A stretch of 64,000 bases of DNA. It comes from Rhodopirellula sp. Lineage in GTDB: Bacteria > Planctomycetota > Planctomycetia > Pirellulales > Pirellulaceae. The DNA lies in contig NZGD01000090.1 of the NCBI GenBank assembly GCA_002690925.1, forward strand, positions 62,001 through 126,000, given 5' to 3'. Shown here in pieces: positions 1-64,000 of the stretch (the first letter of the stretch is position 1; every line of letters starts with the position of its first letter). The position numbers were made by a program, and so were the translations under genes. Under the pieces are notes generated by a model. It worked only from the letters and a program-made list of their open reading frames with translations, did no database searches and had not been told where the DNA came from.

Positions 1-1853
1 GTCAGGTTTGGTCCGACAGTCAGTGTTTCTGCTTTCGGTAGATGCCAAGGTAGGGTGACCCAGAAGGAACTACCGCGTCCGAGTTCACTTTCAAAATCTA
101 CTTCGCCCCCAAGGAGTTTTGCCAGTTCTTTTACAATGGACAGTCCAAGGCCTGTTCCTGCGAATTCTCTGGTCAATCCCTCTCCATCCAGAACCTTCCG
201 GCTTTGCCGGAATTTTTGAAAAATAATGGACTGATCCTCACCAGCAATCCCAACGCCGGTATCACTGATGAGCAGCTTGAACCGACCGTTATCAACGTCG
301 CTCACGGTAACCTTGATCATGCCACCTTCAGGGGTGAACTTGATCGCATTGCTAAGTAGATTATTCAGGATCTGACCGAGTTTGTTGGGATCTTGATGAG
401 CTTTTGGAAGATTGTCCGGGACATCGACAGACAACGAAATGTTTTTGTCTTCAGACAGGGACTGAATCATGTCACATTGTGCAGATACGAGGCGGCCGAG
501 TTCAAATTCGCTCGACTTCACTTCCATTTTGCCAGCTTCGACTTTCGCCAGATCGAGGATGTCGTTAATCATTTCGAGAAGCAGTCGTCCACTCTTCCGG
601 ATGTTGGATGCATACCGTCGCTGCTTGTCATTCAACGAATCGATTCCCTGCAGAACCTCCGAAAATCCAATGATGCTGTTGAGTGGTGTCCGTAGCTCGT
701 GACTCATATTAGCAAGAAAATCACTTTTCAACCGATTGGCTTCATAGAGTTGCAGGTTCAATTGCGCAAGCTGATCGACACGTGTGTCTAGTTCGGTATT
801 GACTTCCTGAATCTGATCCTGGGTTTCGGTGAGGTGGCGCAGCATGCGATTGAAGGCATCGGCTAGCTCGCGGAATTCATCCTCGGTTTCAATCGTAGCT
901 CTCTGGTTGGTATCTCCGTGAGTAATGGCATCACTGACATCACGTAGGTGATACATCGGATAAAGGACCAGATGTCGCACAATGGTATGCAGCACAAACA
1001 GTGTCACAGCAACAATCAGCATTCCCAAGGCGACGACGATAGCTCGAATGAAAGTTGTTGATTCTCTTGTGCTCTCGTAGGGCATCGTCACTTTATGCAC
1101 ACGGAAAGGAATCTGAGCCGCGCGTGTTTCGGGAGGGGCGTTCGGGTCAAACGTCGTTTCACTTCCTTTGGCCGTATGGCACAGTTGGCAGCTTTGCTTG
1201 AAGAAGACCGGTATGTAGTAGACACAATTTCCGTCATCCGTTTCATATTCATCGAACAGCGGTTGGTCCAGATTGGGCGTGATCTGGCTCAACGCCTCAT
1301 TTTCGGCGAATTCAATTGGTTCGGTGAGGTCAGGCCGTTGTTCACGTAAGGAATTCGCGTAGAACGTCACTGAATCGCGTCTGAGTTGCTCCAGAATGGC
1401 AGCTTCAATTGGATCATCGGGTGTTTCTCGATTGGGCAGCTTGGTGTACTGCTGAGAATCACTGAGTGAGAGAAATTCGTGCTTGCTCCTTGAGGCTTCA
1501 GCACCTTTGTCCTCATCAAAGCTGTCGCCAGTAACGCTGGCACCAATGATGACTTTTCGAAGGTCGCTGAGCACGGTTTCTGGATCGACCTTTTCAAGGT
1601 CCGGATCAGATCCTGCGGTAACCGTTTCACGTTGATTTTTGGACCACACTGCATCATCGTGAAGTAGCAATAATTGGATGGCGGCAAAGTCTTTTGCGCG
1701 TTGTCGGGTCGTGTTGAGAACCAGTTCACGCCCCAGTTTCTCGACCACAGCAAAGGCACCAAGCATGAGGACCATTAGCGCTGACCCAAAAAAGAGCAGG
1801 CATTTCCGCTCCAGACTCATCGATGCAAAAAGGCCTTTTAGCAGCCGAGTCAT
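1..1853 (-). CDS. Membrane histidine kinase with a haem-c-type sensor domain (3' end outside window)
   Basis: I read this frame by hand from ATG 1851-1853; it stays open to the window edge (617 codons). Order: TM about 18-38; a periplasmic region with a CQLCH motif at residues 222-226 (1176-1190), which fits a Tll0287-like/DUF3365 haem-c sensor; TM about 268-292; HAMP linker; coiled coil about 340-375; DHp domain with H-box FLANMSHELRTPLN (His385); and a HATPase domain with an N-box (LLSNAIKFTP) and G-boxes DTGVGIAG and GTGLGLSIVKEL. The kinase core looks complete, so the missing part may be only a short tail or a receiver domain. The haem motif suggests redox or gas sensing (inference). No partner regulator is visible. 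Confidence 0.88.
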   Translation of the reverse strand, partial: MTRLLKGLFASMSLERKCLLFFGSALMVLMLGAFAVVEKLGRELVLNTTRQRAKDFAAIQLLLLHDDAVWSKNQRETVTAGSDPDLEKVDPETVLSDLRKVIIGASVTGDSFDEDKGAEASRSKHEFLSLSDSQQYTKLPNRETPDDPIEAAILEQLRRDSVTFYANSLREQRPDLTEPIEFAENEALSQITPNLDQPLFDEYETDDGNCVYYIPVFFKQSCQLCHTAKGSETTFDPNAPPETRAAQIPFRVHKVTMPYESTRESTTFIRAIVVALGMLIVAVTLFVLHTIVRHLVLYPMYHLRDVSDAITHGDTNQRATIETEDEFRELADAFNRMLRHLTETQDQIQEVNTELDTRVDQLAQLNLQLYEANRLKSDFLANMSHELRTPLNSIIGFSEVLQGIDSLNDKQRRYASNIRKSGRLLLEMINDILDLAKVEAGKMEVKSSEFELGRLVSAQCDMIQSLSEDKNISLSVDVPDNLPKAHQDPNKLGQILNNLLSNAIKFTPEGGMIKVTVSDVDNGRFKLLISDTGVGIAGEDQSIIFQKFRQSRKVLDGEGLTREFAGTGLGLSIVKELAKLLGGEVDFESELGRGSSFWVTLPWHLPKAETLTVGPNL

Positions 1854-2195
1854 GATTTAGTAGTCATCCGGTCGAGGGTACGAAAGCCCGCATTCAGTTG
1901 AGCCTGACGCAAGAGTGTGACGGAATTTGTGTTTTAATGGCACCCGAATTTGTCGATGGGGGAATGCTCTCCGATTGCCCCCCATTTTAGCTGGTTTTTG
2001 CGTTCTGTGGGTGCATTGCAGGGAATCCAGTGGGCATGTGTTGGTTCCCTGTACCGCAGGTTTAACGGCTTGCAAAGTCTTACTTCTGGTCACCAATTTC
2101 ATTGGTGACTTGACGATGTTGCCACAATGTAGCGTCATTAGGTGCATCCACGTGTGCGGATGCCCATCCAGCGGAACTCGCGAAATACGATTTGA
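1854..2195. other. Intergenic region between histidine kinase and grpB-like gene
   Basis: This 342-bp stretch separates divergent genes and should hold both promoters. The only clear structure is a perfect 9-bp inverted repeat at 2089-2109. Short open frames here match no family I know. Confidence 0.5.
2089..2109. repeat. Perfect inverted repeat (9-bp arms, 3-nt loop)
   Basis: GTCACCAAT, TTC, ATTGGTGAC. No T-run follows on either strand, so an operator or mRNA hairpin upstream of the GrpB-like gene is more likely than a terminator. Its function is unknown. Confidence 0.5.
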
Positions 2196-2747
2196 ATGGA
2201 AGAGAAAACAGTACGTTTGATGCACTATGATCCTCGTTGGCCGCAGGAGTTTCAGCAGACAAAAAGCAGTATTCTGCAAAGTTGTGAGGGTTGGGTTACT
2301 GCCGTTGAGCACGTGGGTAGCACGGCAATTTCGGGACTAATCGCCCGACCTACCATTGATGTACTTGCTGCTGTGGAAGACGCGAATGCCTTGGCAACAG
2401 CAGCCCAATTGATCGAGGGCCTGAACTTCCGAATCAATGATTCGCCTGACTGGTCCACCGAGCCAATCGTTCTTGGTAAACCGCGTCATCTGTCTGTCGC
2501 GCAGCCGGATCCGACGCACTCTGTTTGGCTTGTCATTTACGGATCTGATTGTTGGCAAAGGATGATACGGATGCGGGATTGGTTACGGGACAACAAGGAA
2601 ACGGCGGTCCGTTTTGAGGAAGCCAAAGTTGCACGTTGGCGAAGCGGCGAGGGTGAACTGTCGTCTTACGAGTCGGACAAAGCACTTTTCTTTGCCCACT
2701 TGGAAGATCAGATGGAAGCAGCCCGGCGATCAGGTGATAGGCATTAA
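2196..2747 (+). CDS. GrpB-like nucleotidyltransferase-fold protein (UPF0157)
   Basis: The 183-aa protein has the GrpB/UPF0157 hallmarks: an N-terminal YDPRWPQEF block, the EHVGSTAI motif (about residues 39-46) followed by a PTIDVL strand, and a C-terminal RDWLRDN block. The family has a nucleotidyltransferase-like fold and usually runs 170-190 aa, so this is full length. Substrates are largely unknown; some members are fused to dephospho-CoA kinase, but no coaE lies next to this one. It appears to be transcribed alone. Confidence 0.85.
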   Translation: MEEKTVRLMHYDPRWPQEFQQTKSSILQSCEGWVTAVEHVGSTAISGLIARPTIDVLAAVEDANALATAAQLIEGLNFRINDSPDWSTEPIVLGKPRHLSVAQPDPTHSVWLVIYGSDCWQRMIRMRDWLRDNKETAVRFEEAKVARWRSGEGELSSYESDKALFFAHLEDQMEAARRSGDRH

Positions 2748-2963
2748 TCAAGACCTGCAATGGGCGTGGTGACCCATCTCTCAGATGGTCCCCCCCAGCC
2801 AATCAGGGCAACCCAGCGATTGTTTGTACTTCCCACGTTTCATGGAGATGCGGTTACTTTCACTGCTTGTCATAGTGCGTTGGGGTCGTTCGGATGAGTA
2901 TAATGGGCACTTCACTACTCCTCTGATCTAGTTTCTTGACCCTCTGAACCGTGATCCCTTTCC

Positions 2964-4616
2964 ATGCCCAGGAGCCGACTTGGACCACTCGCGATCGAAG
3001 CGAAACTTGGTGACCATCCGTCCCAGAGTTCGGTGTGGCGGGCGGTTCATGTGCAGCTCAAGCGAGCTGTCGCCGTCAAAGTGTTTGCTGCGCCTTTTGG
3101 TGGCACGCCAGAAGCTCGTGCTGCATTTGCGGCGGAATGGGATCTGCTAAAGCAAATTCAACATCCAGCCATTGTCCGCTGTTACGGTGGTGGTTTTGAG
3201 GAAACAGACGCCTACTTGGCCCATGAACTAATCGAGGGACCGACCTTGGCTAGTGAGCTGGAACGCCGCTCGCGTCTTTCGTGGGAATCCGTTTTGGACC
3301 TCGCTGAAGCTTTGACAGGCGCATTGGAATCATTGCACGATCAAGAAATTGTGTATGGAGTCTTGCATCCGGAAAAGGTTTTATTTGCAGGTTTAAGCCC
3401 GGTTTTGGTTGATGTTCGTGTAAACAGGGCGAGCTCGTTGTACCTCACCAATCGTGCGGTAACACCCGATGAAATGACGTTTTGGTCGCCCGAGCTGGCT
3501 GAAAATACAAATGCGTATTCGGTTCACAGTGATTTGTATTCATTGGGTGCGACTCTCTACAAGGCTTTGACAGGGCGCGCGGTCGTTTCTGGCCACTCTG
3601 TCGAAGAAGTGCGCGGGAATGTTTTTTACGAAACTCCCGAGAGTCCTGCTTCGATTGTCATGGACTGCCCCGTATGGCTCGACAAGCTGATCATGCAAAT
3701 GCTTGAGAAAGATCCTAAGGATCGTCCGCATGGTGCTGCTGCGGTAACGCTGGCTTTAAAAGAGGTGCGACGTCGATCCATGTCACGTGCCGGTGTGGCT
3801 GAACACGTTTCTCACGGGTTCAGCCCGCTTAATGTCACCGACCAGAAAGAAAGGGATGAAGCCCGTATTCTGCTGGGACACGGTGCGTTGGAAGTTGAGG
3901 ACGATGAAAGCGACGTTAAGCCTGAATGGTACGATCGAGCAATCGTTCTCGTTCTTGGGCTGATCCTTATCGCTTCAATGATCACCTATGCAGTTTGGCC
4001 ATTGAATGAAACTCAAATGAAGAGTCGAGCAGAAGAGTTGTTGACGCGTGACAGCCGGAACGCCTTGAATCAGGCTAAGGTCCGTTTCCTCATTCCCATG
4101 CTCGAGAAGTATCCTGACGGAGAGCATGTTGCTTGGGTCGAGGAGCAATTGGAACGTGTCGAGATGATTCAGGCTGAGCATGTTTTGAAAGTCAAGTTGA
4201 AAACCAATCGACCGTTATCCAACGAGGGCGAACGACTTTACGCGGAAGCTTACGAGTTTGAAAAGTTTGGTGATGTGTCCACCGCGTTGGATCGGTATCG
4301 CAGCATGGAGACGTTGCTCGCTGATGATGATACTTACAAACCATTCGTCAATTTGGCACGAAGGCAGATCGCAAGCATTGAGGAGAATGGTGTGGAACAG
4401 GGTGAAGCTGCACGAATCATTCAAAGCAAGCTTGATCAAGCAGAGGAATCCCTCCAGAATGGAAACAGCATTGCAGCCCGTAAAATCTGGTACAGCATCG
4501 TTGACCTCTATGGCAATAACGGTAATGTTGCACCACTTGTTTCAAAGGCGCAGAAACTGATCGCCGATAACGGTATCGCCGATAACGGTATCCAAGAGCA
4601 GGAGCCAACGGAGTGA
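2964..4616 (+). CDS. Membrane-anchored Ser/Thr kinase-like protein, predicted pseudokinase
   Basis: The 550-aa protein has a Hanks-type kinase fold at about residues 5-270, one TM helix (about 325-346), and a 200-residue helical C-terminal region, probably extracytoplasmic and TPR-like. The VAIK-type lysine is present (AVKVF, Lys39), but the catalytic loop reads YGVLHPEKVLF (131-141). The HRD Asp is therefore Val, the loop Lys is His and the Asn is Lys. The Mg-binding DFG reads DVR (150-152). The helix after the activation segment (HSDLYSLGATLYKALTG) is intact. It probably cannot phosphorylate and acts as a scaffold or sensor (inference). Its stop overlaps the next gene's start, so the two are likely co-translated. 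Confidence 0.87.
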   Translation: MPRSRLGPLAIEAKLGDHPSQSSVWRAVHVQLKRAVAVKVFAAPFGGTPEARAAFAAEWDLLKQIQHPAIVRCYGGGFEETDAYLAHELIEGPTLASELERRSRLSWESVLDLAEALTGALESLHDQEIVYGVLHPEKVLFAGLSPVLVDVRVNRASSLYLTNRAVTPDEMTFWSPELAENTNAYSVHSDLYSLGATLYKALTGRAVVSGHSVEEVRGNVFYETPESPASIVMDCPVWLDKLIMQMLEKDPKDRPHGAAAVTLALKEVRRRSMSRAGVAEHVSHGFSPLNVTDQKERDEARILLGHGALEVEDDESDVKPEWYDRAIVLVLGLILIASMITYAVWPLNETQMKSRAEELLTRDSRNALNQAKVRFLIPMLEKYPDGEHVAWVEEQLERVEMIQAEHVLKVKLKTNRPLSNEGERLYAEAYEFEKFGDVSTALDRYRSMETLLADDDTYKPFVNLARRQIASIEENGVEQGEAARIIQSKLDQAEESLQNGNSIAARKIWYSIVDLYGNNGNVAPLVSKAQKLIADNGIADNGIQEQEPTE

Positions 4617-4960
4617 CTCAGCAAGATGATTTTGGTTCTGCCATTGAGGCGCAACTTGTGGTCCCTTCCAGTGCTGGCGCCCCGATGGATGCTTCCACTT
4701 TGTCTGATAGACAAGGTTCTTTTGGTAAAGCACCGGCAGGCTATGGTGGTGCAGACAAGCTGATTCAGAGCAAGCTTGCCGTGCTGGCCTGCTTGTTTCT
4801 TGTAACCGGTTTCCTCGGGTTACCGTTGCTTTGGATGAATCGTAGATTCAGTGCAGCAGAGCGGTTCCTATGGGCGTTTGCCGTGACAATTTATACGCTC
4901 GTTCTTATCGGGCTTGTTGGAGCTATTGTTATCTGGTGCTACAAACAGCTTATGGGTTAA
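4613..4960 (+). CDS. Small membrane protein coupled to the pseudokinase
   Basis: I do not recognise this 115-aa protein. It starts with GTG inside the stop of the preceding gene (GTGA overlap), which indicates translational coupling. After a polar N-terminal 50 residues it has two hydrophobic segments (about 55-75 and 88-110) separated by a short basic loop (LWMNRRFSAAERF). It could be a partner of the pseudokinase in the membrane; that rests only on gene position. Confidence 0.7.
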   Translation: MTQQDDFGSAIEAQLVVPSSAGAPMDASTLSDRQGSFGKAPAGYGGADKLIQSKLAVLACLFLVTGFLGLPLLWMNRRFSAAERFLWAFAVTIYTLVLIGLVGAIVIWCYKQLMG

Positions 4961-5009
4961 GCAATCGCTTGGGATTGCGGGAACCAGCCCATCAGATGCA
5001 TGGGTTTCT

Positions 5010-6386
5010 TTAATTGAGCCTTGTTTTCCAGCGGTCAATCTGAAGTCGCACCTGATCTGGCGCTGTGGATCCATAACTGACAAACGCAGCAACCGAATTT
5101 TTGCATCCGAGAGAATCGAAAACGGTTGCGTCAATTTCAGGCGCGTGGTTTTGCAGTAGTTCCAATGGCAGTTCAGCCAGTGGCACATCTCTCTGCATCG
5201 CTTCACCAACGATCGCACCAACCAGGTGATGGGCACGTCTTTGTGGCACGCCTTTATCAATCATCCATTCCATCAGGGTAGTCGCATCGAGATAGCCACG
5301 CTCCAGTCGACTTTCGATAGATTCATGCTGTAGTTTGCTTCCCGCCACAATTGGGGCGGCCAATTCAAGCATTGCCAAGACGGTGTCGAAAGAATCGAAC
5401 AAAGGTGGTTTGTCTTCCTGTAAATCGCGGTTGTACGCCAACGGCAGATTTTTCACTAACAGCATCAATGTTTGCAGGTTGCCCATAACCCTTGCTGATT
5501 TTCCCCGAGTCAGTTCGAGTGTATCCGGATTGACTTTCTGAGGCATGATGCTGCTTCCGGTACAGAACTGTTGAGGGATCTTGATGAAGTTGTATTCCAC
5601 CGTGCTCCATAAAATCCATTCCTCGGCCCAGCCACTCAGGTGGGAGGCAATGGTCGCCAGCACAAATGCACTCTCCAACATGAAATCGCGATCGCTACTG
5701 GTGTCAAGGCTGTTCGCAGTGACACCTTCGAAGTCCAATTGGCGGGCTGTCTGTTGTCGATCAATCGGAAGCGTTGTCCCGGCGACCGCGGCAATCCCAA
5801 GACTGCATTGATTGACTCTGCGTCGGCAGTCTGCGATCCGTTCACGGTCTCGCTGGAATTTTTCGATGTATGCGAGCCAGTAATGAGAGGCCAGTACAGG
5901 TTGAGCCCGCTGCAAATGGGTGTATGCCGGAAGAATGATATCAAAATCACTGTCACATCGACTTAAAAATGCACGTTGCAATGTTTCTAGCCGCGCATCG
6001 ATGCCGTCGAGTGCCTCACGAACCCACATGCGGATATCCGTGCTGACTTGGTCATTTCTGCTTCGAGCGGTATGCAATTTCCGACCCACATCACCGATCC
6101 GGTCAATCAAGGCTTGCTCGACATGCATGTGGATGTCTTCCAGCTCAAACCGAAACGGGAGTTGGTCATTGTCAATTTCGGATTGAATTTCGACCAAAGT
6201 GTCGCGAATGAGCGAAAATTCTTTCTCAGTCAATAAACCGACACTGGACAGCATCTCTGCGTGTGCGATCGAACCACGAATATCCTGCCGATACAGTCGG
6301 CTGTCGAAACTGATGCTCTCAGCAAAGGCTTCAAGCCGTTCATCGGTGCTGGCTTGGAAAACACCACTTCGGGAGGGGCTTTTCAC
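5010..6386 (-). CDS. argH: Argininosuccinate lyase
   Basis: The protein splits argininosuccinate into arginine and fumarate, the last step of arginine synthesis, in the cytoplasm. At 458 aa it has the usual family length. Visible signatures are the fumarase/aspartase-superfamily signature GSSIMPQKVNPD, the TARSRNDQVSTD block and HLQRAQPV. The start at 6386 gives a conventional N terminus leading into the SRLYRQDIRGSIAHA block. No other arg gene is adjacent, so the arginine genes appear dispersed. Confidence 0.96.
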   Translation of the reverse strand: MKSPSRSGVFQASTDERLEAFAESISFDSRLYRQDIRGSIAHAEMLSSVGLLTEKEFSLIRDTLVEIQSEIDNDQLPFRFELEDIHMHVEQALIDRIGDVGRKLHTARSRNDQVSTDIRMWVREALDGIDARLETLQRAFLSRCDSDFDIILPAYTHLQRAQPVLASHYWLAYIEKFQRDRERIADCRRRVNQCSLGIAAVAGTTLPIDRQQTARQLDFEGVTANSLDTSSDRDFMLESAFVLATIASHLSGWAEEWILWSTVEYNFIKIPQQFCTGSSIMPQKVNPDTLELTRGKSARVMGNLQTLMLLVKNLPLAYNRDLQEDKPPLFDSFDTVLAMLELAAPIVAGSKLQHESIESRLERGYLDATTLMEWMIDKGVPQRRAHHLVGAIVGEAMQRDVPLAELPLELLQNHAPEIDATVFDSLGCKNSVAAFVSYGSTAPDQVRLQIDRWKTRLN

Positions 6387-6910
6387 GGATCGATTGTCCC
6401 AATTGCTTCGGGTTCTTAATAATGCACGAGGCTCGTGCGGTCACTCTGACTCTCCATTATCACAGACATGCAGAGAATGACGACCCCGCTCATTCAGAAA
6501 CCTGAGAACGCCAGGGACTGAGGTTTTTACATGACAAGGCGTCCATGTTCGGATTTTGATCCAATGCCCTGTAAAGCCGTCGAAGCCGTTGAAGGTTATC
6601 TATCTGTGGTCAGATTCACTCAGGTTTGACAGATTTGAAAGTCTGAAGGCAGTGAGGCCGAAAGGTGGTCGCTGGTTCGTAATTGGCAGCTTCGGGTACT
6701 GGAGTTTTTGCAACATTCTCTGCAACAATGACCCGCGCCGTGGAATCGGCAGTATCGATGGATGCTCACTCGGGAGCAACGAACGTCCTTGAGGATGAGA
6801 CGGGATATAACAAAGGTTCAATTGACATGTTCGGACTTCACTTAAACCAGCCTACTGAAACAAGTCCCAAGACTGCGGCACGGACGATCACCCTCAACTT
6901 GAAAATCGAT
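6387..6910. other. Long upstream region of the 909-aa gene
   Basis: These 524 bp lie between divergent genes. The downstream reading frame is open back to 6683, but those 76 extra codons have no homology I recognise and would bury the signal peptide, so I treat them as untranslated. No RNA or repeat was recognised. Confidence 0.45.
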
Positions 6911-9640
6911 ATGCGAATTCTCTCTCAACAATCCTGTGGCCGCATCCAACAGCCTTCATTGAGCCATTTCGTGCTTGCTACCTTTTTTCTGGCATGTGCT
7001 ACTTGCGCGAGAGCGAACGATGTTTTTATTACGGCAGCCGTTGGCACGCCGTTTGGGGCGGCGACGATTGAAATGCCTCTCGATGCCGCCATGTTTGGCC
7101 GGACTTTTCCTGCACTCAGAGTGAGTGGTGGGGATGGCCGCGTCTTGTACCCTGTCTCGAACGATCTGGTCACCACCGGCCGACCCTCCGAACGACCTGT
7201 TCCTCAAGCTGGTGGAGGTCGACTTTTGAATCGGGTGGGCGGTTTGATTCGCGAGCTCGCAAGTGGTGATCAGGAATTGAACCAGACTGTTGCTCGCAGG
7301 GTTTCGTTCCTGTTTACAGGTTCCGAGCCGCTAACAGTTACCGTCACCGATGATCGCGGTGTGATTGGTAATTACTCTGTCGTGCCACAACAGGATCAGA
7401 CTGTTCATACAAGCGTCCTCAAGACATGGTGGACAGGTTACACAAATGCAGTTCAATCGCTTGTTTTGACATCCGAACAACCAGCCGCTGTGCAACTGTA
7501 CCTGGTCGCGATGTTAGCCAGACGCACGGGCTTACCTCTGCCCACTTGGTATAACGAGTCAGGGCAAGCAGAAGACCAGTTGTTGAGCACATTGCAATTG
7601 ATTGGCGGCGCTGCTGGGGTTGGTGAGTCGATATTTGCAGAGGCTGCGGTCGAAACAAGGCCACCACAATTGGCGACTGAGCCTCTGCCTGCACCACCGC
7701 GTTGGATCCCTGAAATTGTTCCTTCAGATGTCAAGACTGCAATTGTTGAGCCAATTGCCACAAAGGTTCCACCGGACTGTTTCTATATCCGGTACGGCTC
7801 TTTCCAAAACTATTTGTGGTTTCAGGATTTGACTGATGAGTATGGCGGTGACATCACGCGAATGATCACGTTGAGAGGTCTTGTGAATGATAGTACTGAA
7901 CGACTTGAAACCCAGCTGAACATGAAAATGACACAGTTATCCCGCATGCTGGGCGGTACTGTGATTGAGGATCAAGCGCTCATTGGAAGAGATCTGTTTT
8001 TGACTGATGGTGCAAGCATGGGAGTATTGATCAAGTCGAGAAATGCATTCCTGCTTACCACCTCAATCAAGAATGATCGTACCAAGCTCGCGCAGGCGGA
8101 TACGACAGTCACATTAGAAGATTTCCAAATCAACGGCCGGGAAGTCAGTTTGCTGAGCACCGCAGACAACCGCATTCGCTCATTTTTTACGCAGGATGGA
8201 AACTACATCTTTGTCAGCAACAGTCGCAAGCTGACTGAGCAATTCATCGAGGTTGCTAAGTCAGGGAAGTCGCTTGCCAAGACACCTGAATTCATGCTTG
8301 CCAGGAAGTTAATGCCTCTCGAGCGTGACGATACGATTTTTGCTTATTTTTCTCCAGCAATGCTTCGCGGTTTGGTTTCACCGGAATATCTGATCGAGTT
8401 GCGTCGCCGGATGTTTGCCAAGGCAGATATCTCTCTTGTCCAACTGGCCAGAATGGCGGGCGCTATGGAGAGAAAATTAAAGCCAAGCGATTTGGGTGTT
8501 GAGCAGTTGATCGCGGCTGGAATGCTGCCACCTAATTTCGGTAGTCGATCAGATGGCAGCGGTGTGTTTGAATTGAACAACGCCGCACTGGATACGATGC
8601 GCGGTGCTCGGGGCAGTTTTCTGCCAATCGCTGATGTGGAAATCAAATCAGTAACACCGGATGAGTTTGCTTGGTACAGTGAGATTGCGAACGAATACAC
8701 CAACCGATTTGCCAGCATGGACCCGATCATGCTGGGAATCCACCGTGACGATGATCGAGATCCTAATTCAAATCGTGAACGGCTTACGATTCACGCCGAG
8801 GTTGCGCCATTTAATCCAGGTAAGTACGGTAAATATGCTCAGCAACTTGGGCCACCTACGCAGGTGGCGATGCAATTCGCGCCTGATGACATCATTTCAC
8901 TGCAAGCCCATGTTGCTTCCGAGCAGCTTGGTCCACCCACGCATTTATTTGCAGCGATCAAGGATACGGTACCTCCCACGCCTGAGCAGTTTGAGGGCAT
9001 CATCAAAGCCTATCTCTCCTTGCGGCAATTACCGGGATACCTCGGTGCCTGGCCACAGCCAAGTACACTCGATCGTCTCCCTCTTGGTTTAGGGCGTGGC
9101 CAACCGGTGGGGCCCGGGATGAGTCGTCTTCTGGGCGGGTTATATCGGTTCACAGATGGTAAGTTCAGTATCCTTTCGTTTCAGCCAGAAGTGATCACCC
9201 AGAGCTTGCCGTTTTTGGCGGCCACAGATGATCCCACACCAGCACAAATTCGAGCCAATGTAGGTGATTTGAATGGAAGTCAGTTGGAGGGCTGGGCGAA
9301 TGGCCAACTGTACGCCAGATCCCGTATCAGTAGTGTTGCCACAGCGCAGTTCCTTGATTCAATCACCCGCCAGTTCCAGTTGACACCAGACGAGGTGCTT
9401 TCAACGGTGAAGAGCATTCTTGGAGCTGATGTGCAATGTAGTCTTGGCGGTCAATACGAGTGGTCAGAGCAGCGAGGGCAATGGCAAAGTACCGCGTGGA
9501 ACGGGCCACTGGCGAGTCCGATAGCACCAGTTGATTATGTCGCACCGGCAATGAAGTGGTTTCGCGGGGCTAACATTTCCGTCACACAGTTTGACGATCG
9601 AGTGATCGCAGACGCGATCATCACTTTGGCACGTGAATGA
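6911..9640 (+). CDS. Large exported protein of unknown function
   Basis: I chose ATG 6911 because it places a signal peptide at the N terminus: a basic start, the hydrophobic stretch HFVLATFFLACATC, and a cleavage site near ARA-ND. An in-frame ATG at 6683 would add 76 residues. The mature protein (about 870 aa) has no TM helix and resembles large planctomycete-only proteins with repeated alpha/beta layers, but I cannot name a domain. No catalytic motif was seen. Periplasmic or cell-surface location is inferred. Confidence 0.75.
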   Translation: MRILSQQSCGRIQQPSLSHFVLATFFLACATCARANDVFITAAVGTPFGAATIEMPLDAAMFGRTFPALRVSGGDGRVLYPVSNDLVTTGRPSERPVPQAGGGRLLNRVGGLIRELASGDQELNQTVARRVSFLFTGSEPLTVTVTDDRGVIGNYSVVPQQDQTVHTSVLKTWWTGYTNAVQSLVLTSEQPAAVQLYLVAMLARRTGLPLPTWYNESGQAEDQLLSTLQLIGGAAGVGESIFAEAAVETRPPQLATEPLPAPPRWIPEIVPSDVKTAIVEPIATKVPPDCFYIRYGSFQNYLWFQDLTDEYGGDITRMITLRGLVNDSTERLETQLNMKMTQLSRMLGGTVIEDQALIGRDLFLTDGASMGVLIKSRNAFLLTTSIKNDRTKLAQADTTVTLEDFQINGREVSLLSTADNRIRSFFTQDGNYIFVSNSRKLTEQFIEVAKSGKSLAKTPEFMLARKLMPLERDDTIFAYFSPAMLRGLVSPEYLIELRRRMFAKADISLVQLARMAGAMERKLKPSDLGVEQLIAAGMLPPNFGSRSDGSGVFELNNAALDTMRGARGSFLPIADVEIKSVTPDEFAWYSEIANEYTNRFASMDPIMLGIHRDDDRDPNSNRERLTIHAEVAPFNPGKYGKYAQQLGPPTQVAMQFAPDDIISLQAHVASEQLGPPTHLFAAIKDTVPPTPEQFEGIIKAYLSLRQLPGYLGAWPQPSTLDRLPLGLGRGQPVGPGMSRLLGGLYRFTDGKFSILSFQPEVITQSLPFLAATDDPTPAQIRANVGDLNGSQLEGWANGQLYARSRISSVATAQFLDSITRQFQLTPDEVLSTVKSILGADVQCSLGGQYEWSEQRGQWQSTAWNGPLASPIAPVDYVAPAMKWFRGANISVTQFDDRVIADAIITLARE

Positions 9641-9662
9641 GCATCTATAGTAGGGACAGCGT

Positions 9663-10412
9663 TCAATGCATTCCTGTTCTGTCGGCGATGGCGTCAGCAA
9701 GTAATGGATCGGGGCCAAGGTAACCAGACGTCAGCCACTGTAGCGATGGGTGCCTGCCCGCAGCTTCTTTTGTTTGATTTAGAATTGCCTGATTCAATTT
9801 TCCTTCAAAGAGCAAGTGTGGCTGGACCACCACAGTATCAAATCGGCCACTGACAGCCACCGCTTCCAGTGTGTTTGGTAAGCGTGGTTCTGTCATCGCA
9901 TAAAAAGTTGTGGTCACTTCAGCTACAAACGATCTCCGGCTGATGATTTCACTGAGAACCCGCATGTCGGCTTTGGCACAGGGATCGTGACTGCCACGAC
10001 CTACCATGATGACGGCTGTCCGTTCGGGTGAATGTTGGTTGGAAGCCAGTGCTGCGTCTAATCGCTGGACCGCAAGATCGATGATTGCTGCATGCCGAGA
10101 GAGGGGACGCGACTGATCATACGTTATGTGAGGGCTGTGGGTTTGGCATTCCGTCAAGATGTCAGGAATGTCCTGTTTGGCATGGCCAGCTGCAAACAAC
10201 AGCAATGGTGCAACATGAATATGCTTCACGCCTTTGGTCAATAGCTCCTCCCATGCCTCTGGAATAGACGGGCTTTGGAATTCCAGTAAGCCTGCGGTAA
10301 CTGGCGCGGGAGCAACCGTTTCGCTTAAGTGTTTTTCAAGCTCAAAGAATTGTCGAGTGCCATCCGTGTCTCGTGTTCCATGTCCGACCAGCAAGATACC
10401 GGCTTTATCCAT
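9663..10412 (-). CDS. cbiX: Sirohydrochlorin chelatase family protein, two-domain CbiX type
   Basis: The 249-aa protein has two tandem CbiX repeats. Repeat 1 carries LLVGHGTRD and HVAPLLLFAAGHAKQD, with the metal-binding histidines present. Repeat 2 carries VGRGSHDPCAKAD and VVVQPHLLFEGKL, where the first His is Arg, as is common in long-form enzymes. It inserts cobalt (or iron) into sirohydrochlorin for B12 or sirohaem. A cobalamin gene (cbiET) lies 30 kb away. It ends 22 bp from the convergent 909-aa gene. Confidence 0.9.
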   Translation of the reverse strand: MDKAGILLVGHGTRDTDGTRQFFELEKHLSETVAPAPVTAGLLEFQSPSIPEAWEELLTKGVKHIHVAPLLLFAAGHAKQDIPDILTECQTHSPHITYDQSRPLSRHAAIIDLAVQRLDAALASNQHSPERTAVIMVGRGSHDPCAKADMRVLSEIISRRSFVAEVTTTFYAMTEPRLPNTLEAVAVSGRFDTVVVQPHLLFEGKLNQAILNQTKEAAGRHPSLQWLTSGYLGPDPLLADAIADRTGMH

Positions 10413-10462
10413 TGGGTTGCATACCTTGTGGTGAACGGGCTTTGGGAGGCTGCTGTGGCAGT

Positions 10463-10840
10463 TTACTCAACGACAGCAGAGTTCGGAAAACCATCCTCAA
10501 CCAATGAAGACAACGCCGCATTCAGATTGAATCCATTCTCATAGTTCACGACCACCTGACGATTATCCAGTACACCCTTTTCTTGTTGGGCTGCGAGTTC
10601 AACGGACTGCACACCCTCGTTACCTTCCAAGGTCGTTTTTACTCTTGGGAAACAAGCGATTTCGCACTGCATGGTCGGTACAGCAATCGTCAGGGTGCCC
10701 GATTCTGTCATGACGGTCGCTGGTACAGGCGTTGATGCAGAGGAACGATTGCGTGACTCAGTTTGATTGGGATAAGAAACAATGCCAATCATGATTCCGA
10801 TAGCAGCCAACACAGCAATAAAGTAAGCGAATCCTCGCAT
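10463..10840 (-). CDS. Membrane-anchored HMA-like (metal-binding) protein
   Basis: This 125-aa protein has an N-terminal hydrophobic segment (about 4-22) and then a heavy-metal-associated-like domain (about 48-120). The metal site reads MQCEIAC, with cysteines spaced CX3C where classical HMA domains have CXXC. It could carry copper or another soft metal in the periplasm, or have lost metal binding. It lies 50 bp upstream of cbiX on the same strand, so co-transcription is possible. Confidence 0.75.
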   Translation of the reverse strand: MRGFAYFIAVLAAIGIMIGIVSYPNQTESRNRSSASTPVPATVMTESGTLTIAVPTMQCEIACFPRVKTTLEGNEGVQSVELAAQQEKGVLDNRQVVVNYENGFNLNAALSSLVEDGFPNSAVVE

Positions 10841-11070
10841 TGTCTGATCTCTTCAAGGAAATTGGTTCAGGCTCCAATGACTATCATCCACAAAAGTATT
10901 GCATGCCGGCAAGATGCAGAATTGTTGAACTTCTTTGCGTGTGGACACAGTAGCTTTTGGGTTACCGTTTCAGGTCAAGGAAATGATGTTCTGGCAGAAT
11001 CAGCTGATCCAAGAAATATTTGTTGTTGCCGGTTAATTGATTGTAAGCTCGGATGGTCGGGGTGGTAACA

Positions 11071-11102
11071 GATAAGGGATTGGCCGTGGCCAATCCCTTA
11101 TC
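11071..11102. terminator. Strong hairpin after the DUF3500 gene
   Basis: The 15-nt arms (GATAAGGGATTGGCC and its complement) are perfect, with a GT centre. The hairpin sits 26 bp past the stop of the minus-strand gene at 11129. There is no clear U-tract, so the call rests on the stem and its position. Confidence 0.6.
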
Positions 11103-11128
11103 GTGACTTGAAATGTTACCGAGAAATA

Positions 11129-12136
11129 TCAGGCATTCGTTTTTACGTCAGCCGAGTCAGCCACGTTGACCCAAACGTGCACGTGAGGCGCGCCGCGATA
11201 GTGCCATACAAACGATGGTCCTTCCAATCGCCAGTTGTCCCATACCTTGTCTTTCCCTAGATCGTTGTCGGTGTAGAAAGAAAGAGTACAGGCATCCAGA
11301 CCTCCTTGCTTGGCGAGGCACTGCATTGCTTCTTGCTGATCGCTCGTGCGGTACATTTCGGTAAGCGTACCGAGTACTTTTTGCAAATGTTCTTTCTGGT
11401 CCGAGCTCATGTCGGTGACAGGAAGACCTGTCATGCCACCTTTTGTACCCCGGAATGCAACAGCTTGTTCTCTTGGTGTCTTCGCGACTTGAGCCTGCTT
11501 TTGTTGCTGGCCTCCGAGCATTTGATAGAGCTTGTTGGCTTCTACTGCCTGGCTCCAGAAGACGTTGTCGGTGTGTTTCGGGTTCTCGTTGAACTCAGGT
11601 GCATGACCGTAGAAAATGGGTCCACCAAAGGCGACGTGATCTGCTGAATTTCCATCACACCTCAATGTCATGTGTCGACCCGTCAGAACGAGTTCGAATT
11701 TACCTTCGCCGGGTTTTCCAAAGATTGCAATTGACTGCTCGTTACCGAATCCACCTGCATCGTCTTCAAGTTGCTGGTAATAACGCTCGTGCCATGCTGG
11801 GTGGACTATGGACTCGAATACTTTCGTGACCAACTCACGTTGCTCGTCTGTGTAGAAATCATCATTGATCTCCGGTTTGGTGATATTCCAGTTGTTGGCT
11901 ACGAAGGTTCTCAACAATCCTCTTTTTTCGTCTTGGTGATTCCAGTCAAAGCAGATCGATTTTTTCTGTTTGTCACTGAGTGTTGAGTACAACGTACCAA
12001 CGACTGACTCAGCACTTGTGGCAGTGTCAGCTGCGGAAACCTGTAAGCCAGAATGGAGAACTGAGCCAGTAGCGATTGCCGCTGCAGCGGTGGATTCAAG
12101 AAAGACACGTCGATTGATTGAATGGGGGTCACGCAT
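11129..12136 (-). CDS. Tat-exported DUF3500 protein
   Basis: The 335-aa protein starts with a twin-arginine signal (NRRVFLESTAAAAIATG) and has a DUF3500-like body: an LSDKQKKSICF block near the N terminus, GRHMTLRCDGN and FGGPIFYGHAP centrally, and a His-rich end (WHYRGAPHVHVWV). The family is secreted and its function is not established. Tat export implies folding, possibly with a cofactor, before export. It appears monocistronic and is followed by a strong hairpin. Confidence 0.85.
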   Translation of the reverse strand: MRDPHSINRRVFLESTAAAAIATGSVLHSGLQVSAADTATSAESVVGTLYSTLSDKQKKSICFDWNHQDEKRGLLRTFVANNWNITKPEINDDFYTDEQRELVTKVFESIVHPAWHERYYQQLEDDAGGFGNEQSIAIFGKPGEGKFELVLTGRHMTLRCDGNSADHVAFGGPIFYGHAPEFNENPKHTDNVFWSQAVEANKLYQMLGGQQQKQAQVAKTPREQAVAFRGTKGGMTGLPVTDMSSDQKEHLQKVLGTLTEMYRTSDQQEAMQCLAKQGGLDACTLSFYTDNDLGKDKVWDNWRLEGPSFVWHYRGAPHVHVWVNVADSADVKTNA

Positions 12137-12307
12137 CGTGGCGGCTACCTCGGGGCTGGAATGAAAAAAGGAAGGACACCCACATTGTACGCATGTTCTG
12201 TCAGGGTTTCACCCGGCAAACGTTTGAAATGCGGAGGACGAGTTTCGCAGGCTGCATAAACGAATGATTTGGGTAGCACGTGGGATTCTTGCGAAGCATG
12301 GGGACGC

Positions 12308-13987
12308 CTAGTTTGCTGACTTAATGCGGTAGTGGCGAGCAAGAGTCAGCATACTGATCAGCCACATGGTGCCCAGTAATAGTGGTGAGATTGACGGGAT
12401 AAAAGCACTGGCCACGGCAACTGCTAGAAACCCGAGGCCTAAGGGGGCCGCGCCACCCCAGATGTGTCCTGACATCGCGATAAATGCAAAGCCACTCAGT
12501 GCGGCTGCTGTCTGAAAAACGTTGTCCTGTTCACCATGACTGATTACGGGGATCAAATTTAGTACGGTGAGCGTGACGAGATATGCAATCCAGATCGACC
12601 AGACGGGGCGTTCTGCCATGCTGCTTGGCAGCATCGCTCCCTCCCGTGCCCGATAAATCACGATGAAAATGGCGCACATCATCAGTGTTCTTGCAGGCCA
12701 GTAGGCAAGCCAGTTGCTTGGTGTCGTCGACAACCATTGCAAGCCGTACATCAGCAGATGGGCCAAGAAAACAATGAAACCGATATTCTCCAGGGCTCGA
12801 TCCCAGTTTTTGAAATAGGTCTGATGCTGGTCTCGCCGAAACTCCCGTGCCATACGGTCTAGCAAACCGCTGCTCCCTGCCTGAGTTGGCTCACCGGAAA
12901 GATAGCGTTCAAGATCAAGTGCGATGTCTTCTGCTGTTTTATAACGGTCAGCCGGTTCAGGTCGCATTGCCCTCAAACAGATATTCTCAAGATCTGCAGG
13001 TACATCTTTGCGTATCTGCCTCGGTGTAGGAGGTTCGTTTTCCGCGAGGCTGCGGAGGATTTGTGCAGCGGAGTCGCCTTCATGGGGAGGTTGGCCCGTG
13101 AGCATCGCGTACAGAATGGCACCGAGAGAGTAAACGTCGGAGGAAGCATCAGAGTCATGACCCCCACTGGCTTGTTCCGGGCTCATGTAGTGCGGTGTAC
13201 CGAGAACTTGGCCCGTTTGTGTGAGTATGCTTCCTCCGCGATGTGTTTTTGCCAGACCAAAGTCAGCCACCAGCGGATAGCCTTCGGAATTGATTAAAAT
13301 ATTGTCGGGCTTCAAGTCACGGTGGATGATGCCGGCGCGGTGTGCATAGTGAACAGCATCGGCGATGTCACGCAGTAAGTTTGCTGTTTGCTCGTAACTT
13401 AGATCGCGTGCATCGACGTGTGCCTGTAGCGTCGGACCATCGATGAATGCCATCGAAAAATATTCATAGCCACGCCATGAGCCGATATCAAAAATTGAGA
13501 TGATGCCAGGATGATCAAGGCGAGCCGCCGCTTCCGCCTCCAATCGGAAGCGACTGCGTTCTTCTTTACCCGCCAACACACCCCCACTGATCAGTTTCAA
13601 GGCAACACTTCGGTCGAGCCCTTCTTGATGTGCCTGATACACGACTCCCATCCCGCCTCGCGCTATTTCCCTTTCTATCTGATAGGGCCCAATTTGTGCA
13701 CCTATAAGAGACGGGGCATCAGGGGTCGAATTCACTCCGAGCCAATGGTGATTACGGAAAAATGTGGCAAGTTCGTTTGCATGTTGTGGATGCGCTTCAA
13801 GATAAGCTGCAGGGTCAGGATTGTTACCCGCATCAAGTTTCTCGAGATAATCAGCCATGACAGTCTCAAGTACCAGTTGATCATCCTCGGACAGATTCTG
13901 AGATGAAATTCCAGATGTCTCATCAGAGTCATTTGAATTAACTGGCATATTGCGTTTGTTTTGTGGCGGTTTCTCCATGCGTGACAT
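12308..13987 (-). CDS. Ser/Thr protein kinase with C-terminal multipass membrane domain
   Basis: The 559-aa protein has an N-terminal planctomycete kinase leader (about 33-85, ending HANELATFF). An intact Hanks kinase follows: GGMGVVY loop, VAIK lysine 131, HRDLKPDN with Asp224, DFG 242-244, and APE as MSPEQASGG. After about residue 375 come roughly five hydrophobic helices (LVTLTVLNLIPVI and neighbours), so the kinase should be membrane-bound with its catalytic domain in the cytoplasm. No PASTA or WD40 sensor is present. ATGs at codons 4 and 14 are alternative starts. Confidence 0.92.
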   Translation of the reverse strand: MSRMEKPPQNKRNMPVNSNDSDETSGISSQNLSEDDQLVLETVMADYLEKLDAGNNPDPAAYLEAHPQHANELATFFRNHHWLGVNSTPDAPSLIGAQIGPYQIEREIARGGMGVVYQAHQEGLDRSVALKLISGGVLAGKEERSRFRLEAEAAARLDHPGIISIFDIGSWRGYEYFSMAFIDGPTLQAHVDARDLSYEQTANLLRDIADAVHYAHRAGIIHRDLKPDNILINSEGYPLVADFGLAKTHRGGSILTQTGQVLGTPHYMSPEQASGGHDSDASSDVYSLGAILYAMLTGQPPHEGDSAAQILRSLAENEPPTPRQIRKDVPADLENICLRAMRPEPADRYKTAEDIALDLERYLSGEPTQAGSSGLLDRMAREFRRDQHQTYFKNWDRALENIGFIVFLAHLLMYGLQWLSTTPSNWLAYWPARTLMMCAIFIVIYRAREGAMLPSSMAERPVWSIWIAYLVTLTVLNLIPVISHGEQDNVFQTAAALSGFAFIAMSGHIWGGAAPLGLGFLAVAVASAFIPSISPLLLGTMWLISMLTLARHYRIKSAN

Positions 13988-14108
13988 TATAAAGGCAACC
14001 TTCCTGACAGATTGTCCTTGACCGAACGCTTTTGGAGAATCACTTGCGTTGCTTGATTGACTGACTCAAATTAGGCTGGAAGCAGAAAATGGCTATCCCC
14101 GAGAAAGA

Positions 14109-15947
14109 ATGAAAATGTCTTTGAATCTGGTCTGGAAAGAAATTCCTTTTTGTCTGTTGGTAACTTTTGCAGGTCTCCTACTTTCATCGGAGAAATGTCA
14201 GGCGGATGACGGTGTCAAACAGCCTAATGTGGTTGTAGTTTTGACTGACGATCAGGGTTGGGGGGACCTGAGCTTGCATGGAAATCCCAATCTTTCTACG
14301 CCGAACATTGATGCAATGGCACGCGATGGTGCCGAGATTGACCGTTTCTATGTTTGTGCTGTTTGTTCACCAACCAGAGCCGAGTTTCTTACAGGCAGAT
14401 ACCACAATCGGTTGGGTGTTTACAGTACATCGGCTGGTGGTGAACGATTCAATTCTGATGAGCAGACGATAGCTGAGGTGTTTCGTGCGGGTGGTTATGC
14501 GACCGGTTGCTACGGAAAGTGGCACAGTGGAATGCAGTACCCTTACCATCCCAATGCCCGGGGTTTCGACGATTATTACGGTTTTTGCAGTGGGCACTGG
14601 GGTAACTATTACTCACCGATGCTTGAGCATAATGGTCGTCTTGTGAAAGGTGATGGGTTCATCATTGATGATTTGACCAATCGCACGATTCAGTTTATCG
14701 ATTCGCATCTCGACCAACCGTTCTTTGTTTACCTTGCGCTGAATACGCCGCACTCACCCATGCAGGTGCCAGATCAGTATTGGCAGAAGTTTGCTGACAA
14801 GGACATTGTTCCCGATCCTGAACCCGCGAATGCCAAGAAAGAAAAAATGGAACATACACGCGCTGCTTTGGCGATGTGTGAAAACATTGATGCCAATGTG
14901 GGAAGACTAATTCAGCATCTTGATAGAATTGGAGTCGGTGAAGATACAATTGTGATTTACTTTTCGGACAATGGTCCCAACGGGTCACGTTTCAACGCTG
15001 GAATGCGGGGGCGTAAGGGTTCTACCACTGAGGGTGGATTGCGGTCACCTTGCCTGGTTCGGTACCCGCGGTGCATTGATCCGGGAACCAAGGTCAATCG
15101 GATTGCAGGTGCGATCGATTTATTGCCGACCCTCGCAGACTTTGCAGGAATCAAATTTGATGCTCCCAAGCCGCTTGATGGTAAGTCCATCAAGCCGTTA
15201 TTGATGGGTGGTGGAGAAGATTGGAAATCTCGTGTGATCTTCAGTACATGGAATAAAAAGGCAACCGTTCGTGACGACCGATACCGCCTGCAATCCAATG
15301 GTGGCCTCTATGACATCATCAACGATCCCCGTGAGAAACGTGATTTGACGGAAGAAAAACCACAGGTTTTGAAAAGATTGAATCAAGAACTGGCTGGTTG
15401 GTTGGCGGAAACTTCGCTGAAGTCCACTCGAGATCCAACGACACGGCCCATCACTTTGGCTCATCCAGACGCAGAATACACCCAATTGCCTTCCCGAGAT
15501 GCTCACGCTCATGGTGGCGTTCGACGTAGTAATCGTTTTCCAAACTGCACTTTCATGACGAATTGGAAAACGCCTGAGGATTCGATTACCTGGGACGTTG
15601 AGGTTTTGGATCGGGGAAAGTACGAGGTTCAGATGTACTACGCCTGCAAGCAAGACGACGTCGGATCTGAAATTGAGCTTACCATCGGAAATGAAAAAAT
15701 TGAAAAAACGATTGAAGTTCCGAACGAAGTTCCTCTGATCGGAGCTGCTGAGGATCGTTTCAAACGCGTCGAGGGCTATGTGCGTGATTGGCGGCCCATG
15801 ACGCTTGGCGTTGTTCAACTTGCACCGGGTAAAGCGACGCTGACGTTACGAGCTCGGCACGTAGCGGGGGAAGAGGTCGCTGATATGCGACTGCTGATGT
15901 TTCGGCGCCTTGGAGCGTCGGAAAACCGTAGTGCGTCGGAAAAATAG
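14109..15947 (+). CDS. Exported sulfatase with C-terminal beta-rich extension
   Basis: The 612-aa protein has a signal peptide (1-32) and a sulfatase domain. The metal-binding block VLTDDQGWGDL comes first, and the formylglycine signature CSPTRAEFLTGR (Cys86) is intact. YGKWHSGMQY and SDNGPNGSR follow. After about residue 460 the domain ends and a 130-residue beta-rich segment with a FPNCTFMTNWKTP block follows, probably carbohydrate-binding. The likely role is desulfation of an algal polysaccharide outside the cytoplasm; the substrate is unknown. No maturase gene is nearby. Confidence 0.93.
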   Translation: MKMSLNLVWKEIPFCLLVTFAGLLLSSEKCQADDGVKQPNVVVVLTDDQGWGDLSLHGNPNLSTPNIDAMARDGAEIDRFYVCAVCSPTRAEFLTGRYHNRLGVYSTSAGGERFNSDEQTIAEVFRAGGYATGCYGKWHSGMQYPYHPNARGFDDYYGFCSGHWGNYYSPMLEHNGRLVKGDGFIIDDLTNRTIQFIDSHLDQPFFVYLALNTPHSPMQVPDQYWQKFADKDIVPDPEPANAKKEKMEHTRAALAMCENIDANVGRLIQHLDRIGVGEDTIVIYFSDNGPNGSRFNAGMRGRKGSTTEGGLRSPCLVRYPRCIDPGTKVNRIAGAIDLLPTLADFAGIKFDAPKPLDGKSIKPLLMGGGEDWKSRVIFSTWNKKATVRDDRYRLQSNGGLYDIINDPREKRDLTEEKPQVLKRLNQELAGWLAETSLKSTRDPTTRPITLAHPDAEYTQLPSRDAHAHGGVRRSNRFPNCTFMTNWKTPEDSITWDVEVLDRGKYEVQMYYACKQDDVGSEIELTIGNEKIEKTIEVPNEVPLIGAAEDRFKRVEGYVRDWRPMTLGVVQLAPGKATLTLRARHVAGEEVADMRLLMFRRLGASENRSASEK

Positions 15948-16207
15948 AAAAGTCACTACCGGGTAAGGTTCTGGCAAGCATTTCTGGCAAGTCCTCGAAC
16001 GTTAAACTGTGACGGATTTTTCGTTTGGTGAATTGTGTTTGCAGACTGGAATTCTGTGTATTGTCGGAAAAACTGTGCTGATCGGTACGAGTGTGACGAT
16101 CTAACCCAACTGTCAGTGGGAAGATTGATGATTGCTCAGAAAGAACGGCTTCTTTTCTCAGCGGCAGGTGTTGACCTTCACTTGGATTTTTCTCTCCATT
16201 TGACGTT

Positions 16208-17122
16208 ATGCTTCGTTACGCGACTGATGAGATGCTTGTGGCCCCCTCCCTGAAGATCTTCTGTGCTGAAGGTGAAGAATCAACTGCCCTTCGTGTCGGC
16301 CGACGCCTGGATAAATACAGGTTGTTGCGACGTTTGGGAGAAGGTGGTTTTGCGACAGTTTTTGCCGCCCACGATCTGATTGAGGATCGTAAGCTGGCGT
16401 TGAAGATTCCGGATGAGCGGTACATCAGTAATTCGCAGTCGCTGGAAGATATGCAGCGAGAAGTTCGAATCATGGCGAGGCTGGATCACCCGTGTGTGCT
16501 GCCGCTGAAAGACGCTCGCTTCATTGACGGACACTTTGTCATTGTTTTTCCGCTAGGCGAAGAAACATTGGCCGATCGTTTGACCCGGCGTATTTCTCGG
16601 GCTGCCGCTATCGATTATGTCGTGCAAATGACCAGCGCTGTGGCGTATGCTCATGAGAATAAAGTTCTGCACCGGGACATCAAACCCGAAAATTTTATTC
16701 TATTTCCTGAGCAATCGATCCAGTTGACCGATTTCGGTTTAGCACGAATTGAGCGGGGTGCTCACGATGTGTCAGCCTCCGGAACTCTGGGTTACATGGC
16801 GCCCGAGCAGGCGATGGGGCATCCGTCCTACCGCAGTGATGTGTTTTCGTTGGGTCTCGTGATCTACCGTACTCTTGCTGGAGAGGTTCCTGAGTACCCG
16901 TTTGAGTCTCTTCCCGCTTTCAATAAATTTCGGCGTGGGCTGTCCAGTGACCTCGTTGCATTGATTCGCAAAGCAATTGATCCGAGTCCCAAAAAGCGTT
17001 TTCGTGATGCGGTCGCTATGCGGAACGCGATGGAAAAAATACGGTTCCCACTGACCGATCGCTCACTCAGTCTGAAGGCCGAACCGTCACCGAACACACT
17101 GGCCATCAGACGCGTTGCCTGA
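16208..17122 (+). CDS. Soluble Ser/Thr protein kinase
   Basis: This 304-aa kinase is almost only a catalytic domain: GEGGFATVF loop (44-52), VAIK-type lysine (LALKIP, Lys66), HRDIKPEN (Asp157), DFGLAR (175-180), and APEQAMG. It has no TM helix and no sensor domain, and 25 residues remain after the kinase core. All catalytic residues are present, so activity is expected. Its 3' end overlaps the convergent protoporphyrinogen oxidase gene by 36 bp. The start is the first ATG in frame; a slightly later one is possible. Confidence 0.9.
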   Translation: MLRYATDEMLVAPSLKIFCAEGEESTALRVGRRLDKYRLLRRLGEGGFATVFAAHDLIEDRKLALKIPDERYISNSQSLEDMQREVRIMARLDHPCVLPLKDARFIDGHFVIVFPLGEETLADRLTRRISRAAAIDYVVQMTSAVAYAHENKVLHRDIKPENFILFPEQSIQLTDFGLARIERGAHDVSASGTLGYMAPEQAMGHPSYRSDVFSLGLVIYRTLAGEVPEYPFESLPAFNKFRRGLSSDLVALIRKAIDPSPKKRFRDAVAMRNAMEKIRFPLTDRSLSLKAEPSPNTLAIRRVA

Positions 17123-18538
17123 TTCTCTCAATGCTGCGACGATTTCATGGGCGATTTGATCGGCTTGTTTGATCACGGGAGCAATTCCGACGCCATGTAA
17201 AGCATTGCTGGTGAAAGAGAGACCGGGGGTCTTGTCGATCTCTTCGTCGATGATGCGAACGCGATCGCCGTGTCCGATATGGTACTGGGGCATGGCATCA
17301 TTCCAGCGGACGACGCGGGCGACCCGTGGATCACCTGTCAGTCCAATGAGTTCTCCCAACTCTTCCCGAGTGATCTCGATAAGTGCTTCATCTGATTTGT
17401 CCAGTAACTCAGGTTGCATCGCACCACCCAGAAAAACACGGATCAAAACGTGATCTTCCGGCGATCGACCACTGAATTTGTGGCTCGCAAAACTTCCAGC
17501 CAGAATCCTGCGTTTCTCTGAAAGAGGAACGACAAATCCAAACGTGTTGACAGGACGTTGAATATCCTTGGCCGATACTGCTAGCACCACGATTGCTGCT
17601 GAGGCAGATTCGATCTTGGCCAGCTCAGCTGATGCGATTGGCACCGTGGGTTCCAACAGTTTGATCGCTGCCTTGGGAGGTACAGCAACCACCACATGGT
17701 CAAACTCGTGATCTGTCCCAGACTCAGTCACGACCCATTGATTGCCATTTGGGCGGATCGACTCCACCCGGCAATTCAGGTTGATTGATTCGTCCGGCAA
17801 TGATTGAGCGATACCGCTGATGAGCTCGATCATACCGCCCTGAAATGTCCGAAATTGGCCATATCTGGCACCGGTGCTGCCGCGTTCGATTGAATCTTCA
17901 CCTTTGCGGCGTCGAACTGCGGTTGCTCGGGCAAGTGACCCATATTTCTTTTCCATGCGGGCGATGGGCTGCATGGTTGTTTGCATGCTCAATTTGGTCA
18001 CATCTGCCGTGTAGATTCCAGCTGCCAAGGGGGCAACGATTCGGTCGAGAACCTCTTGCCCCATTCTCCGTCGGACGAATGTAGATACAGATTCGTCCTG
18101 TTCACCTTTGGTGGGAGAAATCCAGCGTTCCAGCAGGAACCGCAGTTTGCCCCGCAGGCTCAGCAATGGCGTGAGAAGCATCGGCCATAATTGCGTCGCC
18201 CGCATCAGGACAAAGCCCTCAGGAATCGGTACGAGCTGACCATTTCGAACGATTCGGGCGCCCCGGCCCGAGGGTTTAGGTTCGATCAGCTTGTCTTCCA
18301 GTCCCAATTCACGGCAAAAATCAATTGCTGCTGAAGGTTTCGTAGAAAACATATCAGCACCGTGGTCGATGAGGTAATCACCAACTTGCTCGGTATGGAT
18401 GACCCCGCCCAAACGTTGCCCACTTTCAAACAAGACCAGCTCAATTGACTGGTCAAGAAGATGCAGCTTAGCGGCTGTTGAAAGTCCGGAGAGGCCTCCA
18501 CCAATGATTGCCACGCGGCGGCGCGATTTGTCGTTCAA
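17087..18538 (-). CDS. hemY: Protoporphyrinogen oxidase (HemY type)
   Basis: This oxidises protoporphyrinogen IX (or coproporphyrinogen III) in haem synthesis. The 483-aa protein is full length, with an N-terminal FAD Rossmann motif (VAIIGGGLSGLSTAAKL), the FESGQRLGGVIHTE dinucleotide-binding block, and the C-terminal LSFTSNALHGVGI loop that closes the FAD site in this family. Separating protoporphyrinogen from coproporphyrinogen oxidase use needs phylogeny. Its 3' end overlaps the kinase gene on the other strand. Confidence 0.93.
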   Translation of the reverse strand: MNDKSRRRVAIIGGGLSGLSTAAKLHLLDQSIELVLFESGQRLGGVIHTEQVGDYLIDHGADMFSTKPSAAIDFCRELGLEDKLIEPKPSGRGARIVRNGQLVPIPEGFVLMRATQLWPMLLTPLLSLRGKLRFLLERWISPTKGEQDESVSTFVRRRMGQEVLDRIVAPLAAGIYTADVTKLSMQTTMQPIARMEKKYGSLARATAVRRRKGEDSIERGSTGARYGQFRTFQGGMIELISGIAQSLPDESINLNCRVESIRPNGNQWVVTESGTDHEFDHVVVAVPPKAAIKLLEPTVPIASAELAKIESASAAIVVLAVSAKDIQRPVNTFGFVVPLSEKRRILAGSFASHKFSGRSPEDHVLIRVFLGGAMQPELLDKSDEALIEITREELGELIGLTGDPRVARVVRWNDAMPQYHIGHGDRVRIIDEEIDKTPGLSFTSNALHGVGIAPVIKQADQIAHEIVAALRESGNASDGQCVR

Positions 18539-18663
18539 ACGAATAGATTTCCGTGTTTATTGAAAGAGCCCAGCGTTTTATCTGCCTGACGGAGACGACT
18601 TGCAGTGGGCGATTGGGTTGGAAAACCTTGTAGCAAAGACTGAACATTGCCTATTGCCTCTGT

Positions 18664-20262
18664 TCAGCTAGCGCCGGGGCCACCTGGAGCTCCAGGTGAA
18701 GGCGGTCGACCGTTGCTACCACCGCCGGATCCGCCCGGTGCTCCGGGAGAGCCGGGAGAGGGAGGTCGGCGACTGTTGCCGCCGGCACCGGGACCCCCTG
18801 GTGCTCCAGGCGAAGGTGGTCGTCCATTGCTACCTCCTGCTCCGGGGCCACCCGGTGCTCCGGGAGACGGAGGTCGTCCGTTGCTACCGCCAAATCCGCC
18901 CCCGGGTGCTCCCGGAAATGCGGCGGGGCCGCCACCATAACCACCTGACATGTCATCTCCCATTTCGTCACCCATGTCATCGCCCATGTCATCACCGTAG
19001 CCCTCGTTGTACGCACCGAAGCCACCATTGCTACGCCCGTTACCCTGGTTCGAGGCGACGACGGGAGCTTTGCCAAGAGCGGTGGCAAGAGTGATCAGGG
19101 CCGTTTGAATGGTGGGGGAAAACAAACCATCCATTGCCGCATGGAATTGGTCAGAGGATTGTGAATTTGCAAGCGGGCTGAGGGCTGGGTTGAAGGCTCC
19201 CACTACCAAACCAAGTGAATCAATCATCCCGGTGGTGCCTGTGATATCGCCTTTGAGTGACTCAATGTTCGCGGTCCAATCATCAGCAATCGTTTTTGGA
19301 ACCCAGTAACCATCAATGGAAACAAGTTGGATGTCTCGGGCGCCGCCATCCTGTTCCACGTTAATGACTGCGACACCGTCTTTTTCTGACTTTACCGTGA
19401 TCTCTCGACCAATACTCAAACCGATTCGATCAACCAATTGAGCCAAGTAGGGAGCAATCACTTGATCCCGTTCGCTTAGCCATTGGCCGAAGCTGATTGT
19501 TTGCAGCTGATCCAGATTGGTAGCTTCCGGCGAAAGTCCGACTCGCATCAGATCAGCGAATGGCAGAATCTGTTCCTCAACGGCATCGAAGTCTTTCGGC
19601 GGTAGAGCTTGAATGCGAGGGCTTGAGAGAAACCAGTTTTGGTGATTAATGACGACGTCACCAAATCTTTGGGCAGTTCCAACTAAACCTTGCCATGAAG
19701 TTTGATTCAGTTGAGATGCTGTCAGCTTCACCACGTCATCTACATCTTTTCGATAGCTAGGTGGCAAGGCATCGTAGACGGCTATCAGATGGCCATCGGT
19801 GATTGCATCGTCGATCTGGTTAATGAAGTCGGCGACATTGGAATTGGCTTGTGGAGGTTGGTAGGCAGGTGCTGGAGACGGAGTGGGAAGAGGCTGGGGG
19901 GCGGCTGCGGAAGCCGCGGCTGCGTTTCCCTGCAACTCGGCGACGCGGTCCGCACGCGACATTTCCAATTGCCGTGCAAGTTTTTGTGCTTGAATACGGC
20001 TTTCGCTGCGTAGATCCTCCATTTTGACAGCAACACGTTTGCCACCTGTCAGTTCAAGGATCACAGAATCACCCCACAACCCGATCATTCGAGCTTCTAC
20101 CGTGCGAGTGCCTCGCAGGTCGGTCCAGAGTTCTGCTTGCGCAGCGAAGATGCAAATCACTGAGAAAGCAGCGACCATTACGAACCGTGATGCTGTTGCA
20201 ACGCTCCGACGGCATTGATGCTGAAAGAGGGAGGTGCGGTTGCAGCCTTTCGATGTATCCAT
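18664..20262 (-). CDS. Exported SHD1-domain protein with collagen-like Gly/Pro tail
   Basis: I start at ATG 20262 (532 aa) because it gives a signal peptide (SRFVMVAAFSVICIFAAQA); the frame is open to 20355. After the signal comes an SHD1-like domain (about 46-90: WTDLRGTRTVEARMIGL, then GKRVAVKMEDLRS), then an Ala/Pro linker and a 250-residue globular part. The tail has acidic DDMGD repeats and then about four copies of an 18-residue Gly/Pro unit. SHD1 domains are common in exported planctomycete proteins. Function is unknown; surface structure is a guess. Confidence 0.8.
   Translation of the reverse strand: MDTSKGCNRTSLFQHQCRRSVATASRFVMVAAFSVICIFAAQAELWTDLRGTRTVEARMIGLWGDSVILELTGGKRVAVKMEDLRSESRIQAQKLARQLEMSRADRVAELQGNAAAASAAAPQPLPTPSPAPAYQPPQANSNVADFINQIDDAITDGHLIAVYDALPPSYRKDVDDVVKLTASQLNQTSWQGLVGTAQRFGDVVINHQNWFLSSPRIQALPPKDFDAVEEQILPFADLMRVGLSPEATNLDQLQTISFGQWLSERDQVIAPYLAQLVDRIGLSIGREITVKSEKDGVAVINVEQDGGARDIQLVSIDGYWVPKTIADDWTANIESLKGDITGTTGMIDSLGLVVGAFNPALSPLANSQSSDQFHAAMDGLFSPTIQTALITLATALGKAPVVASNQGNGRSNGGFGAYNEGYGDDMGDDMGDEMGDDMSGGYGGGPAAFPGAPGGGFGGSNGRPPSPGAPGGPGAGGSNGRPPSPGAPGGPGAGGNSRRPPSPGSPGAPGGSGGGSNGRPPSPGAPGGPGAS
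18667..18900. repeat. Tandem Gly/Pro coding repeats
   Basis: Four imperfect copies encode SNGRPPSPGAPGGPGAGG or variants, read on the minus strand; one copy has NSRR in place of SNGR. The codons are GC-rich compared with the rest of the gene. Such repeats can expand or contract by slippage. Confidence 0.8.
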
Positions 20263-20491
20263 CGCTTTTTGTGCCTTAAAATCGTCGAGAATGCCCATTT
20301 CGGCAGTGGGGCGGAGTTGATAGCGGTATACCCGCATGGAGACTTCCGAATCCATTATATTGAGAATGCGTTTCGAATGCGGCCCCGAAAACGGAGCATA
20401 TTTTGCCGAGTTTTGAGGTTTTGAGCCGTTTGTTACGCTTGGGAGGAAATGGATTCAGCGATCAATCCTGCGGAGAGCCACATTGAGTGAC

Positions 20492-21451
20492 ATGATCGGT
20501 TCGGCACCCTTGGAAGCCGCCGAGGCAACTCAGCTTCGGGAAAAATTTTATAACGCAACGATCATTGAGCGAATCGATGCTAATGATGAATTGGCTCGCT
20601 TCAGAATTCGTCCGGATAACCCAATCCCGGAATTTGAGCCCGGCCAGTACGTTGCACTCGGAATCGGAAATTGGGAGCGGAGGCTTCACGGCACCCAGCG
20701 CGAAGAGGTCCCGGAGAAGAAGCTTCGAAAGCTGACGCGGCGGGCATATTCGATTTCCTGCCCCATGCTCGATGCCGAGGGTCGGATCGCTCCGGTCGCT
20801 TCTTTGGACCATTTTGAATTTTATATCACGCTGGTACGTCAAGCGAGTTCACCTGACAACAAGCCGCCGGTGTTGACCCCGAGACTGTTCGATTTTGTCG
20901 TCGGCGATCGGTTGGAAGTTCAGAAGAAGATTACCGGGCATTACACCCTCCAACAGGTGGGGGGCGACGATACTGTGTTGATGCTGGGGACAGGAACTGG
21001 TGAAGCGCCTCATAACGCAATGACCGCTAAACTGCTTGCAGAAGGTCATCAGGGAAAAATTGTCAACGTGACCAGTGTTCGGCATCGTGTTGATCTCGCG
21101 TATGCCGTGGAGCATGCCGAGCTGATGCGGCAGTACTCGCAGTACCGCTATTTGCCATTTACGACGAGAGATCCGGAAAATCTTGACGAGTCTCATCCCA
21201 ACTTTGTGGGCAAACAGTATCTGCAACAACTCTTTACATCAGGGCAGCTCGCGGAAGCTGCCGGTGATCCGCTTTCTGCCGAGAATACCCATGTCTTCTT
21301 GTGCGGAAATCCAGCCATGATTGGCTACGTGCCACCTGGTGCGGATCCACCTTCTACACCCGGAATGTTGCCGCTGTTGAGGGCGGCTGGGTTTAGTGAT
21401 GACGGAGACTCGAAAGGGCCGGGAACGATTCGTTTTGAGAAGTACTGGTGA
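20492..21451 (+). CDS. fpr: Ferredoxin-NADP(+) reductase
   Basis: ATG 20492 is preferred over TTG 20483 in the same frame (319 aa). The N-terminal FAD-binding half has the RRAYSISC motif; the C-terminal NADP half has LMLGTGTGEAPHNAM and VFLCGNP. It ends in an aromatic residue (RFEKYW), as FNR-type enzymes often do. It passes electrons between NADPH and ferredoxin or flavodoxin in the cytoplasm. glgC follows 92 bp downstream on the same strand. Confidence 0.92.
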   Translation: MIGSAPLEAAEATQLREKFYNATIIERIDANDELARFRIRPDNPIPEFEPGQYVALGIGNWERRLHGTQREEVPEKKLRKLTRRAYSISCPMLDAEGRIAPVASLDHFEFYITLVRQASSPDNKPPVLTPRLFDFVVGDRLEVQKKITGHYTLQQVGGDDTVLMLGTGTGEAPHNAMTAKLLAEGHQGKIVNVTSVRHRVDLAYAVEHAELMRQYSQYRYLPFTTRDPENLDESHPNFVGKQYLQQLFTSGQLAEAAGDPLSAENTHVFLCGNPAMIGYVPPGADPPSTPGMLPLLRAAGFSDDGDSKGPGTIRFEKYW

Positions 21452-21543
21452 AGATTGAAAACTGAGGCTATCGAATTTTTGGATTGCCGGTTAAAAAATG
21501 GGGGTAAGACAATCTTCAAGGTAGTACCCGCAGAGTCTCTCTC

Positions 21544-22827
21544 ATGGATCTCTCTAAAACCATCGCTCTGATCCTCGGTGGTGGCCGCGGAACGCGTCTC
21601 TTTCCGCTGACGAAAATTCGGGCCAAGCCAGCCGTTCCACTCGCTGCGAAATACAGACTGATCGATATACCGATCAGTAATTGCATCAACAGTGGATTGA
21701 ATCGCGCATATGTTCTTACGCAGTTCCTGTCAGAAAGTTTGCATCGACATCTGCGGCAAACTTACACGTTTGATCATTTTAACGGTGGTTTTGTTGAGCT
21801 GCTTGCGGCTCAACAGACCGTCAATCAGGGAACTGACTGGTATCAAGGTACTGCTGATGCGGTGCGAAAGAACTTGGTGCACCTCGAAGAAGATTGGATT
21901 GAGCATGTCCTGATTCTTTCAGGTGACCAGCTGTATCGCATGGATTTTCGCGAGATGATGCAAACGCACATCGAATCGGGAGCTGACGCCACCATTGCGG
22001 GAATTCCTGTCTCTCGAAAAGATGCATCAGCACTTGGCATCATGCAAGTTGACGATAGTGGTCAAGTTCGCGGTTTTGTTGAAAAACCCCAGACTGACCA
22101 GGAAATCGAGAGTGTGCGAATGGAGCCCAGTTGGATCGACGCCCACGGTATTCCCAGCCGGGGTCGCGATTGTCTGGCAAGCATGGGCCTTTACATCTTC
22201 AACAAAGCAACCATGGTCGATCTGCTGAACAGCAATGATCATCAGGACTTTGGCAAAGAAGTCTTTCCAGAGGCTATCAAGTCCCATAAGGTCCAAGTGC
22301 ACCTTTTTGACGGGTATTGGGAAGACATCGGAACGATTCGTGCCTTCTATGAAGCGAACCTGAATTTGGCGGGCAATGCGCCACCCTTTGATATACGTAC
22401 ACCTGATGCCCCTATCTACAGTCGCCCCAGATTTTTACCACCAACCATCATGGGCGATACGAAGATCACCGGCAGTTTGATAGCAGACGGTTGCCGTATC
22501 GGTCAAAACGTTACCATTTCAAATAGCGTGATCGGATTACGAACCGTCGTTGGGGACAATGTTGTTATCAAGGACAGTGTCGTGATGGGTGCCGATTTTA
22601 TGGACGACCCGACAAAGTTACCCGAGGGAACACTGCCCGTTGGAATTGGGTCAGGATCTACAGTCTCGGGAACGATCCTCGACAAAAACTGTCGAATTGG
22701 TTCCAACGTGCAAATCGTGAATAAGGCGGGTGTTGAAAACCAAGGTGAAGACGATGTGCTGCAGGTTCGTGATGGAATCCCAATCGTCATTAAAAATGGC
22801 CAAATCGAAGATGGATTCAGCTTCTAA
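21544..22827 (+). CDS. glgC: Glucose-1-phosphate adenylyltransferase
   Basis: The enzyme makes ADP-glucose for glycogen. The 427-aa protein has the nucleotide-binding loop GGGRGTRLFPLT, the KPAVPLAAKYRLIDIPISNC block, the substrate site FVEKP, GLYIFNK, and the WEDIGTIRAFYEANL segment. A left-handed beta-helix follows (about 310-427). Length and order are typical of GlgC. It is the only glycogen gene here. A hairpin lies before the convergent redoxin gene. Confidence 0.95.
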   Translation: MDLSKTIALILGGGRGTRLFPLTKIRAKPAVPLAAKYRLIDIPISNCINSGLNRAYVLTQFLSESLHRHLRQTYTFDHFNGGFVELLAAQQTVNQGTDWYQGTADAVRKNLVHLEEDWIEHVLILSGDQLYRMDFREMMQTHIESGADATIAGIPVSRKDASALGIMQVDDSGQVRGFVEKPQTDQEIESVRMEPSWIDAHGIPSRGRDCLASMGLYIFNKATMVDLLNSNDHQDFGKEVFPEAIKSHKVQVHLFDGYWEDIGTIRAFYEANLNLAGNAPPFDIRTPDAPIYSRPRFLPPTIMGDTKITGSLIADGCRIGQNVTISNSVIGLRTVVGDNVVIKDSVVMGADFMDDPTKLPEGTLPVGIGSGSTVSGTILDKNCRIGSNVQIVNKAGVENQGEDDVLQVRDGIPIVIKNGQIEDGFSF

Positions 22828-22895
22828 AATTCACTGTGCAAAAAATGCACGAAAGATCTTGCGAAACTGCCACGTTGCACGTCAGCGTGGATTAC

Positions 22896-22921
22896 CAGTT
22901 GCATGTCACAAGTGACAACTG
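22896..22921. terminator. Hairpin between convergent glgC and redoxin genes
   Basis: CAGTTG and CAACTG flank inner arms GTCAC and GTGAC with a bulge. It lies between two convergent 3' ends, so a bidirectional terminator is plausible. There is no strong U-tract. Confidence 0.4.
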
Positions 22922-22981
22922 CTTGCATGGTTCTCGTTACAGAATGCAGGTGTGATTCGATGCCTGCTGTGTTAAATCAGT

Positions 22982-25330
22982 TCACGGTAAAGCAAGCAGT
23001 CTCTTGGACTCTCTCAGCAGAAAATCAGCATCGTTGAATGGTTCATAGCTGATATCTTGCCAACGCACTTTTCCGCGGTGGTCAATCAGAAAGGTTCCGT
23101 GAAGAGGTTGGTCTTCAAAGTCATCCCAACAGCGGAATTGCTTGAAGATCTGCTTGTCGCTATCGCTGAACAACGGAATTTTGATCTCTTCACCATAGCT
23201 TTCCAGGCCTTCTTTGAGCTCCTGAACGCTTTCAGTGCTGATCGCAACGACTTCGATTCCAGCTTTTTTATACTCATCATAAAGTGGTGAGAACTCGTGA
23301 ATCTGTTCGATGCAGTGCAAACAACCAAAACCGAGGTAAAAGATAATGACGCGTGGCTTACCATCAAATTCTTCGCCAGCCACCAGAGTTCCATCAGGTG
23401 CTTTCGCGCCCCAGGTGGGTGATTGATAGGGTTGCCACCGGAATGGTCCGAGTTCGTTCAGTGGAGGACGATCCCCCAAGTCTTCTTTGGGAGCTTCCGG
23501 CAATCGCCAGTCCGTTTTTGCTCCGGCAGCTTTAGCAACGGGAGCAAGTTTGGCGAGCATGGGGGTGTCGAGGTCAGCAGTGCTAGCGGTTTTCTGCAGC
23601 GTTGAAAAGTGTTTTTTTGCCTCGTCTTTTTTCCCTTTCTTCCATAGCAGGTCGATCAAGACTGCTAAGGGGCGGACCTGACTGGGGCCGTCTTTAACAG
23701 CTTTTTCGGCAAGCTTGATTCCTTCATCTAGTTGCCCAATTTCAGCTTGCCATTGTGCTTGAATTAATGGATTCAAGCGTCCTTTGGGTAACTGCTCTTT
23801 GAAGACCTTCAGGTCTTTTTTCTTGACCGCTTCTGCAGCCTTGACGCGTGCAAGTATCTGATCCAGTTGCGTGACGTGCCGCTTTACTTCATCGAGCGAT
23901 GGTTCAGGCTTTTGTTCATTCTCTGGTTTTTCTCCTTCGTCTGATTTTTTATCTGTTTTGGAGTTTTCGTCTGATTTCTTTTCTGCTTCGTCTTCTTGCT
24001 TGTCCTCAAGATCCAAGACGGTTGTTTGCAATACCAGACTGCGACGGAGCAATGATCTTAGGGTTCGAGCGCCTTGTTTGTTATCACCAGTCATGAATTG
24101 TGCGACCGCAACCCAGCCAAGCCATGTTTCTTGCTGTGCGTCGTCCTCCGTGGGCGGAAGGTAGGTACCACCCGCTTCTTTAATGAGTTCATCCCACAAC
24201 GCATACTCGGTCAATGTTTGGATCAATCGTTCGCGACCGTATTTGTGGCTTCCACGTTTGGTCAAGGTGTTGTAGCGAGGATGTTGCGGCAGCGAAACGA
24301 GATTTCGGGACAGATCCAACGCATCTTGAACACGACCCACATACAACAAGTTCCGAACCAACCATTCATTGTTGTGCGCAAAGTTGTGAATCTGGTCAGG
24401 CATCAATCTTGTTCGGATCATGTGAGCATGATCGACTCTTGCTGATGCCTCCTGTTGCCAAGCTGCGTCGTTGTACCGTTTCAGCTTCGAGTAGATGTGT
24501 CCCGGCATGTGCCACATGTGGGCAATTCCGGGGCTGGCAGGTCCGCACATTGCAGCTGACTGGACAGCATTGTCCGGCCGGGCCGAGTCCCACAAATGAA
24601 TGCGGTAGTGATGGGAAGGATGCATCGGGTTGGCTGTGAATACTTCGCCTAGCAAGGCATTGACAGCGTAACGACTGGTAATCTTTACACCGCTGCGTTC
24701 TGCAAGCCAAAGCTGAAGGGCAAGTAAGGCACGCGCTTCGATGTCATCAGGAAAATCATGTAACAGTCGTTCCATGTCACTGAGGTAGCGTTCTGTTCGT
24801 TTCTTTTTTTCTTCACGTTCCGCTTCGCGGTCAGCTTTTTTTTCGTCTTTTTTGGGTTTGGGAATTAAACGATCCAGTGCTTCGATGTAGAGCGTTTCTC
24901 TTCGAGTTGTATTCGTTTTGCGAAGCTCCATGGCTTTGTCAATGAAGCCTCGGGCGCGGCTTGTGTTGTTGGCGTTAGCCATTGTCATGCCCCAATAGGC
25001 AATGGCGAGCCCGGGATCTTCTTTGGCCGCCTGTCGAAAAGAGCGTTCCGCTTCCAGGTACCAAAATCCATGCAGTTGCGCGATCCCCTGCTCTATGAAC
25101 TTCTGAGCGGTAGGTGTTTTTGCCGAGGTCTCAAATTTGATGGGTGACATCCCATCAATCAAAACAGCAGCTTGACGCGGCCCTTCATTGAATGCCTCCC
25201 CGTGATAACTGTGACCTGCTGCGGGGCCATCAGTACTGGACTCGGCTTCGGCCTTCGCTGGTTCAGCGGCAAAATTTGCCAGGCAAGGAGCCAGGAAAAC
25301 AGCTAACAGAAGAACATTTCTTAAAGACAT
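22982..25330 (-). CDS. Exported TPR protein with C-terminal thioredoxin-like (redoxin) domain
   Basis: ATG 25330 is preferred over GTG 25336 (782 aa). A signal peptide (1-20, ending NFAA) precedes a long helical region with TPR-like blocks (EQGIAQLHGFWYLEAERSF). A Lys/Glu-rich charged insert lies near 440-480. The C-terminal 150 residues form a redoxin fold with the active-site motif FGCLHCIEQ (CXXC) and the GTFLIDHRGKVRW strand. Reductase or thiol-exchange activity outside the cytoplasm is likely; the TPR part probably binds a partner. Confidence 0.87.
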   Translation of the reverse strand: MSLRNVLLLAVFLAPCLANFAAEPAKAEAESSTDGPAAGHSYHGEAFNEGPRQAAVLIDGMSPIKFETSAKTPTAQKFIEQGIAQLHGFWYLEAERSFRQAAKEDPGLAIAYWGMTMANANNTSRARGFIDKAMELRKTNTTRRETLYIEALDRLIPKPKKDEKKADREAEREEKKKRTERYLSDMERLLHDFPDDIEARALLALQLWLAERSGVKITSRYAVNALLGEVFTANPMHPSHHYRIHLWDSARPDNAVQSAAMCGPASPGIAHMWHMPGHIYSKLKRYNDAAWQQEASARVDHAHMIRTRLMPDQIHNFAHNNEWLVRNLLYVGRVQDALDLSRNLVSLPQHPRYNTLTKRGSHKYGRERLIQTLTEYALWDELIKEAGGTYLPPTEDDAQQETWLGWVAVAQFMTGDNKQGARTLRSLLRRSLVLQTTVLDLEDKQEDEAEKKSDENSKTDKKSDEGEKPENEQKPEPSLDEVKRHVTQLDQILARVKAAEAVKKKDLKVFKEQLPKGRLNPLIQAQWQAEIGQLDEGIKLAEKAVKDGPSQVRPLAVLIDLLWKKGKKDEAKKHFSTLQKTASTADLDTPMLAKLAPVAKAAGAKTDWRLPEAPKEDLGDRPPLNELGPFRWQPYQSPTWGAKAPDGTLVAGEEFDGKPRVIIFYLGFGCLHCIEQIHEFSPLYDEYKKAGIEVVAISTESVQELKEGLESYGEEIKIPLFSDSDKQIFKQFRCWDDFEDQPLHGTFLIDHRGKVRWQDISYEPFNDADFLLRESKRLLALP

Positions 25331-25490
25331 GAGCACGGAAGCTTCAGGTGGGGATTAACAGGCCTTGGAATTCAACATTGTAACTTGCTTGAGAATTCTC
25401 GCTTGGTATCCGCGCTCGTTCAGCGTGTGACGAGGCACTTTGCGTCCGAGAATTGCTCGGAACTTGGCCGAATTAGCGTCCTTTGTGCCA

Positions 25491-25528
25491 AAAAGAGGGG
25501 CAGGCGAGTACTCCTTTACTCCCCTGCC
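25491..25528 (-). terminator. Rho-independent terminator of the 90-aa gene
   Basis: On the minus strand, GGCAGGGGAGTA pairs with TACTCGCCTGCC across a 6-nt loop (12-bp stem, one mismatch), followed by CCTCTTTTTGG. It sits about 50 bp past the stop at 25581. Confidence 0.75.
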
Positions 25529-25580
25529 TGTTTGACTTCTGTGCCACTCGTATCCGTGATTTTCTTCCCAACGCTTCGGA

Positions 25581-25853
25581 TCAGAAGCGATGCTGCACGA
25601 TTCTGACTGCTCCGGCGAGTGGAATCCCAAATTCGTCTGCATAGGCCTCGGCGGTCGCTTTTTCAGGAAAAAGGGTCGCATACTCTGCCGCGCACCACTG
25701 TCCGGTGCCAATTTGCAGGAATCTTGGGATCAGGGTGAAACGTTGATCAACTGCTGGCAGTTTCCATTCAATTAGCCATCCTGCGATGGGGCGGCCAAGG
25801 TGACCCGTTTCGGCTTGTTGCTTATCCCAGCTCTCTTCGTCGAACTCGTACAT
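25581..25853 (-). CDS. Hypothetical 90-aa protein
   Basis: I chose ATG 25853 (MYEFDEESWDKQQ); the frame is open to 25958, but the upstream codons look non-coding and basic. The protein is acidic and soluble, with a FPEKATAEAYADEFGIPL block that looks like a real folded domain. I do not recognise a family. A good terminator follows, which supports a real transcript. Confidence 0.6.
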   Translation of the reverse strand: MYEFDEESWDKQQAETGHLGRPIAGWLIEWKLPAVDQRFTLIPRFLQIGTGQWCAAEYATLFPEKATAEAYADEFGIPLAGAVRIVQHRF

Positions 25854-26068
25854 CGTGTACCTCACTCTGTAATCACTTGGAAATTTGATGACATTGCAAG
25901 GATGACACGATGGCGTGACACGTTTGGTCACAGATTCAATTTTTGGTGTCCAAAGCACGATTTGTTACACTTTGTGTATCCCTTCTGGGATCCTGCCCGC
26001 AACATTCCCTTTTCTCCCCCGTCCATTGAACAAGTTTTTCTCTCAATGGATCATTATTAGGGTGGCTG

Positions 26069-26992
26069 ATGTTTCCCAAGTCTCCGCGCTGCCAAGTAGT
26101 ACCGTTACCACAACAACAGGTTGCATTCGTCGTTGATGGTCAAGAGCGATTGCGATGGCATACTGCGGATGATGCACCGAGACCATTCTTCTTTCCGTTG
26201 ACTGGGCCATCCGGCTTGCCATTGACGCGAATGGGGCACCCGGGGGCACCCAATCATGATCATCATCGATCGATCTGGTTCGCTCATCATAAAGTTCTTG
26301 GAATCGATTTTTGGTCTGACACCTCTGATGCGGTCATTCGACAAGAACAATGGCTCGCTTATCAGAATGGCCAACAGGAGGCGAGTATGGCAGTGGAACT
26401 CGGCTGGTACGATGGGCATGATCCCGCCCCATTGCTAAAGCAAAAATTAGTGACAGCCATAATGCCAGCGGATGGCGATGGTGTTCTCATTGAAATCCAG
26501 ACAACATTGAATTCCGTGGCGGAATCTCTGGAACTGGAACAGACTAATTTTGGTTTGCTGGCGGTGCGGGTGGCAGGTTCGATTTCGGCCGTTTTTGGTG
26601 ACGGTGTTTTGACCGGCAGCAATGGCTTGCAAACAGAAAAAAAGCTGTTTGAAAAAGCTTCGGCCTGGATGGATTACAGTGGGTCAGTTGATACAGGTGT
26701 CACGGAAGGCGTAACGTATTTTGACCATCCGTCCAATGTGACTTATCCAAGCAAGTGGCATGTGCGAGATGATGGGTGGATGGGAGCATCCGTTTGTGGC
26801 GATGCCCCGGTCATGTTGTATCAAGATAGGCCCACAACATGGCGGTATATGCTCCATGCCCATGCCGGCCCTGCAGACGTCGAAATTGCCAATCGACTTG
26901 CAGATGAATTTGGACGTCGGCCACCCTTCGATCTACAGCCCACCAAGAAACCACATCACGAATATCAGATAGAGAGAGCATTCAATGAATGA
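26069..26992 (+). CDS. DUF6807 (PmoA-like) family protein
   Basis: The 307-aa protein matches the DUF6807/PmoA family by its block HPGAPNHDHHRSIWFAHH (about 51-68). Central LAVRVAGSIS and FDHPSNVTYPSKWH blocks and DRPTTWRYMLHAH near the end also fit. There is no signal peptide. The His-rich loop suggests metal or sugar binding. The family is common in planctomycetes and beside sugar dehydrogenases, as here: the next gene overlaps it by 8 bp. No activity is established, so I infer a sugar catabolic role. Confidence 0.8.
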   Translation: MFPKSPRCQVVPLPQQQVAFVVDGQERLRWHTADDAPRPFFFPLTGPSGLPLTRMGHPGAPNHDHHRSIWFAHHKVLGIDFWSDTSDAVIRQEQWLAYQNGQQEASMAVELGWYDGHDPAPLLKQKLVTAIMPADGDGVLIEIQTTLNSVAESLELEQTNFGLLAVRVAGSISAVFGDGVLTGSNGLQTEKKLFEKASAWMDYSGSVDTGVTEGVTYFDHPSNVTYPSKWHVRDDGWMGASVCGDAPVMLYQDRPTTWRYMLHAHAGPADVEIANRLADEFGRRPPFDLQPTKKPHHEYQIERAFNE

Positions 26993-28349
26993 TTTTATCC
27001 GCAAACCAGTGTCGATCACGGATTCGGTTACGGCGTTTCGTAGCCGTCAGCATGATCGAGATCGTCGCTTGTTCTTGAAGTCAGGTGCAGCTTTAGTTGC
27101 TGCAGGAGCCATGGCGTCATCTGCTCATACTGATGCGCAAGAGACTCAAACGCAGGATTCACCTGGTGACCGCGTTGTTATGGGCATTATGGGAGTCAAT
27201 GGTCGTGGCAGTGCGATCGCTAGGGGAATGATGGCAGCAGGTAATACAGAGGTTGCCTATGTCTGTGATGTTGACACTCGAGCAGCTGGTCGAGTCAGTG
27301 AATTGGTAGGCGAAGTTCAGAAGAAGGAGCCTAAGGTCGTCGGTGATTTTCGCCGTATTCTCGATGACACTGGTGTCGATGTGCTGGTGGTGGCGGCCCC
27401 CAATCACTGGCATGCGCCGGCTACCATTCTGGGTTGTTCGGCTGGTAAGCACGTGTACGTTGAAAAGCCGTGCAGTCACACACCCGAGGAAGGTGAAATG
27501 GCAGTCGCTGCGGCCCGGAAAAATAAACGTATCGTTCAGATGGGAACGCAGCGTCGCTCATGGCCCGGTATCGTTGAGGCCATTGGGCGTATTCACGAGG
27601 GCGAGATCGGTAAAGTGCTTTATTCACGTACTTGGTACAACAATCGTCGACCTTCCATTGGTGTAGGCAAGTCGGTGGATATTCCGGATTGGCTGGATTG
27701 GCGTTTGTGGCAGGGACCAGCTCCAGACCGAACCTATAAAGACAACGTCGTGCACTACAATTGGCATTGGCACTGGGATTGGGGTAACGGGGAACTCGGC
27801 AACAATGGAGTGCATGGGATTGATGTGGCGCGGTGGGGCCTCGAAGTAGACTATCCCAGCCGTGTGACCGCCGGCGGAGGGAAGTACCGACATGATGATG
27901 ATCAGGAAACGCCTGATACTCTGATGGTGACAATGGATTTCCCCGAGGGAAAATCGATCACCTGGGAGGGACTGAGCTGGTCCCCTCTGGGGGCTCACGA
28001 CTCCGGATTTGGAATCAGTTTTCATGGCTCCGAAGGTTCACTGGTGCAACAGGGAACAGGTTATGTCATGTACGACATGAAGGGAAAAGAAATAGCAACG
28101 GGGAATGGAGCTGGTGGTGATAAAGACCATTTTGCAGATTTTCTCAATGGTGTACGTACCGGGCAATTAACCAACGCTGATATCGAGATCGCACATAAGA
28201 GCACCTTGCTATGTCATCTGGGCAACATTGCGTATCGTACAGGGAGTGTTGTTAACACAGATCCGGCAAATGGCCATATCAAGAGTAACCCCGCAGCTGA
28301 GGCATTATGGGGACGGGAGTATGCTCCTGGATGGCAACCCAAAGTGTGA
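26985..28349 (+). CDS. Tat-exported Gfo/Idh/MocA family oxidoreductase
   Basis: The 454-aa protein has a twin-arginine-type leader (DRRLFLKSGAALVAAGAM) and an NAD-binding Rossmann domain. The family's HVYVEKPCSHTPEE block (about 148-161, catalytic Lys) is present, as is GNNGVHGIDVARWGL in the C-terminal domain. The signature of these exported enzymes, YNNRRPSIG, is also visible. It probably oxidises or rearranges a sugar; no specific substrate can be named. It overlaps the DUF6807 gene by 8 bp, so the two are translationally coupled. Confidence 0.92.
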   Translation: MNDFIRKPVSITDSVTAFRSRQHDRDRRLFLKSGAALVAAGAMASSAHTDAQETQTQDSPGDRVVMGIMGVNGRGSAIARGMMAAGNTEVAYVCDVDTRAAGRVSELVGEVQKKEPKVVGDFRRILDDTGVDVLVVAAPNHWHAPATILGCSAGKHVYVEKPCSHTPEEGEMAVAAARKNKRIVQMGTQRRSWPGIVEAIGRIHEGEIGKVLYSRTWYNNRRPSIGVGKSVDIPDWLDWRLWQGPAPDRTYKDNVVHYNWHWHWDWGNGELGNNGVHGIDVARWGLEVDYPSRVTAGGGKYRHDDDQETPDTLMVTMDFPEGKSITWEGLSWSPLGAHDSGFGISFHGSEGSLVQQGTGYVMYDMKGKEIATGNGAGGDKDHFADFLNGVRTGQLTNADIEIAHKSTLLCHLGNIAYRTGSVVNTDPANGHIKSNPAAEALWGREYAPGWQPKV

Positions 28350-28487
28350 GCCAGTGATGAGTTCACCGTACATTTTAAAGATGAGGTGTAGGGTCGAAAT
28401 TGACGTTCTGGTTGTGCGTCAACCTTCGCGCAGAGTATCGTCCTGAAAACAGGCTGAGGCTGGATTTGATGGTTCCGACTGTGATCC

Positions 28488-30779
28488 GTGCGTCACGCAT
28501 TGACGTTGTCGGATTACGTGACAGAATGCCGGGACATCACACCACAATTCAGCGAGCATGCGGTGGTTCCAGACAATGAACGACATATCGGACTTGGATC
28601 GGCAACCGGTATAGGTGTTGGTGCGATCGTGGGCGGCGGGATTCTGGCGCTCGCTGGTGTTGCTTTTGCCACAACTGGACCAGCAGCTCTGTTGGCATTT
28701 GCGTTGAATGGCGTCATTGCTTTGTTGACAGCATTGAGTCTCGGCGAGATGGCTTCGAAGTTTCCTGAGTCCGGTGGCACCTACGCATTCAGTCGTAAGG
28801 TATTGTCGATCGAGGCTGCTTTTGCTGTTGGCTGGATTGTCTGGTTTGCATCGATCGTTGCTGCCATGCTCTACGCGGTTGGCTTTGGATACTTCTCGCT
28901 GTTATTGCTCCGTGAGGTTATTGACGCGTTGGGGTATACAGTGCCTGTCTGGGCAATCGACGAGCGGTTGGTCCCATGGATTGCAATTCTAGCTGTTCTA
29001 ACACTGGCACTTGGTCTGGTGTTGAAAACAGGAGGAGGCGGCAATTGGGCAAACGCGGGCAAGGTTCTTGTGTTCGGTATTCTGGTTCTTGGTGGTTTGT
29101 GGTCGGTTGCTTGGCAACCAATGTCGCAAACGCGGGCTTCGCTTCAGCCATTCTTTTCGTCGGGTGCGTTGGGACTTTTTGAAGCGATGGGATTCAGTTT
29201 CATTGCTTTACAGGGTTTTGATTTGATTGCAGCTGTAGGGGGAGAAATCCGCAATCCCGCTCGGAATATTCCACGTGCGATGGTGTTTTCGCTCATCATT
29301 GCTCTTCTGATTTATCTGCCCTTGTTGTTTGTGATTATCACTGTGGGTGTTTCTGCAGGACATGGCATTGCGGATGCTGCGGCTGACAATCCTGAGGGGA
29401 TTGTCGCTCTTGCTGCCAGGAACTATCTCGGACCGGCTGGATATGGATTCGTACTCGTGGCTGCGGTGCTATCGATGTTCACTGCCCTACAGGCGAATCT
29501 TTTCGCAGCATCGCGGATCGCGTTGGCGATGTCGCGTGATCATACATTGCCATCGATGATGAGCCGTTTGTCACCTCGTCGGCACACCCCTATTCATGCA
29601 ATTGCGGTCACTGCTGCACTGATTTCAATTCTTGTGATTGCGTTGCCAGATGTCGCAGCAGCGGGAGCTGCCGCCAGCTTGATTTTCTTGATTACTTTTG
29701 CGATGGCTCATTGGCTGGCTGTTTTAGTAAGGCGTCGCAGCATTATTCGGCCACCATTTCAAACACCCTGGTACCCTGCTGTGCCTGTGGCAGGTGGCTT
29801 AGCCTGTTTAGCTCTGGCAGTATTTCAGGGATTGGTTGTGCCTGCTGCGGGGACGATAGCGGTGGTTTGGCTGAGTGTTGGAGGTATCCTGTTCCTGACG
29901 CTCTTCGCTCGGCGGGCCCGTTTGAAAGATGTTTCCAGCATGGCCGCCAATCCAGAGCTGCGCAGGTTGCGCGGCAATTCACCGTTAGTATTGGTGCCAA
30001 TTGCTAATCCTCGTAACGCTGAAGCAATGATTTCACTCGCCAACACGCTGGTACCTGCTGCTGCGGGCCGCGTATTATTGCAGACGGTCGTGGTCGCCCC
30101 CAGCACATGGGATCCTGAAGTAGACCCTGTGCCAGCCGACCAGTCACAGACGGTGTTGAGAGAATTGCTTCGAGCATCGTCTAAGCTCAAGGTCCCAGTG
30201 GAGACCCTGACGACGGTGTCTCCAGACCCGATGCCTGAAATTGCTCGTGTTGCCAAGCTGCACCGTTGTGAATCTGTGCTACTGGGGCTTAGTCAAATCA
30301 AAAGCGATGAGACTGATTCACCGCTGGAGATATTGTTGGGGCAACTTGAGAGTGACGTTGTTGTTCTTAGAGCTTCCGGGTCATGGAGTTTATCAGAGAC
30401 TAAGAAAATTCTTGTGCTGGTTGCCGGACGTGGCGGGCACGATCATTTGCTCGCTCGACTTCTGGCAAGTTTTTCGCGGCAACAAAAATGCATGGTGACG
30501 TTCTTGAGAGTTCTTCCCGCAGCTGTTGATGCGACTGAATTCAGACGTGCCAAGCGTGATTTGGATCGTATGGCGCATGACAATGTTTTTGGTGAATCCG
30601 AGCAGCTCGTTATCAAAAGTGATGATCCTGTTGATGTGATTTCTGACGCTGCCGTGGGGCAGTTGGTGATTTTGGGGGTCCAACGCATCGGGCCTCGACG
30701 AAAACTATTCGGCCAGTTCACTCGAAAGATTGCTAATCAAACCAACAGTCCGTTGATTGTGATCAGTCGTCGAGGTTGA
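28488..30779 (+). CDS. APC-family amino acid permease with Usp-like C-terminal domain
   Basis: The 763-aa protein starts at GTG 28488; other starts are possible. A 12-TM APC permease fills about residues 30-470, with the family's GVGAIVGGGILALAG substrate loop and FPESGGTYAFSRK. The remaining 290 residues are cytoplasmic and look like two universal-stress-protein-like units (PLVLVPIANPRNAEAMISLA and KKILVLVAGRGGHDH). Such APC-Usp fusions occur in many bacteria. Likely role: amino acid or polyamine transport regulated by a nucleotide or stress signal. Confidence 0.9.
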   Translation: MRHALTLSDYVTECRDITPQFSEHAVVPDNERHIGLGSATGIGVGAIVGGGILALAGVAFATTGPAALLAFALNGVIALLTALSLGEMASKFPESGGTYAFSRKVLSIEAAFAVGWIVWFASIVAAMLYAVGFGYFSLLLLREVIDALGYTVPVWAIDERLVPWIAILAVLTLALGLVLKTGGGGNWANAGKVLVFGILVLGGLWSVAWQPMSQTRASLQPFFSSGALGLFEAMGFSFIALQGFDLIAAVGGEIRNPARNIPRAMVFSLIIALLIYLPLLFVIITVGVSAGHGIADAAADNPEGIVALAARNYLGPAGYGFVLVAAVLSMFTALQANLFAASRIALAMSRDHTLPSMMSRLSPRRHTPIHAIAVTAALISILVIALPDVAAAGAAASLIFLITFAMAHWLAVLVRRRSIIRPPFQTPWYPAVPVAGGLACLALAVFQGLVVPAAGTIAVVWLSVGGILFLTLFARRARLKDVSSMAANPELRRLRGNSPLVLVPIANPRNAEAMISLANTLVPAAAGRVLLQTVVVAPSTWDPEVDPVPADQSQTVLRELLRASSKLKVPVETLTTVSPDPMPEIARVAKLHRCESVLLGLSQIKSDETDSPLEILLGQLESDVVVLRASGSWSLSETKKILVLVAGRGGHDHLLARLLASFSRQQKCMVTFLRVLPAAVDATEFRRAKRDLDRMAHDNVFGESEQLVIKSDDPVDVISDAAVGQLVILGVQRIGPRRKLFGQFTRKIANQTNSPLIVISRRG

Positions 30780-30994
30780 GCAAGTCAGTCATGGTTGCTG
30801 TGCAACACTTGCTGTTGCCAGGCAGGGGCAAAATCGAATGTTGTTGAGCATCCATCCCGATGCAGGGCCTGGGCTTGGTACCGCTGCAGAATGAACGGCC
30901 AAGGCACGTCTGGAAGTGAGGCTAGGCAACGCTGGTGGAACTGCATTGCTTCGCGGAAGCAGCTTTCCAGGTCGTGGTCTCATTCGAAGACGCC

Positions 30995-32200
30995 TCAATT
31001 CGGTTCAGACGTTGAATCGACATCAGTCGAAAGTTGCTTTAATTTTGGCTGGCGTTTTCGGCGAGTTTTTTCAGGAACCATTGCACGCATGGCTTCCAGT
31101 TTTCCAAAGCAGAGTAGGCGATCATTTGGCTCCAATGTTCGTTTGAGACGAGGATTGGGGATGACCGTTTGCCCTCGATAAAGAGTCAGCACATTGATGT
31201 CCTGCTCAGGGAGGCCGGACTCATCTATTGATTTTCCAATGAATTTGGAACCTTCCGGAATGTGGATCTCAGTGACACCATAACCTCGACTGACGGATAG
31301 TCGTTGGCGAACATCCACTTCTGGAAAGTCAATCTGAGCAGCGATGTAATCAACAATTGCTCCCGCGATGTCCAGTTGAGTACAGGCCTCAATCCCCTCA
31401 AGCCCAGGTGACGAATTGACTTCCATGACTTGGGGGCCTTCGTCACTTTCAAGCATGTCAACGCCAGCAACGCGTAGCCCCATGATCTGTGTACATCGTA
31501 CGGCGGTTTGGCAATAAGTTTCGTCCAGAATGACTCGTTCGGTTCTGCCACCTCGGTGAACGTTACTGCGAAATTCTTGTCCCTGTGCAACACGCCTGAT
31601 TGCAGCTACAACACGATCACCCACTACAAACGCTCGTATGTCTCTGCCTTTGCTCTCTGACACAAACTTCTGAATCAAGACATTTTGTTTTGTGCTCTGT
31701 AGCGTTTCGATGATTGCCTCAGCAATCTTTACACTTTCCGCAAGGATGACTCCTACGCCCTGGGTCCCCTCAAGTAGTTTGATGATGATGGGGACTCCGC
31801 CTACCCTTTCGATCGCCGGCAGAACATCCCGTTTCTCCCGGACAAACGTGGTTTCAGGAATGCCGATGGCATGTCGACTGAGAATTTGCAAACAGCGTAG
31901 CTTGTCACGGGAGTTGGCAATACCAGCTGAGGAGGCAGCCGAGAAGACATCCATCTGTTCAAATTGGCGAACGACTGCTGTACCAAAGTAAGTAATCGAG
32001 GCGCCAATGCGGGGCACAATGGCGTCGTAGTCACTCAGCGGCTTTGAGCGATAGTAAAGGTCAGGCTCGCCTTTCTCCAAGTCGATGGAGAATCGTAAGG
32101 TATCCAGAACTTTTACCTTATGGCCTCGTTTGCTGGCTGCTTCTTTCAGACGACGCGTGCTATAGCAGTTGGAGGCACGCGAAAGAATGGCAAGCTTCAT
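30995..32200 (-). CDS. rimK: RimK-type ATP-grasp ligase with C-terminal RCK_C (TrkA-C) domain
   Basis: ATG 32200 gives the canonical RimK start MKLAILSRASNCYST (401 aa). The RimK part (1-300) has SRDKLRCLQIL, the ATP-grasp motif PIIIKLLEGTQGVGV, and the Mg/ATP loop VMEVNSSPGLEGIE. Residues about 310-380 form an RCK_C domain (IPEGSKFIGKSIDE, then NDRLLCFG), so the ligase may be gated by a ligand such as a cyclic nucleotide. RimK adds glutamates to ribosomal S6 in E. coli; the target here is unproved. It lies 34 bp behind the retropepsin. Confidence 0.88.
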   Translation of the reverse strand: MKLAILSRASNCYSTRRLKEAASKRGHKVKVLDTLRFSIDLEKGEPDLYYRSKPLSDYDAIVPRIGASITYFGTAVVRQFEQMDVFSAASSAGIANSRDKLRCLQILSRHAIGIPETTFVREKRDVLPAIERVGGVPIIIKLLEGTQGVGVILAESVKIAEAIIETLQSTKQNVLIQKFVSESKGRDIRAFVVGDRVVAAIRRVAQGQEFRSNVHRGGRTERVILDETYCQTAVRCTQIMGLRVAGVDMLESDEGPQVMEVNSSPGLEGIEACTQLDIAGAIVDYIAAQIDFPEVDVRQRLSVSRGYGVTEIHIPEGSKFIGKSIDESGLPEQDINVLTLYRGQTVIPNPRLKRTLEPNDRLLCFGKLEAMRAMVPEKTRRKRQPKLKQLSTDVDSTSEPN

Positions 32201-32234
32201 CTCAAGATCTCGATAGAATGACTGTTTTACTGCT

Positions 32235-32804
32235 TCAGGAGTTGTCAGGTTTCTTTTTGCGTTTGGGTCGACCGCCGAAATAGGATCTTCCTGGATCGAC
32301 CAGCATGCGTCCACGCATAGCCTCACGTCCGACCAGCATGCGAAATCCCATTTGTGATCGGTCTGCTAGCGTCAAGTCAATCGTCCATTCCTGACCCAAC
32401 CACGACGCTGTTGTTTGAATCACGATACGGTCGGTCGCTTCGCCACTTGAACTGCGAACACTGCGGATATCATGCACCTCAGCAACGCAGCAGACTTCCA
32501 TTTGTTCTCGGCGCTGGATCGGGTGAACCTTGAATCGAACCAGCGAACACCCTTCCTGCTGGAACTGTTCGATGTCATAGGCATGAAGGCTGGAAGAGCG
32601 GGCACCTGTATCAATTTTCGCCTTGATGCGTGGTACGCCGAGGTCCGGAAGTGACAACCATTCGCGCCATCCGATGATCATCAGGGGCGAATCGGTATTC
32701 GAATTTTGCTCGGTTTCGGACAAGAGTTTGCTCTTACGATGCTGAATTGCAGACAATCTCACCACATTTCCCTCAGTTGAACTCTCCCATCGCCGCTTGT
32801 CCAT
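32235..32804 (-). CDS. RimB-like retropepsin (putative ATP-dependent zinc protease family)
   Basis: ATG 32804 gives 189 aa and avoids overlap with the divergent DUF721 gene; the frame is open to 32996. After a 45-residue leader comes the domain: MIIGWREWLSLPDLGVPRIK, then the aspartic protease motif KIDTGARSSSLHA (catalytic Asp about 79). LVGREAMRGRMLVDPGRSY lies near the end. Family members (RimB) process glutamate tails added by RimK in Pseudomonas. It precedes rimK by 34 bp, so the two probably form one unit. The leader is variable and may be untranslated. Confidence 0.85.
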   Translation of the reverse strand: MDKRRWESSTEGNVVRLSAIQHRKSKLLSETEQNSNTDSPLMIIGWREWLSLPDLGVPRIKAKIDTGARSSSLHAYDIEQFQQEGCSLVRFKVHPIQRREQMEVCCVAEVHDIRSVRSSSGEATDRIVIQTTASWLGQEWTIDLTLADRSQMGFRMLVGREAMRGRMLVDPGRSYFGGRPKRKKKPDNS

Positions 32805-32903
32805 ACGGGAATTCGACGTGGTAAATGATCCTGCTGAGTCCAATGGGATTGGTGCACCCTCGTCATGTGGTTTAGAATCTGAGCCCCTGATATCGGAGCC
32901 TTT

Positions 32904-33251
32904 GTGGTAAAACGTCGACAATCCCAGTCCCAACCGACGCAAGGAAAGGATGCTGAAAAACCGCGTGTGCGGCGCATTGGGTCGATTGTGGGACAACTGA
33001 TCTCCCGACGTGGGTATGCCCAGGTGTCAGCCAATGAGGCGATTCACCAATTGATGGTCATGGAAGTCGGATCAGAGCTTGGTGCAGGCTTGCAGGTAGG
33101 GAATTTGAGGCAAGGTGTGCTTCATGTTTATGCCTCGGATTCAGTCACTCTTCAGGAACTGAATTTCCGAAAACGTGGCATCCTCAAAAGGATCCAGCAG
33201 GAACTCCCTGAGAATAAAATCAAGGATCTGAGGTTTCGCATTCAGACATGA
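32904..33251 (+). CDS. DUF721 (DciA-like) protein
   Basis: The 115-aa protein starts at GTG 32904. It has a basic N terminus, then the DUF721 core: IGSIVGQLISRRGYAQ, GNLRQGVLHVYASDS, LQELNFRKRGILKRI and KIKDLRFRI. DUF721 proteins of the DciA type load the replicative helicase in bacteria lacking DnaC; others are uncharacterised. Its stop overlaps the ATG of tag by 4 bp, which suggests a link to DNA maintenance. Confidence 0.8.
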   Translation: MVKRRQSQSQPTQGKDAEKPRVRRIGSIVGQLISRRGYAQVSANEAIHQLMVMEVGSELGAGLQVGNLRQGVLHVYASDSVTLQELNFRKRGILKRIQQELPENKIKDLRFRIQT

Positions 33252-33877
33252 GCCCAAGGAACGAATTGCCAGACTATTCCGCAGGGCCTGATGGTCTGCA
33301 ACGATGTTGGTGGTGTGGAGATGATGAACAATACATCGCGTATCATGACAAGGAATGGGGCAAGCCTGTTGCAGATGATCAGCAGTTGTACGAGAAAATG
33401 TGTCTTGAGGGTTTTCAGGCTGGTCTAAGTTGGATCACTATTTTGAGAAAGCGGGCAGCTTTTCGATCAGCGTTTGGCGATTTTGAGATGAAACGTGTTG
33501 CCAAATTCTCATCCGCGAAAGTCGAGAAACTGATGCTGGATGCGAAAATTGTCCGGCATCGTGGCAAGATCGAGTCAGCCGTCAATAATGCTCAACGCGC
33601 GATTGAGTTGCGGGATGAATTTGGATCACTGGCAAGATTTTTTTGGCAATTCGAACCTGCCAAACGCCAACCCCTGAAGCATCGTAGTGAGATGAAGGCT
33701 TATCGTCCTGAGTCAATGGCCCTCAGCAAAGAACTGAAAAAGCGAGGTTGGTCGTTTGTGGGACCCACGACTTGCTATTCCCTGATGCAAGCCATGGGAA
33801 TGGTCAATGATCACCTTCGTGGGTGCCATCAGTGGAAAGTGATCGACCAGTTGCGTGCTGAATTTACGAGGCCCTGA
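33248..33877 (+). CDS. tag: DNA-3-methyladenine glycosylase I
   Basis: The enzyme removes 3-methyladenine from alkylated DNA. The 209-aa protein has the Tag start CWWCGDDEQYIAYHDKEWG, with the Cys and His of the zinc snap. LEGFQAGLSWITILRKR is the core helix-hairpin-helix region. FVGPTTCYSLMQAMGMVNDH with GCHQW at the end provides the other zinc ligands. Length is slightly above the family's usual 190. It is coupled to the DUF721 gene by ATGA. Confidence 0.95.
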   Translation: MSPRNELPDYSAGPDGLQRCWWCGDDEQYIAYHDKEWGKPVADDQQLYEKMCLEGFQAGLSWITILRKRAAFRSAFGDFEMKRVAKFSSAKVEKLMLDAKIVRHRGKIESAVNNAQRAIELRDEFGSLARFFWQFEPAKRQPLKHRSEMKAYRPESMALSKELKKRGWSFVGPTTCYSLMQAMGMVNDHLRGCHQWKVIDQLRAEFTRP

Positions 33878-33907
33878 TTGAAGTTTCCCTGTGATTTCAA
33901 TGCCTGA

Positions 33908-35581
33908 TCACTTGGGTTTATTTTGCTTTCTTGGGTTGCCATTCCGTTGGAAGGGATCAGTGAAGGGTGGAAACTCAAAGGGCACTTTTGCCCAGACACG
34001 CGGATCACCTGTCATTTCCAGTTCACTTGTCAAACGCCGGTGAAGGTCTTCCCGAATTTGATTCGCCGATTTCAATTCGGCAAGGTTCTTGATGCAATGT
34101 GGATCCTTCTTGAGGTCATACAGTTCAAATTCTGGAGCTCGGCCAACGGCATATTCGAAGAATTCAGGTGCTTCCTCGCGGTGCGTGATGACCCATGCTT
34201 TGGTTGGACTCGCGTCCAGGTCACCAAATGCAGCGAAGGTATTTTCTCGTAGAGTTTCATAGTCTGGCATGGTGGATTTATCTGCACCGAATCCGGGACC
34301 GGTACCCATCGGCCAGCGGTCGGGTTTGAAATTGATGATGTAAAGATAGCGATCAGTTCGAATTGCTCGCTGTGGATATGGTTTGTTGCCCGTGCGAGCA
34401 TGTGCCACATGTCGTTCTCGACCTGTAAAAACAGAATCTCGACTTGGATCGATAAGTCCCGAGGCAGTACTCTTGAAGATCGGAGAAAGTGTCTTTGCAG
34501 TCATATTGTCGGGAACGTGCACCCCAGCAGCTTCCAGGAAAGTGGGAGCCAAGTCCGGCAAGCTGACGAAGTCATCGACGACTCGACCTTTGGCTGCGAT
34601 ACCCTTGGGCCAACGAATCGCCAGTGGCACTTGGGTGCCTTGGTCATAAAGGCTGCATTTCCCACGTGTGATCCCAGGAATGCCGTGGTCACCACTGACG
34701 ACAAGGATAGTGTTTTCAAACGCATTGATCCGTTTCAGTTCTTCAATGAGAACTCCAAGGCCTGCATCAAACGCTTGTGCCTCGCCAAGGTAGTCTGCAA
34801 AGTCTTCTCGGACGACTGGTACATCTGGCAAAAAAGGAGGCAACTTTCCTTTCAATGAATCGGGGTCGATGTCCCACAATTCCTTCCCACTGCCGGCAAT
34901 CCATTTGCGATGACAGTTGGTAGGACCGAACCAGTAACAAAACGGTTGGTCATTATCAGCTTTTCCATCATTGTCAGCGTCGAGAAACGACCGAACATTT
35001 TTGCGGACTTCTTCAAGCAAATTTCTTTTTCCGGCATCACGGTCCGGATTTTTCATAGCTGATTGCGAGAACTGATTGAATTTGGACCCATGACGATTGT
35101 GAGCACGTGGTTTTCCACCATGGGGAGCATTTGCTGGTGTTCCTGGGCTCCATACTTTGTATGTATGTCCGATGCGGTATCCAGAATCCTCTAGCAACAA
35201 GGGGTATGCAGGTATCGACATGTCCCAGATTGCGCCCTGCAGAATCGACGCACGGTTGCATCGCCAGAAATGTTGACCTGAAAGTAATGAGCTTCGACAT
35301 GGTGTGCAGGAGGGAGCACTGACGAATGCTCGCGTGAATAAAAGCCCATCTTCCGCAACGGCGTCAAAGTTGGGGGTTGAAACGTGGTCGTTAATTCCAC
35401 CCGGTGACAATTTGCCGTAGGCACTCGCATACTTGCCCCAGTCATCGGCAAACGCCATCACAATATTGGGTCTGTCAGCAGCCAACACCGACGCGGGCCC
35501 GATCGCTATGCCTAGAGTGAGCAATAACGTAACCAGAAAGGGGCTCTGGGAAAAATTGCTGATTGACTGAATTTGGTTCAT
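33908..35581 (-). CDS. Exported sulfatase, heparan-N-sulfatase-like
   Basis: The 557-aa protein has a signal peptide (about 1-34, ending SVLA-AD). MAFADDWGKYASAY is the metal block and SCTPCRSSLLSGQ the formylglycine signature (Cys92), with an extra Cys at position X of CXPXR. SGDHGIPGITRGK and RAIRTDRYLYIINFKPDRW are typical of the sulfamidase/heparan sulfatase group. Substrate class is a guess. It stands alone between tag and the DUF480 gene. Confidence 0.92.
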   Translation of the reverse strand: MNQIQSISNFSQSPFLVTLLLTLGIAIGPASVLAADRPNIVMAFADDWGKYASAYGKLSPGGINDHVSTPNFDAVAEDGLLFTRAFVSAPSCTPCRSSLLSGQHFWRCNRASILQGAIWDMSIPAYPLLLEDSGYRIGHTYKVWSPGTPANAPHGGKPRAHNRHGSKFNQFSQSAMKNPDRDAGKRNLLEEVRKNVRSFLDADNDGKADNDQPFCYWFGPTNCHRKWIAGSGKELWDIDPDSLKGKLPPFLPDVPVVREDFADYLGEAQAFDAGLGVLIEELKRINAFENTILVVSGDHGIPGITRGKCSLYDQGTQVPLAIRWPKGIAAKGRVVDDFVSLPDLAPTFLEAAGVHVPDNMTAKTLSPIFKSTASGLIDPSRDSVFTGRERHVAHARTGNKPYPQRAIRTDRYLYIINFKPDRWPMGTGPGFGADKSTMPDYETLRENTFAAFGDLDASPTKAWVITHREEAPEFFEYAVGRAPEFELYDLKKDPHCIKNLAELKSANQIREDLHRRLTSELEMTGDPRVWAKVPFEFPPFTDPFQRNGNPRKQNKPK

Positions 35582-35890
35582 CGATTCATGCCCATGAAAT
35601 TAGCGGATGCTGTCTGACAAAATTTTAGTCGAATTCGTCCCAATAGTGTGTGCAACACGCGGTCGTCTCGATCAATACTGGCGTGCAATGAACTGAAACG
35701 GCTTGTATGTGATTTTCCTGTACAGAAGGAATCAATGAGTAGATTGAATCGTGTGGACTGAATCGTGCGGGGTGTTGCTATGGAGACACAGGGGCGTTGC
35801 CATGAAGACACATGTGTGATGACAATGAAGGCGGCGTCCGATGATTGCCACCTTTGGCCCTGCGACCCGATGACAACGTCGAGATATTTA
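35582..35890. other. Intergenic region before the DUF480 gene
   Basis: 309 bp between divergent genes, probably two promoters. The downstream frame is open to 35765, but the ATG at 35891 gives a conventional N terminus. No structure was recognised. Confidence 0.45.
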
Positions 35891-36598
35891 ATGAATGATG
35901 AATCTTCTGATGAGCCGAAAGCGAGTCCTGTTCCTCTTTCCGCTTCGGCGCGGCGAGTCTTGGGGGTTTTGGTCGAAAAAGCCAAGACTACTCCCGACAA
36001 TTACCCTCTCACATTGTCCGGAATCGTGACTGGTAGCAACCAGAAGTCGAATCGTGATCCCAAAATGGATCTTGATGACGAAGATGCGTTGCTGGCACTA
36101 GATGAACTACGCAGGCTTGGTGCAGCACGGGAGGTACAGGGTTCGGGGCGCGCCATTAAATACCGGCATTCAGCTTATGATTGGCTGGACGTTGATGGAG
36201 CGGGTTCCGCTGTGATGACAGAGTTGTTGTTGAGAGGTCCCCAGACTTTGGGCGAATTGCGCACACGAGCATCACGAATGCACCCATTCCCTGATCTGAA
36301 TACGATGAAATCAGTGGTGAGCGGCTTGGCTGAAAAGGGGTTGGTGGAATCGCTTACCCCACCGGGTCGAGGTCAGGCATTTTCACACACACTGTACCCG
36401 CCGCAGGAACGTCAATTTTTAAACGCGAAACTTGAAAAGCAGAATGCAGCAAAATCTCCGGTGGTTGCAACTGAGTCTGTCGATACAAATCGAACAGCGG
36501 TGGACCAATTATTGGACCGATTGGAGACAGTTAATGATCGCATTGATACGTTGGAGAAACGATTAGCCGATCTCGAGAATTCCAATTCGTCAGATTGA
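35891..36598 (+). CDS. DUF480 (YceH/UPF0502) protein
   Basis: The 235-aa protein has the YceH winged-helix pair: SASARRVLGVLVEKAKTTPD, TGSNQKSNRDPKMDL, then LLRGPQTLGELRTRA and FPDLNTMKSVVSGL. An acidic, coiled-coil tail (about 190-235) follows. Family function is unknown; two winged helices suggest DNA binding. The start MNDESSDEP was chosen because the upstream codons look non-coding. Confidence 0.88.
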   Translation: MNDESSDEPKASPVPLSASARRVLGVLVEKAKTTPDNYPLTLSGIVTGSNQKSNRDPKMDLDDEDALLALDELRRLGAAREVQGSGRAIKYRHSAYDWLDVDGAGSAVMTELLLRGPQTLGELRTRASRMHPFPDLNTMKSVVSGLAEKGLVESLTPPGRGQAFSHTLYPPQERQFLNAKLEKQNAAKSPVVATESVDTNRTAVDQLLDRLETVNDRIDTLEKRLADLENSNSSD

Positions 36599-36618
36599 GT
36601 TGTTGTGCGAGCGACCAC

Positions 36619-39600
36619 TTACTGCCACTGGCAAAGGGACTCGACATAGTCCGCGCTGCCATCGCGTTTCCATGAATCCAGTTGTGCCTGTGTCTTCAGT
36701 TGCTGCCCACGCAATAGCGGTGTTGCAAAGAAGGAACAATCAATTTCAGGCAAGGAGCTCATGTCGCCCCACAGCTTTTCGAATTGGGCAACAGGAAAGA
36801 CGTCCTCTTGGGCGTGTCCCCATCTCTTTTTTACATCTTTCAGAGTGATATAGGTGGGAAGCCTTGAGGCCATTTGTCTAACTGCCGCGCTGACGCGTGT
36901 CTCGTCTTCGAGATCTTTTCGCTCGAGCCCGAATGACGCAAGCAGCTGATTGATGCTAATCCACGTCGTCATCGAATTGTAGAAAGTCAGATTGAATTCG
37001 GCTTCATCATCAGGCATCGCAAGCCCTTCCACCAATCTTGGTCGACCACTGACTGAGGCCAAGCCTCCACCTCGATCGTCAATGCGTCGACCAATGACTT
37101 CAAAGCTGAGTGTGTTTTGTTGTTTGATGTGCATGCCGAGTAAGCCAGGGTCGACATTGGCGCCCAAGGTATCAATGTTATGGAGCATCAGGTACTCAAG
37201 CTCAGGTTGATCGCTGAGCATTTGATTCAGTATTCCATTGAGTAACATGTTGGGGACTTCGTACCAGTGACCAACGGGGTGGATGCATTGGTTTGGCAGA
37301 TTGTCAACGTAATCAGTTCCCTCTCCCATCTGTTTAGCCCAGCCCATCAATGCTGCCCGCGCGCTTTCTCTCATTTTCTGTTGTTGTTCATCCAGAATCT
37401 GCTGGGCTGTTTCTTCCCAGAGAAAGCGAAGATCCCGAATCATCGGGATCATCCGCATCCCGATGCTTCGGCCAGTTGAAATGTACACTTGATTCTTGAG
37501 ACCGTGATTCTGGTGAATCGTCAGGTGCGTCCGAATGGCCTCATCAGTTAAGTGGCTGGTGGTAAAGACATGAGGAATCGAACCGTTACAGTCGTTGCTC
37601 GTTTTGCGATTCTTTGCTAGATGAACCTCAATGAAACTTCGGTGGCGACCTGAGAATCGATTGAAGGGGTGAAGTGCTTTGCACACCCCTGCGCCTTCTG
37701 TCCAACGACTTCCCACTCCGGCGGCCAAAGTGACGACTCCAACCTTACCCTGCTGGATGGTCTGCTGGCCTAGTTCAACGAGTTGGGCAGGAACACCAGA
37801 TCGGGTTTCGATGAAATCCTCTGGCTTTATATCTTTCAACGTCATGTTGCTGGAAAGACGATTCTGAGCGAGACCAATTCTACCACTTTGTAGATCACTT
37901 CGAATCGCTTCATGTTGCTGTTGGTCAAAACCACAGCTACTAAGTATCTGTTGTAAATTCGCGGTTGTTGCGGACGCAGTCGCGGCTTGCGGAAGAATGC
38001 TGTCCAGCAGTTTTTTATGCTGATGATTTTCGCTGGCTCGGCACTGTTGTCCGAGGTGCTCCAATTCGAGACGCTGATCAGGGCTTAATTCCCTCATTGA
38101 GGTGCGCAACAGTCCAGGCAGTACAAGAGCGTAATATTGCTCGGGCATCCCTGCTGCAGGTTCGTCAACGAAATTCGCTTTGGAACCATCGTCGTTGATT
38201 TTAAAGTCGTAGACGACAGGATCCATCGCAAATGGCAGCGAGGTTTGCAGACGCTGTTTGGTTTTGATCAAAGTACGGCCGAGCCAGTCCTGAGCTGCTT
38301 GTTTGATATCAGGGTCAAAAATGAAGCCCATGCCCCCACCCGACATGCCGCCTAGCATCCAGAAACCCCAAAATTGATCACCGTATTGTTCGCGGCATTG
38401 TGTGATCAATGAGTCGGTAAAGCGATTTGTAGCCCACGGAATGATCGTTTGCAGAGGGCCTTCGAAATTGCGGGTTGTCGCATCACCGATTCGCTTCAGA
38501 TCACCATCACCTAACGCTTTGACAATTTCATCAAGAATTTCCATTGCATCGAAACGACCCACCCATTCCTTCTCACTTCGAAGCAGGTAATGCTCTGTGA
38601 CCATTTCCAAAATGGGACCGACATTTTGTGCCATCCCACCGTGCACCAGTACCAATGAGTCCTGTATTTTCTGTCTCGTTTCGCAAGAAACCTCACCTTC
38701 GGACATCACATGGTGCGTCGGCATCAAACGTCCACGGCTAATCCCAAATTCGGGATCACCTTCCTGAGATTTTGCTCCCTCGATGAGTTTGATTCCGGGC
38801 CAGACACCACCTGAATCCTGCCAACCGCCACCGCTTCCGCCAATCCACTCTCCTAAGATCGCACGTGCTGCAACAAGCCGTCGATCGCTCTCCTGCAATG
38901 TGCCAGTCAGGCTTGTGGTCTGATTGGTGGCTCGCATCATCAATGAAATCAAAGAACCAAGAAGATTTGTCGACACAGCCAGCCGAGATCCCTTGGGGAT
39001 GTCGTTGATCTTGCTGACCACCTCGATCCCTTTGCCGCTACCTACGATGCGGGTCAAGAGTCCAGCGAGTGAATGTCCGCATCCTTCCAGTCCGGGTGGA
39101 ACAATGCCAGAGGCAATGACAGCTGCTTTAAGTAGTCCCAGGTGATCCTGAGCAAAATCGAACATGCTTGCGATTGACTCAACTTCCACCGTGGCCCCCA
39201 AGTCCACACTGGTCAGTCTTATGACTGGATGATCAATCACTCTGAGGTACGTCTCGATAGGGGGATTTGTGGTTGTATCACGCCCTCGTACCCCAAGATC
39301 GACCGATGCGTTGAGTACGCGGGCGCCTTCTGGGAAATCCATTCCAAGGAAAAAAATATCACTCCACGCGCTATGAGAAAAATCCATGCGCACCGCAGTG
39401 ACTTCACGTAGAATCGGCATTGCGCCGGTGTCTGGATGTGGTTTCAGTATCTCAGGCCGAATTCTTAATGGCTGTTCAGCCGGATGCCCCAACCGGAACA
39501 TCCATTGGTTGCCTTTGACTGTTCGGACACTCCGACGCACCTGATCAGCAAGTGTCTGGAACGCGAGCTGATGATAGGCTTGTGCCAAAGCACTTGCGAC

Positions 39601-39933
39601 GCCATCACAGGGGCCCTGGTTTCGTTGTGTCAACAGGAATGAGTCAATCGCTTCAACGAAACGTCGCGAAAGCAAGTGCTCGTATCCCGGGTAAGGGATG
39701 TGCCCCGACTGTATGGCGTTGAGCTGTTTTGGCAGATGGTAACGATAGATCGCCGACAAGAAGAAGAGGGCGCGAACGCGATGGTAAAGGTTCTCTTCCT
39801 GTCGCCGGAAATCATCCAAGTCCTGACAATGGGCAAGCAGTGTTTCCAGGTTTGCTCCGGAGCATACCGAATCGAGTGAGCGATTCCGAACTTCGTTCTC
39901 GTCCGAAAGAATGATATCGATCAGAGAACTCAT
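36619..39933 (-). CDS. Bifunctional GHMP-kinase-like and UDPGP-type nucleotidyltransferase protein
   Basis: The 1104-aa protein has three parts. Residues 1-150 are helical and unrecognised. About 160-580 is a GHMP kinase like L-fucokinase: a degenerate glycine-rich loop DIPKGSRLAVSTNLLGSL (311-328), IGGSGGGWQDSGGVWPGIKL (364-383), and the GHMP_C block WMLGGMSGGGMGFIFD (525-540). About 725-1104 is a UDPGP-type pyrophosphorylase: LAAGVGSRWTEGAGVCKALH (736-755), IHPVGHWYEVPNMLLNG and HNIDTLGANVDP. Phosphorylation plus nucleotidylation of a sugar is inferred. Its ATG overlaps the stop of the GalU-like gene. Confidence 0.82.
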   Translation of the reverse strand: MSSLIDIILSDENEVRNRSLDSVCSGANLETLLAHCQDLDDFRRQEENLYHRVRALFFLSAIYRYHLPKQLNAIQSGHIPYPGYEHLLSRRFVEAIDSFLLTQRNQGPCDGVASALAQAYHQLAFQTLADQVRRSVRTVKGNQWMFRLGHPAEQPLRIRPEILKPHPDTGAMPILREVTAVRMDFSHSAWSDIFFLGMDFPEGARVLNASVDLGVRGRDTTTNPPIETYLRVIDHPVIRLTSVDLGATVEVESIASMFDFAQDHLGLLKAAVIASGIVPPGLEGCGHSLAGLLTRIVGSGKGIEVVSKINDIPKGSRLAVSTNLLGSLISLMMRATNQTTSLTGTLQESDRRLVAARAILGEWIGGSGGGWQDSGGVWPGIKLIEGAKSQEGDPEFGISRGRLMPTHHVMSEGEVSCETRQKIQDSLVLVHGGMAQNVGPILEMVTEHYLLRSEKEWVGRFDAMEILDEIVKALGDGDLKRIGDATTRNFEGPLQTIIPWATNRFTDSLITQCREQYGDQFWGFWMLGGMSGGGMGFIFDPDIKQAAQDWLGRTLIKTKQRLQTSLPFAMDPVVYDFKINDDGSKANFVDEPAAGMPEQYYALVLPGLLRTSMRELSPDQRLELEHLGQQCRASENHQHKKLLDSILPQAATASATTANLQQILSSCGFDQQQHEAIRSDLQSGRIGLAQNRLSSNMTLKDIKPEDFIETRSGVPAQLVELGQQTIQQGKVGVVTLAAGVGSRWTEGAGVCKALHPFNRFSGRHRSFIEVHLAKNRKTSNDCNGSIPHVFTTSHLTDEAIRTHLTIHQNHGLKNQVYISTGRSIGMRMIPMIRDLRFLWEETAQQILDEQQQKMRESARAALMGWAKQMGEGTDYVDNLPNQCIHPVGHWYEVPNMLLNGILNQMLSDQPELEYLMLHNIDTLGANVDPGLLGMHIKQQNTLSFEVIGRRIDDRGGGLASVSGRPRLVEGLAMPDDEAEFNLTFYNSMTTWISINQLLASFGLERKDLEDETRVSAAVRQMASRLPTYITLKDVKKRWGHAQEDVFPVAQFEKLWGDMSSLPEIDCSFFATPLLRGQQLKTQAQLDSWKRDGSADYVESLCQWQ

Positions 39934-40787
39934 GGAGTCGTCTCGGTATCTGTTCGATTAGCTAACAGATCAATCAATTCAACGAGTATTTCGTCGCGAT
40001 CTTGACCACTGAGTCCTATGGCAAGTTGAGCCTTGAGCAAGCCATATCGAATCCCAAGGTTATGTCTCGTTCCGTCCAGTCGATATGCCAAGTACTTGCC
40101 ACGTTTCAGAAGCATTGCGACCGCGTCAGACAGTGTGGGCTGTACAACGGTCTTTGAATCTAACAATTGACCGATCAGATCCATGATCTCACCAGTGAAG
40201 ACATGCATGCCAAAGAAGCCAAGGTAGTGGCCAGCCCGCAAGCCAGGGGTCACAAGTTCCTGCTCTGCATAGGTCGGGGTTGGTTTTTCAACGACTCGGT
40301 CGACTTGATAAAGTCCATTCGTTCTTGGGGTTGGTGAACCACTGACGATGCCGAAATAAGGGAGATTGTTTTCTCGAGTCGATTGAACCGCAGAAACTGA
40401 ACATTCATGCTCGTTGGCCATTTGCACTAGTTGTTTTGCACATGGAGTACCTGTGTTACTCAGGTACAAATGGTCTCCCACCAGATGTAGAAACGACTGG
40501 CCGTCAACAAACGATCTTGCACGGTAGACGGCGTCTGCATATCCGAGCGGCTCGGGCTGCTCGACAAAGTGCAGATTCCCGACTTGTTTTCCGGCGGCTG
40601 CTTGATAGGCCTCCATGTCGCCCGGTTGAATGATCACGCAAACTTCATCAATGCCGGCAGCAACAGTCTCTTCGATGATGAGCTGTAACGCTGTTTTTTC
40701 CTGTCCATCCCTGTCCACCAATTGCTGGAGCGGGAGGCGGTTCTGATTTGGAGCAGCAGCGGTAATGACCGCTTTTTGTATCGGCAT
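39930..40787 (-). CDS. GalU-like nucleotidyltransferase
   Basis: The 285-aa protein has a Rossmann nucleotidyltransferase fold: an atypical loop VITAAAPNQNRLPLQQLVD, LQLIIEETVAAGIDEVCVII, EQPEPLGYADAVYRAR, the metal-binding GDHLYL, and VVEKPTP. The usual GxGTRxLPxTK loop is degenerate (AAPNQNRLP), so activity may differ from GalU. Its stop overlaps the start of the GHMP/UDPGP fusion by 4 bp; both probably work on the same sugar nucleotide route. Confidence 0.82.
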   Translation of the reverse strand: MPIQKAVITAAAPNQNRLPLQQLVDRDGQEKTALQLIIEETVAAGIDEVCVIIQPGDMEAYQAAAGKQVGNLHFVEQPEPLGYADAVYRARSFVDGQSFLHLVGDHLYLSNTGTPCAKQLVQMANEHECSVSAVQSTRENNLPYFGIVSGSPTPRTNGLYQVDRVVEKPTPTYAEQELVTPGLRAGHYLGFFGMHVFTGEIMDLIGQLLDSKTVVQPTLSDAVAMLLKRGKYLAYRLDGTRHNLGIRYGLLKAQLAIGLSGQDRDEILVELIDLLANRTDTETTP

Positions 40788-40910
40788 TGCGATATGGCGA
40801 GTGTGCGTAACGGTGTATTTGTGAAGCGTCTTTAGCCACCCTTTAGGCTACTCAGCGAGCTGGATATCAACAACTAAAACCCCATGGTATTTGTACAGGA
40901 GGAAGTAGAA

Positions 40911-41060
40911 ATGCATCACCTGGTTATGGTCATGCGGTTAATATTGGCCGTGAACTGCGAGTCACGGCTTCACTGGCCTTTGTGGAATGCTCAATGCCAT
41001 GGGCGTCCCAAGACAAGAAACGTTGGATTCAACGCGTCAAAACGGACTCGGTCCAATTGA
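40911..41060 (+). CDS. Possible 49-aa small ORF with strong ribosome-binding site
   Basis: The AGGAGGA at 40897-40903 sits 7 nt before ATG 40911, an ideal Shine-Dalgarno. The ORF runs 49 codons (MHHLVMVMRLILAVNC at its start) and overlaps the 3' end of cbiET on the other strand. It has no family. The overlap and basic composition make it doubtful. Confidence 0.25.
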   Translation: MHHLVMVMRLILAVNCESRLHWPLWNAQCHGRPKTRNVGFNASKRTRSN

Positions 41061-42232
41061 TACTGTCCTCGGGCGATATTGATCATGCGAACATCGCTGC
41101 GTAGCCCCGTTTCGTCGATTTTTGTTTGCACAGCCACTAAATTGTCAGGGCTGGAGACATTGACGACGATACTGCCCCCCGGCTTCAGGCGTGTTAAGGC
41201 AGCCTGAACAAGATCCGGAACCATGCGTCCACTTCCACCGATGAAAATTGCATCAGGAGTTGGTAGCTCGTCGAACGCTTCCGGCGCTTGGCCATGAATT
41301 GGAACAAGCCCGGGTACATCAAACATCCTCGCGTTTTCTACCATTAGCCCAAAATCTTCTGCGTCCATCTCAATCGCGAAAACCTTTCCTTTGGATGCAA
41401 TCGCAGCCGCCTCGATCGCAAGTGAGCCGCTGCCTGCACCGACGTCCCAAACAATGCTCGTTTCGGTTAACGAGAGTTCTGACAACGCGATGCATCGTAC
41501 TTCGGATGGTGTCAGTAAGCCGCGTTTGGGACGTGATTGTAGGAATAGATCGTCAGGGTTTCCAAACAATCGTTTGCGTCGGCTACCACTAGGGGAATCT
41601 GCGGCACCTTGACGGCGGACCAAAACCATCACATTCATTTCAGAAAACGACTGTTCACGAATCGAACGCAAATCACCCTGAGTGACCACCTCATCAGGGG
41701 TGCCAAGGTTTTCGCAGACATAAACAGTGAAGTAATCGATCCTTCGATCCAGCAGAGCTTCGGCGACAACAGACGGTGATATCACGTCGGTTGTGAATAG
41801 TCCTACTCGCTCCGCGGTCCGAATATTATCGACGACTCTGTCAAGCGACTGCGTGGCCAGGTTGGTTAAGTAAGCGTCATCCCAACTCTCTTTCACACGG
41901 GCAAATGCTAGTTGCATGCTGCTGACGTGTGGCACCACTTCGAAACGTTCTTTGCCGAACGAATCAGTGAGGTACCGTGCGATCCCGTAAAATAGGGGAT
42001 CACCACCAGCGAGCATCACAGTGGCTCGTTTGGGTAGTTTGACAATGGTTTCTTTCAGTGATTCCAAGCCACCCCCGATCTCCAAACGCTCCGCGTTGGT
42101 GTCAGGGATTTTTCGCAACAGGGGTGATGTTCCAAGCAAAACTTCCGCTTGTTCGATCAATTGTCTCGCATGTCCGGTGAGACCCTGAAATCCGTCATCT
42201 CCAATGCCGACAATGTGTATGCGTGATGTCAA
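40991..42232 (-). CDS. cobL: Precorrin-6Y C5,15-methyltransferase, CbiE-CbiT fusion
   Basis: The enzyme methylates C5 and C15 of precorrin-6B/cobalt-precorrin and decarboxylates C12 during B12 synthesis. The 413-aa protein joins a CbiE half (1-200: IHIVGIGDDGFQGLTGHAR, VMLAGGDPLFYGIARYL) and a CbiT half (about 230-413: IVWDVGAGSGSLAIEAA, DAIFIGGSGRMVPDLV). The fusion is the common CobL form. No other cobalamin operon gene is adjacent; cbiX is 30 kb away. Confidence 0.95.
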   Translation of the reverse strand: MTSRIHIVGIGDDGFQGLTGHARQLIEQAEVLLGTSPLLRKIPDTNAERLEIGGGLESLKETIVKLPKRATVMLAGGDPLFYGIARYLTDSFGKERFEVVPHVSSMQLAFARVKESWDDAYLTNLATQSLDRVVDNIRTAERVGLFTTDVISPSVVAEALLDRRIDYFTVYVCENLGTPDEVVTQGDLRSIREQSFSEMNVMVLVRRQGAADSPSGSRRKRLFGNPDDLFLQSRPKRGLLTPSEVRCIALSELSLTETSIVWDVGAGSGSLAIEAAAIASKGKVFAIEMDAEDFGLMVENARMFDVPGLVPIHGQAPEAFDELPTPDAIFIGGSGRMVPDLVQAALTRLKPGGSIVVNVSSPDNLVAVQTKIDETGLRSDVRMINIARGQYQLDRVRFDALNPTFLVLGRPWH

Positions 42233-42365
42233 CGGAAATAGTCCTTCTTAATGGGTTGCCAAAGTCTACGTTGGCACCATAGCCCGACGTCTCTTATGCG
42301 CAAGTCAGTTTTGTATCAAGTGATCTGGAAAACCAACATGTGGTGTTGGGAAACATCTCGCTGAT

Positions 42366-43004
42366 TCAGAGTTTTCTCAATTCGCGAAGAATTTCTTCTA
42401 CGGTACTTCTTCCAGCAGACGTACTGCTGACTTTTTTCCAAGCAACCCGACCATTTTGGTCAATGACAAATGTCGCCGGGTAGGCAGTCTGGTTGCGTTC
42501 TTGCCAACGTATTCCCCACTCACTCACCATTTGCATATCGTCATCACGAACTACCCTGATGGGGTGGGGTAACTTTCTTGATCCAATGAAACGTTTCGAG
42601 TTTTTCTCGAGTTGATCTGCCTTTCCAGTGTAAACCAGAACAACACATTTGGTTTCTGCGGACAAGGCTTTGGCTCGATTGACCAACGCATTGAATTGGC
42701 TTTTGCAGATCGGACACTGATAACCGGGATAACCTCGCAGCACGATCACCACAACAGGTCCGTCACGATACTCGTCTCGAAGGTTCAGAAATGCTTTCTC
42801 TCCAACCAGCGGGAGTTCGAAGTCTGGTGCACGTTGTCCGATGCCTGGCTGTCTCTGTGATACGCCTTGCGCTCGCAATGGAAGTGCAGTTGGTGCCACA
42901 GAGATTAGCAGTTGGCAGCAGCACATGCTAAACAGCAACCTTGCCAAGGGTGCGAATGGTTGCCCGCTTTGTGCGGATACTGGTTTTGGTGTAGTCATGG
43001 TCAT
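42366..43004 (-). CDS. Exported peroxiredoxin-like (AhpC/TSA) protein
   Basis: The 212-aa protein has a hydrophobic N-terminal segment (about 20-45), probably a signal or anchor, and a redoxin domain: GQRAPDFELPLV, GYPGYQCPICKSQF with a CXXC (Cys97, Cys100), and AYPATFVIDQNGRVAWKK. Family length fits. It may act as a thiol peroxidase or reductase outside the cytoplasm. ATG at codon 3 is an alternative start. Confidence 0.85.
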   Translation of the reverse strand: MTMTTPKPVSAQSGQPFAPLARLLFSMCCCQLLISVAPTALPLRAQGVSQRQPGIGQRAPDFELPLVGEKAFLNLRDEYRDGPVVVIVLRGYPGYQCPICKSQFNALVNRAKALSAETKCVVLVYTGKADQLEKNSKRFIGSRKLPHPIRVVRDDDMQMVSEWGIRWQERNQTAYPATFVIDQNGRVAWKKVSSTSAGRSTVEEILRELRKL

Positions 43005-43080
43005 GATCGATCTGATGTGCTACCAAGCATTCATCAAGAAAATTCATTGCGCCTCTTGGGGACAAACGGTCAATGCAGTG

Positions 43081-44019
43081 TCATTGATTGCGTTTTTCAC
43101 GTTGCCGGCGACTATATCGTTCCAGCAGTTTTCGTTCAGATGATGTCAGGCTTTCTTCGCCGTGTTGGTGAATCTTTGCCAGTAATCGGTCAGCTTCATC
43201 CGCCTCCTTACGCAGCTTTTTGTCAGGATCATGAAGCTTCAATTTCATGCGTCGTGAGCGTTGACGCATCCTGCCACGAATGTCCGGAGCGGTTGTGGAA
43301 TTAAGCCAGCGGAAATTCCAGTGACCGTAATGATATGCCAAGGCAAATCCAGCTCCGGCCAAGTGAACCGTGAAGGCTGTTGAGGTTTCACCACCGGAAA
43401 GAGTGTACAGGGAACCCAGCAGGTCCATGCCGACGCAAAGTGCTGCCAAAACCCAAGCCTTCATCTTAACAATTCCCCAAAGGAACAATTCCTGTTGCGG
43501 GTAATAGCATGCAAACATGACAACCAGTGCCAGGACTCCTCCACTCGCTCCAATGGTGGGAATTGCCTCGCTGGCTTCGGCGGTTGCAGGCATGCCGTTC
43601 GTCGCCAAGCCTGTGATCGCCCCGATGAATCCTCCGACGATGATTGATATCAGATAGAAACGCAGGAATTCAGCGCCTCCCATGCGAGCTTCGACCATTC
43701 GGCCGAACACATAAAGCATGGCCATGTTGAACACGATGTGCCATATCGAATTCAGGTCATGGAAAAAGCCATAGGTCAGGAACTGCCACCACATCCATGG
43801 TTCGAGCAGTGTCATTGGAACGAATCCAAAGGCTCTGAGAATGTCAAATGATTCACCACCATTGGAACCATTATCGACAAACAGCATGCTGATCAGGAAG
43901 ATGACGACGTTGATGATGATCAAAGTCACCGTCATGCTTCGCGGCTTTTGGACGCGATCCCAAGACGTTTGATAGGGGTTTTGATCGTCACGTCCGTAAT
44001 CTCGGTCATAAAGACCCAT
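43081..44019 (-). CDS. Rhomboid family intramembrane serine protease
   Basis: The 312-aa protein has about six TM helices. The catalytic serine lies in IGASGGVLALVV (Ser159, GXSG) and the histidine in TVHLAGAGFALAYH (His219). The FNMAMLYVFGRMVE helix with the family's HxxxN (HIVFN, 94-98) is intact. The last 80 residues are basic and cytoplasmic. All catalytic residues are present, so it should cleave membrane proteins. It lies 104 bp downstream of the S41 peptidase gene. Confidence 0.93.
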   Translation of the reverse strand: MGLYDRDYGRDDQNPYQTSWDRVQKPRSMTVTLIIINVVIFLISMLFVDNGSNGGESFDILRAFGFVPMTLLEPWMWWQFLTYGFFHDLNSIWHIVFNMAMLYVFGRMVEARMGGAEFLRFYLISIIVGGFIGAITGLATNGMPATAEASEAIPTIGASGGVLALVVMFACYYPQQELFLWGIVKMKAWVLAALCVGMDLLGSLYTLSGGETSTAFTVHLAGAGFALAYHYGHWNFRWLNSTTAPDIRGRMRQRSRRMKLKLHDPDKKLRKEADEADRLLAKIHQHGEESLTSSERKLLERYSRRQREKRNQ

Positions 44020-44123
44020 GAGCGGATTAGTCCTTGGAGCAAGTTGTGCTGGTTACAGTTGGTGTAGTAACCAGGTGGTGAATGTTAGGGCGACAACGAT
44101 AACCGTAGTTGGCGTATGCCTCT

Positions 44124-45614
44124 TTAAGCGGTTGTCGGTTGCTTGTTCTCGCCACTTGACTGTTGTTTCAGGTACTCAACTGCACGTCGCAGTTGTGGAT
44201 CCAATTCGAGGCCTGTCTTCTGGTCAGGATCAGTGCTGGCTGCGTCGGGAGTTTTACTGGAGTCGTCGGATTCCGACTTTGCGGAGCCTTCATTTACATC
44301 CGGCTCATCATCAGTTGTTGGTTGTTTGTTTGTGTCTGTTGGCTTTGAATCTGAGCTTTTGACACCAGTGGCTTCTGTGGATAGGTTTTGAGTCGCAGGG
44401 TCCTTCGTCCCTTCGCTGCTTTCATTGGCGAGTGATGGGTATGAAGCTTCCCGCCATCGCTTTGCCAAGTCAATCACGGTTTCTTCATCCAGTTCTACGT
44501 CTAGTCCCTCATCGGGCTTGACACCCCATTCATCATCTTCTGTTGCTTCTTTTCCACGATGAATGTTCTTTCCATTGGGCCGATAATATCTTGCCACAGT
44601 CAGCCTTAATGCACTGCGTCCGTATTGCAAGGGCAAGATATTTTGAACCGTTCCTTTTCCATAGCTTCGTGTGCCTACGATTTTCGCCCGTTGGTTATCT
44701 TGAAGGCAGGCAGCAACGATTTCACTGGCACTGGCGGAATCCGTGTCAATGAGAATAGCAAGAGGCTTGTTCGTGCTGACCAAAGTACCTGCGGTGGCAT
44801 CGAAACGATCTTCGATTTCTCCGCCACGGATGCGAGTCGAAACAATCTTACCACTGTTGATAAACATATCACTGACTTCAGCAGCAGCGTGAAGCAGGCC
44901 GCCACCATTTCCTCGAAGGTCGAGTACAAGACCACTAAAGTCGTTGTCGAGGGTTTGCAGGACTTGTTCCAATTCACCGACCGTTTTCTCACCGAATCGC
45001 GTAAGACGCACATAGGCAATGGAGGGTTCATCACGAAGTCGGTAAACCCAATGATTATCTTTGTCTCTGTAGTCACCAATCACCGACTCGATTTCGATCC
45101 GTCCACGCTGAACCCTTATGGAAACTGTCTCATCTGCGCGTTTGATGGCCAAATCAACCTCGGTGCCAACCGGTCCTTTCAGTTTGTTGCTGACTTCACG
45201 CAATTCCTCGCTTGATACATCCTGTCCATTAACAGCGACAATCAGGTCGCCTGGCAAAATGCCTGCTTTCAACGCAGGCGAACCTACAAGCGGAGTAATC
45301 ACACGCACTGGTGTTTGTGGTTCCGGCTGTTCAACGAAGATTCCGATTCCAGCAAATTCCTGATTCAGCGTGTCCTGAAAAGACTCATAGTCCTGTTGAG
45401 GGATGTATTCGCTGTGCTGGTCCAAGGTGGCTGTCATTCCATCCATGGCCGAGATCAAGAGCTGCTCTTTATCTACTGGATCGACATAGTAAGCGTCGAT
45501 CAGGTCCAAGGCATTGCCCACTATCATTGCCGTCTTCGCTCGCTGATTTGCGAAGTAGCACAAGACACTGACAAAGGCAGTGACAATGACAATGTTGAGG
45601 TTGCGTGGTGGCAT
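44124..45614 (-). CDS. S41 family C-terminal processing peptidase
   Basis: ATG 45614 gives 496 aa and an N-terminal TM (LNIVIVTAFVSVLCYF); the frame is open to 45713. A CtpA-type domain order follows: an N-terminal cap, a PDZ domain (about 83-170), then the protease with FSGLVLDLRGNGGGLL, the Ser in TDSASASEIVAA (about 291-302), and Lys320 in RSYGKGTVQ. The last 90 residues are a Ser/Thr/Asp-rich low-complexity tail. It is anchored outside the cytoplasm and degrades or trims proteins. A 104-bp gap precedes rhomboid. Confidence 0.93.
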   Translation of the reverse strand: MPPRNLNIVIVTAFVSVLCYFANQRAKTAMIVGNALDLIDAYYVDPVDKEQLLISAMDGMTATLDQHSEYIPQQDYESFQDTLNQEFAGIGIFVEQPEPQTPVRVITPLVGSPALKAGILPGDLIVAVNGQDVSSEELREVSNKLKGPVGTEVDLAIKRADETVSIRVQRGRIEIESVIGDYRDKDNHWVYRLRDEPSIAYVRLTRFGEKTVGELEQVLQTLDNDFSGLVLDLRGNGGGLLHAAAEVSDMFINSGKIVSTRIRGGEIEDRFDATAGTLVSTNKPLAILIDTDSASASEIVAACLQDNQRAKIVGTRSYGKGTVQNILPLQYGRSALRLTVARYYRPNGKNIHRGKEATEDDEWGVKPDEGLDVELDEETVIDLAKRWREASYPSLANESSEGTKDPATQNLSTEATGVKSSDSKPTDTNKQPTTDDEPDVNEGSAKSESDDSSKTPDAASTDPDQKTGLELDPQLRRAVEYLKQQSSGENKQPTTA

Positions 45615-45732
45615 AATTGGCTTGAAGTGGTGATAGCTGGGCCACGATCTGTGTGCTCGTCGCCAATATCTTTCATTGTACCGATTTGGCACGTTTATCC
45701 GAACGCCGGTCAAAAACCCGTAAAAAGTGCAG

Positions 45733-47148
45733 TCAGACCCCGTTCAAAAACGGGACGGGGATAAAAATCGCATGCTGCTGGACCCACGTCGTCAAACCAT
45801 CCCAACTCGTGTACTGGGACCCATACACGAATAGCAGGTAAATGCCGAGCACCAGCGGCATCACAAGTCGAATCAGATTTCGTGAGATTTTTTTCCACAG
45901 GCCAGTCGGTTCCGGCATTCTCTTGGCCCTGCGCAGGGCTAAACCGGTTGCCATGCGTGCCGGAAGACTGAACACCATAAAAATCAGGCAGGGAGCCCAC
46001 ATGACTTCTCTTAGTGTTGGCTCGATCTTTAACAGGTAAAGAGGAATAGGCGTGATTACCAAGCACATTGTCATTCCTGCAAACCAAGCCCACGGAGCTC
46101 GTCGGAAGTCTCGCCGAATGGTGCGTACCGCAAATAAAGCTCGTAATCGATTCTCAGCGGCAAAGTGAGCTTGCAACATCGGCAGATACAGCATGCCGAC
46201 ACCCAGCATGAGTAATGCTGCAAAGCCTACCAGCCCAGCCAAACCTGTTTCACCGTTGCGAAAGGTGGCAATGATGACAAAGGATGGTGAAAGCCAAATT
46301 AATGTTCCTGCCGCGCCGCGTAGTCCCAGCCAGAAATATTTTGGAGCTTGCAAACTGACGGTGAATTCCCAGAGCCGATCTGGGACCGTTCGCCAAGTCC
46401 GCCAACGCCAACCTTCTTTGAGAAAACGTTTTGGTTGTGGCCAAAGGTAGTTGGCAAGGTGTCCGCCACGATTCCAAGCCCAAAGCAGGTAAGCCGTCAT
46501 CAGCATTGATGTCACGACTGCCAATGCCCGCATTTGGGTTGCCTCTTCTGATCCTTGGTTGATCAGGTTGGCAACGGATTCAAGGTGCGCCAGTGTTTGG
46601 GTTGGTAGCGCCGCCAAGAATAGGGCGATTGCAGCTAAGCCAATTTGTCCAGCCTGTTGTAGGTGCGGCAGTGAATCTTTCAATTTCGAACCATTGGCCA
46701 GACGCCCGGAAACATTGAGCAGATAACCAAACGAAATCAATTGAAGAATGGGTATGGCTGTCAATACTGCGAGAATGACGGTCAACGAAACGAGGCAGAA
46801 TGTTCTGCGGATTAGCCAAACGATTCCGCCCACGACCGAACGGATCAGTCCTTTCTTCTCAGGCTTTTCATCAGCCGATTCATCTGGCTCGAGTAATGTG
46901 GGGTTGATGGCTGCGGTGGGGATAGCATTGACTGAGAGTGTGGGACCGCCATTGGCTGGTAGCGTAGCCACTGCGGCGAGTGTTGCGAGAATCGGTTCAC
47001 GTTTCCGATCTGAAAATCGTGAGTCAGTGCTGTCATTTTTTTCCACACTCATGACATCCGGTATCGCATCGTTGACGCCCGCTGAGAGCTCGAGAGCCTC
47101 TTCGCTGGCTGCGGGGTTGGAATGTGGGGCAGGGTCGGGACGAGGCAC
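45733..47148 (-). CDS. Polytopic membrane protein, unknown function
   Basis: The 471-aa protein has a 100-residue polar N-terminal tail rich in Ser/Asp/Pro, then about six or seven TM helices (FCLVSLTVILAVLTAIPIL is the first). A recurrent AAENRLRALFAVRTIRRDFR cytoplasmic loop lies centrally. I recognise the style from planctomycete membrane proteins but cannot name the family. It lies upstream of the S41 and rhomboid genes on the same strand (118 bp), so co-expression is possible. Confidence 0.8.
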   Translation of the reverse strand: MPRPDPAPHSNPAASEEALELSAGVNDAIPDVMSVEKNDSTDSRFSDRKREPILATLAAVATLPANGGPTLSVNAIPTAAINPTLLEPDESADEKPEKKGLIRSVVGGIVWLIRRTFCLVSLTVILAVLTAIPILQLISFGYLLNVSGRLANGSKLKDSLPHLQQAGQIGLAAIALFLAALPTQTLAHLESVANLINQGSEEATQMRALAVVTSMLMTAYLLWAWNRGGHLANYLWPQPKRFLKEGWRWRTWRTVPDRLWEFTVSLQAPKYFWLGLRGAAGTLIWLSPSFVIIATFRNGETGLAGLVGFAALLMLGVGMLYLPMLQAHFAAENRLRALFAVRTIRRDFRRAPWAWFAGMTMCLVITPIPLYLLKIEPTLREVMWAPCLIFMVFSLPARMATGLALRRAKRMPEPTGLWKKISRNLIRLVMPLVLGIYLLFVYGSQYTSWDGLTTWVQQHAIFIPVPFLNGV

Positions 47149-47455
47149 GCGTGATTATGTCCGAGTAGCAATGAGTTCAATGGCCGTGATCGCGATGAGG
47201 GAATGCCTTGCAAGGGTCTGTAGGCAGCAAATACTGATGAGTTCCAAGATAGCGTCTTAGCGTTTTGAAATGATTCAGGACGCAATCGCTTTCGTGTAAG
47301 AATGGGTGCTTTGCATTGTAGGTGAGGATTCGGCAAGATTTGCTGGATCTTGATCAATCGTGCGCCGATTAAAGTAAAAACAATGTCGCTCGAGGGGGGA
47401 TACTCGACTGGACTTCCGCAGGTCGCTTCAAACCTGGGGTTGACGAGAAAAATTC
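47149..47455. other. Intergenic region, no feature recognised
   Basis: 307 bp between divergent genes. It should hold the promoters of the membrane protein and the lipoprotein genes. I see no repeat or RNA. Confidence 0.45.
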
Positions 47456-47725
47456 ATGCTCGTTTTCTATCGTATCTCCTGCTTTTCCAGTTCGCTCGTC
47501 ATTTCCATGGCTTTTTCAGGCTGCATTGGTCTGAGGGTTCCTAGCGATCGCTATCAAAAGGTTGAGGTCTCTGCGGAGTTTCACGCAACAGAACCTTATT
47601 CAAAAGCTTGTTCATCGCAATCGAGTGGTTGTGACTTGGGTGAAGAGGAGCCCCCGAAGGAAATTCCTTGGCCAATGTTCCATCCGATCCCGACTCGGCC
47701 TGTATTTGGCGGTGAAGGCCTCTGA
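47456..47725 (+). CDS. Small lipoprotein with PWPMFHPIPTRPVF tail
   Basis: The 89-aa protein has a lipoprotein signal: a hydrophobic stretch and then lipobox MAFSGC (Cys near 23). The mature part is acidic and Ser-rich and ends in PWPMFHPIPTRPVFGGEGL, a tail I associate with small planctomycete lipoproteins (from memory, no search). ATG 47456 is the only start that keeps the signal. Role unknown. Confidence 0.65.
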   Translation: MLVFYRISCFSSSLVISMAFSGCIGLRVPSDRYQKVEVSAEFHATEPYSKACSSQSSGCDLGEEEPPKEIPWPMFHPIPTRPVFGGEGL

Positions 47726-47964
47726 GAGCCAAAAATCGCTCTTTCGCGGTCTTAATCACTTGACAAAAAATGGGTGAGATTACGACCTTTTCGCAGAGCG
47801 TGTTAAGCTTGGCAAACCTTGCGGAGTGGAGTTCCCAAGTGTGAAGGGATGTCGCCGAATGTTCCGATGCAAACAGCCATACCGGTGTTGCCGGTATGTG
47901 ATCGACGGAGGAACGTAGTGTCCGTCGGACTTCAAGCATCCGGACGATTCGGGTACGGGAATAT

Positions 47965-49374
47965 ATGCCAGCGACCACTCAAGTTTCCCGCGCCGCGACG
48001 CACCTGATTCTGCTATCCGTATTCACGGGTGCTTGCATCTGGACGGTCCCGACGGCTGCACAGTCTCCGCAAGAGGGTATCTCCGAAGCGAGAGTGACGC
48101 CCACGGTGAAGGCCATCCGTCGAGCCTCGCCAGCGGTTGTGAATATCCACGGCCAGAAAACAGTGCGGGCCACTGCTGCAGGGATGGCGGGGGCTGAGGG
48201 GCCCGAGTCGTTCCGCCAAGTGAATGGTATGGGTACTGGCGTGGTGATCGACCCGCGGGGTTACGTGATAACAAATTATCATGTGGTTGAAGATGTCGAT
48301 AACATCAAGGTGACCTTGCACAATGGCGAGACCACGACCGCTGAGCTGATCGCGTCTCGGGTGCGGAACGATCTGGCACTTATCAGGGTAAAAAGTGATC
48401 GCCCCCTGCCGACAATCCCACGTGGAACAAGTAGCGATCTGATGGCCGGCGAGAGCGTGATTGCCATAGGTAACGCTTTTGGATACGTCCACACCAGCAC
48501 TCAGGGGATTATCAGTGCTCTGCATCGTGATGTGCCGGTGAATGAGACGCAGGAATATGTGGACCTGATCCAGATCAGTGCCGGGATCAACCCAGGTAAC
48601 TCCGGCGGCCCTCTTTTGAACATTGAGGGCGAGATGATTGGCGTCAATGTCGCCGTACGTGTGGGTGCTCAGCAGATCGCTTTTGCGATCCCAATCGATC
48701 AAGTCGTTGAGATTGTGACGGAGATGATCGAGCAGCAGAATGATACAAGACTGGCCACGGGCCTGAGAACCAGCGGCGGACCCCGCGAGGGTGATGGCGT
48801 GACCGTTTCCGATGTCTCCGCTAGCAGTCCCGCCGAACGGGAAGGACTGAAACCGGGTGACCGCGTGGTCCGCGTTGGTTCTCAGGAGGTGGACAACAGA
48901 CTCGACTTCTCTCTCGCTTTGATGGGGCTCAGTCCTGGCGAGGCGATGAAGTTGGAAATCGAGCGTGGTGGTGAGCGTTTCGATCTAGCTCTGACGACGG
49001 AGAGGAGAAGACCAGATTCTTACTCGGTAACGGAGTTGGCTTGGAGCATCATTGGGGTACAGGCAAAGCCGGTTCCTGATTCCACCATGCGAAGGCTGAA
49101 TTCTCGAATGAGGACACGATATCGCGGTGGCCTTCAGGTGACTGCAGTGAAACCAGGTTCAGCAGCCGAGAGACAGGGGATCATTGCTGGTGATGTGCTG
49201 TTAGGAATTCATGGTTGGCAGACATCGAGCATGAAGGACTTGGCTGGAATCTTGAAACATCCAGACATTCAGGAAGGACCCAAAGCCAAGTTTTATCTGG
49301 TCCGCCGCGAGCAAACGCTGTTCGGGCACATGGAACTTGCCGCCCATCCGAGCTTGGCAACCAAGCACCGCTAA
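47965..49374 (+). CDS. HtrA/Deg-type trypsin-like serine protease with two PDZ domains
   Basis: The 469-aa protein has a signal peptide (about 10-33), the protease domain with the triad His106 (TNYHVV), Asp136 (NDLALIRV) and Ser213 (GNSGGPLL), and two PDZ domains (about 275-345 and 375-460). It is a periplasmic quality-control protease. Base composition looks richer in GC than its neighbours. It follows the small lipoprotein gene (239-bp gap). Confidence 0.94.
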   Translation: MPATTQVSRAATHLILLSVFTGACIWTVPTAAQSPQEGISEARVTPTVKAIRRASPAVVNIHGQKTVRATAAGMAGAEGPESFRQVNGMGTGVVIDPRGYVITNYHVVEDVDNIKVTLHNGETTTAELIASRVRNDLALIRVKSDRPLPTIPRGTSSDLMAGESVIAIGNAFGYVHTSTQGIISALHRDVPVNETQEYVDLIQISAGINPGNSGGPLLNIEGEMIGVNVAVRVGAQQIAFAIPIDQVVEIVTEMIEQQNDTRLATGLRTSGGPREGDGVTVSDVSASSPAEREGLKPGDRVVRVGSQEVDNRLDFSLALMGLSPGEAMKLEIERGGERFDLALTTERRRPDSYSVTELAWSIIGVQAKPVPDSTMRRLNSRMRTRYRGGLQVTAVKPGSAAERQGIIAGDVLLGIHGWQTSSMKDLAGILKHPDIQEGPKAKFYLVRREQTLFGHMELAAHPSLATKHR

Positions 49375-49536
49375 GTGGTTAGCGTTGCAGATTCAAGAGC
49401 GGTGATTGATCGCAGACGTCCCGGGGCATTTTCGCATGCTGCATTTGCAGTGGCAGCCTGCCGACCCAGCCGGGACGCTTGTGTTCACCGCTTAGGTCAG
49501 CGTCACTGTGGTTCGCTGACAGCCAAACAATCGTAT

Positions 49537-50130
49537 TTACCAGGTACGAGCTTCTTCATAAGCTGAAATTTTTTCTTCCAGTTGCAGCGTCTCTGCTATG
49601 TCATCCAGCCCGTGTAGCAGGTTGTGCTTGCGGCTGGGATCGATTTCGAAGGTCAACTTCAGGCCATCTGTGTCTTCAACCGTCTGCTCTTGCAGGTTGA
49701 CGGTCAGTTCGTACGGTGATGGTGTGGCTGCTCGCTTGAAAATCTCGTCAATGTGTTTTTCATCAAGAACAATTGGCAGCACTCCATTCTTGAAACAGTT
49801 ATTGAAAAAGATATCTGCGAAGGAAGGCGCAATCACGGCTCGGAATCCATAATCTTCCAGTGCCCATACCGCATGCTCTCGACTGCTGCCACTGCCAAAG
49901 TTCTTGCGCGCGATCAGGATCGAGGCACTGTTCAGGTGCGGCTGATTCAATTCAAAGTCAGGATTAGGCGTTGTGCCATCATCTTGGAATCGCCAGTCGT
50001 AAAACAGAAACTGGCCAAACCCGGTTCGTTCGATTCGTTTCAGGAACTGCTTGGGAATGATCTGGTCAGTATCAACGTTAGCGCGGTCAAGTGTCGCAAC
50101 AACACCGCTGTGAATGGTAAAGCTTTGCAT
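49537..50130 (-). CDS. leuD: 3-isopropylmalate dehydratase small subunit
   Basis: LeuD joins LeuC to isomerise 2-isopropylmalate in leucine synthesis. The 197-aa protein has the [20 protein letters not shown] block and the [13 protein letters not shown] signature, with family-typical length. It lies 101 bp downstream of leuC, separated by a strong hairpin. Confidence 0.97.
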
Positions 50131-50186
50131 GAGTTCGATTTCAGTTGGAAGATGTAGATTTAACGGGAACGATCGATGGTAGGAAA

Positions 50187-50219
50187 ATCACACCTCACAG
50201 GTGTCTTGTGAGGTGTGAT
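50187..50219 (-). terminator. Terminator-like hairpin between leuC and leuD
   Basis: ATCACACCTCACA pairs with TGTGAGGTGTGAT (13 bp, 7-nt loop). On the minus strand the stem is followed by TTTTCC. It lies between the leuC stop (50232) and the leuD start (50130), so it could cut leuD transcript levels or form an mRNA processing or stability site. Confidence 0.75.
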
Positions 50220-50231
50220 CCCGTGTGATGA

Positions 50232-51662
50232 TCATTCCGAAGTTTTATAATCCCACTGGCGGACATCAACGAAGTGCCCTTTAACGGCAGCGGCAGCGGC
50301 CATGGCTGGACTGACGAGGTGGGTACGTCCACCTTTGCCCTGGCGACCTTCAAAGTTGCGATTGCTGGTGCTTGCACAACGTTCACCCGGAGCCAGTTTG
50401 TCAGGGTTCATTGCAAGGCACATACTGCATCCCGCTTCTCGCCAATCGAAACCAGCCTCTTTGAAAATACGATCAAGGCCTTCTTGCTCAGCCTGCTTTT
50501 TAACTTGCCCGCTTCCCGGTACGACCATGGCATTGACGTCACCCGAAACACGATGTCCCTTGAGGACAGTGGCTGCAGCTCGAAGGTCCTCGATTCTTGC
50601 GTTGGTGCAAGAACCTATGAAGACACGCTGAATTGGGATGTCATGAATCGAGGTATGAGCCTGAAGTCCCATGTAGTTCAACGCATCTGAAGTTGATTTC
50701 TGCTCGGTAAGATCTTCAAAATCAGATGGGGATGGTACCTGGTCAGTAATGCTTCGTACTTGTCCAGGATTCGTTCCCCAAGTGACTTGCGGTTCGATGT
50801 CAGCACCGCGATAGGTATTTGACAAGTCGTATACAGCACCCGGATCACTACCGAGTACCTTCCAGCGATCGACCGCTGCATCGAAGTCTGCGGGTACTTC
50901 AGGAAGTCCGCGTAAATAGTCAAAAGTTACTTGGTCAGGTGCAATCATCCCGGCACGGGCCCCCGCTTCGATGGACATATTGCACACGGTCATCCGTTCT
51001 TCCATCGATAATGCCCGAATGCAGTCACCGGTGTATTCCAACACGTATCCAGTGCCGCCAGCCGTTCCGAGGTGACCAATCAGATAAAGCACCATGTCTT
51101 TTGCAGTGACACCAGGTGCCAATTCGCCATCGACACGAAGCTCAAAAGTCTTTGGCTTGAACTGTCGCAACGTTTGAGTGGCCAACACATGTTCAACTTC
51201 GCTCGTTCCAATTCCAAAAGCCAACGCACCAAAGGCACCATGCGTTGCCGTGTGGCTGTCACCACATACGATGGTCATGCCAGGTTGGGTGTAGCCGTTT
51301 TCAGGACCAATGACATGCACGATACCTTGCCGCACATCGTCAATGTCAAACAGGGTGACACCAAATTCTTTGCAATTTTCACGCAATGTTTCGATCTGCT
51401 TTCGACTGATTGGATCAGCGATGGGCAGGCTGCGATCAGAGGTGGGAACATTATGGTCGGGCGTTGCAATCGTTCGTTCCGGGCGTCGAATTGGACGATC
51501 GTTGATACGAAGCCCCTCGAACGCCTGAGGGCTTGTTACCTCATGGACGAGGTGTAGATCGATGTAAAGAATCGATGGGCCCTGCTCGGGAGCATGTACT
51601 ACGTGTTGGTCCCAGATTTTTTCAAGCATGGTCCGCGGAGCGGACGAATTGGCATCAGACAT
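50232..51662 (-). CDS. leuC: 3-isopropylmalate dehydratase large subunit
   Basis: ATG 51662 gives 476 aa, the usual length. The 4Fe-4S cysteines lie in [16 protein letters not shown] and [32 protein letters not shown] and [16 protein letters not shown]-type blocks are also typical (here [12 protein letters not shown]). It is a cytoplasmic aconitase-family enzyme working with LeuD. The frame is open to 51725, but MSDAN is a better start. Confidence 0.97.
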
Positions 51663-52093
51663 TTGGTGCAAAATAGGGAAAGAGGGAAACAGTTCACATG
51701 ATTTACTGTCAACTCTTAGCGGCAAACTGTCAACGGCTGAGGCGGTACGAACCGCTCCGGAGTCCCCGATTATGAGCAGAACTGTCCGGCTAAACAGCTA
51801 TGTTGGCGAAAACGAGACAACTTGGCGAGCGAAAATGCCCATTGATAGTCCCCTCGCCGCCCTGTTTATCCGAGAATCTAGCAATCACGAGCAAGCCTGA
51901 TGGCGACCCGCATGCCAATGCATGGCTAGTTTCAAGTCTTGCAACTTCGCCAGCGCGGTCGAGGTCTATTTCCAAAAAATGAGTATGCCAAGGCTCGTGT
52001 GAGGCTGATGTAACGACGTGCAGCAAGAGTTACAGGGAATCAACGCCCGAACGTTTACGCGGTTACAGCGTTCAAGTGAAGAAGAAGTGAACC
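51663..52093. other. Gap between leuC and the epimerase gene
   Basis: 431 bp. Open frames exist on both strands (minus 51790-52026, plus 51628-51900) but match nothing I know and overlap each other. The region should hold the leuC promoter. Confidence 0.4.
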
Positions 52094-53104
52094 TTAGATT
52101 GAGTAGTAGTCTCGATACCACTGAACGAACTTCTGGATCCCGACGTGGATGCTGGTTGAAGGTCGAAAACCTACCGCATCCTCTAACGCATTGATATCAG
52201 CAAACGTGGCCGGCACGTCCCCAGCTTGCATCGGCATCAGATTCCTCTTCGCCTGCATTCCAACGGCTTGCTCAATGGTTTCAATGAAGGTTGATAATTC
52301 GACCGGGGCATTGTTGCCAATGTTGTAGATCCGATAGGGCGCCGAACTGGTTGAGGGATTCGGGGCACTGCTGTTCCAGTCAGGATCGGGCGATGCAATT
52401 TTTTCGGACGTTCGATCAACACCTTCAACGATGTCGTCGATGTAGGTGAAGTCACGTTGCATCCGTCCCTCATTGAAAACATCAATGGGTCGCCCTTCCA
52501 GGATAGCTTTCGTAAACAGGAACAACGCCATGTCGGGGCGTCCCCACGGTCCGTAAACAGTAAAGAAACGTAGCCCTGTGGTGGGTAATCCGTACAAGTG
52601 ACTGTACGTATGGGCCATCAGTTCATTACTTTTCTTGGTGGCAGCGTAAAGACTCAAAGGGTGGTCAACACGGTCAACCGTACCAAAGGGCATTTTGGTC
52701 CCACCGCCATACACACTACTGCTGCTTGCATAGGTCAGGTGAGGTGTCTTGGCATGTCGGCATGCTTCAAGAATATTCAAGAAGCCAACGATGTTGCTTT
52801 CCGTATAAGCACGTGGATTTTCAAGTGAATAACGGACACCCGCTTGAGCAGCCAAGTTGACAACTCGGTCAAAGTTGTGGTCGCGGAAGACCTGATCAAC
52901 TTTGGTTTGATCCGCCAAATCGGCTTCTACGAACTTGAAGTTGTCATGCTTTGTAAGAAGCTTCAGGCGATCGCGTTTCAGGTCGACACTGTAGTAGTCA
53001 TTAAGATTATCAAAGCCAACGACTTGTTCGCCACGGGCAAGCAAACGCAGTGAAAGGTGAAAACCGATGAATCCGGCGGCACCGGTGACCAGATGTTGGC
53101 TCAT
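52094..53104 (-). CDS. NAD-dependent epimerase, UDP-glucuronate 4-epimerase-like
   Basis: The 336-aa short-chain epimerase has [16 protein letters not shown] (NAD loop), [16 protein letters not shown] typical of UDP-glucuronate 4-epimerases, and the active-site YAATKKSNE (YXXXK). [16 protein letters not shown] and the [13 protein letters not shown] tail also fit. It probably makes UDP-galacturonate for surface polysaccharide. The small 66-aa gene lies 21 bp upstream. Confidence 0.93.
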
Positions 53105-53125
53105 GAATTTTGGCTTGTTTCGACT

Positions 53126-53326
53126 TTAGACAGGGTCTTCTACGAATGTATTGTGTAGCTCGGGAATTCCAGGAACAATCCGCGTAACATTTACTTTGGT
53201 GCGGCGCAGTTCTTCAATCTCAGCAGCCATTTGTGTCATCAGCTCAGCAATCTCTGATCCTGCTGTTTCCCCGACATTTGCAATCAGTGCTCTACGTGAA
53301 TTGTAGCTTAAGCCGACTTTCTTCAT
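53126..53326 (-). CDS. Small 66-aa soluble protein
   Basis: The protein has a basic N terminus (MKKVGLSYNSRR) and a helical middle (AGSEIAELMTQMAAEIEEL) that could form a coiled coil. It is on the same strand as the epimerase, 21 bp upstream, so probably co-transcribed. I do not recognise a family. Confidence 0.6.
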   Translation of the reverse strand: MKKVGLSYNSRRALIANVGETAGSEIAELMTQMAAEIEELRRTKVNVTRIVPGIPELHNTFVEDPV

Positions 53327-53408
53327 GGCAACTTACTTTCTGTGCTGTTAGATAAGACCTCTTGTGATCTTTCACACTATTTGGTGTGCGGCAATCATCA
53401 AGCTGTTC

Positions 53409-54923
53409 TTATTCGGCCTTGCCACTTTTCGCCAATTTTTGGGGTATTGTCCACGTCGCAACCGCGAAGCAGTACGGAGTGATATGGCAATTACTGCAGA
53501 GTTGCGATCGGCTAGACAATTCAAAATCTGGAACCTGCGGGATTCGAATGACGGTAGCTGCAAATTTGTCCACCTGAGTGTCGCCATGGTTTGCCATGGC
53601 AATGGAAGGGACAACACCTGGCTTTGACTTCTCGTATCTTGGCGATGAATTTGCGTTAAGTTGTTCCTCGAGAGACGAGGAATACGCTAGGAGTGCTATT
53701 GTCCACCATAGCAATTGAATCGTGTGTCATTTCTGCCGCGGGATATCCTGCCGTGTGGGTGTAGCTGATTTCTTACAGTTGAAACGCATCCTCGAGTGAT
53801 GTTGGAACTTTGAATTGACGTCCGAGATGCAGAAAATTGTCAGCTGAATAAATTTTTTTCCCGACGTCGTGGACGTTGCATTCCCATGCAATTTTGGACT
53901 CCATGCGGGAATGTTCGCAAGGTTTCGATTACCTGCCGATCACTTGCGAAACCGAGACGCTGCAGCCGACCCAACTATAGTGCTAGCATCTCCAACGCAC
54001 AGCATTTTCAGGTTTAGGCTTTGATGCTCGCGACATGGATTTCAGACCCTGCATGTCAGTACACACCTTGGTCGGCTGCCCGAGCCAGGGAGCTTGCAAC
54101 GACATTGCAAATTGCACGGTGCCATGGCCTTTTTCGGCCTTTTTTGCGCGGCTTCGTAAAGGTTGGATTTCGTTTGCACTTTACCTTGTTCGTGATGGAG
54201 AACCAAGAAGACTTGTGTGATGAGGACTGCGATCTGGTGATTCGCGACATAGGCAATTGGCTCGGTGCGACCGACTTACAGAGAAGCATCGCTGGAAATG
54301 AAGTAATCATCTTGTTCCACCCCAATCATAAGAGGGCTGCCGAAACACGCCGCCATCATCAAGTTGTGCTTGTCAACCAAACTGATTGCCCAGCCGTAGG
54401 TTCCTTGCAAACGGGCAAGAGTCATTTGAATTGCAGTTAAATAACGAAAATTGGGTTTGCCGGTGCCTGCCCGAGACTTTTTGAAATTCTCGGTCAGTAA
54501 CTGTGCCATCACCTCAATGTCAGTCTCGGATCGAAAGGCGTAGCTTTTCTCGATGAGTTCAGTTCTGAGGCTTTGAAAGTTTTTATCACGCCGTGGTGAA
54601 CAAGTACCACTTCACGATCGCTACTGAGATGCTGGTGCAGACGTGGCTCGTTGCCCGACCCTTGCGTTGCCCAAACAATGAGTCGCCCACACAATGAGTT
54701 GCCCGACCCGTGTGGCCAATGCATGGACAGCCAGATAGACGGGGCTTCTGTCAGCCGGGCGGTTAAGGCATCAAGTTTTGATCTGATCGAGTCACTTCAA
54801 ACGCTCCACCGATGTGGATCGCCAAGCCAGACCTGCCATAACCGTGATATTTCAGTCGACGGAAGCCTTTCACTGAAAAGGGCAGGCTTGACTTGTTCCA
54901 ACGTAGCCAACAATTCCACAAAT
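53409..54923 (-). pseudogene. glmS: Decayed glmS (glutamine-fructose-6-phosphate transaminase)
   Basis: Read on the minus strand in changing frames. N terminus: CGIVGYVGT (about 54920-54895), but the start codon is ATT at 54921-54923. Then GFRRLKYHGYGRSGLAI, EVVLVHHGVI, a frame change near 54575, RTELIEKSYAFRSETDIEV, RLQGTYGWAISLVD and DDYFISSDAS, with TAA at 54276-54278. VGRTEPIAYVANHQIAVL follows. The SIS part gives AICNVVASSLARAADQGVY, TGA at 54056-54058, HAGSEIHVASIKA, NFLHLGRQF, TAA at 53773-53775, EISYTHTAGYPAAEM, TPSVFLVSRGTT, TAA at 53656-53658, GDTQVDKFAATVIRIPQVP and LLRGCDVDN. Roughly 400 bp between the two halves appears deleted. Intact GlmS is about 610 aa. It is no longer functional. 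Confidence 0.9.
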
Positions 54924-55111
54924 CGATTGGGATTTCCAGTCTTAACCTGTCTCGAAACGTATCAGCCCAATTGGCAGATGGCATTTTCTCGAGAGGGGTT
55001 CACCTACGACTTGGTCAAACCTGAATCCAAAACAGTTTCGTCAACAAAGAACGCGTTGTATAAAAATCGCTATGGGGAATGTGCCCATTCGATCCCGCGT
55101 TCAGGAAGCAA

Positions 55112-55729
55112 TCAGGCCGCTCTGCGACAGCGATGTCGAGTCGACACTTCCATGAAATTCCATGTCTCGTTTCGAGAGACAAGCACGCTCGTCTCTTCAT
55201 GAGAAATCCGAGAGAGTATTTCGGCGGAAGCCGGGTTTTTATCAATCACGTTCCCGTCGGCTACGAGAATGAGGTCAACCGAACCGATGGTATGAGCGAT
55301 CTGCATCAAACCTCGGTCAACTGAGCCCGGAAAGAGCTGTGGGCGAATGTTGTGGTTGCGCAACGTCTGATGAAATTGTTTCAGGTTCACACCGCCACTC
55401 ATTTCAAACTCATCAACCGCGTAGTAGCGAATGGAGTCTGAATGACGAGAGAGTGTTTCCATCACGGCGATCGCCTGCGAGCCATCGCCCACGCCGATCT
55501 CGAGTACAGAACGAACGCTGAGCGTTTTCAATTGCTTGCAGAGTCCGCTGTGGGGGCCACCGCCAAACATTCCAAACGATTTTTTGGCGGGGCGTTTGGT
55601 GACCTGTGTCGAATTCTGTGCAGCAGAGGATGAAGCCTGTGTCGTAGCCTTAGGAGACTCCCCTGCCGTTGGCTCTGGCGTGGTAGTGGATTGACCCCGA
55701 AGAGAATTCCAGAGTTTCAACAACGGCAT
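55112..55729 (-). CDS. SAM-dependent methyltransferase-like protein
   Basis: The 205-aa protein has a polar, Thr/Ala/Pro-rich N-terminal 60 residues, then a Rossmann-like core: VLEIGVGDGSQAIAVME (motif I), YYAVDEFEM (motif II acidic) and SVDLILVADGNV. It resembles class I methyltransferases, but motif IV is not clear and I cannot name a substrate. It lies about 190 bp upstream of the glmS pseudogene on the same strand. Confidence 0.6.
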   Translation of the reverse strand: MPLLKLWNSLRGQSTTTPEPTAGESPKATTQASSSAAQNSTQVTKRPAKKSFGMFGGGPHSGLCKQLKTLSVRSVLEIGVGDGSQAIAVMETLSRHSDSIRYYAVDEFEMSGGVNLKQFHQTLRNHNIRPQLFPGSVDRGLMQIAHTIGSVDLILVADGNVIDKNPASAEILSRISHEETSVLVSRNETWNFMEVSTRHRCRRAA

Positions 55730-56358
55730 CAGAACATCCCCAGACAGACGCGTTCAACAGACACAAGCACCACTTTCAAGGTATCGACTCAATGGGGTGC
55801 AGAAATCGATTGGTTTCCCCCTAGGTCAGGTTAGGCGATTCGCGGTGGAGTCTTCGCTCTGTGCCCCCTGTGCTGGCAAATGAATGTTGGCCCTCGAAGC
55901 GAATTAAACACCATTCAGCATTGAGAAAGAATTCAACTTGTTGGAAAAAGATTCATGTGCAGTTTAATTCGGGGGTCTGTTAATGCGGGGGTCCAAGGAG
56001 GCAAAGAGGCAAGAAGTCAGGGACGCAGGGTGAACTCACTTGTTGGATCGAGGGAAAATTCAGGTTTTTGTTTTCAATGAGCATTTTGTCTCGAGCAGGA
56101 GCCATCGTGCCCCTCATGAAAACTGCTCAGAAAATAGCACCCTCGGATCAGTTTTTTGCCACGCCATGCAGCCCCAAAAAGGGCTTCACGATGAGATAGT
56201 GGCCTTCGCACATCTGCACGACTCCCGTTCATCGCAGGCAACCCAGCATCCAAGGAGCAGCGTGCAAGAAGCTTTGAGATTGGTCGGCAGTTTTGTGGTA
56301 CAGGATTTCTTAAGGTGCAGCGGACGATAGGAAAATCATCTGACCGACCATTTGCCGC
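55730..56358. other. 629-bp gene-free stretch
   Basis: The longest gap. I read both strands for decayed genes as done for glmS and found nothing convincing. It contains a 14-bp direct repeat at 55964-55993. An ORF at 56040-56330 (plus) has no family and unusual composition. Confidence 0.4.
55964..55993. repeat. Two direct repeats TTAAT(T/G)CGGGGGTC
   Basis: Copies at 55964-55977 and 55980-55993 differ at one base, with a period of 16 bp. They could be an operator, or a remnant of a mobile element end; neither is shown. Confidence 0.45.
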
Positions 56359-57792
56359 CTACTTGTCGTTCTTAAACCACGGGCTACGCGCGTTCAAGCT
56401 GATTTCATCATCAAGCTGTTTCATTCTTTGCTGCAAGCGATCCACAATGTCAGGGTGCTGGGACGCAAGGTTGTTTTGTTCGCCAATGTCTTTGCTGAGG
56501 TCGAACAACATGATTTGTGGTTTTGCCTGAGCGGCACCTGCGTTTTTCTGGTTCCGGCGCTGCCGTGGTCTTTTGACCAGCAGTTTCCAGTCACCTTGCC
56601 TGAGGCCTTCGAGGTTCCCTTGCGACGTGTAGTGTACGAATTCAGTTCGTGGTGACTGCTCTGTTTCTCCCATCCACAGTTTGGACATGTCGATGCCATC
56701 GATCTTGTTCTGTTTTGGCAGGGGTTTGTTGGTGAGAGCGGCAATCGTTGGAAGCATATCGATTGTTCCGGTCAATTCATTACAAACTGTTCCGGCTGGA
56801 ATTCCCGGCCCACGGATCAGGCAGGGAACTCTTTGGCCGCCCTCGAAGGTCGTTCCTTTGCCGTCACGCAAGGGGCCAGCAGATCCACCATGATGTTTGA
56901 ACGGCAGCCAGGGCCCGTTATCAGTCGTGTAAATGACGTAGGTGTTATCGGAAAGTTTCAGTTCATCCAGCGTATTGAGTAGTCGACCGACCTCGGAGTC
57001 GATGTGCTCGATCACGTTGATATAAGCATTCAAGGGGTTGGGGTCGCGGACATCATCAGGAACATAAAGTGGGATGTGTGGCATGGAGTGTGGAAGATAA
57101 ACAAAGAAAGATTCATCACGGTGTTTCTTGATAAAGTCGATTGCGTTCTGTGTGTATCTTCGAGTCACGGTTCGTTGGTCGACCGGCAACTCAATGATTT
57201 CTTCATCCTTGATCAGTGGCGTTTTCCATTTAGTCAACGTGGACTCAGGATCTTTCCAAAGAATATCCATCCCAGCAGCACCACCTTGTGGTTTGCCTTT
57301 GTTGTCGGGATGGTTCATGTCATTGGAGTAAGGAATACCCAGATAGGTGTCAAAACCATTCGATGTCGGGAGGACTTCTGGGTGATGCCCAAGATGCCAT
57401 TTCCCGAAGCAAGCCGTAGCATAGCCTTGCGACTTCAAGTGATCCGCGATTGTATGTTCGTTTGGATTCAAACCTTTGGTCGAGGTTGGAAATAAAACAT
57501 GCTGATGCATCCCAACCCGTTTCGGGTAGCAACCCGTTAGTAGTGCGGCTCGAGAGGGGGTGCAGACAGGCGAAGCAACCATGAAGCTGGTGAATTTCCG
57601 GCCCTCATCGGCCAAACGATCGACGTTTGGCGTTTGAATCGTCTCGGATCCAAAACAACTCAGGTCTCCATATCCTTGATCGTCTGCGAAAATGATGACG
57701 AAGTTTGGATCCGATGCATCTGATCTACCAACGCAGGACAAGAACGCGGCACAAATTGCAAGTAAAGAAAGTAATTGTGTCGGGCTTTTCAT
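56359..57792 (-). CDS. Exported sulfatase
   Basis: The 477-aa protein has a signal peptide (1-26). FADDQGYGDLSCFG is the metal block and VCTPSRAALLTGCYPKRVG the formylglycine signature (Cys77). GKWHLGHHPEVLPTSNGFD and YTTDNGPWL follow the usual order. Length is typical of the short arylsulfatase A-like group. There is no C-terminal extra domain. Substrate unknown. Confidence 0.95.
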   Translation of the reverse strand: MKSPTQLLSLLAICAAFLSCVGRSDASDPNFVIIFADDQGYGDLSCFGSETIQTPNVDRLADEGRKFTSFMVASPVCTPSRAALLTGCYPKRVGMHQHVLFPTSTKGLNPNEHTIADHLKSQGYATACFGKWHLGHHPEVLPTSNGFDTYLGIPYSNDMNHPDNKGKPQGGAAGMDILWKDPESTLTKWKTPLIKDEEIIELPVDQRTVTRRYTQNAIDFIKKHRDESFFVYLPHSMPHIPLYVPDDVRDPNPLNAYINVIEHIDSEVGRLLNTLDELKLSDNTYVIYTTDNGPWLPFKHHGGSAGPLRDGKGTTFEGGQRVPCLIRGPGIPAGTVCNELTGTIDMLPTIAALTNKPLPKQNKIDGIDMSKLWMGETEQSPRTEFVHYTSQGNLEGLRQGDWKLLVKRPRQRRNQKNAGAAQAKPQIMLFDLSKDIGEQNNLASQHPDIVDRLQQRMKQLDDEISLNARSPWFKNDK

Positions 57793-58082
57793 GTGGGCTG
57801 ACCTTTTGATGAAATTTGCAGGAGGTAAGGGAGCAGTTTAGCATGGCTGGTTGCAATTTCGTGATCGCAAATCAGTTTAAACAGGATTACGTGCGACCAG
57901 GCCTAGTGGAAGTGCAAGAACCCAGCGTGGATAGGGTCAAGCCTGTTGATATCTGAATCAGCCCATTTGGTTTGACGATGCATGGAGAGTGAACTGTTGG
58001 TGTCGTCGCGTCTGCAGCTCATTTGCTTGGATTGCTACTTGAGGGAATCCTGGCATGATTGCATTGATCAGTCATGCGATTT

Positions 58083-58595
58083 TTATTTTTCAACCTTGTT
58101 GTTTTCTCTCCACACGGGCACCATCGATGTCCAAATACCCTCTCCCCTGAATCGAGAGTAAATTGCCGCTGCAATGTGAATAGAAATCAAAAAGTAGCTA
58201 AGAGAAGCAAAAAATTCATGCACATTGAGTGACAAATCTTGCAGTGGTCCTCCTGAGATTCCCAGGGCGAATAATCCTGCGATCATCAATCCGGATATTG
58301 GAAGCAAAGCTAAACATATATAGATTGATCTGTGAATGGTCTTTGCGAGACGTTTGTGAACCAAAGATACCGGTTCACGTACCCCGAGGAATGTCTCGAA
58401 TTGTCTCATGTAGAAGTAACGCATCAACACGATCAAAAGGAATAAACTCGCAAAGGCAACCTCAAAAACAAGCAAACCTGTATCTTCTAACTGAGACACA
58501 TCGTTAAGTTGTTTGAGTAACCCGTACGCATAGAGAACGATGAATCCCCAGTGGAATGTTTTTGCGAGTTTCGTGTGCGAGCTTTCCATGGTCAT
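58083..58595 (-). CDS. Cytochrome b561-like membrane protein
   Basis: The 170-aa protein has four TM helices and conserved histidines at the expected places: KTFHWGFIVLYAYG, KTIHRSIYICLALLP, LNVHEFFASLSYFLISIHIAAAIYSRF. These fit a cytochrome b561/b6-type domain binding two haems b. It probably moves electrons across the membrane. No partner gene is adjacent. Confidence 0.85.
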   Translation of the reverse strand: MTMESSHTKLAKTFHWGFIVLYAYGLLKQLNDVSQLEDTGLLVFEVAFASLFLLIVLMRYFYMRQFETFLGVREPVSLVHKRLAKTIHRSIYICLALLPISGLMIAGLFALGISGGPLQDLSLNVHEFFASLSYFLISIHIAAAIYSRFRGEGIWTSMVPVWRENNKVEK

Positions 58596-58970
58596 GCTGG
58601 CTCAAGCTAAAGAATTCGCCCATCTTGCTCCACCCCCCCGCAGGTAACGATATTGAGCCCTTTTGGCTCAGGTGATGTATCTGCAAGCGTGCCGCTTTTC
58701 AGACCATCGTTCATTGGGTGACGCGTTGCGACTGCGGCATTGACGTGACGGGAAGCCTCACGATGGCTGCTGGTTCACGACCAAGCTGTCCGGATTTATG
58801 GAGAGCACTAAAACGTCTCGGACTCTGGCGATTTATGTTTGGAGGGCTTAATCTTGAATGTTTAAATCCTAGGAAGACATTGTTTTGAGTCTGCGACGTA
58901 GTGGTCTACGCACGGATTCACCTCTGAGTGTGAGTTGCTCGGCGCGTGTTTTTCATACTTCTTGGCACTC
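58596..58970. other. Divergent promoter region
   Basis: 375 bp between the cytochrome b561-like gene and the 335-aa gene. A short inverted repeat (TGAGCC and GGCTCA, near 58654-58670) is the only structure seen. Confidence 0.4.
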
Positions 58971-59978
58971 ATGAAGATGATACGAATCCGTTTTCAATTG
59001 AGCACACTGCTGCTACTGACGGCTACCATTGCCGCGGGATTGGCAACACAAAACAGACGCAGTGCGTGGTACGTCAGCAAATCGATAGCATCCGGTGCTG
59101 AGGGCAAGTTCGAACTGGCAGCTTTTGAGGATCAGGATCGATTGGCCTGTCTGAAGACTACAAGCCCAGAGAGGTTGGTCGTGCGTCGGCTAAGTACCGG
59201 TGAAGTGTTGCACGACTTTTATTTCGATGGTGATTCGAAAATCGACTGCTTGCAGGCAGGACAGGACGGGAAGCTTTATGGGTTTGGTGCGTATTGTGTC
59301 ATTCGCATCGATTTGCAAACGTCCGAGCGTACTGAGTTGATTGCAGGGTCAGACGGCCCACCTGAATCGGTGTTGGTCAAAGGGGTTTCGCCCGATGGTC
59401 GGTCTGTACTGCTCGCTGTCCAAGATGTAGTCGAATTGCCTAATGGTCGCGGTATTATCCGCCCCTCAACCCCGGTAACGTACCGTATACGCGATCTCGT
59501 GACCGGGGCATTGCAGTGGGAATTGAAAACAACCGATACACGGGATTCAGCGGGAGCATTTCTATCTGATGGAAAGCGAATCGCGATCCCTATTCATAAC
59601 CATCTCCAAATTTGGGATTATGGGAAAAACGTCCGGAGTGACGAATCGCAAGTCCTATTCCCAGTTCGCGATCTTCTTCTGTTCCCCGATGGTCGACGGT
59701 TCGTCACCCCTCATTCGATCCGCGACTTGCATAGCGGCGTGGATTTGGAGCGTTTGGACATTGGTTTGGAATGTGCGATTGTGAATGACTCGTTTCTTAT
59801 AAATACAAGCAATGGTCAGTTGAATTACTGGCGTCGCCGTCGTGTTGAAGGGTCTTGGTCGCCGCTCAGTTTTCCGGAGGCGTGGGTCACGGGGGCGTTA
59901 GCGATTGCGTTGATGTTCAATGTTGTTGGTCATTGGCGTCGGCAGCGGAGCCATGATGAGCATGTTGCTGGCCGTTGA
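58971..59978 (+). CDS. Planctomycete membrane-anchored protein, possibly beta-propeller
   Basis: I start at ATG 58971 (335 aa): MKMIRIRFQLSTLLLLTATI is the typical planctomycete short N-terminal TM. The middle (about 50-290) has repeated short beta-rich blocks (VKGVSPDGRSVLLAVQD, LFPDGRRFVTP) resembling WD40 or beta-propeller repeats. A C-terminal TM (WVTGALAIALMFNVVG) ends it. Function unknown. Confidence 0.7.
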   Translation: MKMIRIRFQLSTLLLLTATIAAGLATQNRRSAWYVSKSIASGAEGKFELAAFEDQDRLACLKTTSPERLVVRRLSTGEVLHDFYFDGDSKIDCLQAGQDGKLYGFGAYCVIRIDLQTSERTELIAGSDGPPESVLVKGVSPDGRSVLLAVQDVVELPNGRGIIRPSTPVTYRIRDLVTGALQWELKTTDTRDSAGAFLSDGKRIAIPIHNHLQIWDYGKNVRSDESQVLFPVRDLLLFPDGRRFVTPHSIRDLHSGVDLERLDIGLECAIVNDSFLINTSNGQLNYWRRRRVEGSWSPLSFPEAWVTGALAIALMFNVVGHWRRQRSHDEHVAGR

Positions 59979-60065
59979 TTAGTCCTTTTGCCAGCCAGCT
60001 CCTTGCATGCCTGGAATGTCCGCATGTTCCTCTGCTTGAAACCAAGCAACGATTGCCTTAGGGCA

Positions 60066-63000
60066 CTAAGGCTGGCTATCTGCTGTGGTCTGTGTTGACT
60101 TGAATGGTTTTGTGTACCACGTCGAAAACCATCGACAGGCTCGTGAAAGATCATCGCCTGCCAAGACTGCACATGGCACGAGAAAAAGTGTCACCATTGT
60201 GGCGAATAGCACGCCGAAAGCGAGTGAAACAGCCATTGGAATCAGGAACTTTGCTTGGATCGATGGATCGAAGATCAGCGGTGTCAAACCTACGAATGTC
60301 GTCACTGATGTCAGAAAGATCGGACGAAAACGACTGGTACCAGAATCGGCGACAGCCTCATGCAGACTACTTCCCGCTGCGCACCGACGATTGATGAAGT
60401 CAACCATCACCAACGTATCGTTGACCGCGATCCCAGCCAGTGCAAGCATTCCGAACACTGACAGATAAGACGGTGTAAGATCGAGCAGGATGTGGCCGAA
60501 GATCGCGCCAATGATCGCGAAGGGCACGGCTAGAAGCACATAGAGTGGCTGGATCAGCGATCGTAACGCCACAGATAATAGACCGTAGAGTGTTAGCCCG
60601 AGCAGAATTGCACCCACAAGCGTCTGCTGTCGTGTCGTTTCGGCATCCTCAACATAACCGTCGTAACGAAAGGTGAGTCCTGCTGAATTGCATAGTTCCT
60701 GAAGTGCTGGATCGAGATCTCTGGCGATCGCAACCATATCAACGCTTTCATCTCTCACGTTCGCACCGATCCGCGCCACCTCGGCTTTGTCTTTACGTTC
60801 GATGTTGCTGGGAGCTTTGACAACATTGATGGTCGCGACCGTCTTGAGCGGCACCTTGTCGCCAGACGGTGTCCGAATTTTCAGTTGGTCGAGCGTGTGA
60901 AGCGACCGCCGACCCGCTTCCGGCAGTCTCACCATGACGCGCACGTCATCGGTGCCTCGTTGAAACCGTTGTGCTTCTTCTCCGTAAAAAGCCTGCCGGA
61001 CCTGACTGGCCAACATCGATTGTGTGAGACCCAGTTCGGCGGCACGAGATTTCAAGGAAATCCGAAGTTCGTCCTGTCCCTCATCAACATCCGTCCATTG
61101 GTCTTTTAGTCCAGGATAGGTTTCCAGCAATGTTTTGATCTTTCTGGCGACCTCCCGCTTGGCGGGCGAATCCGGTCCTCGAAGTTCCAGATTGAATTCG
61201 TCATCGTCCGGTCCCCACTCACGAACCATGGCTGCCTCGGTACGTGTTCGGAACTCGCGAGCTTCCGGAATTTCACCCACAAGTTCACTCCAACGTGTCG
61301 CCAAATCCGTATTGGATGGCCCCGGTTCACTGCGTTGTTCTGGAGGAAGGACTTCGAATGACGCGTAAGCTCGTGATCGGTCGTAGTCACGTCCGGGACG
61401 AGAGGCACCAGCCAAGGTAACAACGTTGCCAACCATTGATTCACCGGTGACCGGATCAATGGCTTCCTTTTGAAGGATAGCAAGCGCGTCGGTGATGCGT
61501 TGAACGTACCGCTGTGTGACTTCCATCGGTGTGTTGCTGGGCAGACTGAGCATCGCGCTGATGCGGGTCGTGTCTACGGTAGGGTAAGGTACGAACTTCA
61601 TTCGCCCGCTCACGCAGTAACCCGCCATCACCAACGCGAGCGCACTAAAGCTGGTGATGACTGCCCAGCGACCTGTGATCGCCAATCGCAGGATGGGTGC
61701 GTAAATTCGTTGAATGAAGCTCTGCAGCAGTTTGGCGATACCAGCTTGGAAGCGAGAGAACCAGCCGCGTGGCGGTTTGTATCGTAAGTGCTTCAGGTGT
61801 GCCGGCAAGATTAACTTGGATTCAACCAGCGAAAACAAAAGTACCATGGTTACGATCGGTGGAACCTGCCGAGCATAGTCACCCCAGTTTCCGTCAAAAA
61901 ACATCATCGGTAGAAAAGCCACGACCGTCGTTAAAGCGCCGAATGTGACTGGCGTTGCGATCTCTTTCGTACCCTCGATGGCAGCATTAAGCGGGTCGAT
62001 ACCGTCGCTGATTTTGCAGTAAATATTCTCGGCAGTCACAATGGCATCATCGACGACGATTCCAGTCACGATGATGAATCCAAATAAACTCATCACGTTG
62101 GCAGTCAAGCCAAACCAGGGCATGAAGATAGCAGCGCCGGCAAAGCTGACCGGAATACCAATCACGATCCAAAATGCGACTGCTGGCCGTACAAATAAAC
62201 CCAGAATCAATAGCACAAAGAGACCGCCCAACGCCAATGCCCAAGTCAATGTGCTCAGTCGTTGGCGGATCGCAATCGATTGGTCATCCCAAATCTCCAA
62301 GCGGATTCCCTCTGGAAAAATCGCAGGTGTTTCGGCAATGTAATTGCGTACTGATTTTGCGATATCAAGGGCGTTTTCATTACTCACCCGCATCACTTCC
62401 AGCAACAGGGCCGGACGACCGTTGTAGTACAGGCGAGGTTGTTCCTCACTAAAGCCATCCGTGACCTTTGCCACGTCACCGACCCGAACCTCGGCGCCAC
62501 CGACCGAACGAAGTGGAATCTGTTCAAATTCTCGACTGGTAAACGCTTGACCGTCAGTGCGTACGATGAACGTTCCGCTGGTGCTATCGATGGCACCTGC
62601 GGGAAGGTCGATCGAAAAGTTTCGGACTGCGTCGGCAAGTTCTCGAAAGCTCAGGTCATACGCCAATAACTTTTCCACGTCCGTCTCGATGCTGATCTCA
62701 GAGTCGAGGTCTCCCTGCAGGACGACTCGGCTAATGCCGGGTATCTCCAATAGGTCACGCTGGACCTTGTTTGCGACATCGCGAAGCTCACGCAACGAAA
62801 GATCACCTGTTACAGCGATTTCCAGAATTTCGTAATAGTGAGCGGACTCGGGAATATAGATTCGCGGCGGTTCCGTTTCGGCAGGAAATGTCGTGATCCT
62901 ATCGACACGCCCTTTAATGTCGTCAAGCAGGTCGCGGCGGTCTTTGCCGCGAGCAGCCCGAACCCAAATCCAGGCACCCCCAGGAGATCCTTCGGCATTG

Positions 63001-63236
63001 ATGGATTCGATGCCGTCGACACCTTCCAACGCTTCTTCGATGGGGATAACAATCGCACGCTCAATGTCTTTGCCCGTCGCACCTCGATAGGCCATGCGAA
63101 TACTGATACCGTCCCAGCTTAAGGCCGGAGTGACCTCAAGTGGAACTCGCGTCATGGCAATAAAACCGCCCGCGACCAGAATCAAGATCATCAAGAAGTT
63201 TGCTGCGATTCCGTTCCGGGTGAACCAACCGATCAT
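60066..63236 (-). CDS. RND efflux transporter permease (AcrB family)
   Basis: The 1056-aa permease has 12 TM helices in the RND pattern: the N-terminal GIAANFLMILILVAGGFIA, the TM4 acidic pair in VTGIVVDDAIVTAENIY (proton relay), and GMLALAGIAVNDTLVMVDFI in the second half. The porter domains are present, so the protein should be full length. It exports a substrate from the periplasm using the proton gradient. The adaptor gene upstream overlaps it by 4 bp (ATGA). Confidence 0.95.
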   Translation of the reverse strand: MIGWFTRNGIAANFLMILILVAGGFIAMTRVPLEVTPALSWDGISIRMAYRGATGKDIERAIVIPIEEALEGVDGIESINAEGSPGGAWIWVRAARGKDRRDLLDDIKGRVDRITTFPAETEPPRIYIPESAHYYEILEIAVTGDLSLRELRDVANKVQRDLLEIPGISRVVLQGDLDSEISIETDVEKLLAYDLSFRELADAVRNFSIDLPAGAIDSTSGTFIVRTDGQAFTSREFEQIPLRSVGGAEVRVGDVAKVTDGFSEEQPRLYYNGRPALLLEVMRVSNENALDIAKSVRNYIAETPAIFPEGIRLEIWDDQSIAIRQRLSTLTWALALGGLFVLLILGLFVRPAVAFWIVIGIPVSFAGAAIFMPWFGLTANVMSLFGFIIVTGIVVDDAIVTAENIYCKISDGIDPLNAAIEGTKEIATPVTFGALTTVVAFLPMMFFDGNWGDYARQVPPIVTMVLLFSLVESKLILPAHLKHLRYKPPRGWFSRFQAGIAKLLQSFIQRIYAPILRLAITGRWAVITSFSALALVMAGYCVSGRMKFVPYPTVDTTRISAMLSLPSNTPMEVTQRYVQRITDALAILQKEAIDPVTGESMVGNVVTLAGASRPGRDYDRSRAYASFEVLPPEQRSEPGPSNTDLATRWSELVGEIPEAREFRTRTEAAMVREWGPDDDEFNLELRGPDSPAKREVARKIKTLLETYPGLKDQWTDVDEGQDELRISLKSRAAELGLTQSMLASQVRQAFYGEEAQRFQRGTDDVRVMVRLPEAGRRSLHTLDQLKIRTPSGDKVPLKTVATINVVKAPSNIERKDKAEVARIGANVRDESVDMVAIARDLDPALQELCNSAGLTFRYDGYVEDAETTRQQTLVGAILLGLTLYGLLSVALRSLIQPLYVLLAVPFAIIGAIFGHILLDLTPSYLSVFGMLALAGIAVNDTLVMVDFINRRCAAGSSLHEAVADSGTSRFRPIFLTSVTTFVGLTPLIFDPSIQAKFLIPMAVSLAFGVLFATMVTLFLVPCAVLAGDDLSRACRWFSTWYTKPFKSTQTTADSQP

Positions 63237-64000
63237 GGAGTCGGGCTCCCAGTCGCCGGTTGACCAGCAAGGGACTCCGTTTCGAGTTCCGAAATGATGT
63301 CGACAATGGCTCCCTCGGGAGCATAGACCAACATGGTAGTCGCCACAAAATCTCCTGGCCGTATGTTCGTGTCGCGAACGATGACGTAACTGTCATCTGA
63401 CCAAAGTGGATCGATATTCAGGGTGCTTAACTTTTTTGTTTCGGAATCGATCACGTGAACTTGGTTGAGGGAACGGACCGAACCCCTTGGGATGGCGACG
63501 ACGTCTTTCAGTTTTTCCCCGCGAATCGTTGCACTCACAGGTTGGCCGATACGCAATGCAGGACCACCGCGATGAAGACCAAAGGGGTCAGGAATTCGAG
63601 CGATTGCAAATAGCTCAAGTGAATTTGGATCCAGAGCTCCCTCGGTACGAACGATTTGCCCGCTCCACTCAGCCTCGTTGTCTGGATTGATAGAATCACG
63701 GAAAGTTACATCCAATGGCTGATCGCTCTCGCGTTCGGGCAGACTCAAGAACTGCAATTCTCGGGTTGCCACGGGCAATCGCACCTCGGCGTAATCGACT
63801 GCAAAGACGTCTCCGAGGGTCGTTCCGACTGTGATCAATTCACCGGGGCCAATCAACTTGGTGACGACACGACCCGAGAACGGAGCGACGATTTCAGTGC
63901 GTTCCAAATCCCGCTCGGCTTGATCTAGATTTGCCTTCGCGATCTCGACGTCGTTCTCCGCCTGCAGAAGCAGCGAACGAGCTGATTCCAGCTCAGCCAA
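63233..64000 (-). CDS. RND periplasmic adaptor (HlyD family), 5' end outside window
   Basis: The visible 255 residues are the C-terminal part of a membrane fusion protein. They comprise the second coiled-coil arm (LLQAENDVEIAKANLDQAE), the lipoyl half and GRVVTKLIGPGELITVG, the beta-barrel, and the membrane-proximal domain (VVAIPRGSVRSLNQVHVID). It links the RND permease to an outer-membrane channel. The stop overlaps the permease start by 4 bp. Confidence 0.93.
   Translation of the reverse strand: MAELESARSLLLQAENDVEIAKANLDQAERDLERTEIVAPFSGRVVTKLIGPGELITVGTTLGDVFAVDYAEVRLPVATRELQFLSLPERESDQPLDVTFRDSINPDNEAEWSGQIVRTEGALDPNSLELFAIARIPDPFGLHRGGPALRIGQPVSATIRGEKLKDVVAIPRGSVRSLNQVHVIDSETKKLSTLNIDPLWSDDSYVIVRDTNIRPGDFVATTMLVYAPEGAIVDIISELETESLAGQPATGSPTP

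Follow-up and report, generated by a model that had tools for sequence, protein, structure and literature searches.

FKP of Bacteroides carries a kinase and a pyrophosphorylase in one chain. Among its residues with known roles are Arg592, Trp599, Asp601, Ser719, Glu751, Gln761, and the general base Asp762, and its phosphate loop is described as contacting phosphate through backbone amides (PMC11982464). For UGP enzymes, roles have been described for three essential basic residues, for sugar contacts, and for a base-binding Gln (PMC5832301 and PMC10470519). A zebrafish protein has been presented as a glucuronokinase and putative UDP-GlcA pyrophosphorylase; in the part of that account used here, the pyrophosphorylase activity is given as not confirmed (PMC3938481). 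GMPPA is described as a non-catalytic, GDP-mannose-binding partner of GMPPB.

We describe a pair of genes, A and B, in a window of 64,000 nucleotides, the whole stretch of Rhodopirellula sp. DNA that was analyzed (contig NZGD01000090.1). The pair is widespread in little-studied bacteria, and A is predicted to activate a sugar in 2 steps. The reading we favor, and consider probable, is that A works as a bifunctional enzyme of nucleotide-sugar salvage, with B as an obligate, mostly non-catalytic partner derived from GalU, probably complexed with A and sensing its product. A search of the open-access literature by title or abstract returned no paper on the A–B pair, and within that scope the word "undescribed" used in a first-pass annotation holds.

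Genes and domains of the locus

The first-pass annotation proposed a 1104-aa protein in which a fucokinase-like GHMP domain precedes a UDPGP-type pyrophosphorylase, and family matches, profiles, and the structure model agree with this description. Both reading frames, and the ATGA overlap with a GalU-like gene, lie where the annotation placed them, and the domain order is indeed reversed relative to Bacteroides FKP. The features are listed below, each with its basis.

36619..39933, minus strand: gene A, a 1104-aa GHMP kinase–UDPGP pyrophosphorylase fusion (reading frame, families, profiles of solved structures, model, Foldseek)
39930..40787, minus strand: gene B, a 285-aa GalU-like partner upstream of A (reading frame, families, fold)
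39930..39933, minus strand: ATGA overlap of 4 nt, B stop and A start (sequence)
39454..39933, minus strand: A residues 1–160, a mainly helical N-terminal region (model secondary structure)
38254..39414, minus strand: A residues about 174–560, fucokinase-like GHMP domain (family, profile, and Foldseek matches)
38965..39000, minus strand: A residues 312–323, IPKGSRLAVSTN, variant phosphate loop (alignments to FKP; invariance)
38815..38832, minus strand: A residues 368–373, GGGWQD, with Q372 and D373 (alignments to FKP)
37774..38253, minus strand: A residues 561–720, a largely helical linker with the lowest conservation of A (model; conservation)
36622..37773, minus strand: A residues 721–1104, UDPGP-type nucleotidyltransferase domain (Pfam, profiles, Foldseek)
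37678..37719, minus strand: A residues 739–752, GVGSRWTEGAGVCK, nucleotide loop with R743 and K752 (alignments to UGP)
36694..36696, minus strand: K1080 of A, which probably corresponds to AnUGP Lys403, the second Lys essential in UGP (profile–profile alignment, invariance)
40692..40760, minus strand: B residues 10–32, altered NTP loop AAAPNQNRLPLQQLVDRDGQEKT replacing the GxGTR...PK of GalU (alignments)

A Pfam search up to E 1 gave no match to A residues 1–160, and both A and B score below the cut-off of every NCBIfam model. Mean conservation over 113 rows is 0.589 in the linker of A versus 0.765 and 0.736 in the 2 domains. Scans for expression signals found 1 promoter-like site versus 3.9 in shuffled sequence, and 11 terminator-like sites versus 5.2, mostly within genes.

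A and B occur as a pair

Gene A is present in 117 of 397 sampled genomes of the window's class, or about three in ten. The association with B is near-perfect: B was found in 109 of the 117 A-positive genomes and in 0 of the 280 A-negative ones. In all 8 A-positive genomes where B was not found, A is in pieces or is cut or starts at a contig end, which does not prove that B is present there.

Beyond this class, the pair occurs in records assigned by title to Verrucomicrobiota, Chloroflexota, Acidobacteriota, and Armatimonadota; the homologues retained from other phyla are about 58–63% identical to the window's A. A sample of 151 Chloroflexota genomes held full-length A in 3 (one of them the chosen centre), and 2 more matched the UDPGP part only. 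In a quick tree, 78 A proteins group fairly well by phylum (10 label changes, against a minimum possible 6), and we therefore make no claim of recent transfer.

For gene order we used 80 named loci, the best 80 of 540 fetched by the peptide patterns EKLWGDM and SHS[AG]WSDI. B adjoins A in 71 of the 80, on the same strand and upstream in 71 of 71, with a 4-nt overlap in 22. In the other 9 genomes, B lies on another contig in 7. Genome G088, which consists of a single contig, has about 0.92 Mb between A and B. A and B thus behave as an obligate pair, also when unlinked.

In flanks of up to 6 kb per side at the 80 loci, no family besides A and B occurs in more than 6, and a Pfam scan of ten other genes of the window gave no sugar-nucleotide lead. 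With no shared family beyond A and B, a conserved gene neighborhood was rejected as a source of information on the sugar. The cobalamin, AhpC, rhomboid, sulfatase, and DUF480 neighbors seen locally persist mainly in closer relatives.

A GalU-like partner

B matches NTP_transferase above the Pfam cut-off and has a predicted GalU fold; it scores 84.2 bits against the GalU model TIGR01099, below the cut-off of 326.8. The active sites of B and of A were compared by alignment alone. Equivalents of YngB Q105, G110, D133, G172, E191, and K192, residues that bind nucleotide sugar, occur in all 101 or 102 readable sequences. In the numbering of B, the retained residues include Q77, G82, D105, E167, and K168, with Q77, D105, E167, and K168 as the product-site Gln, Asp, Glu, and Lys of GalU.

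Such retention could speak for 3 working enzymes of one pathway, with A producing sugar-1-phosphate and one NDP-sugar, and B, a real nucleotidyltransferase with an unusual loop, either producing a second NDP-sugar or working on the same sugar-1-phosphate. We regard this as possible, though not likely. In one clade, B retains a GalU-type loop such as GRGARQYPASDTVQKAMLPLVDRDG (of 8 loops read, 6 have Lys and 2 have Arg), so B may be catalytic there, and B residue 243 is Asp, as alignments show is usual in the GalU family, in 37 of 104 sequences. Against a catalytic B, the canonical GxGTR loop and the following Lys are missing from the window's B and from the rows read outside that clade, where the loop is short; over all rows, Leu occupies the position of this Lys in 88 of 101. 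Moreover, the long loop and Asp243 coincide in none of the B rows read (the nine rows shown of the long-loop clade have Asn at 243), and YngB Asp134 is replaced by His in 101 of 101.

"Degenerate," as the first-pass annotation termed the loops of both proteins, is thus apt for B. Its suggestion of a regulatory pseudo-domain was made for A; with the canonical loop lost outside one clade, the idea would fit B better.

A fucokinase-like domain with a variant phosphate loop

Residues 180–543 of A align with the kinase half of PRK13412, the FKP model (1.2e-17, 63 bits; cut-off 721), and a family profile of A matches solved FKP at 174–395 (6.9e-11). The Pfam model GHMP_kinases_C gives a weak match only (E 0.12). 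The predicted structure (pLDDT 88.3, pTM 0.89) contains the GHMP fold that the annotation had made decisive: Foldseek aligns the model of A with the FKP kinase 9iip at a TM of 0.76 and with the heptokinase WcbL at 0.82, both by target length.

The residues mapped from FKP are R182, W190, D192, S321, T322, E362, Q372, and D373, each identical in all 113 or 114 distinct sequences readable there; Q372 and D373 align with FKP Q761 and the general base D762. Since the pattern SHS[AG]WSDI includes W190 and D192, and the best 80 of 540 loci were used, the invariance seen across phyla is in part a product of how the loci were selected. Counts were for that reason repeated without the scan rows, with the same result: among the 39 distinct rows left, each of the eight residues is identical in all 37 or 38 that are readable there. 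Most of these rows come from the window's class, and two are from Chloroflexota. The catalytic Asp and Glu and the motif-1 Arg of the GHMP superfamily are present as D373, E362, and R182.

The loop is altered. Relative to FKP, G715 becomes R317 and G717 becomes A319, whereas S719 and S720 are matched by S321 and T322; A lacks the glycine-rich phosphate loop GSGLGSS and retains the Ser/Thr pair, that is, 2 hydroxyl residues. The model has low confidence at residues 314–318. The annotation quoted the loop, DIPKGSRLAVSTN, correctly and called it degenerate; this misdescribes an invariant variant, since GSRLAVST stands in every one of the 119 rows readable over these eight positions (duplicates included). 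Without the standard loop, A is GHMP-like by fold and residues rather than a standard member of the superfamily. In addition, the FKP sugar contact T602 is I193 in 113 of 113 sequences, and this change, together with the replacement of the 2 loop glycines, means that the use of ATP by A is not assured.

These substitutions, with Arg and Ala at the glycine positions in all 113 sequences, would suit a GHMP half that has become a sugar-binding or sensing pseudokinase, leaving the UGP half alone at work. We think this unlikely. The general base, the Glu, the Arg, the metal Ser, and the sugar-site Trp, Asp, and Gln are all invariant, and the loop contacts to phosphate described for FKP are made by backbone amides (PMC11982464), which Ala and Arg in A could still supply. 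An active kinase half, as in the reading we favor, agrees with this retention.

A UDPGP-type domain and its predicted base pocket

The C-terminal half of A matches Pfam PF01704 (UDPGP) with 42.8 bits versus a cut-off of 22, and Foldseek also aligns it with UAP and UGP structures. K752 is the equivalent of UGP Lys99/Lys135. The UGP-mapped K752, G888, H889, N919, G956, E969, and K1080 are each identical in all 111–113 sequences, including the essential Lys, His, and Lys of the family (K752 and H889 in 113 of 113, K1080 in 111 of 111); N986 is Asn in 108 of 111. Catalytic residues absent from both halves, the outcome named in the annotation as fatal to its proposal, were not what the alignments gave: mapped residues are invariant in the sequences read, which also argues against a regulatory pseudo-domain inside A.

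The assignment of K1080 comes from a profile–profile alignment that is only moderate in that region, where PVxQLETAMG of UGP pairs with FPVAQFEKLWGDM of A and the Lys with K1080. An alternative pairing, of the second Lys with A1049 (FPVAQ) and hence a defective C-domain, was dropped in its favor. UGP Lys256 is Arg or His in A sequences. The column of the uracil-binding UGP Gln162, matched by eye at a gap in the profile–profile alignment, holds Leu or Met in 102, His in 3, and Gln in 8 of 113 sequences, so that the use of UTP by A is not assured.

The loss of this Gln from most sequences, the kinase pocket with its counterparts of FKP Trp599, Asp601, Gln761, and Asp762, and the rarity of canonical FKP (2 of 397 genomes) could together point to A as an alternative FKP that converts L-fucose to GDP-L-fucose. 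We hold this to be quite improbable. T602 is Ile, and A keeps the UGP sugar contacts Asn, Gly, and Glu and almost always the second Asn, a pattern that fits a sugar-1-phosphate resembling that of glucose. FKP and A also occur together, in G394 and in G028 (where FKP scores 1114 bits); mutual exclusion is not seen, and replacement of FKP by A was rejected.

That the pair is a housekeeping source of UDP-glucose in genomes without GalU is the least probable alternative: GalU (E <= 1e-55) is found in 5 of 117 A-positive genomes versus 48 of the 280 without A (odds ratio 0.22, p 3e-4, with no correction for kinship), a weak, kin-confounded signal for replacement, but most A-negative genomes also lack GalU at that threshold (232 of 280), some such genomes have single-domain UDPGP proteins, the window's own genome has both GalU and A–B, and the kinase half would be unexplained.

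A proposed model for sugar activation

In the favored reading, the GHMP half of A would act as a C1 kinase on a free sugar: D373 would serve as general base, E362 and R182 would take part in catalysis, and W190, D192, and Q372 would belong to the sugar site. The UGP-like half would then join the resulting sugar-1-phosphate to an NTP, forming an NDP-sugar by means of the GVGSR loop, K752, H889, D921, and K1080. A salvaged nucleotide sugar is a plausible product. B may hold the nucleotide sugar through its kept binding residues, probably in a complex with A, and sense product by analogy with GMPPA and GMPPB.

A more speculative extension, which we consider rather unlikely as a whole, is a two-protein sugar-activating machine: a kinase-first fusion with a rebuilt phosphate loop and base pocket, maybe with an unusual phosphoryl donor and an unusual base, and a GalU turned obligate nucleotide-sugar sensor. 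In the clade where B has the GalU-type loop, the predicted base pocket of A contains Gln or His, and A and B thus seem to have changed together.

If the pair works as proposed, it represents a sugar-activation route overlooked in much of uncultured bacterial diversity and a second way to fuse a fucokinase-like kinase with a pyrophosphorylase. It would also provide a test case for the passage from metabolic enzyme to dedicated regulatory subunit, in which one living clade still has a GalU-type loop.

Relation to described enzymes

Like Bacteroides FKP, A combines kinase and pyrophosphorylase in one chain; the kinase halves are homologous and share the catalytic and most sugar-site residues, and the two-step salvage of FKP is what we propose for A. 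The differences are the order (pyrophosphorylase then kinase in FKP), a pyrophosphorylase drawn from the UDPGP family, the altered P-loop, Ile at T602, a score of 63 bits against the cut-off of 721 (NF009948 / PRK13412), and the partner B. With the eukaryotic-type UDP-glucose and UDP-GlcNAc pyrophosphorylases of the UDPGP family (PF01704), A shares the C-terminal loop, Lys, His, Asp, second Lys, and most sugar contacts. Unlike them, A is fused to a kinase, has an insert at about residues 830–880 and usually Leu or Met for the base-binding Gln, and shows no evident C-terminal beta-helix in the secondary structure of its model.

B resembles GalU and YngB in fold and in nucleotide-sugar-binding residues, and differs from them in the GxGTR...PK loop, missing outside one clade, and in the change of Asp134 to His; unlike GalU, it was found in the class sample only in A-positive genomes. 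The zebrafish glucuronokinase likewise fuses a GHMP kinase to a nucleotidyltransferase and shares the salvage logic, but its nucleotidyltransferase is short, bacterial in type, and N-terminal, its kinase is C-terminal, and the part of the account used here mentions no partner gene (PMC3938481). Finally, the proposed arrangement resembles GMPPA–GMPPB as described, in which a non-catalytic partner that binds the product regulates a catalytic pyrophosphorylase; whereas GMPPA and GMPPB are paralogues, B belongs to the GalU family and the pyrophosphorylase of A to the UDPGP family.

Gene pair and domain assignment

The simplest reading of this locus is that gene A encodes a predicted salvage enzyme accompanied by a dedicated GalU-derived subunit, B. 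A would be self-contained, converting a sugar to its sugar-1-phosphate and then to an NDP-sugar, and B would be the dedicated subunit beside it. The 2 genes are arranged as follows:

39930-40787, minus strand: gene B, 285 aa, upstream of A
36619-39933, minus strand: gene A, 1104 aa, downstream of B

The start of A and the stop of B share the 4 nt ATGA. In A, UDPGP scores 42.8 bits (Pfam cut-off 22), GHMP_kinases_C gives a weak Pfam match, and residues 180-543 resemble the kinase half of the model for FKP, the Bacteroides L-fucokinase/GDP-fucose pyrophosphorylase (1.2e-17; score 63 bits, model cut-off 721). No Pfam family matched the N-terminal 160 residues. B lies above the Pfam cut-off for NTP_transferase and resembles GalU, with a score of 84 bits where the cut-off is 326.8. 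The window assembly comprises 7.78 Mb in 314 contigs (completeness 90.4, contamination 7.84). The closest named A among the best 80 of at least 540 relatives belongs to a Rhodopirellula sp. MAG (93% identity), on which the assignment of the window to Planctomycetia is based.

The AlphaFold model of A, built from a 68-sequence alignment, has a mean pLDDT of 88.3 and a pTM of 0.89; confidence is low at 314-318 and 368-370 (the two catalytic loops), 651-656, and 1038-1042, and the N-terminal 160 residues are modeled as helical for the most part. Its top Foldseek match is full-length FKP (1.1e-19). By target length, TM is 0.76 to the FKP kinase and 0.82 to the heptokinase WcbL; values for UDP-GlcNAc and UDP-glucose pyrophosphorylases are about 0.5-0.6, with rmsd of 6-11 Å over long alignments. 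The B model (pLDDT 92.6) matches YngB and GalU.

Co-occurrence and distribution

We surveyed 397 genomes of the window's class, taken as Planctomycetia. A is present in 117 (E <= 1e-10) and B in 109 (E <= 1e-30); all 109 B-positive genomes also carry A (Fisher p 7e-89, kinship ignored), and B without A was found in no genome of this sample. Eight A-positive genomes are without B. A contig end cuts A in 3 (G149, G169, G326), and full-length A begins at a contig end in 2 (G301, G377). G392 (locus L185) has A in pieces only, and the 14 kb read there contain no B; G102 (L186) has short pieces of both; these 2 look like loss of both genes. In G193, A is represented by a single 55-residue fragment at the end of a contig, and the 5 kb read contain nothing more of A and no B.

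Named loci are the best 80 of at least 540 relatives, taken from a contig scan with start codons assigned mechanically. B shares the locus with A in 71 of the 80, always upstream on the same strand (71/71); the spacing is a 4-nt overlap in 22, at most 50 nt in 60, and 1197 nt in one. Of the 9 loci without an adjoining B, 7 come from genomes where another contig carries B, and for 2 no B was shown. Five of these loci say little, because A is cut or begins near a contig end (L094, L110, L112, L116, L145). In 3 others (L103, L123, L138), about 6 kb upstream of A is without B, and in L121 so is the region of less than 1 kb that was read; B lies elsewhere in these genomes. On the single contig of G088, A and B are about 0.92 Mb apart. 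Since both genes are retained after separation, the pattern argues for joint function rather than hitch-hiking. Besides A and B, no gene family is shared by more than 6 of the best 80 loci.

A tree of 78 A proteins mostly tracks phyla as given by record titles, several being MAGs with doubtful labels. Of 151 sampled Chloroflexota genomes, 3 have full-length A, including the chosen centre. Canonical FKP is found in 2 of 397 class genomes, one of them A-positive; outside those two, G028 has A and an FKP of 1114 bits. Planctomycete genomes with both are G028 (L181, whose FKP loop reads VPKGSGLGTSS) and G394. GalU at E <= 1e-55 occurs in 5 of 117 A-positive vs 48 of 280 A-negative class genomes, and GalU matches of 240 bits or more occur in 6 of the 20 module-bearing genomes examined first. 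The sole GalU above the curated cut-off in the 397 genomes is in the window's assembly (G000:C105:7622-8413); it may lie on a foreign contig, given the assembly's contamination of 7.84%.

The kinase half of A

Excerpts of PMC11982464 assign roles to FKP R592, W599, D601, T602 (sugar contact), E751, Q761, D762, G717, S719 (metal Ser), and S720, and describe a backbone contact at Ala900. Two alignments, spanning FKP 608-776 and 583-783, place E751, Q761, D762, G717, S719, and S720 at A E362, Q372, D373, A319, S321, and T322; the latter alignment alone places R592, W599, D601, and T602 at R182, W190, D192, and I193. Conservation was read from 116 distinct proteins (122 rows, exact duplicates once), counting only letters at a column: each of the ten columns is identical in 113/113 or 114/114. 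Two peptide patterns served to fetch the 80 named loci, and W190 and D192 lie within one of them; in the 39 distinct rows obtained outside that scan, two from Chloroflexota and the rest mainly from the window's class, these columns again show no exception (37 or 38 letters each).

The A loop, GSRLAVST, replaces FKP G715 with Arg and G717 with Ala, and retains the metal Ser and the next hydroxyl. Because the mapped columns are identical throughout, including the 39 rows from outside the scan, the loop is a fixed variant; conservation speaks for a functional kinase whose loop has changed rather than a decayed one. The T602 equivalent is Ile in all A proteins with a letter there, and therefore the sugar need not be L-fucose.

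The pyrophosphorylase half of A

For UDP-glucose pyrophosphorylase (UGP), excerpts of PMC5832301 and PMC10470519 name Lys99, Gly191, His192, Asn220, Lys256, Gly258, Glu271, Asn293, and Gln162 (Arabidopsis, among others) and Lys135, His228, and Lys403 (Aspergillus). Alignments map UGP residues onto A K752, G888, H889, N919, R954, G956, E969, N986, and K1080. All are invariant in 111-113 sequences except column 954 (Arg in 107, His in 4) and column 986 (Asn in 108, Ser in 3). Residue 826 was paired with Gln162 by eye, four residues ahead of an invariant Pro; 94 sequences have Leu there, 8 have Met, 8 Gln, and 3 His, the Gln and His rows all coming from one fetched set. The placements of 826 and K1080, in regions of modest similarity, are likely rather than certain.

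Gene B: retained and lost residues

In YngB, a GalU-type reference, UDP-glucose residues include Q105, G110, D133, G172, E191, and K192, among others (PMC7961091, in excerpt). Aligned with an inferred one-residue numbering offset, these six are retained in every distinct B protein that has a letter at the column (101 or 102), and the D134 equivalent is His in 101/101. At the Lys28 column, 88 proteins have Leu, 8 Met, 3 Thr, and one each Ile and Phe; the window's loop reads AAAPNQNRLPLQQLVDRDG. This column alone hides longer loops in one B group. Eight were read (L165-L172; family f21 and genus g118 of family f23): seven start GRGAR and one GRGPG, and the Lys place holds Lys in 6 and Arg in 2. 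In many further f21 B proteins the match to the model starts only near residue 65. The group's 9 A proteins form one clade (support 1.0; FastTree, 107 A proteins). B has therefore retained the residues required for holding a nucleotide sugar and, except in that clade, has lost those that GalU employs at the triphosphate.

A 826, the predicted base position, is Gln in 8 rows of f21 and His in 3 of g118, where the 8 B loops read are GalU-type; other groups combine a short B loop with Leu or Met at 826. The GalU-type loop and the 826 change coincide on one clade (L165-L173, L182, L183).

Other genes in the window

Upstream of B, a tetrapyrrole methylase-methyltransferase fusion (40991-42232) adjoins the pair, but only in some of the closer relatives. 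Elsewhere are a rhomboid protease with a C-terminal DUF6576 (43081-44019) and a 784-aa protein that matches TPR and carries an AhpC/TSA domain at its C-terminus (22982-25336). ORFs at 6683-9640 (985 aa) and 18664-20355 (563 aa) have no Pfam matches at 1e-5.

Comparison with known systems

Among the open-access PMC papers listed by the searches, none covers the A-B family, judged by title and abstract start. Compared with FKP, A has its domains in reversed order, kinase first and then pyrophosphorylase, and its pyrophosphorylase is from another family. For the proposed role of B beside A, the comparison is GMPPA-GMPPB: an abstract describes GMPPA as a paralogue of GMPPB that is non-catalytic, binds GDP-mannose, and acts as a regulator of GMPPB. 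A GHMP-nucleotidyltransferase salvage fusion in an arrangement other than that of A is seen in zebrafish, where a glucuronokinase is joined to a putative pyrophosphorylase (excerpts of PMC3938481).
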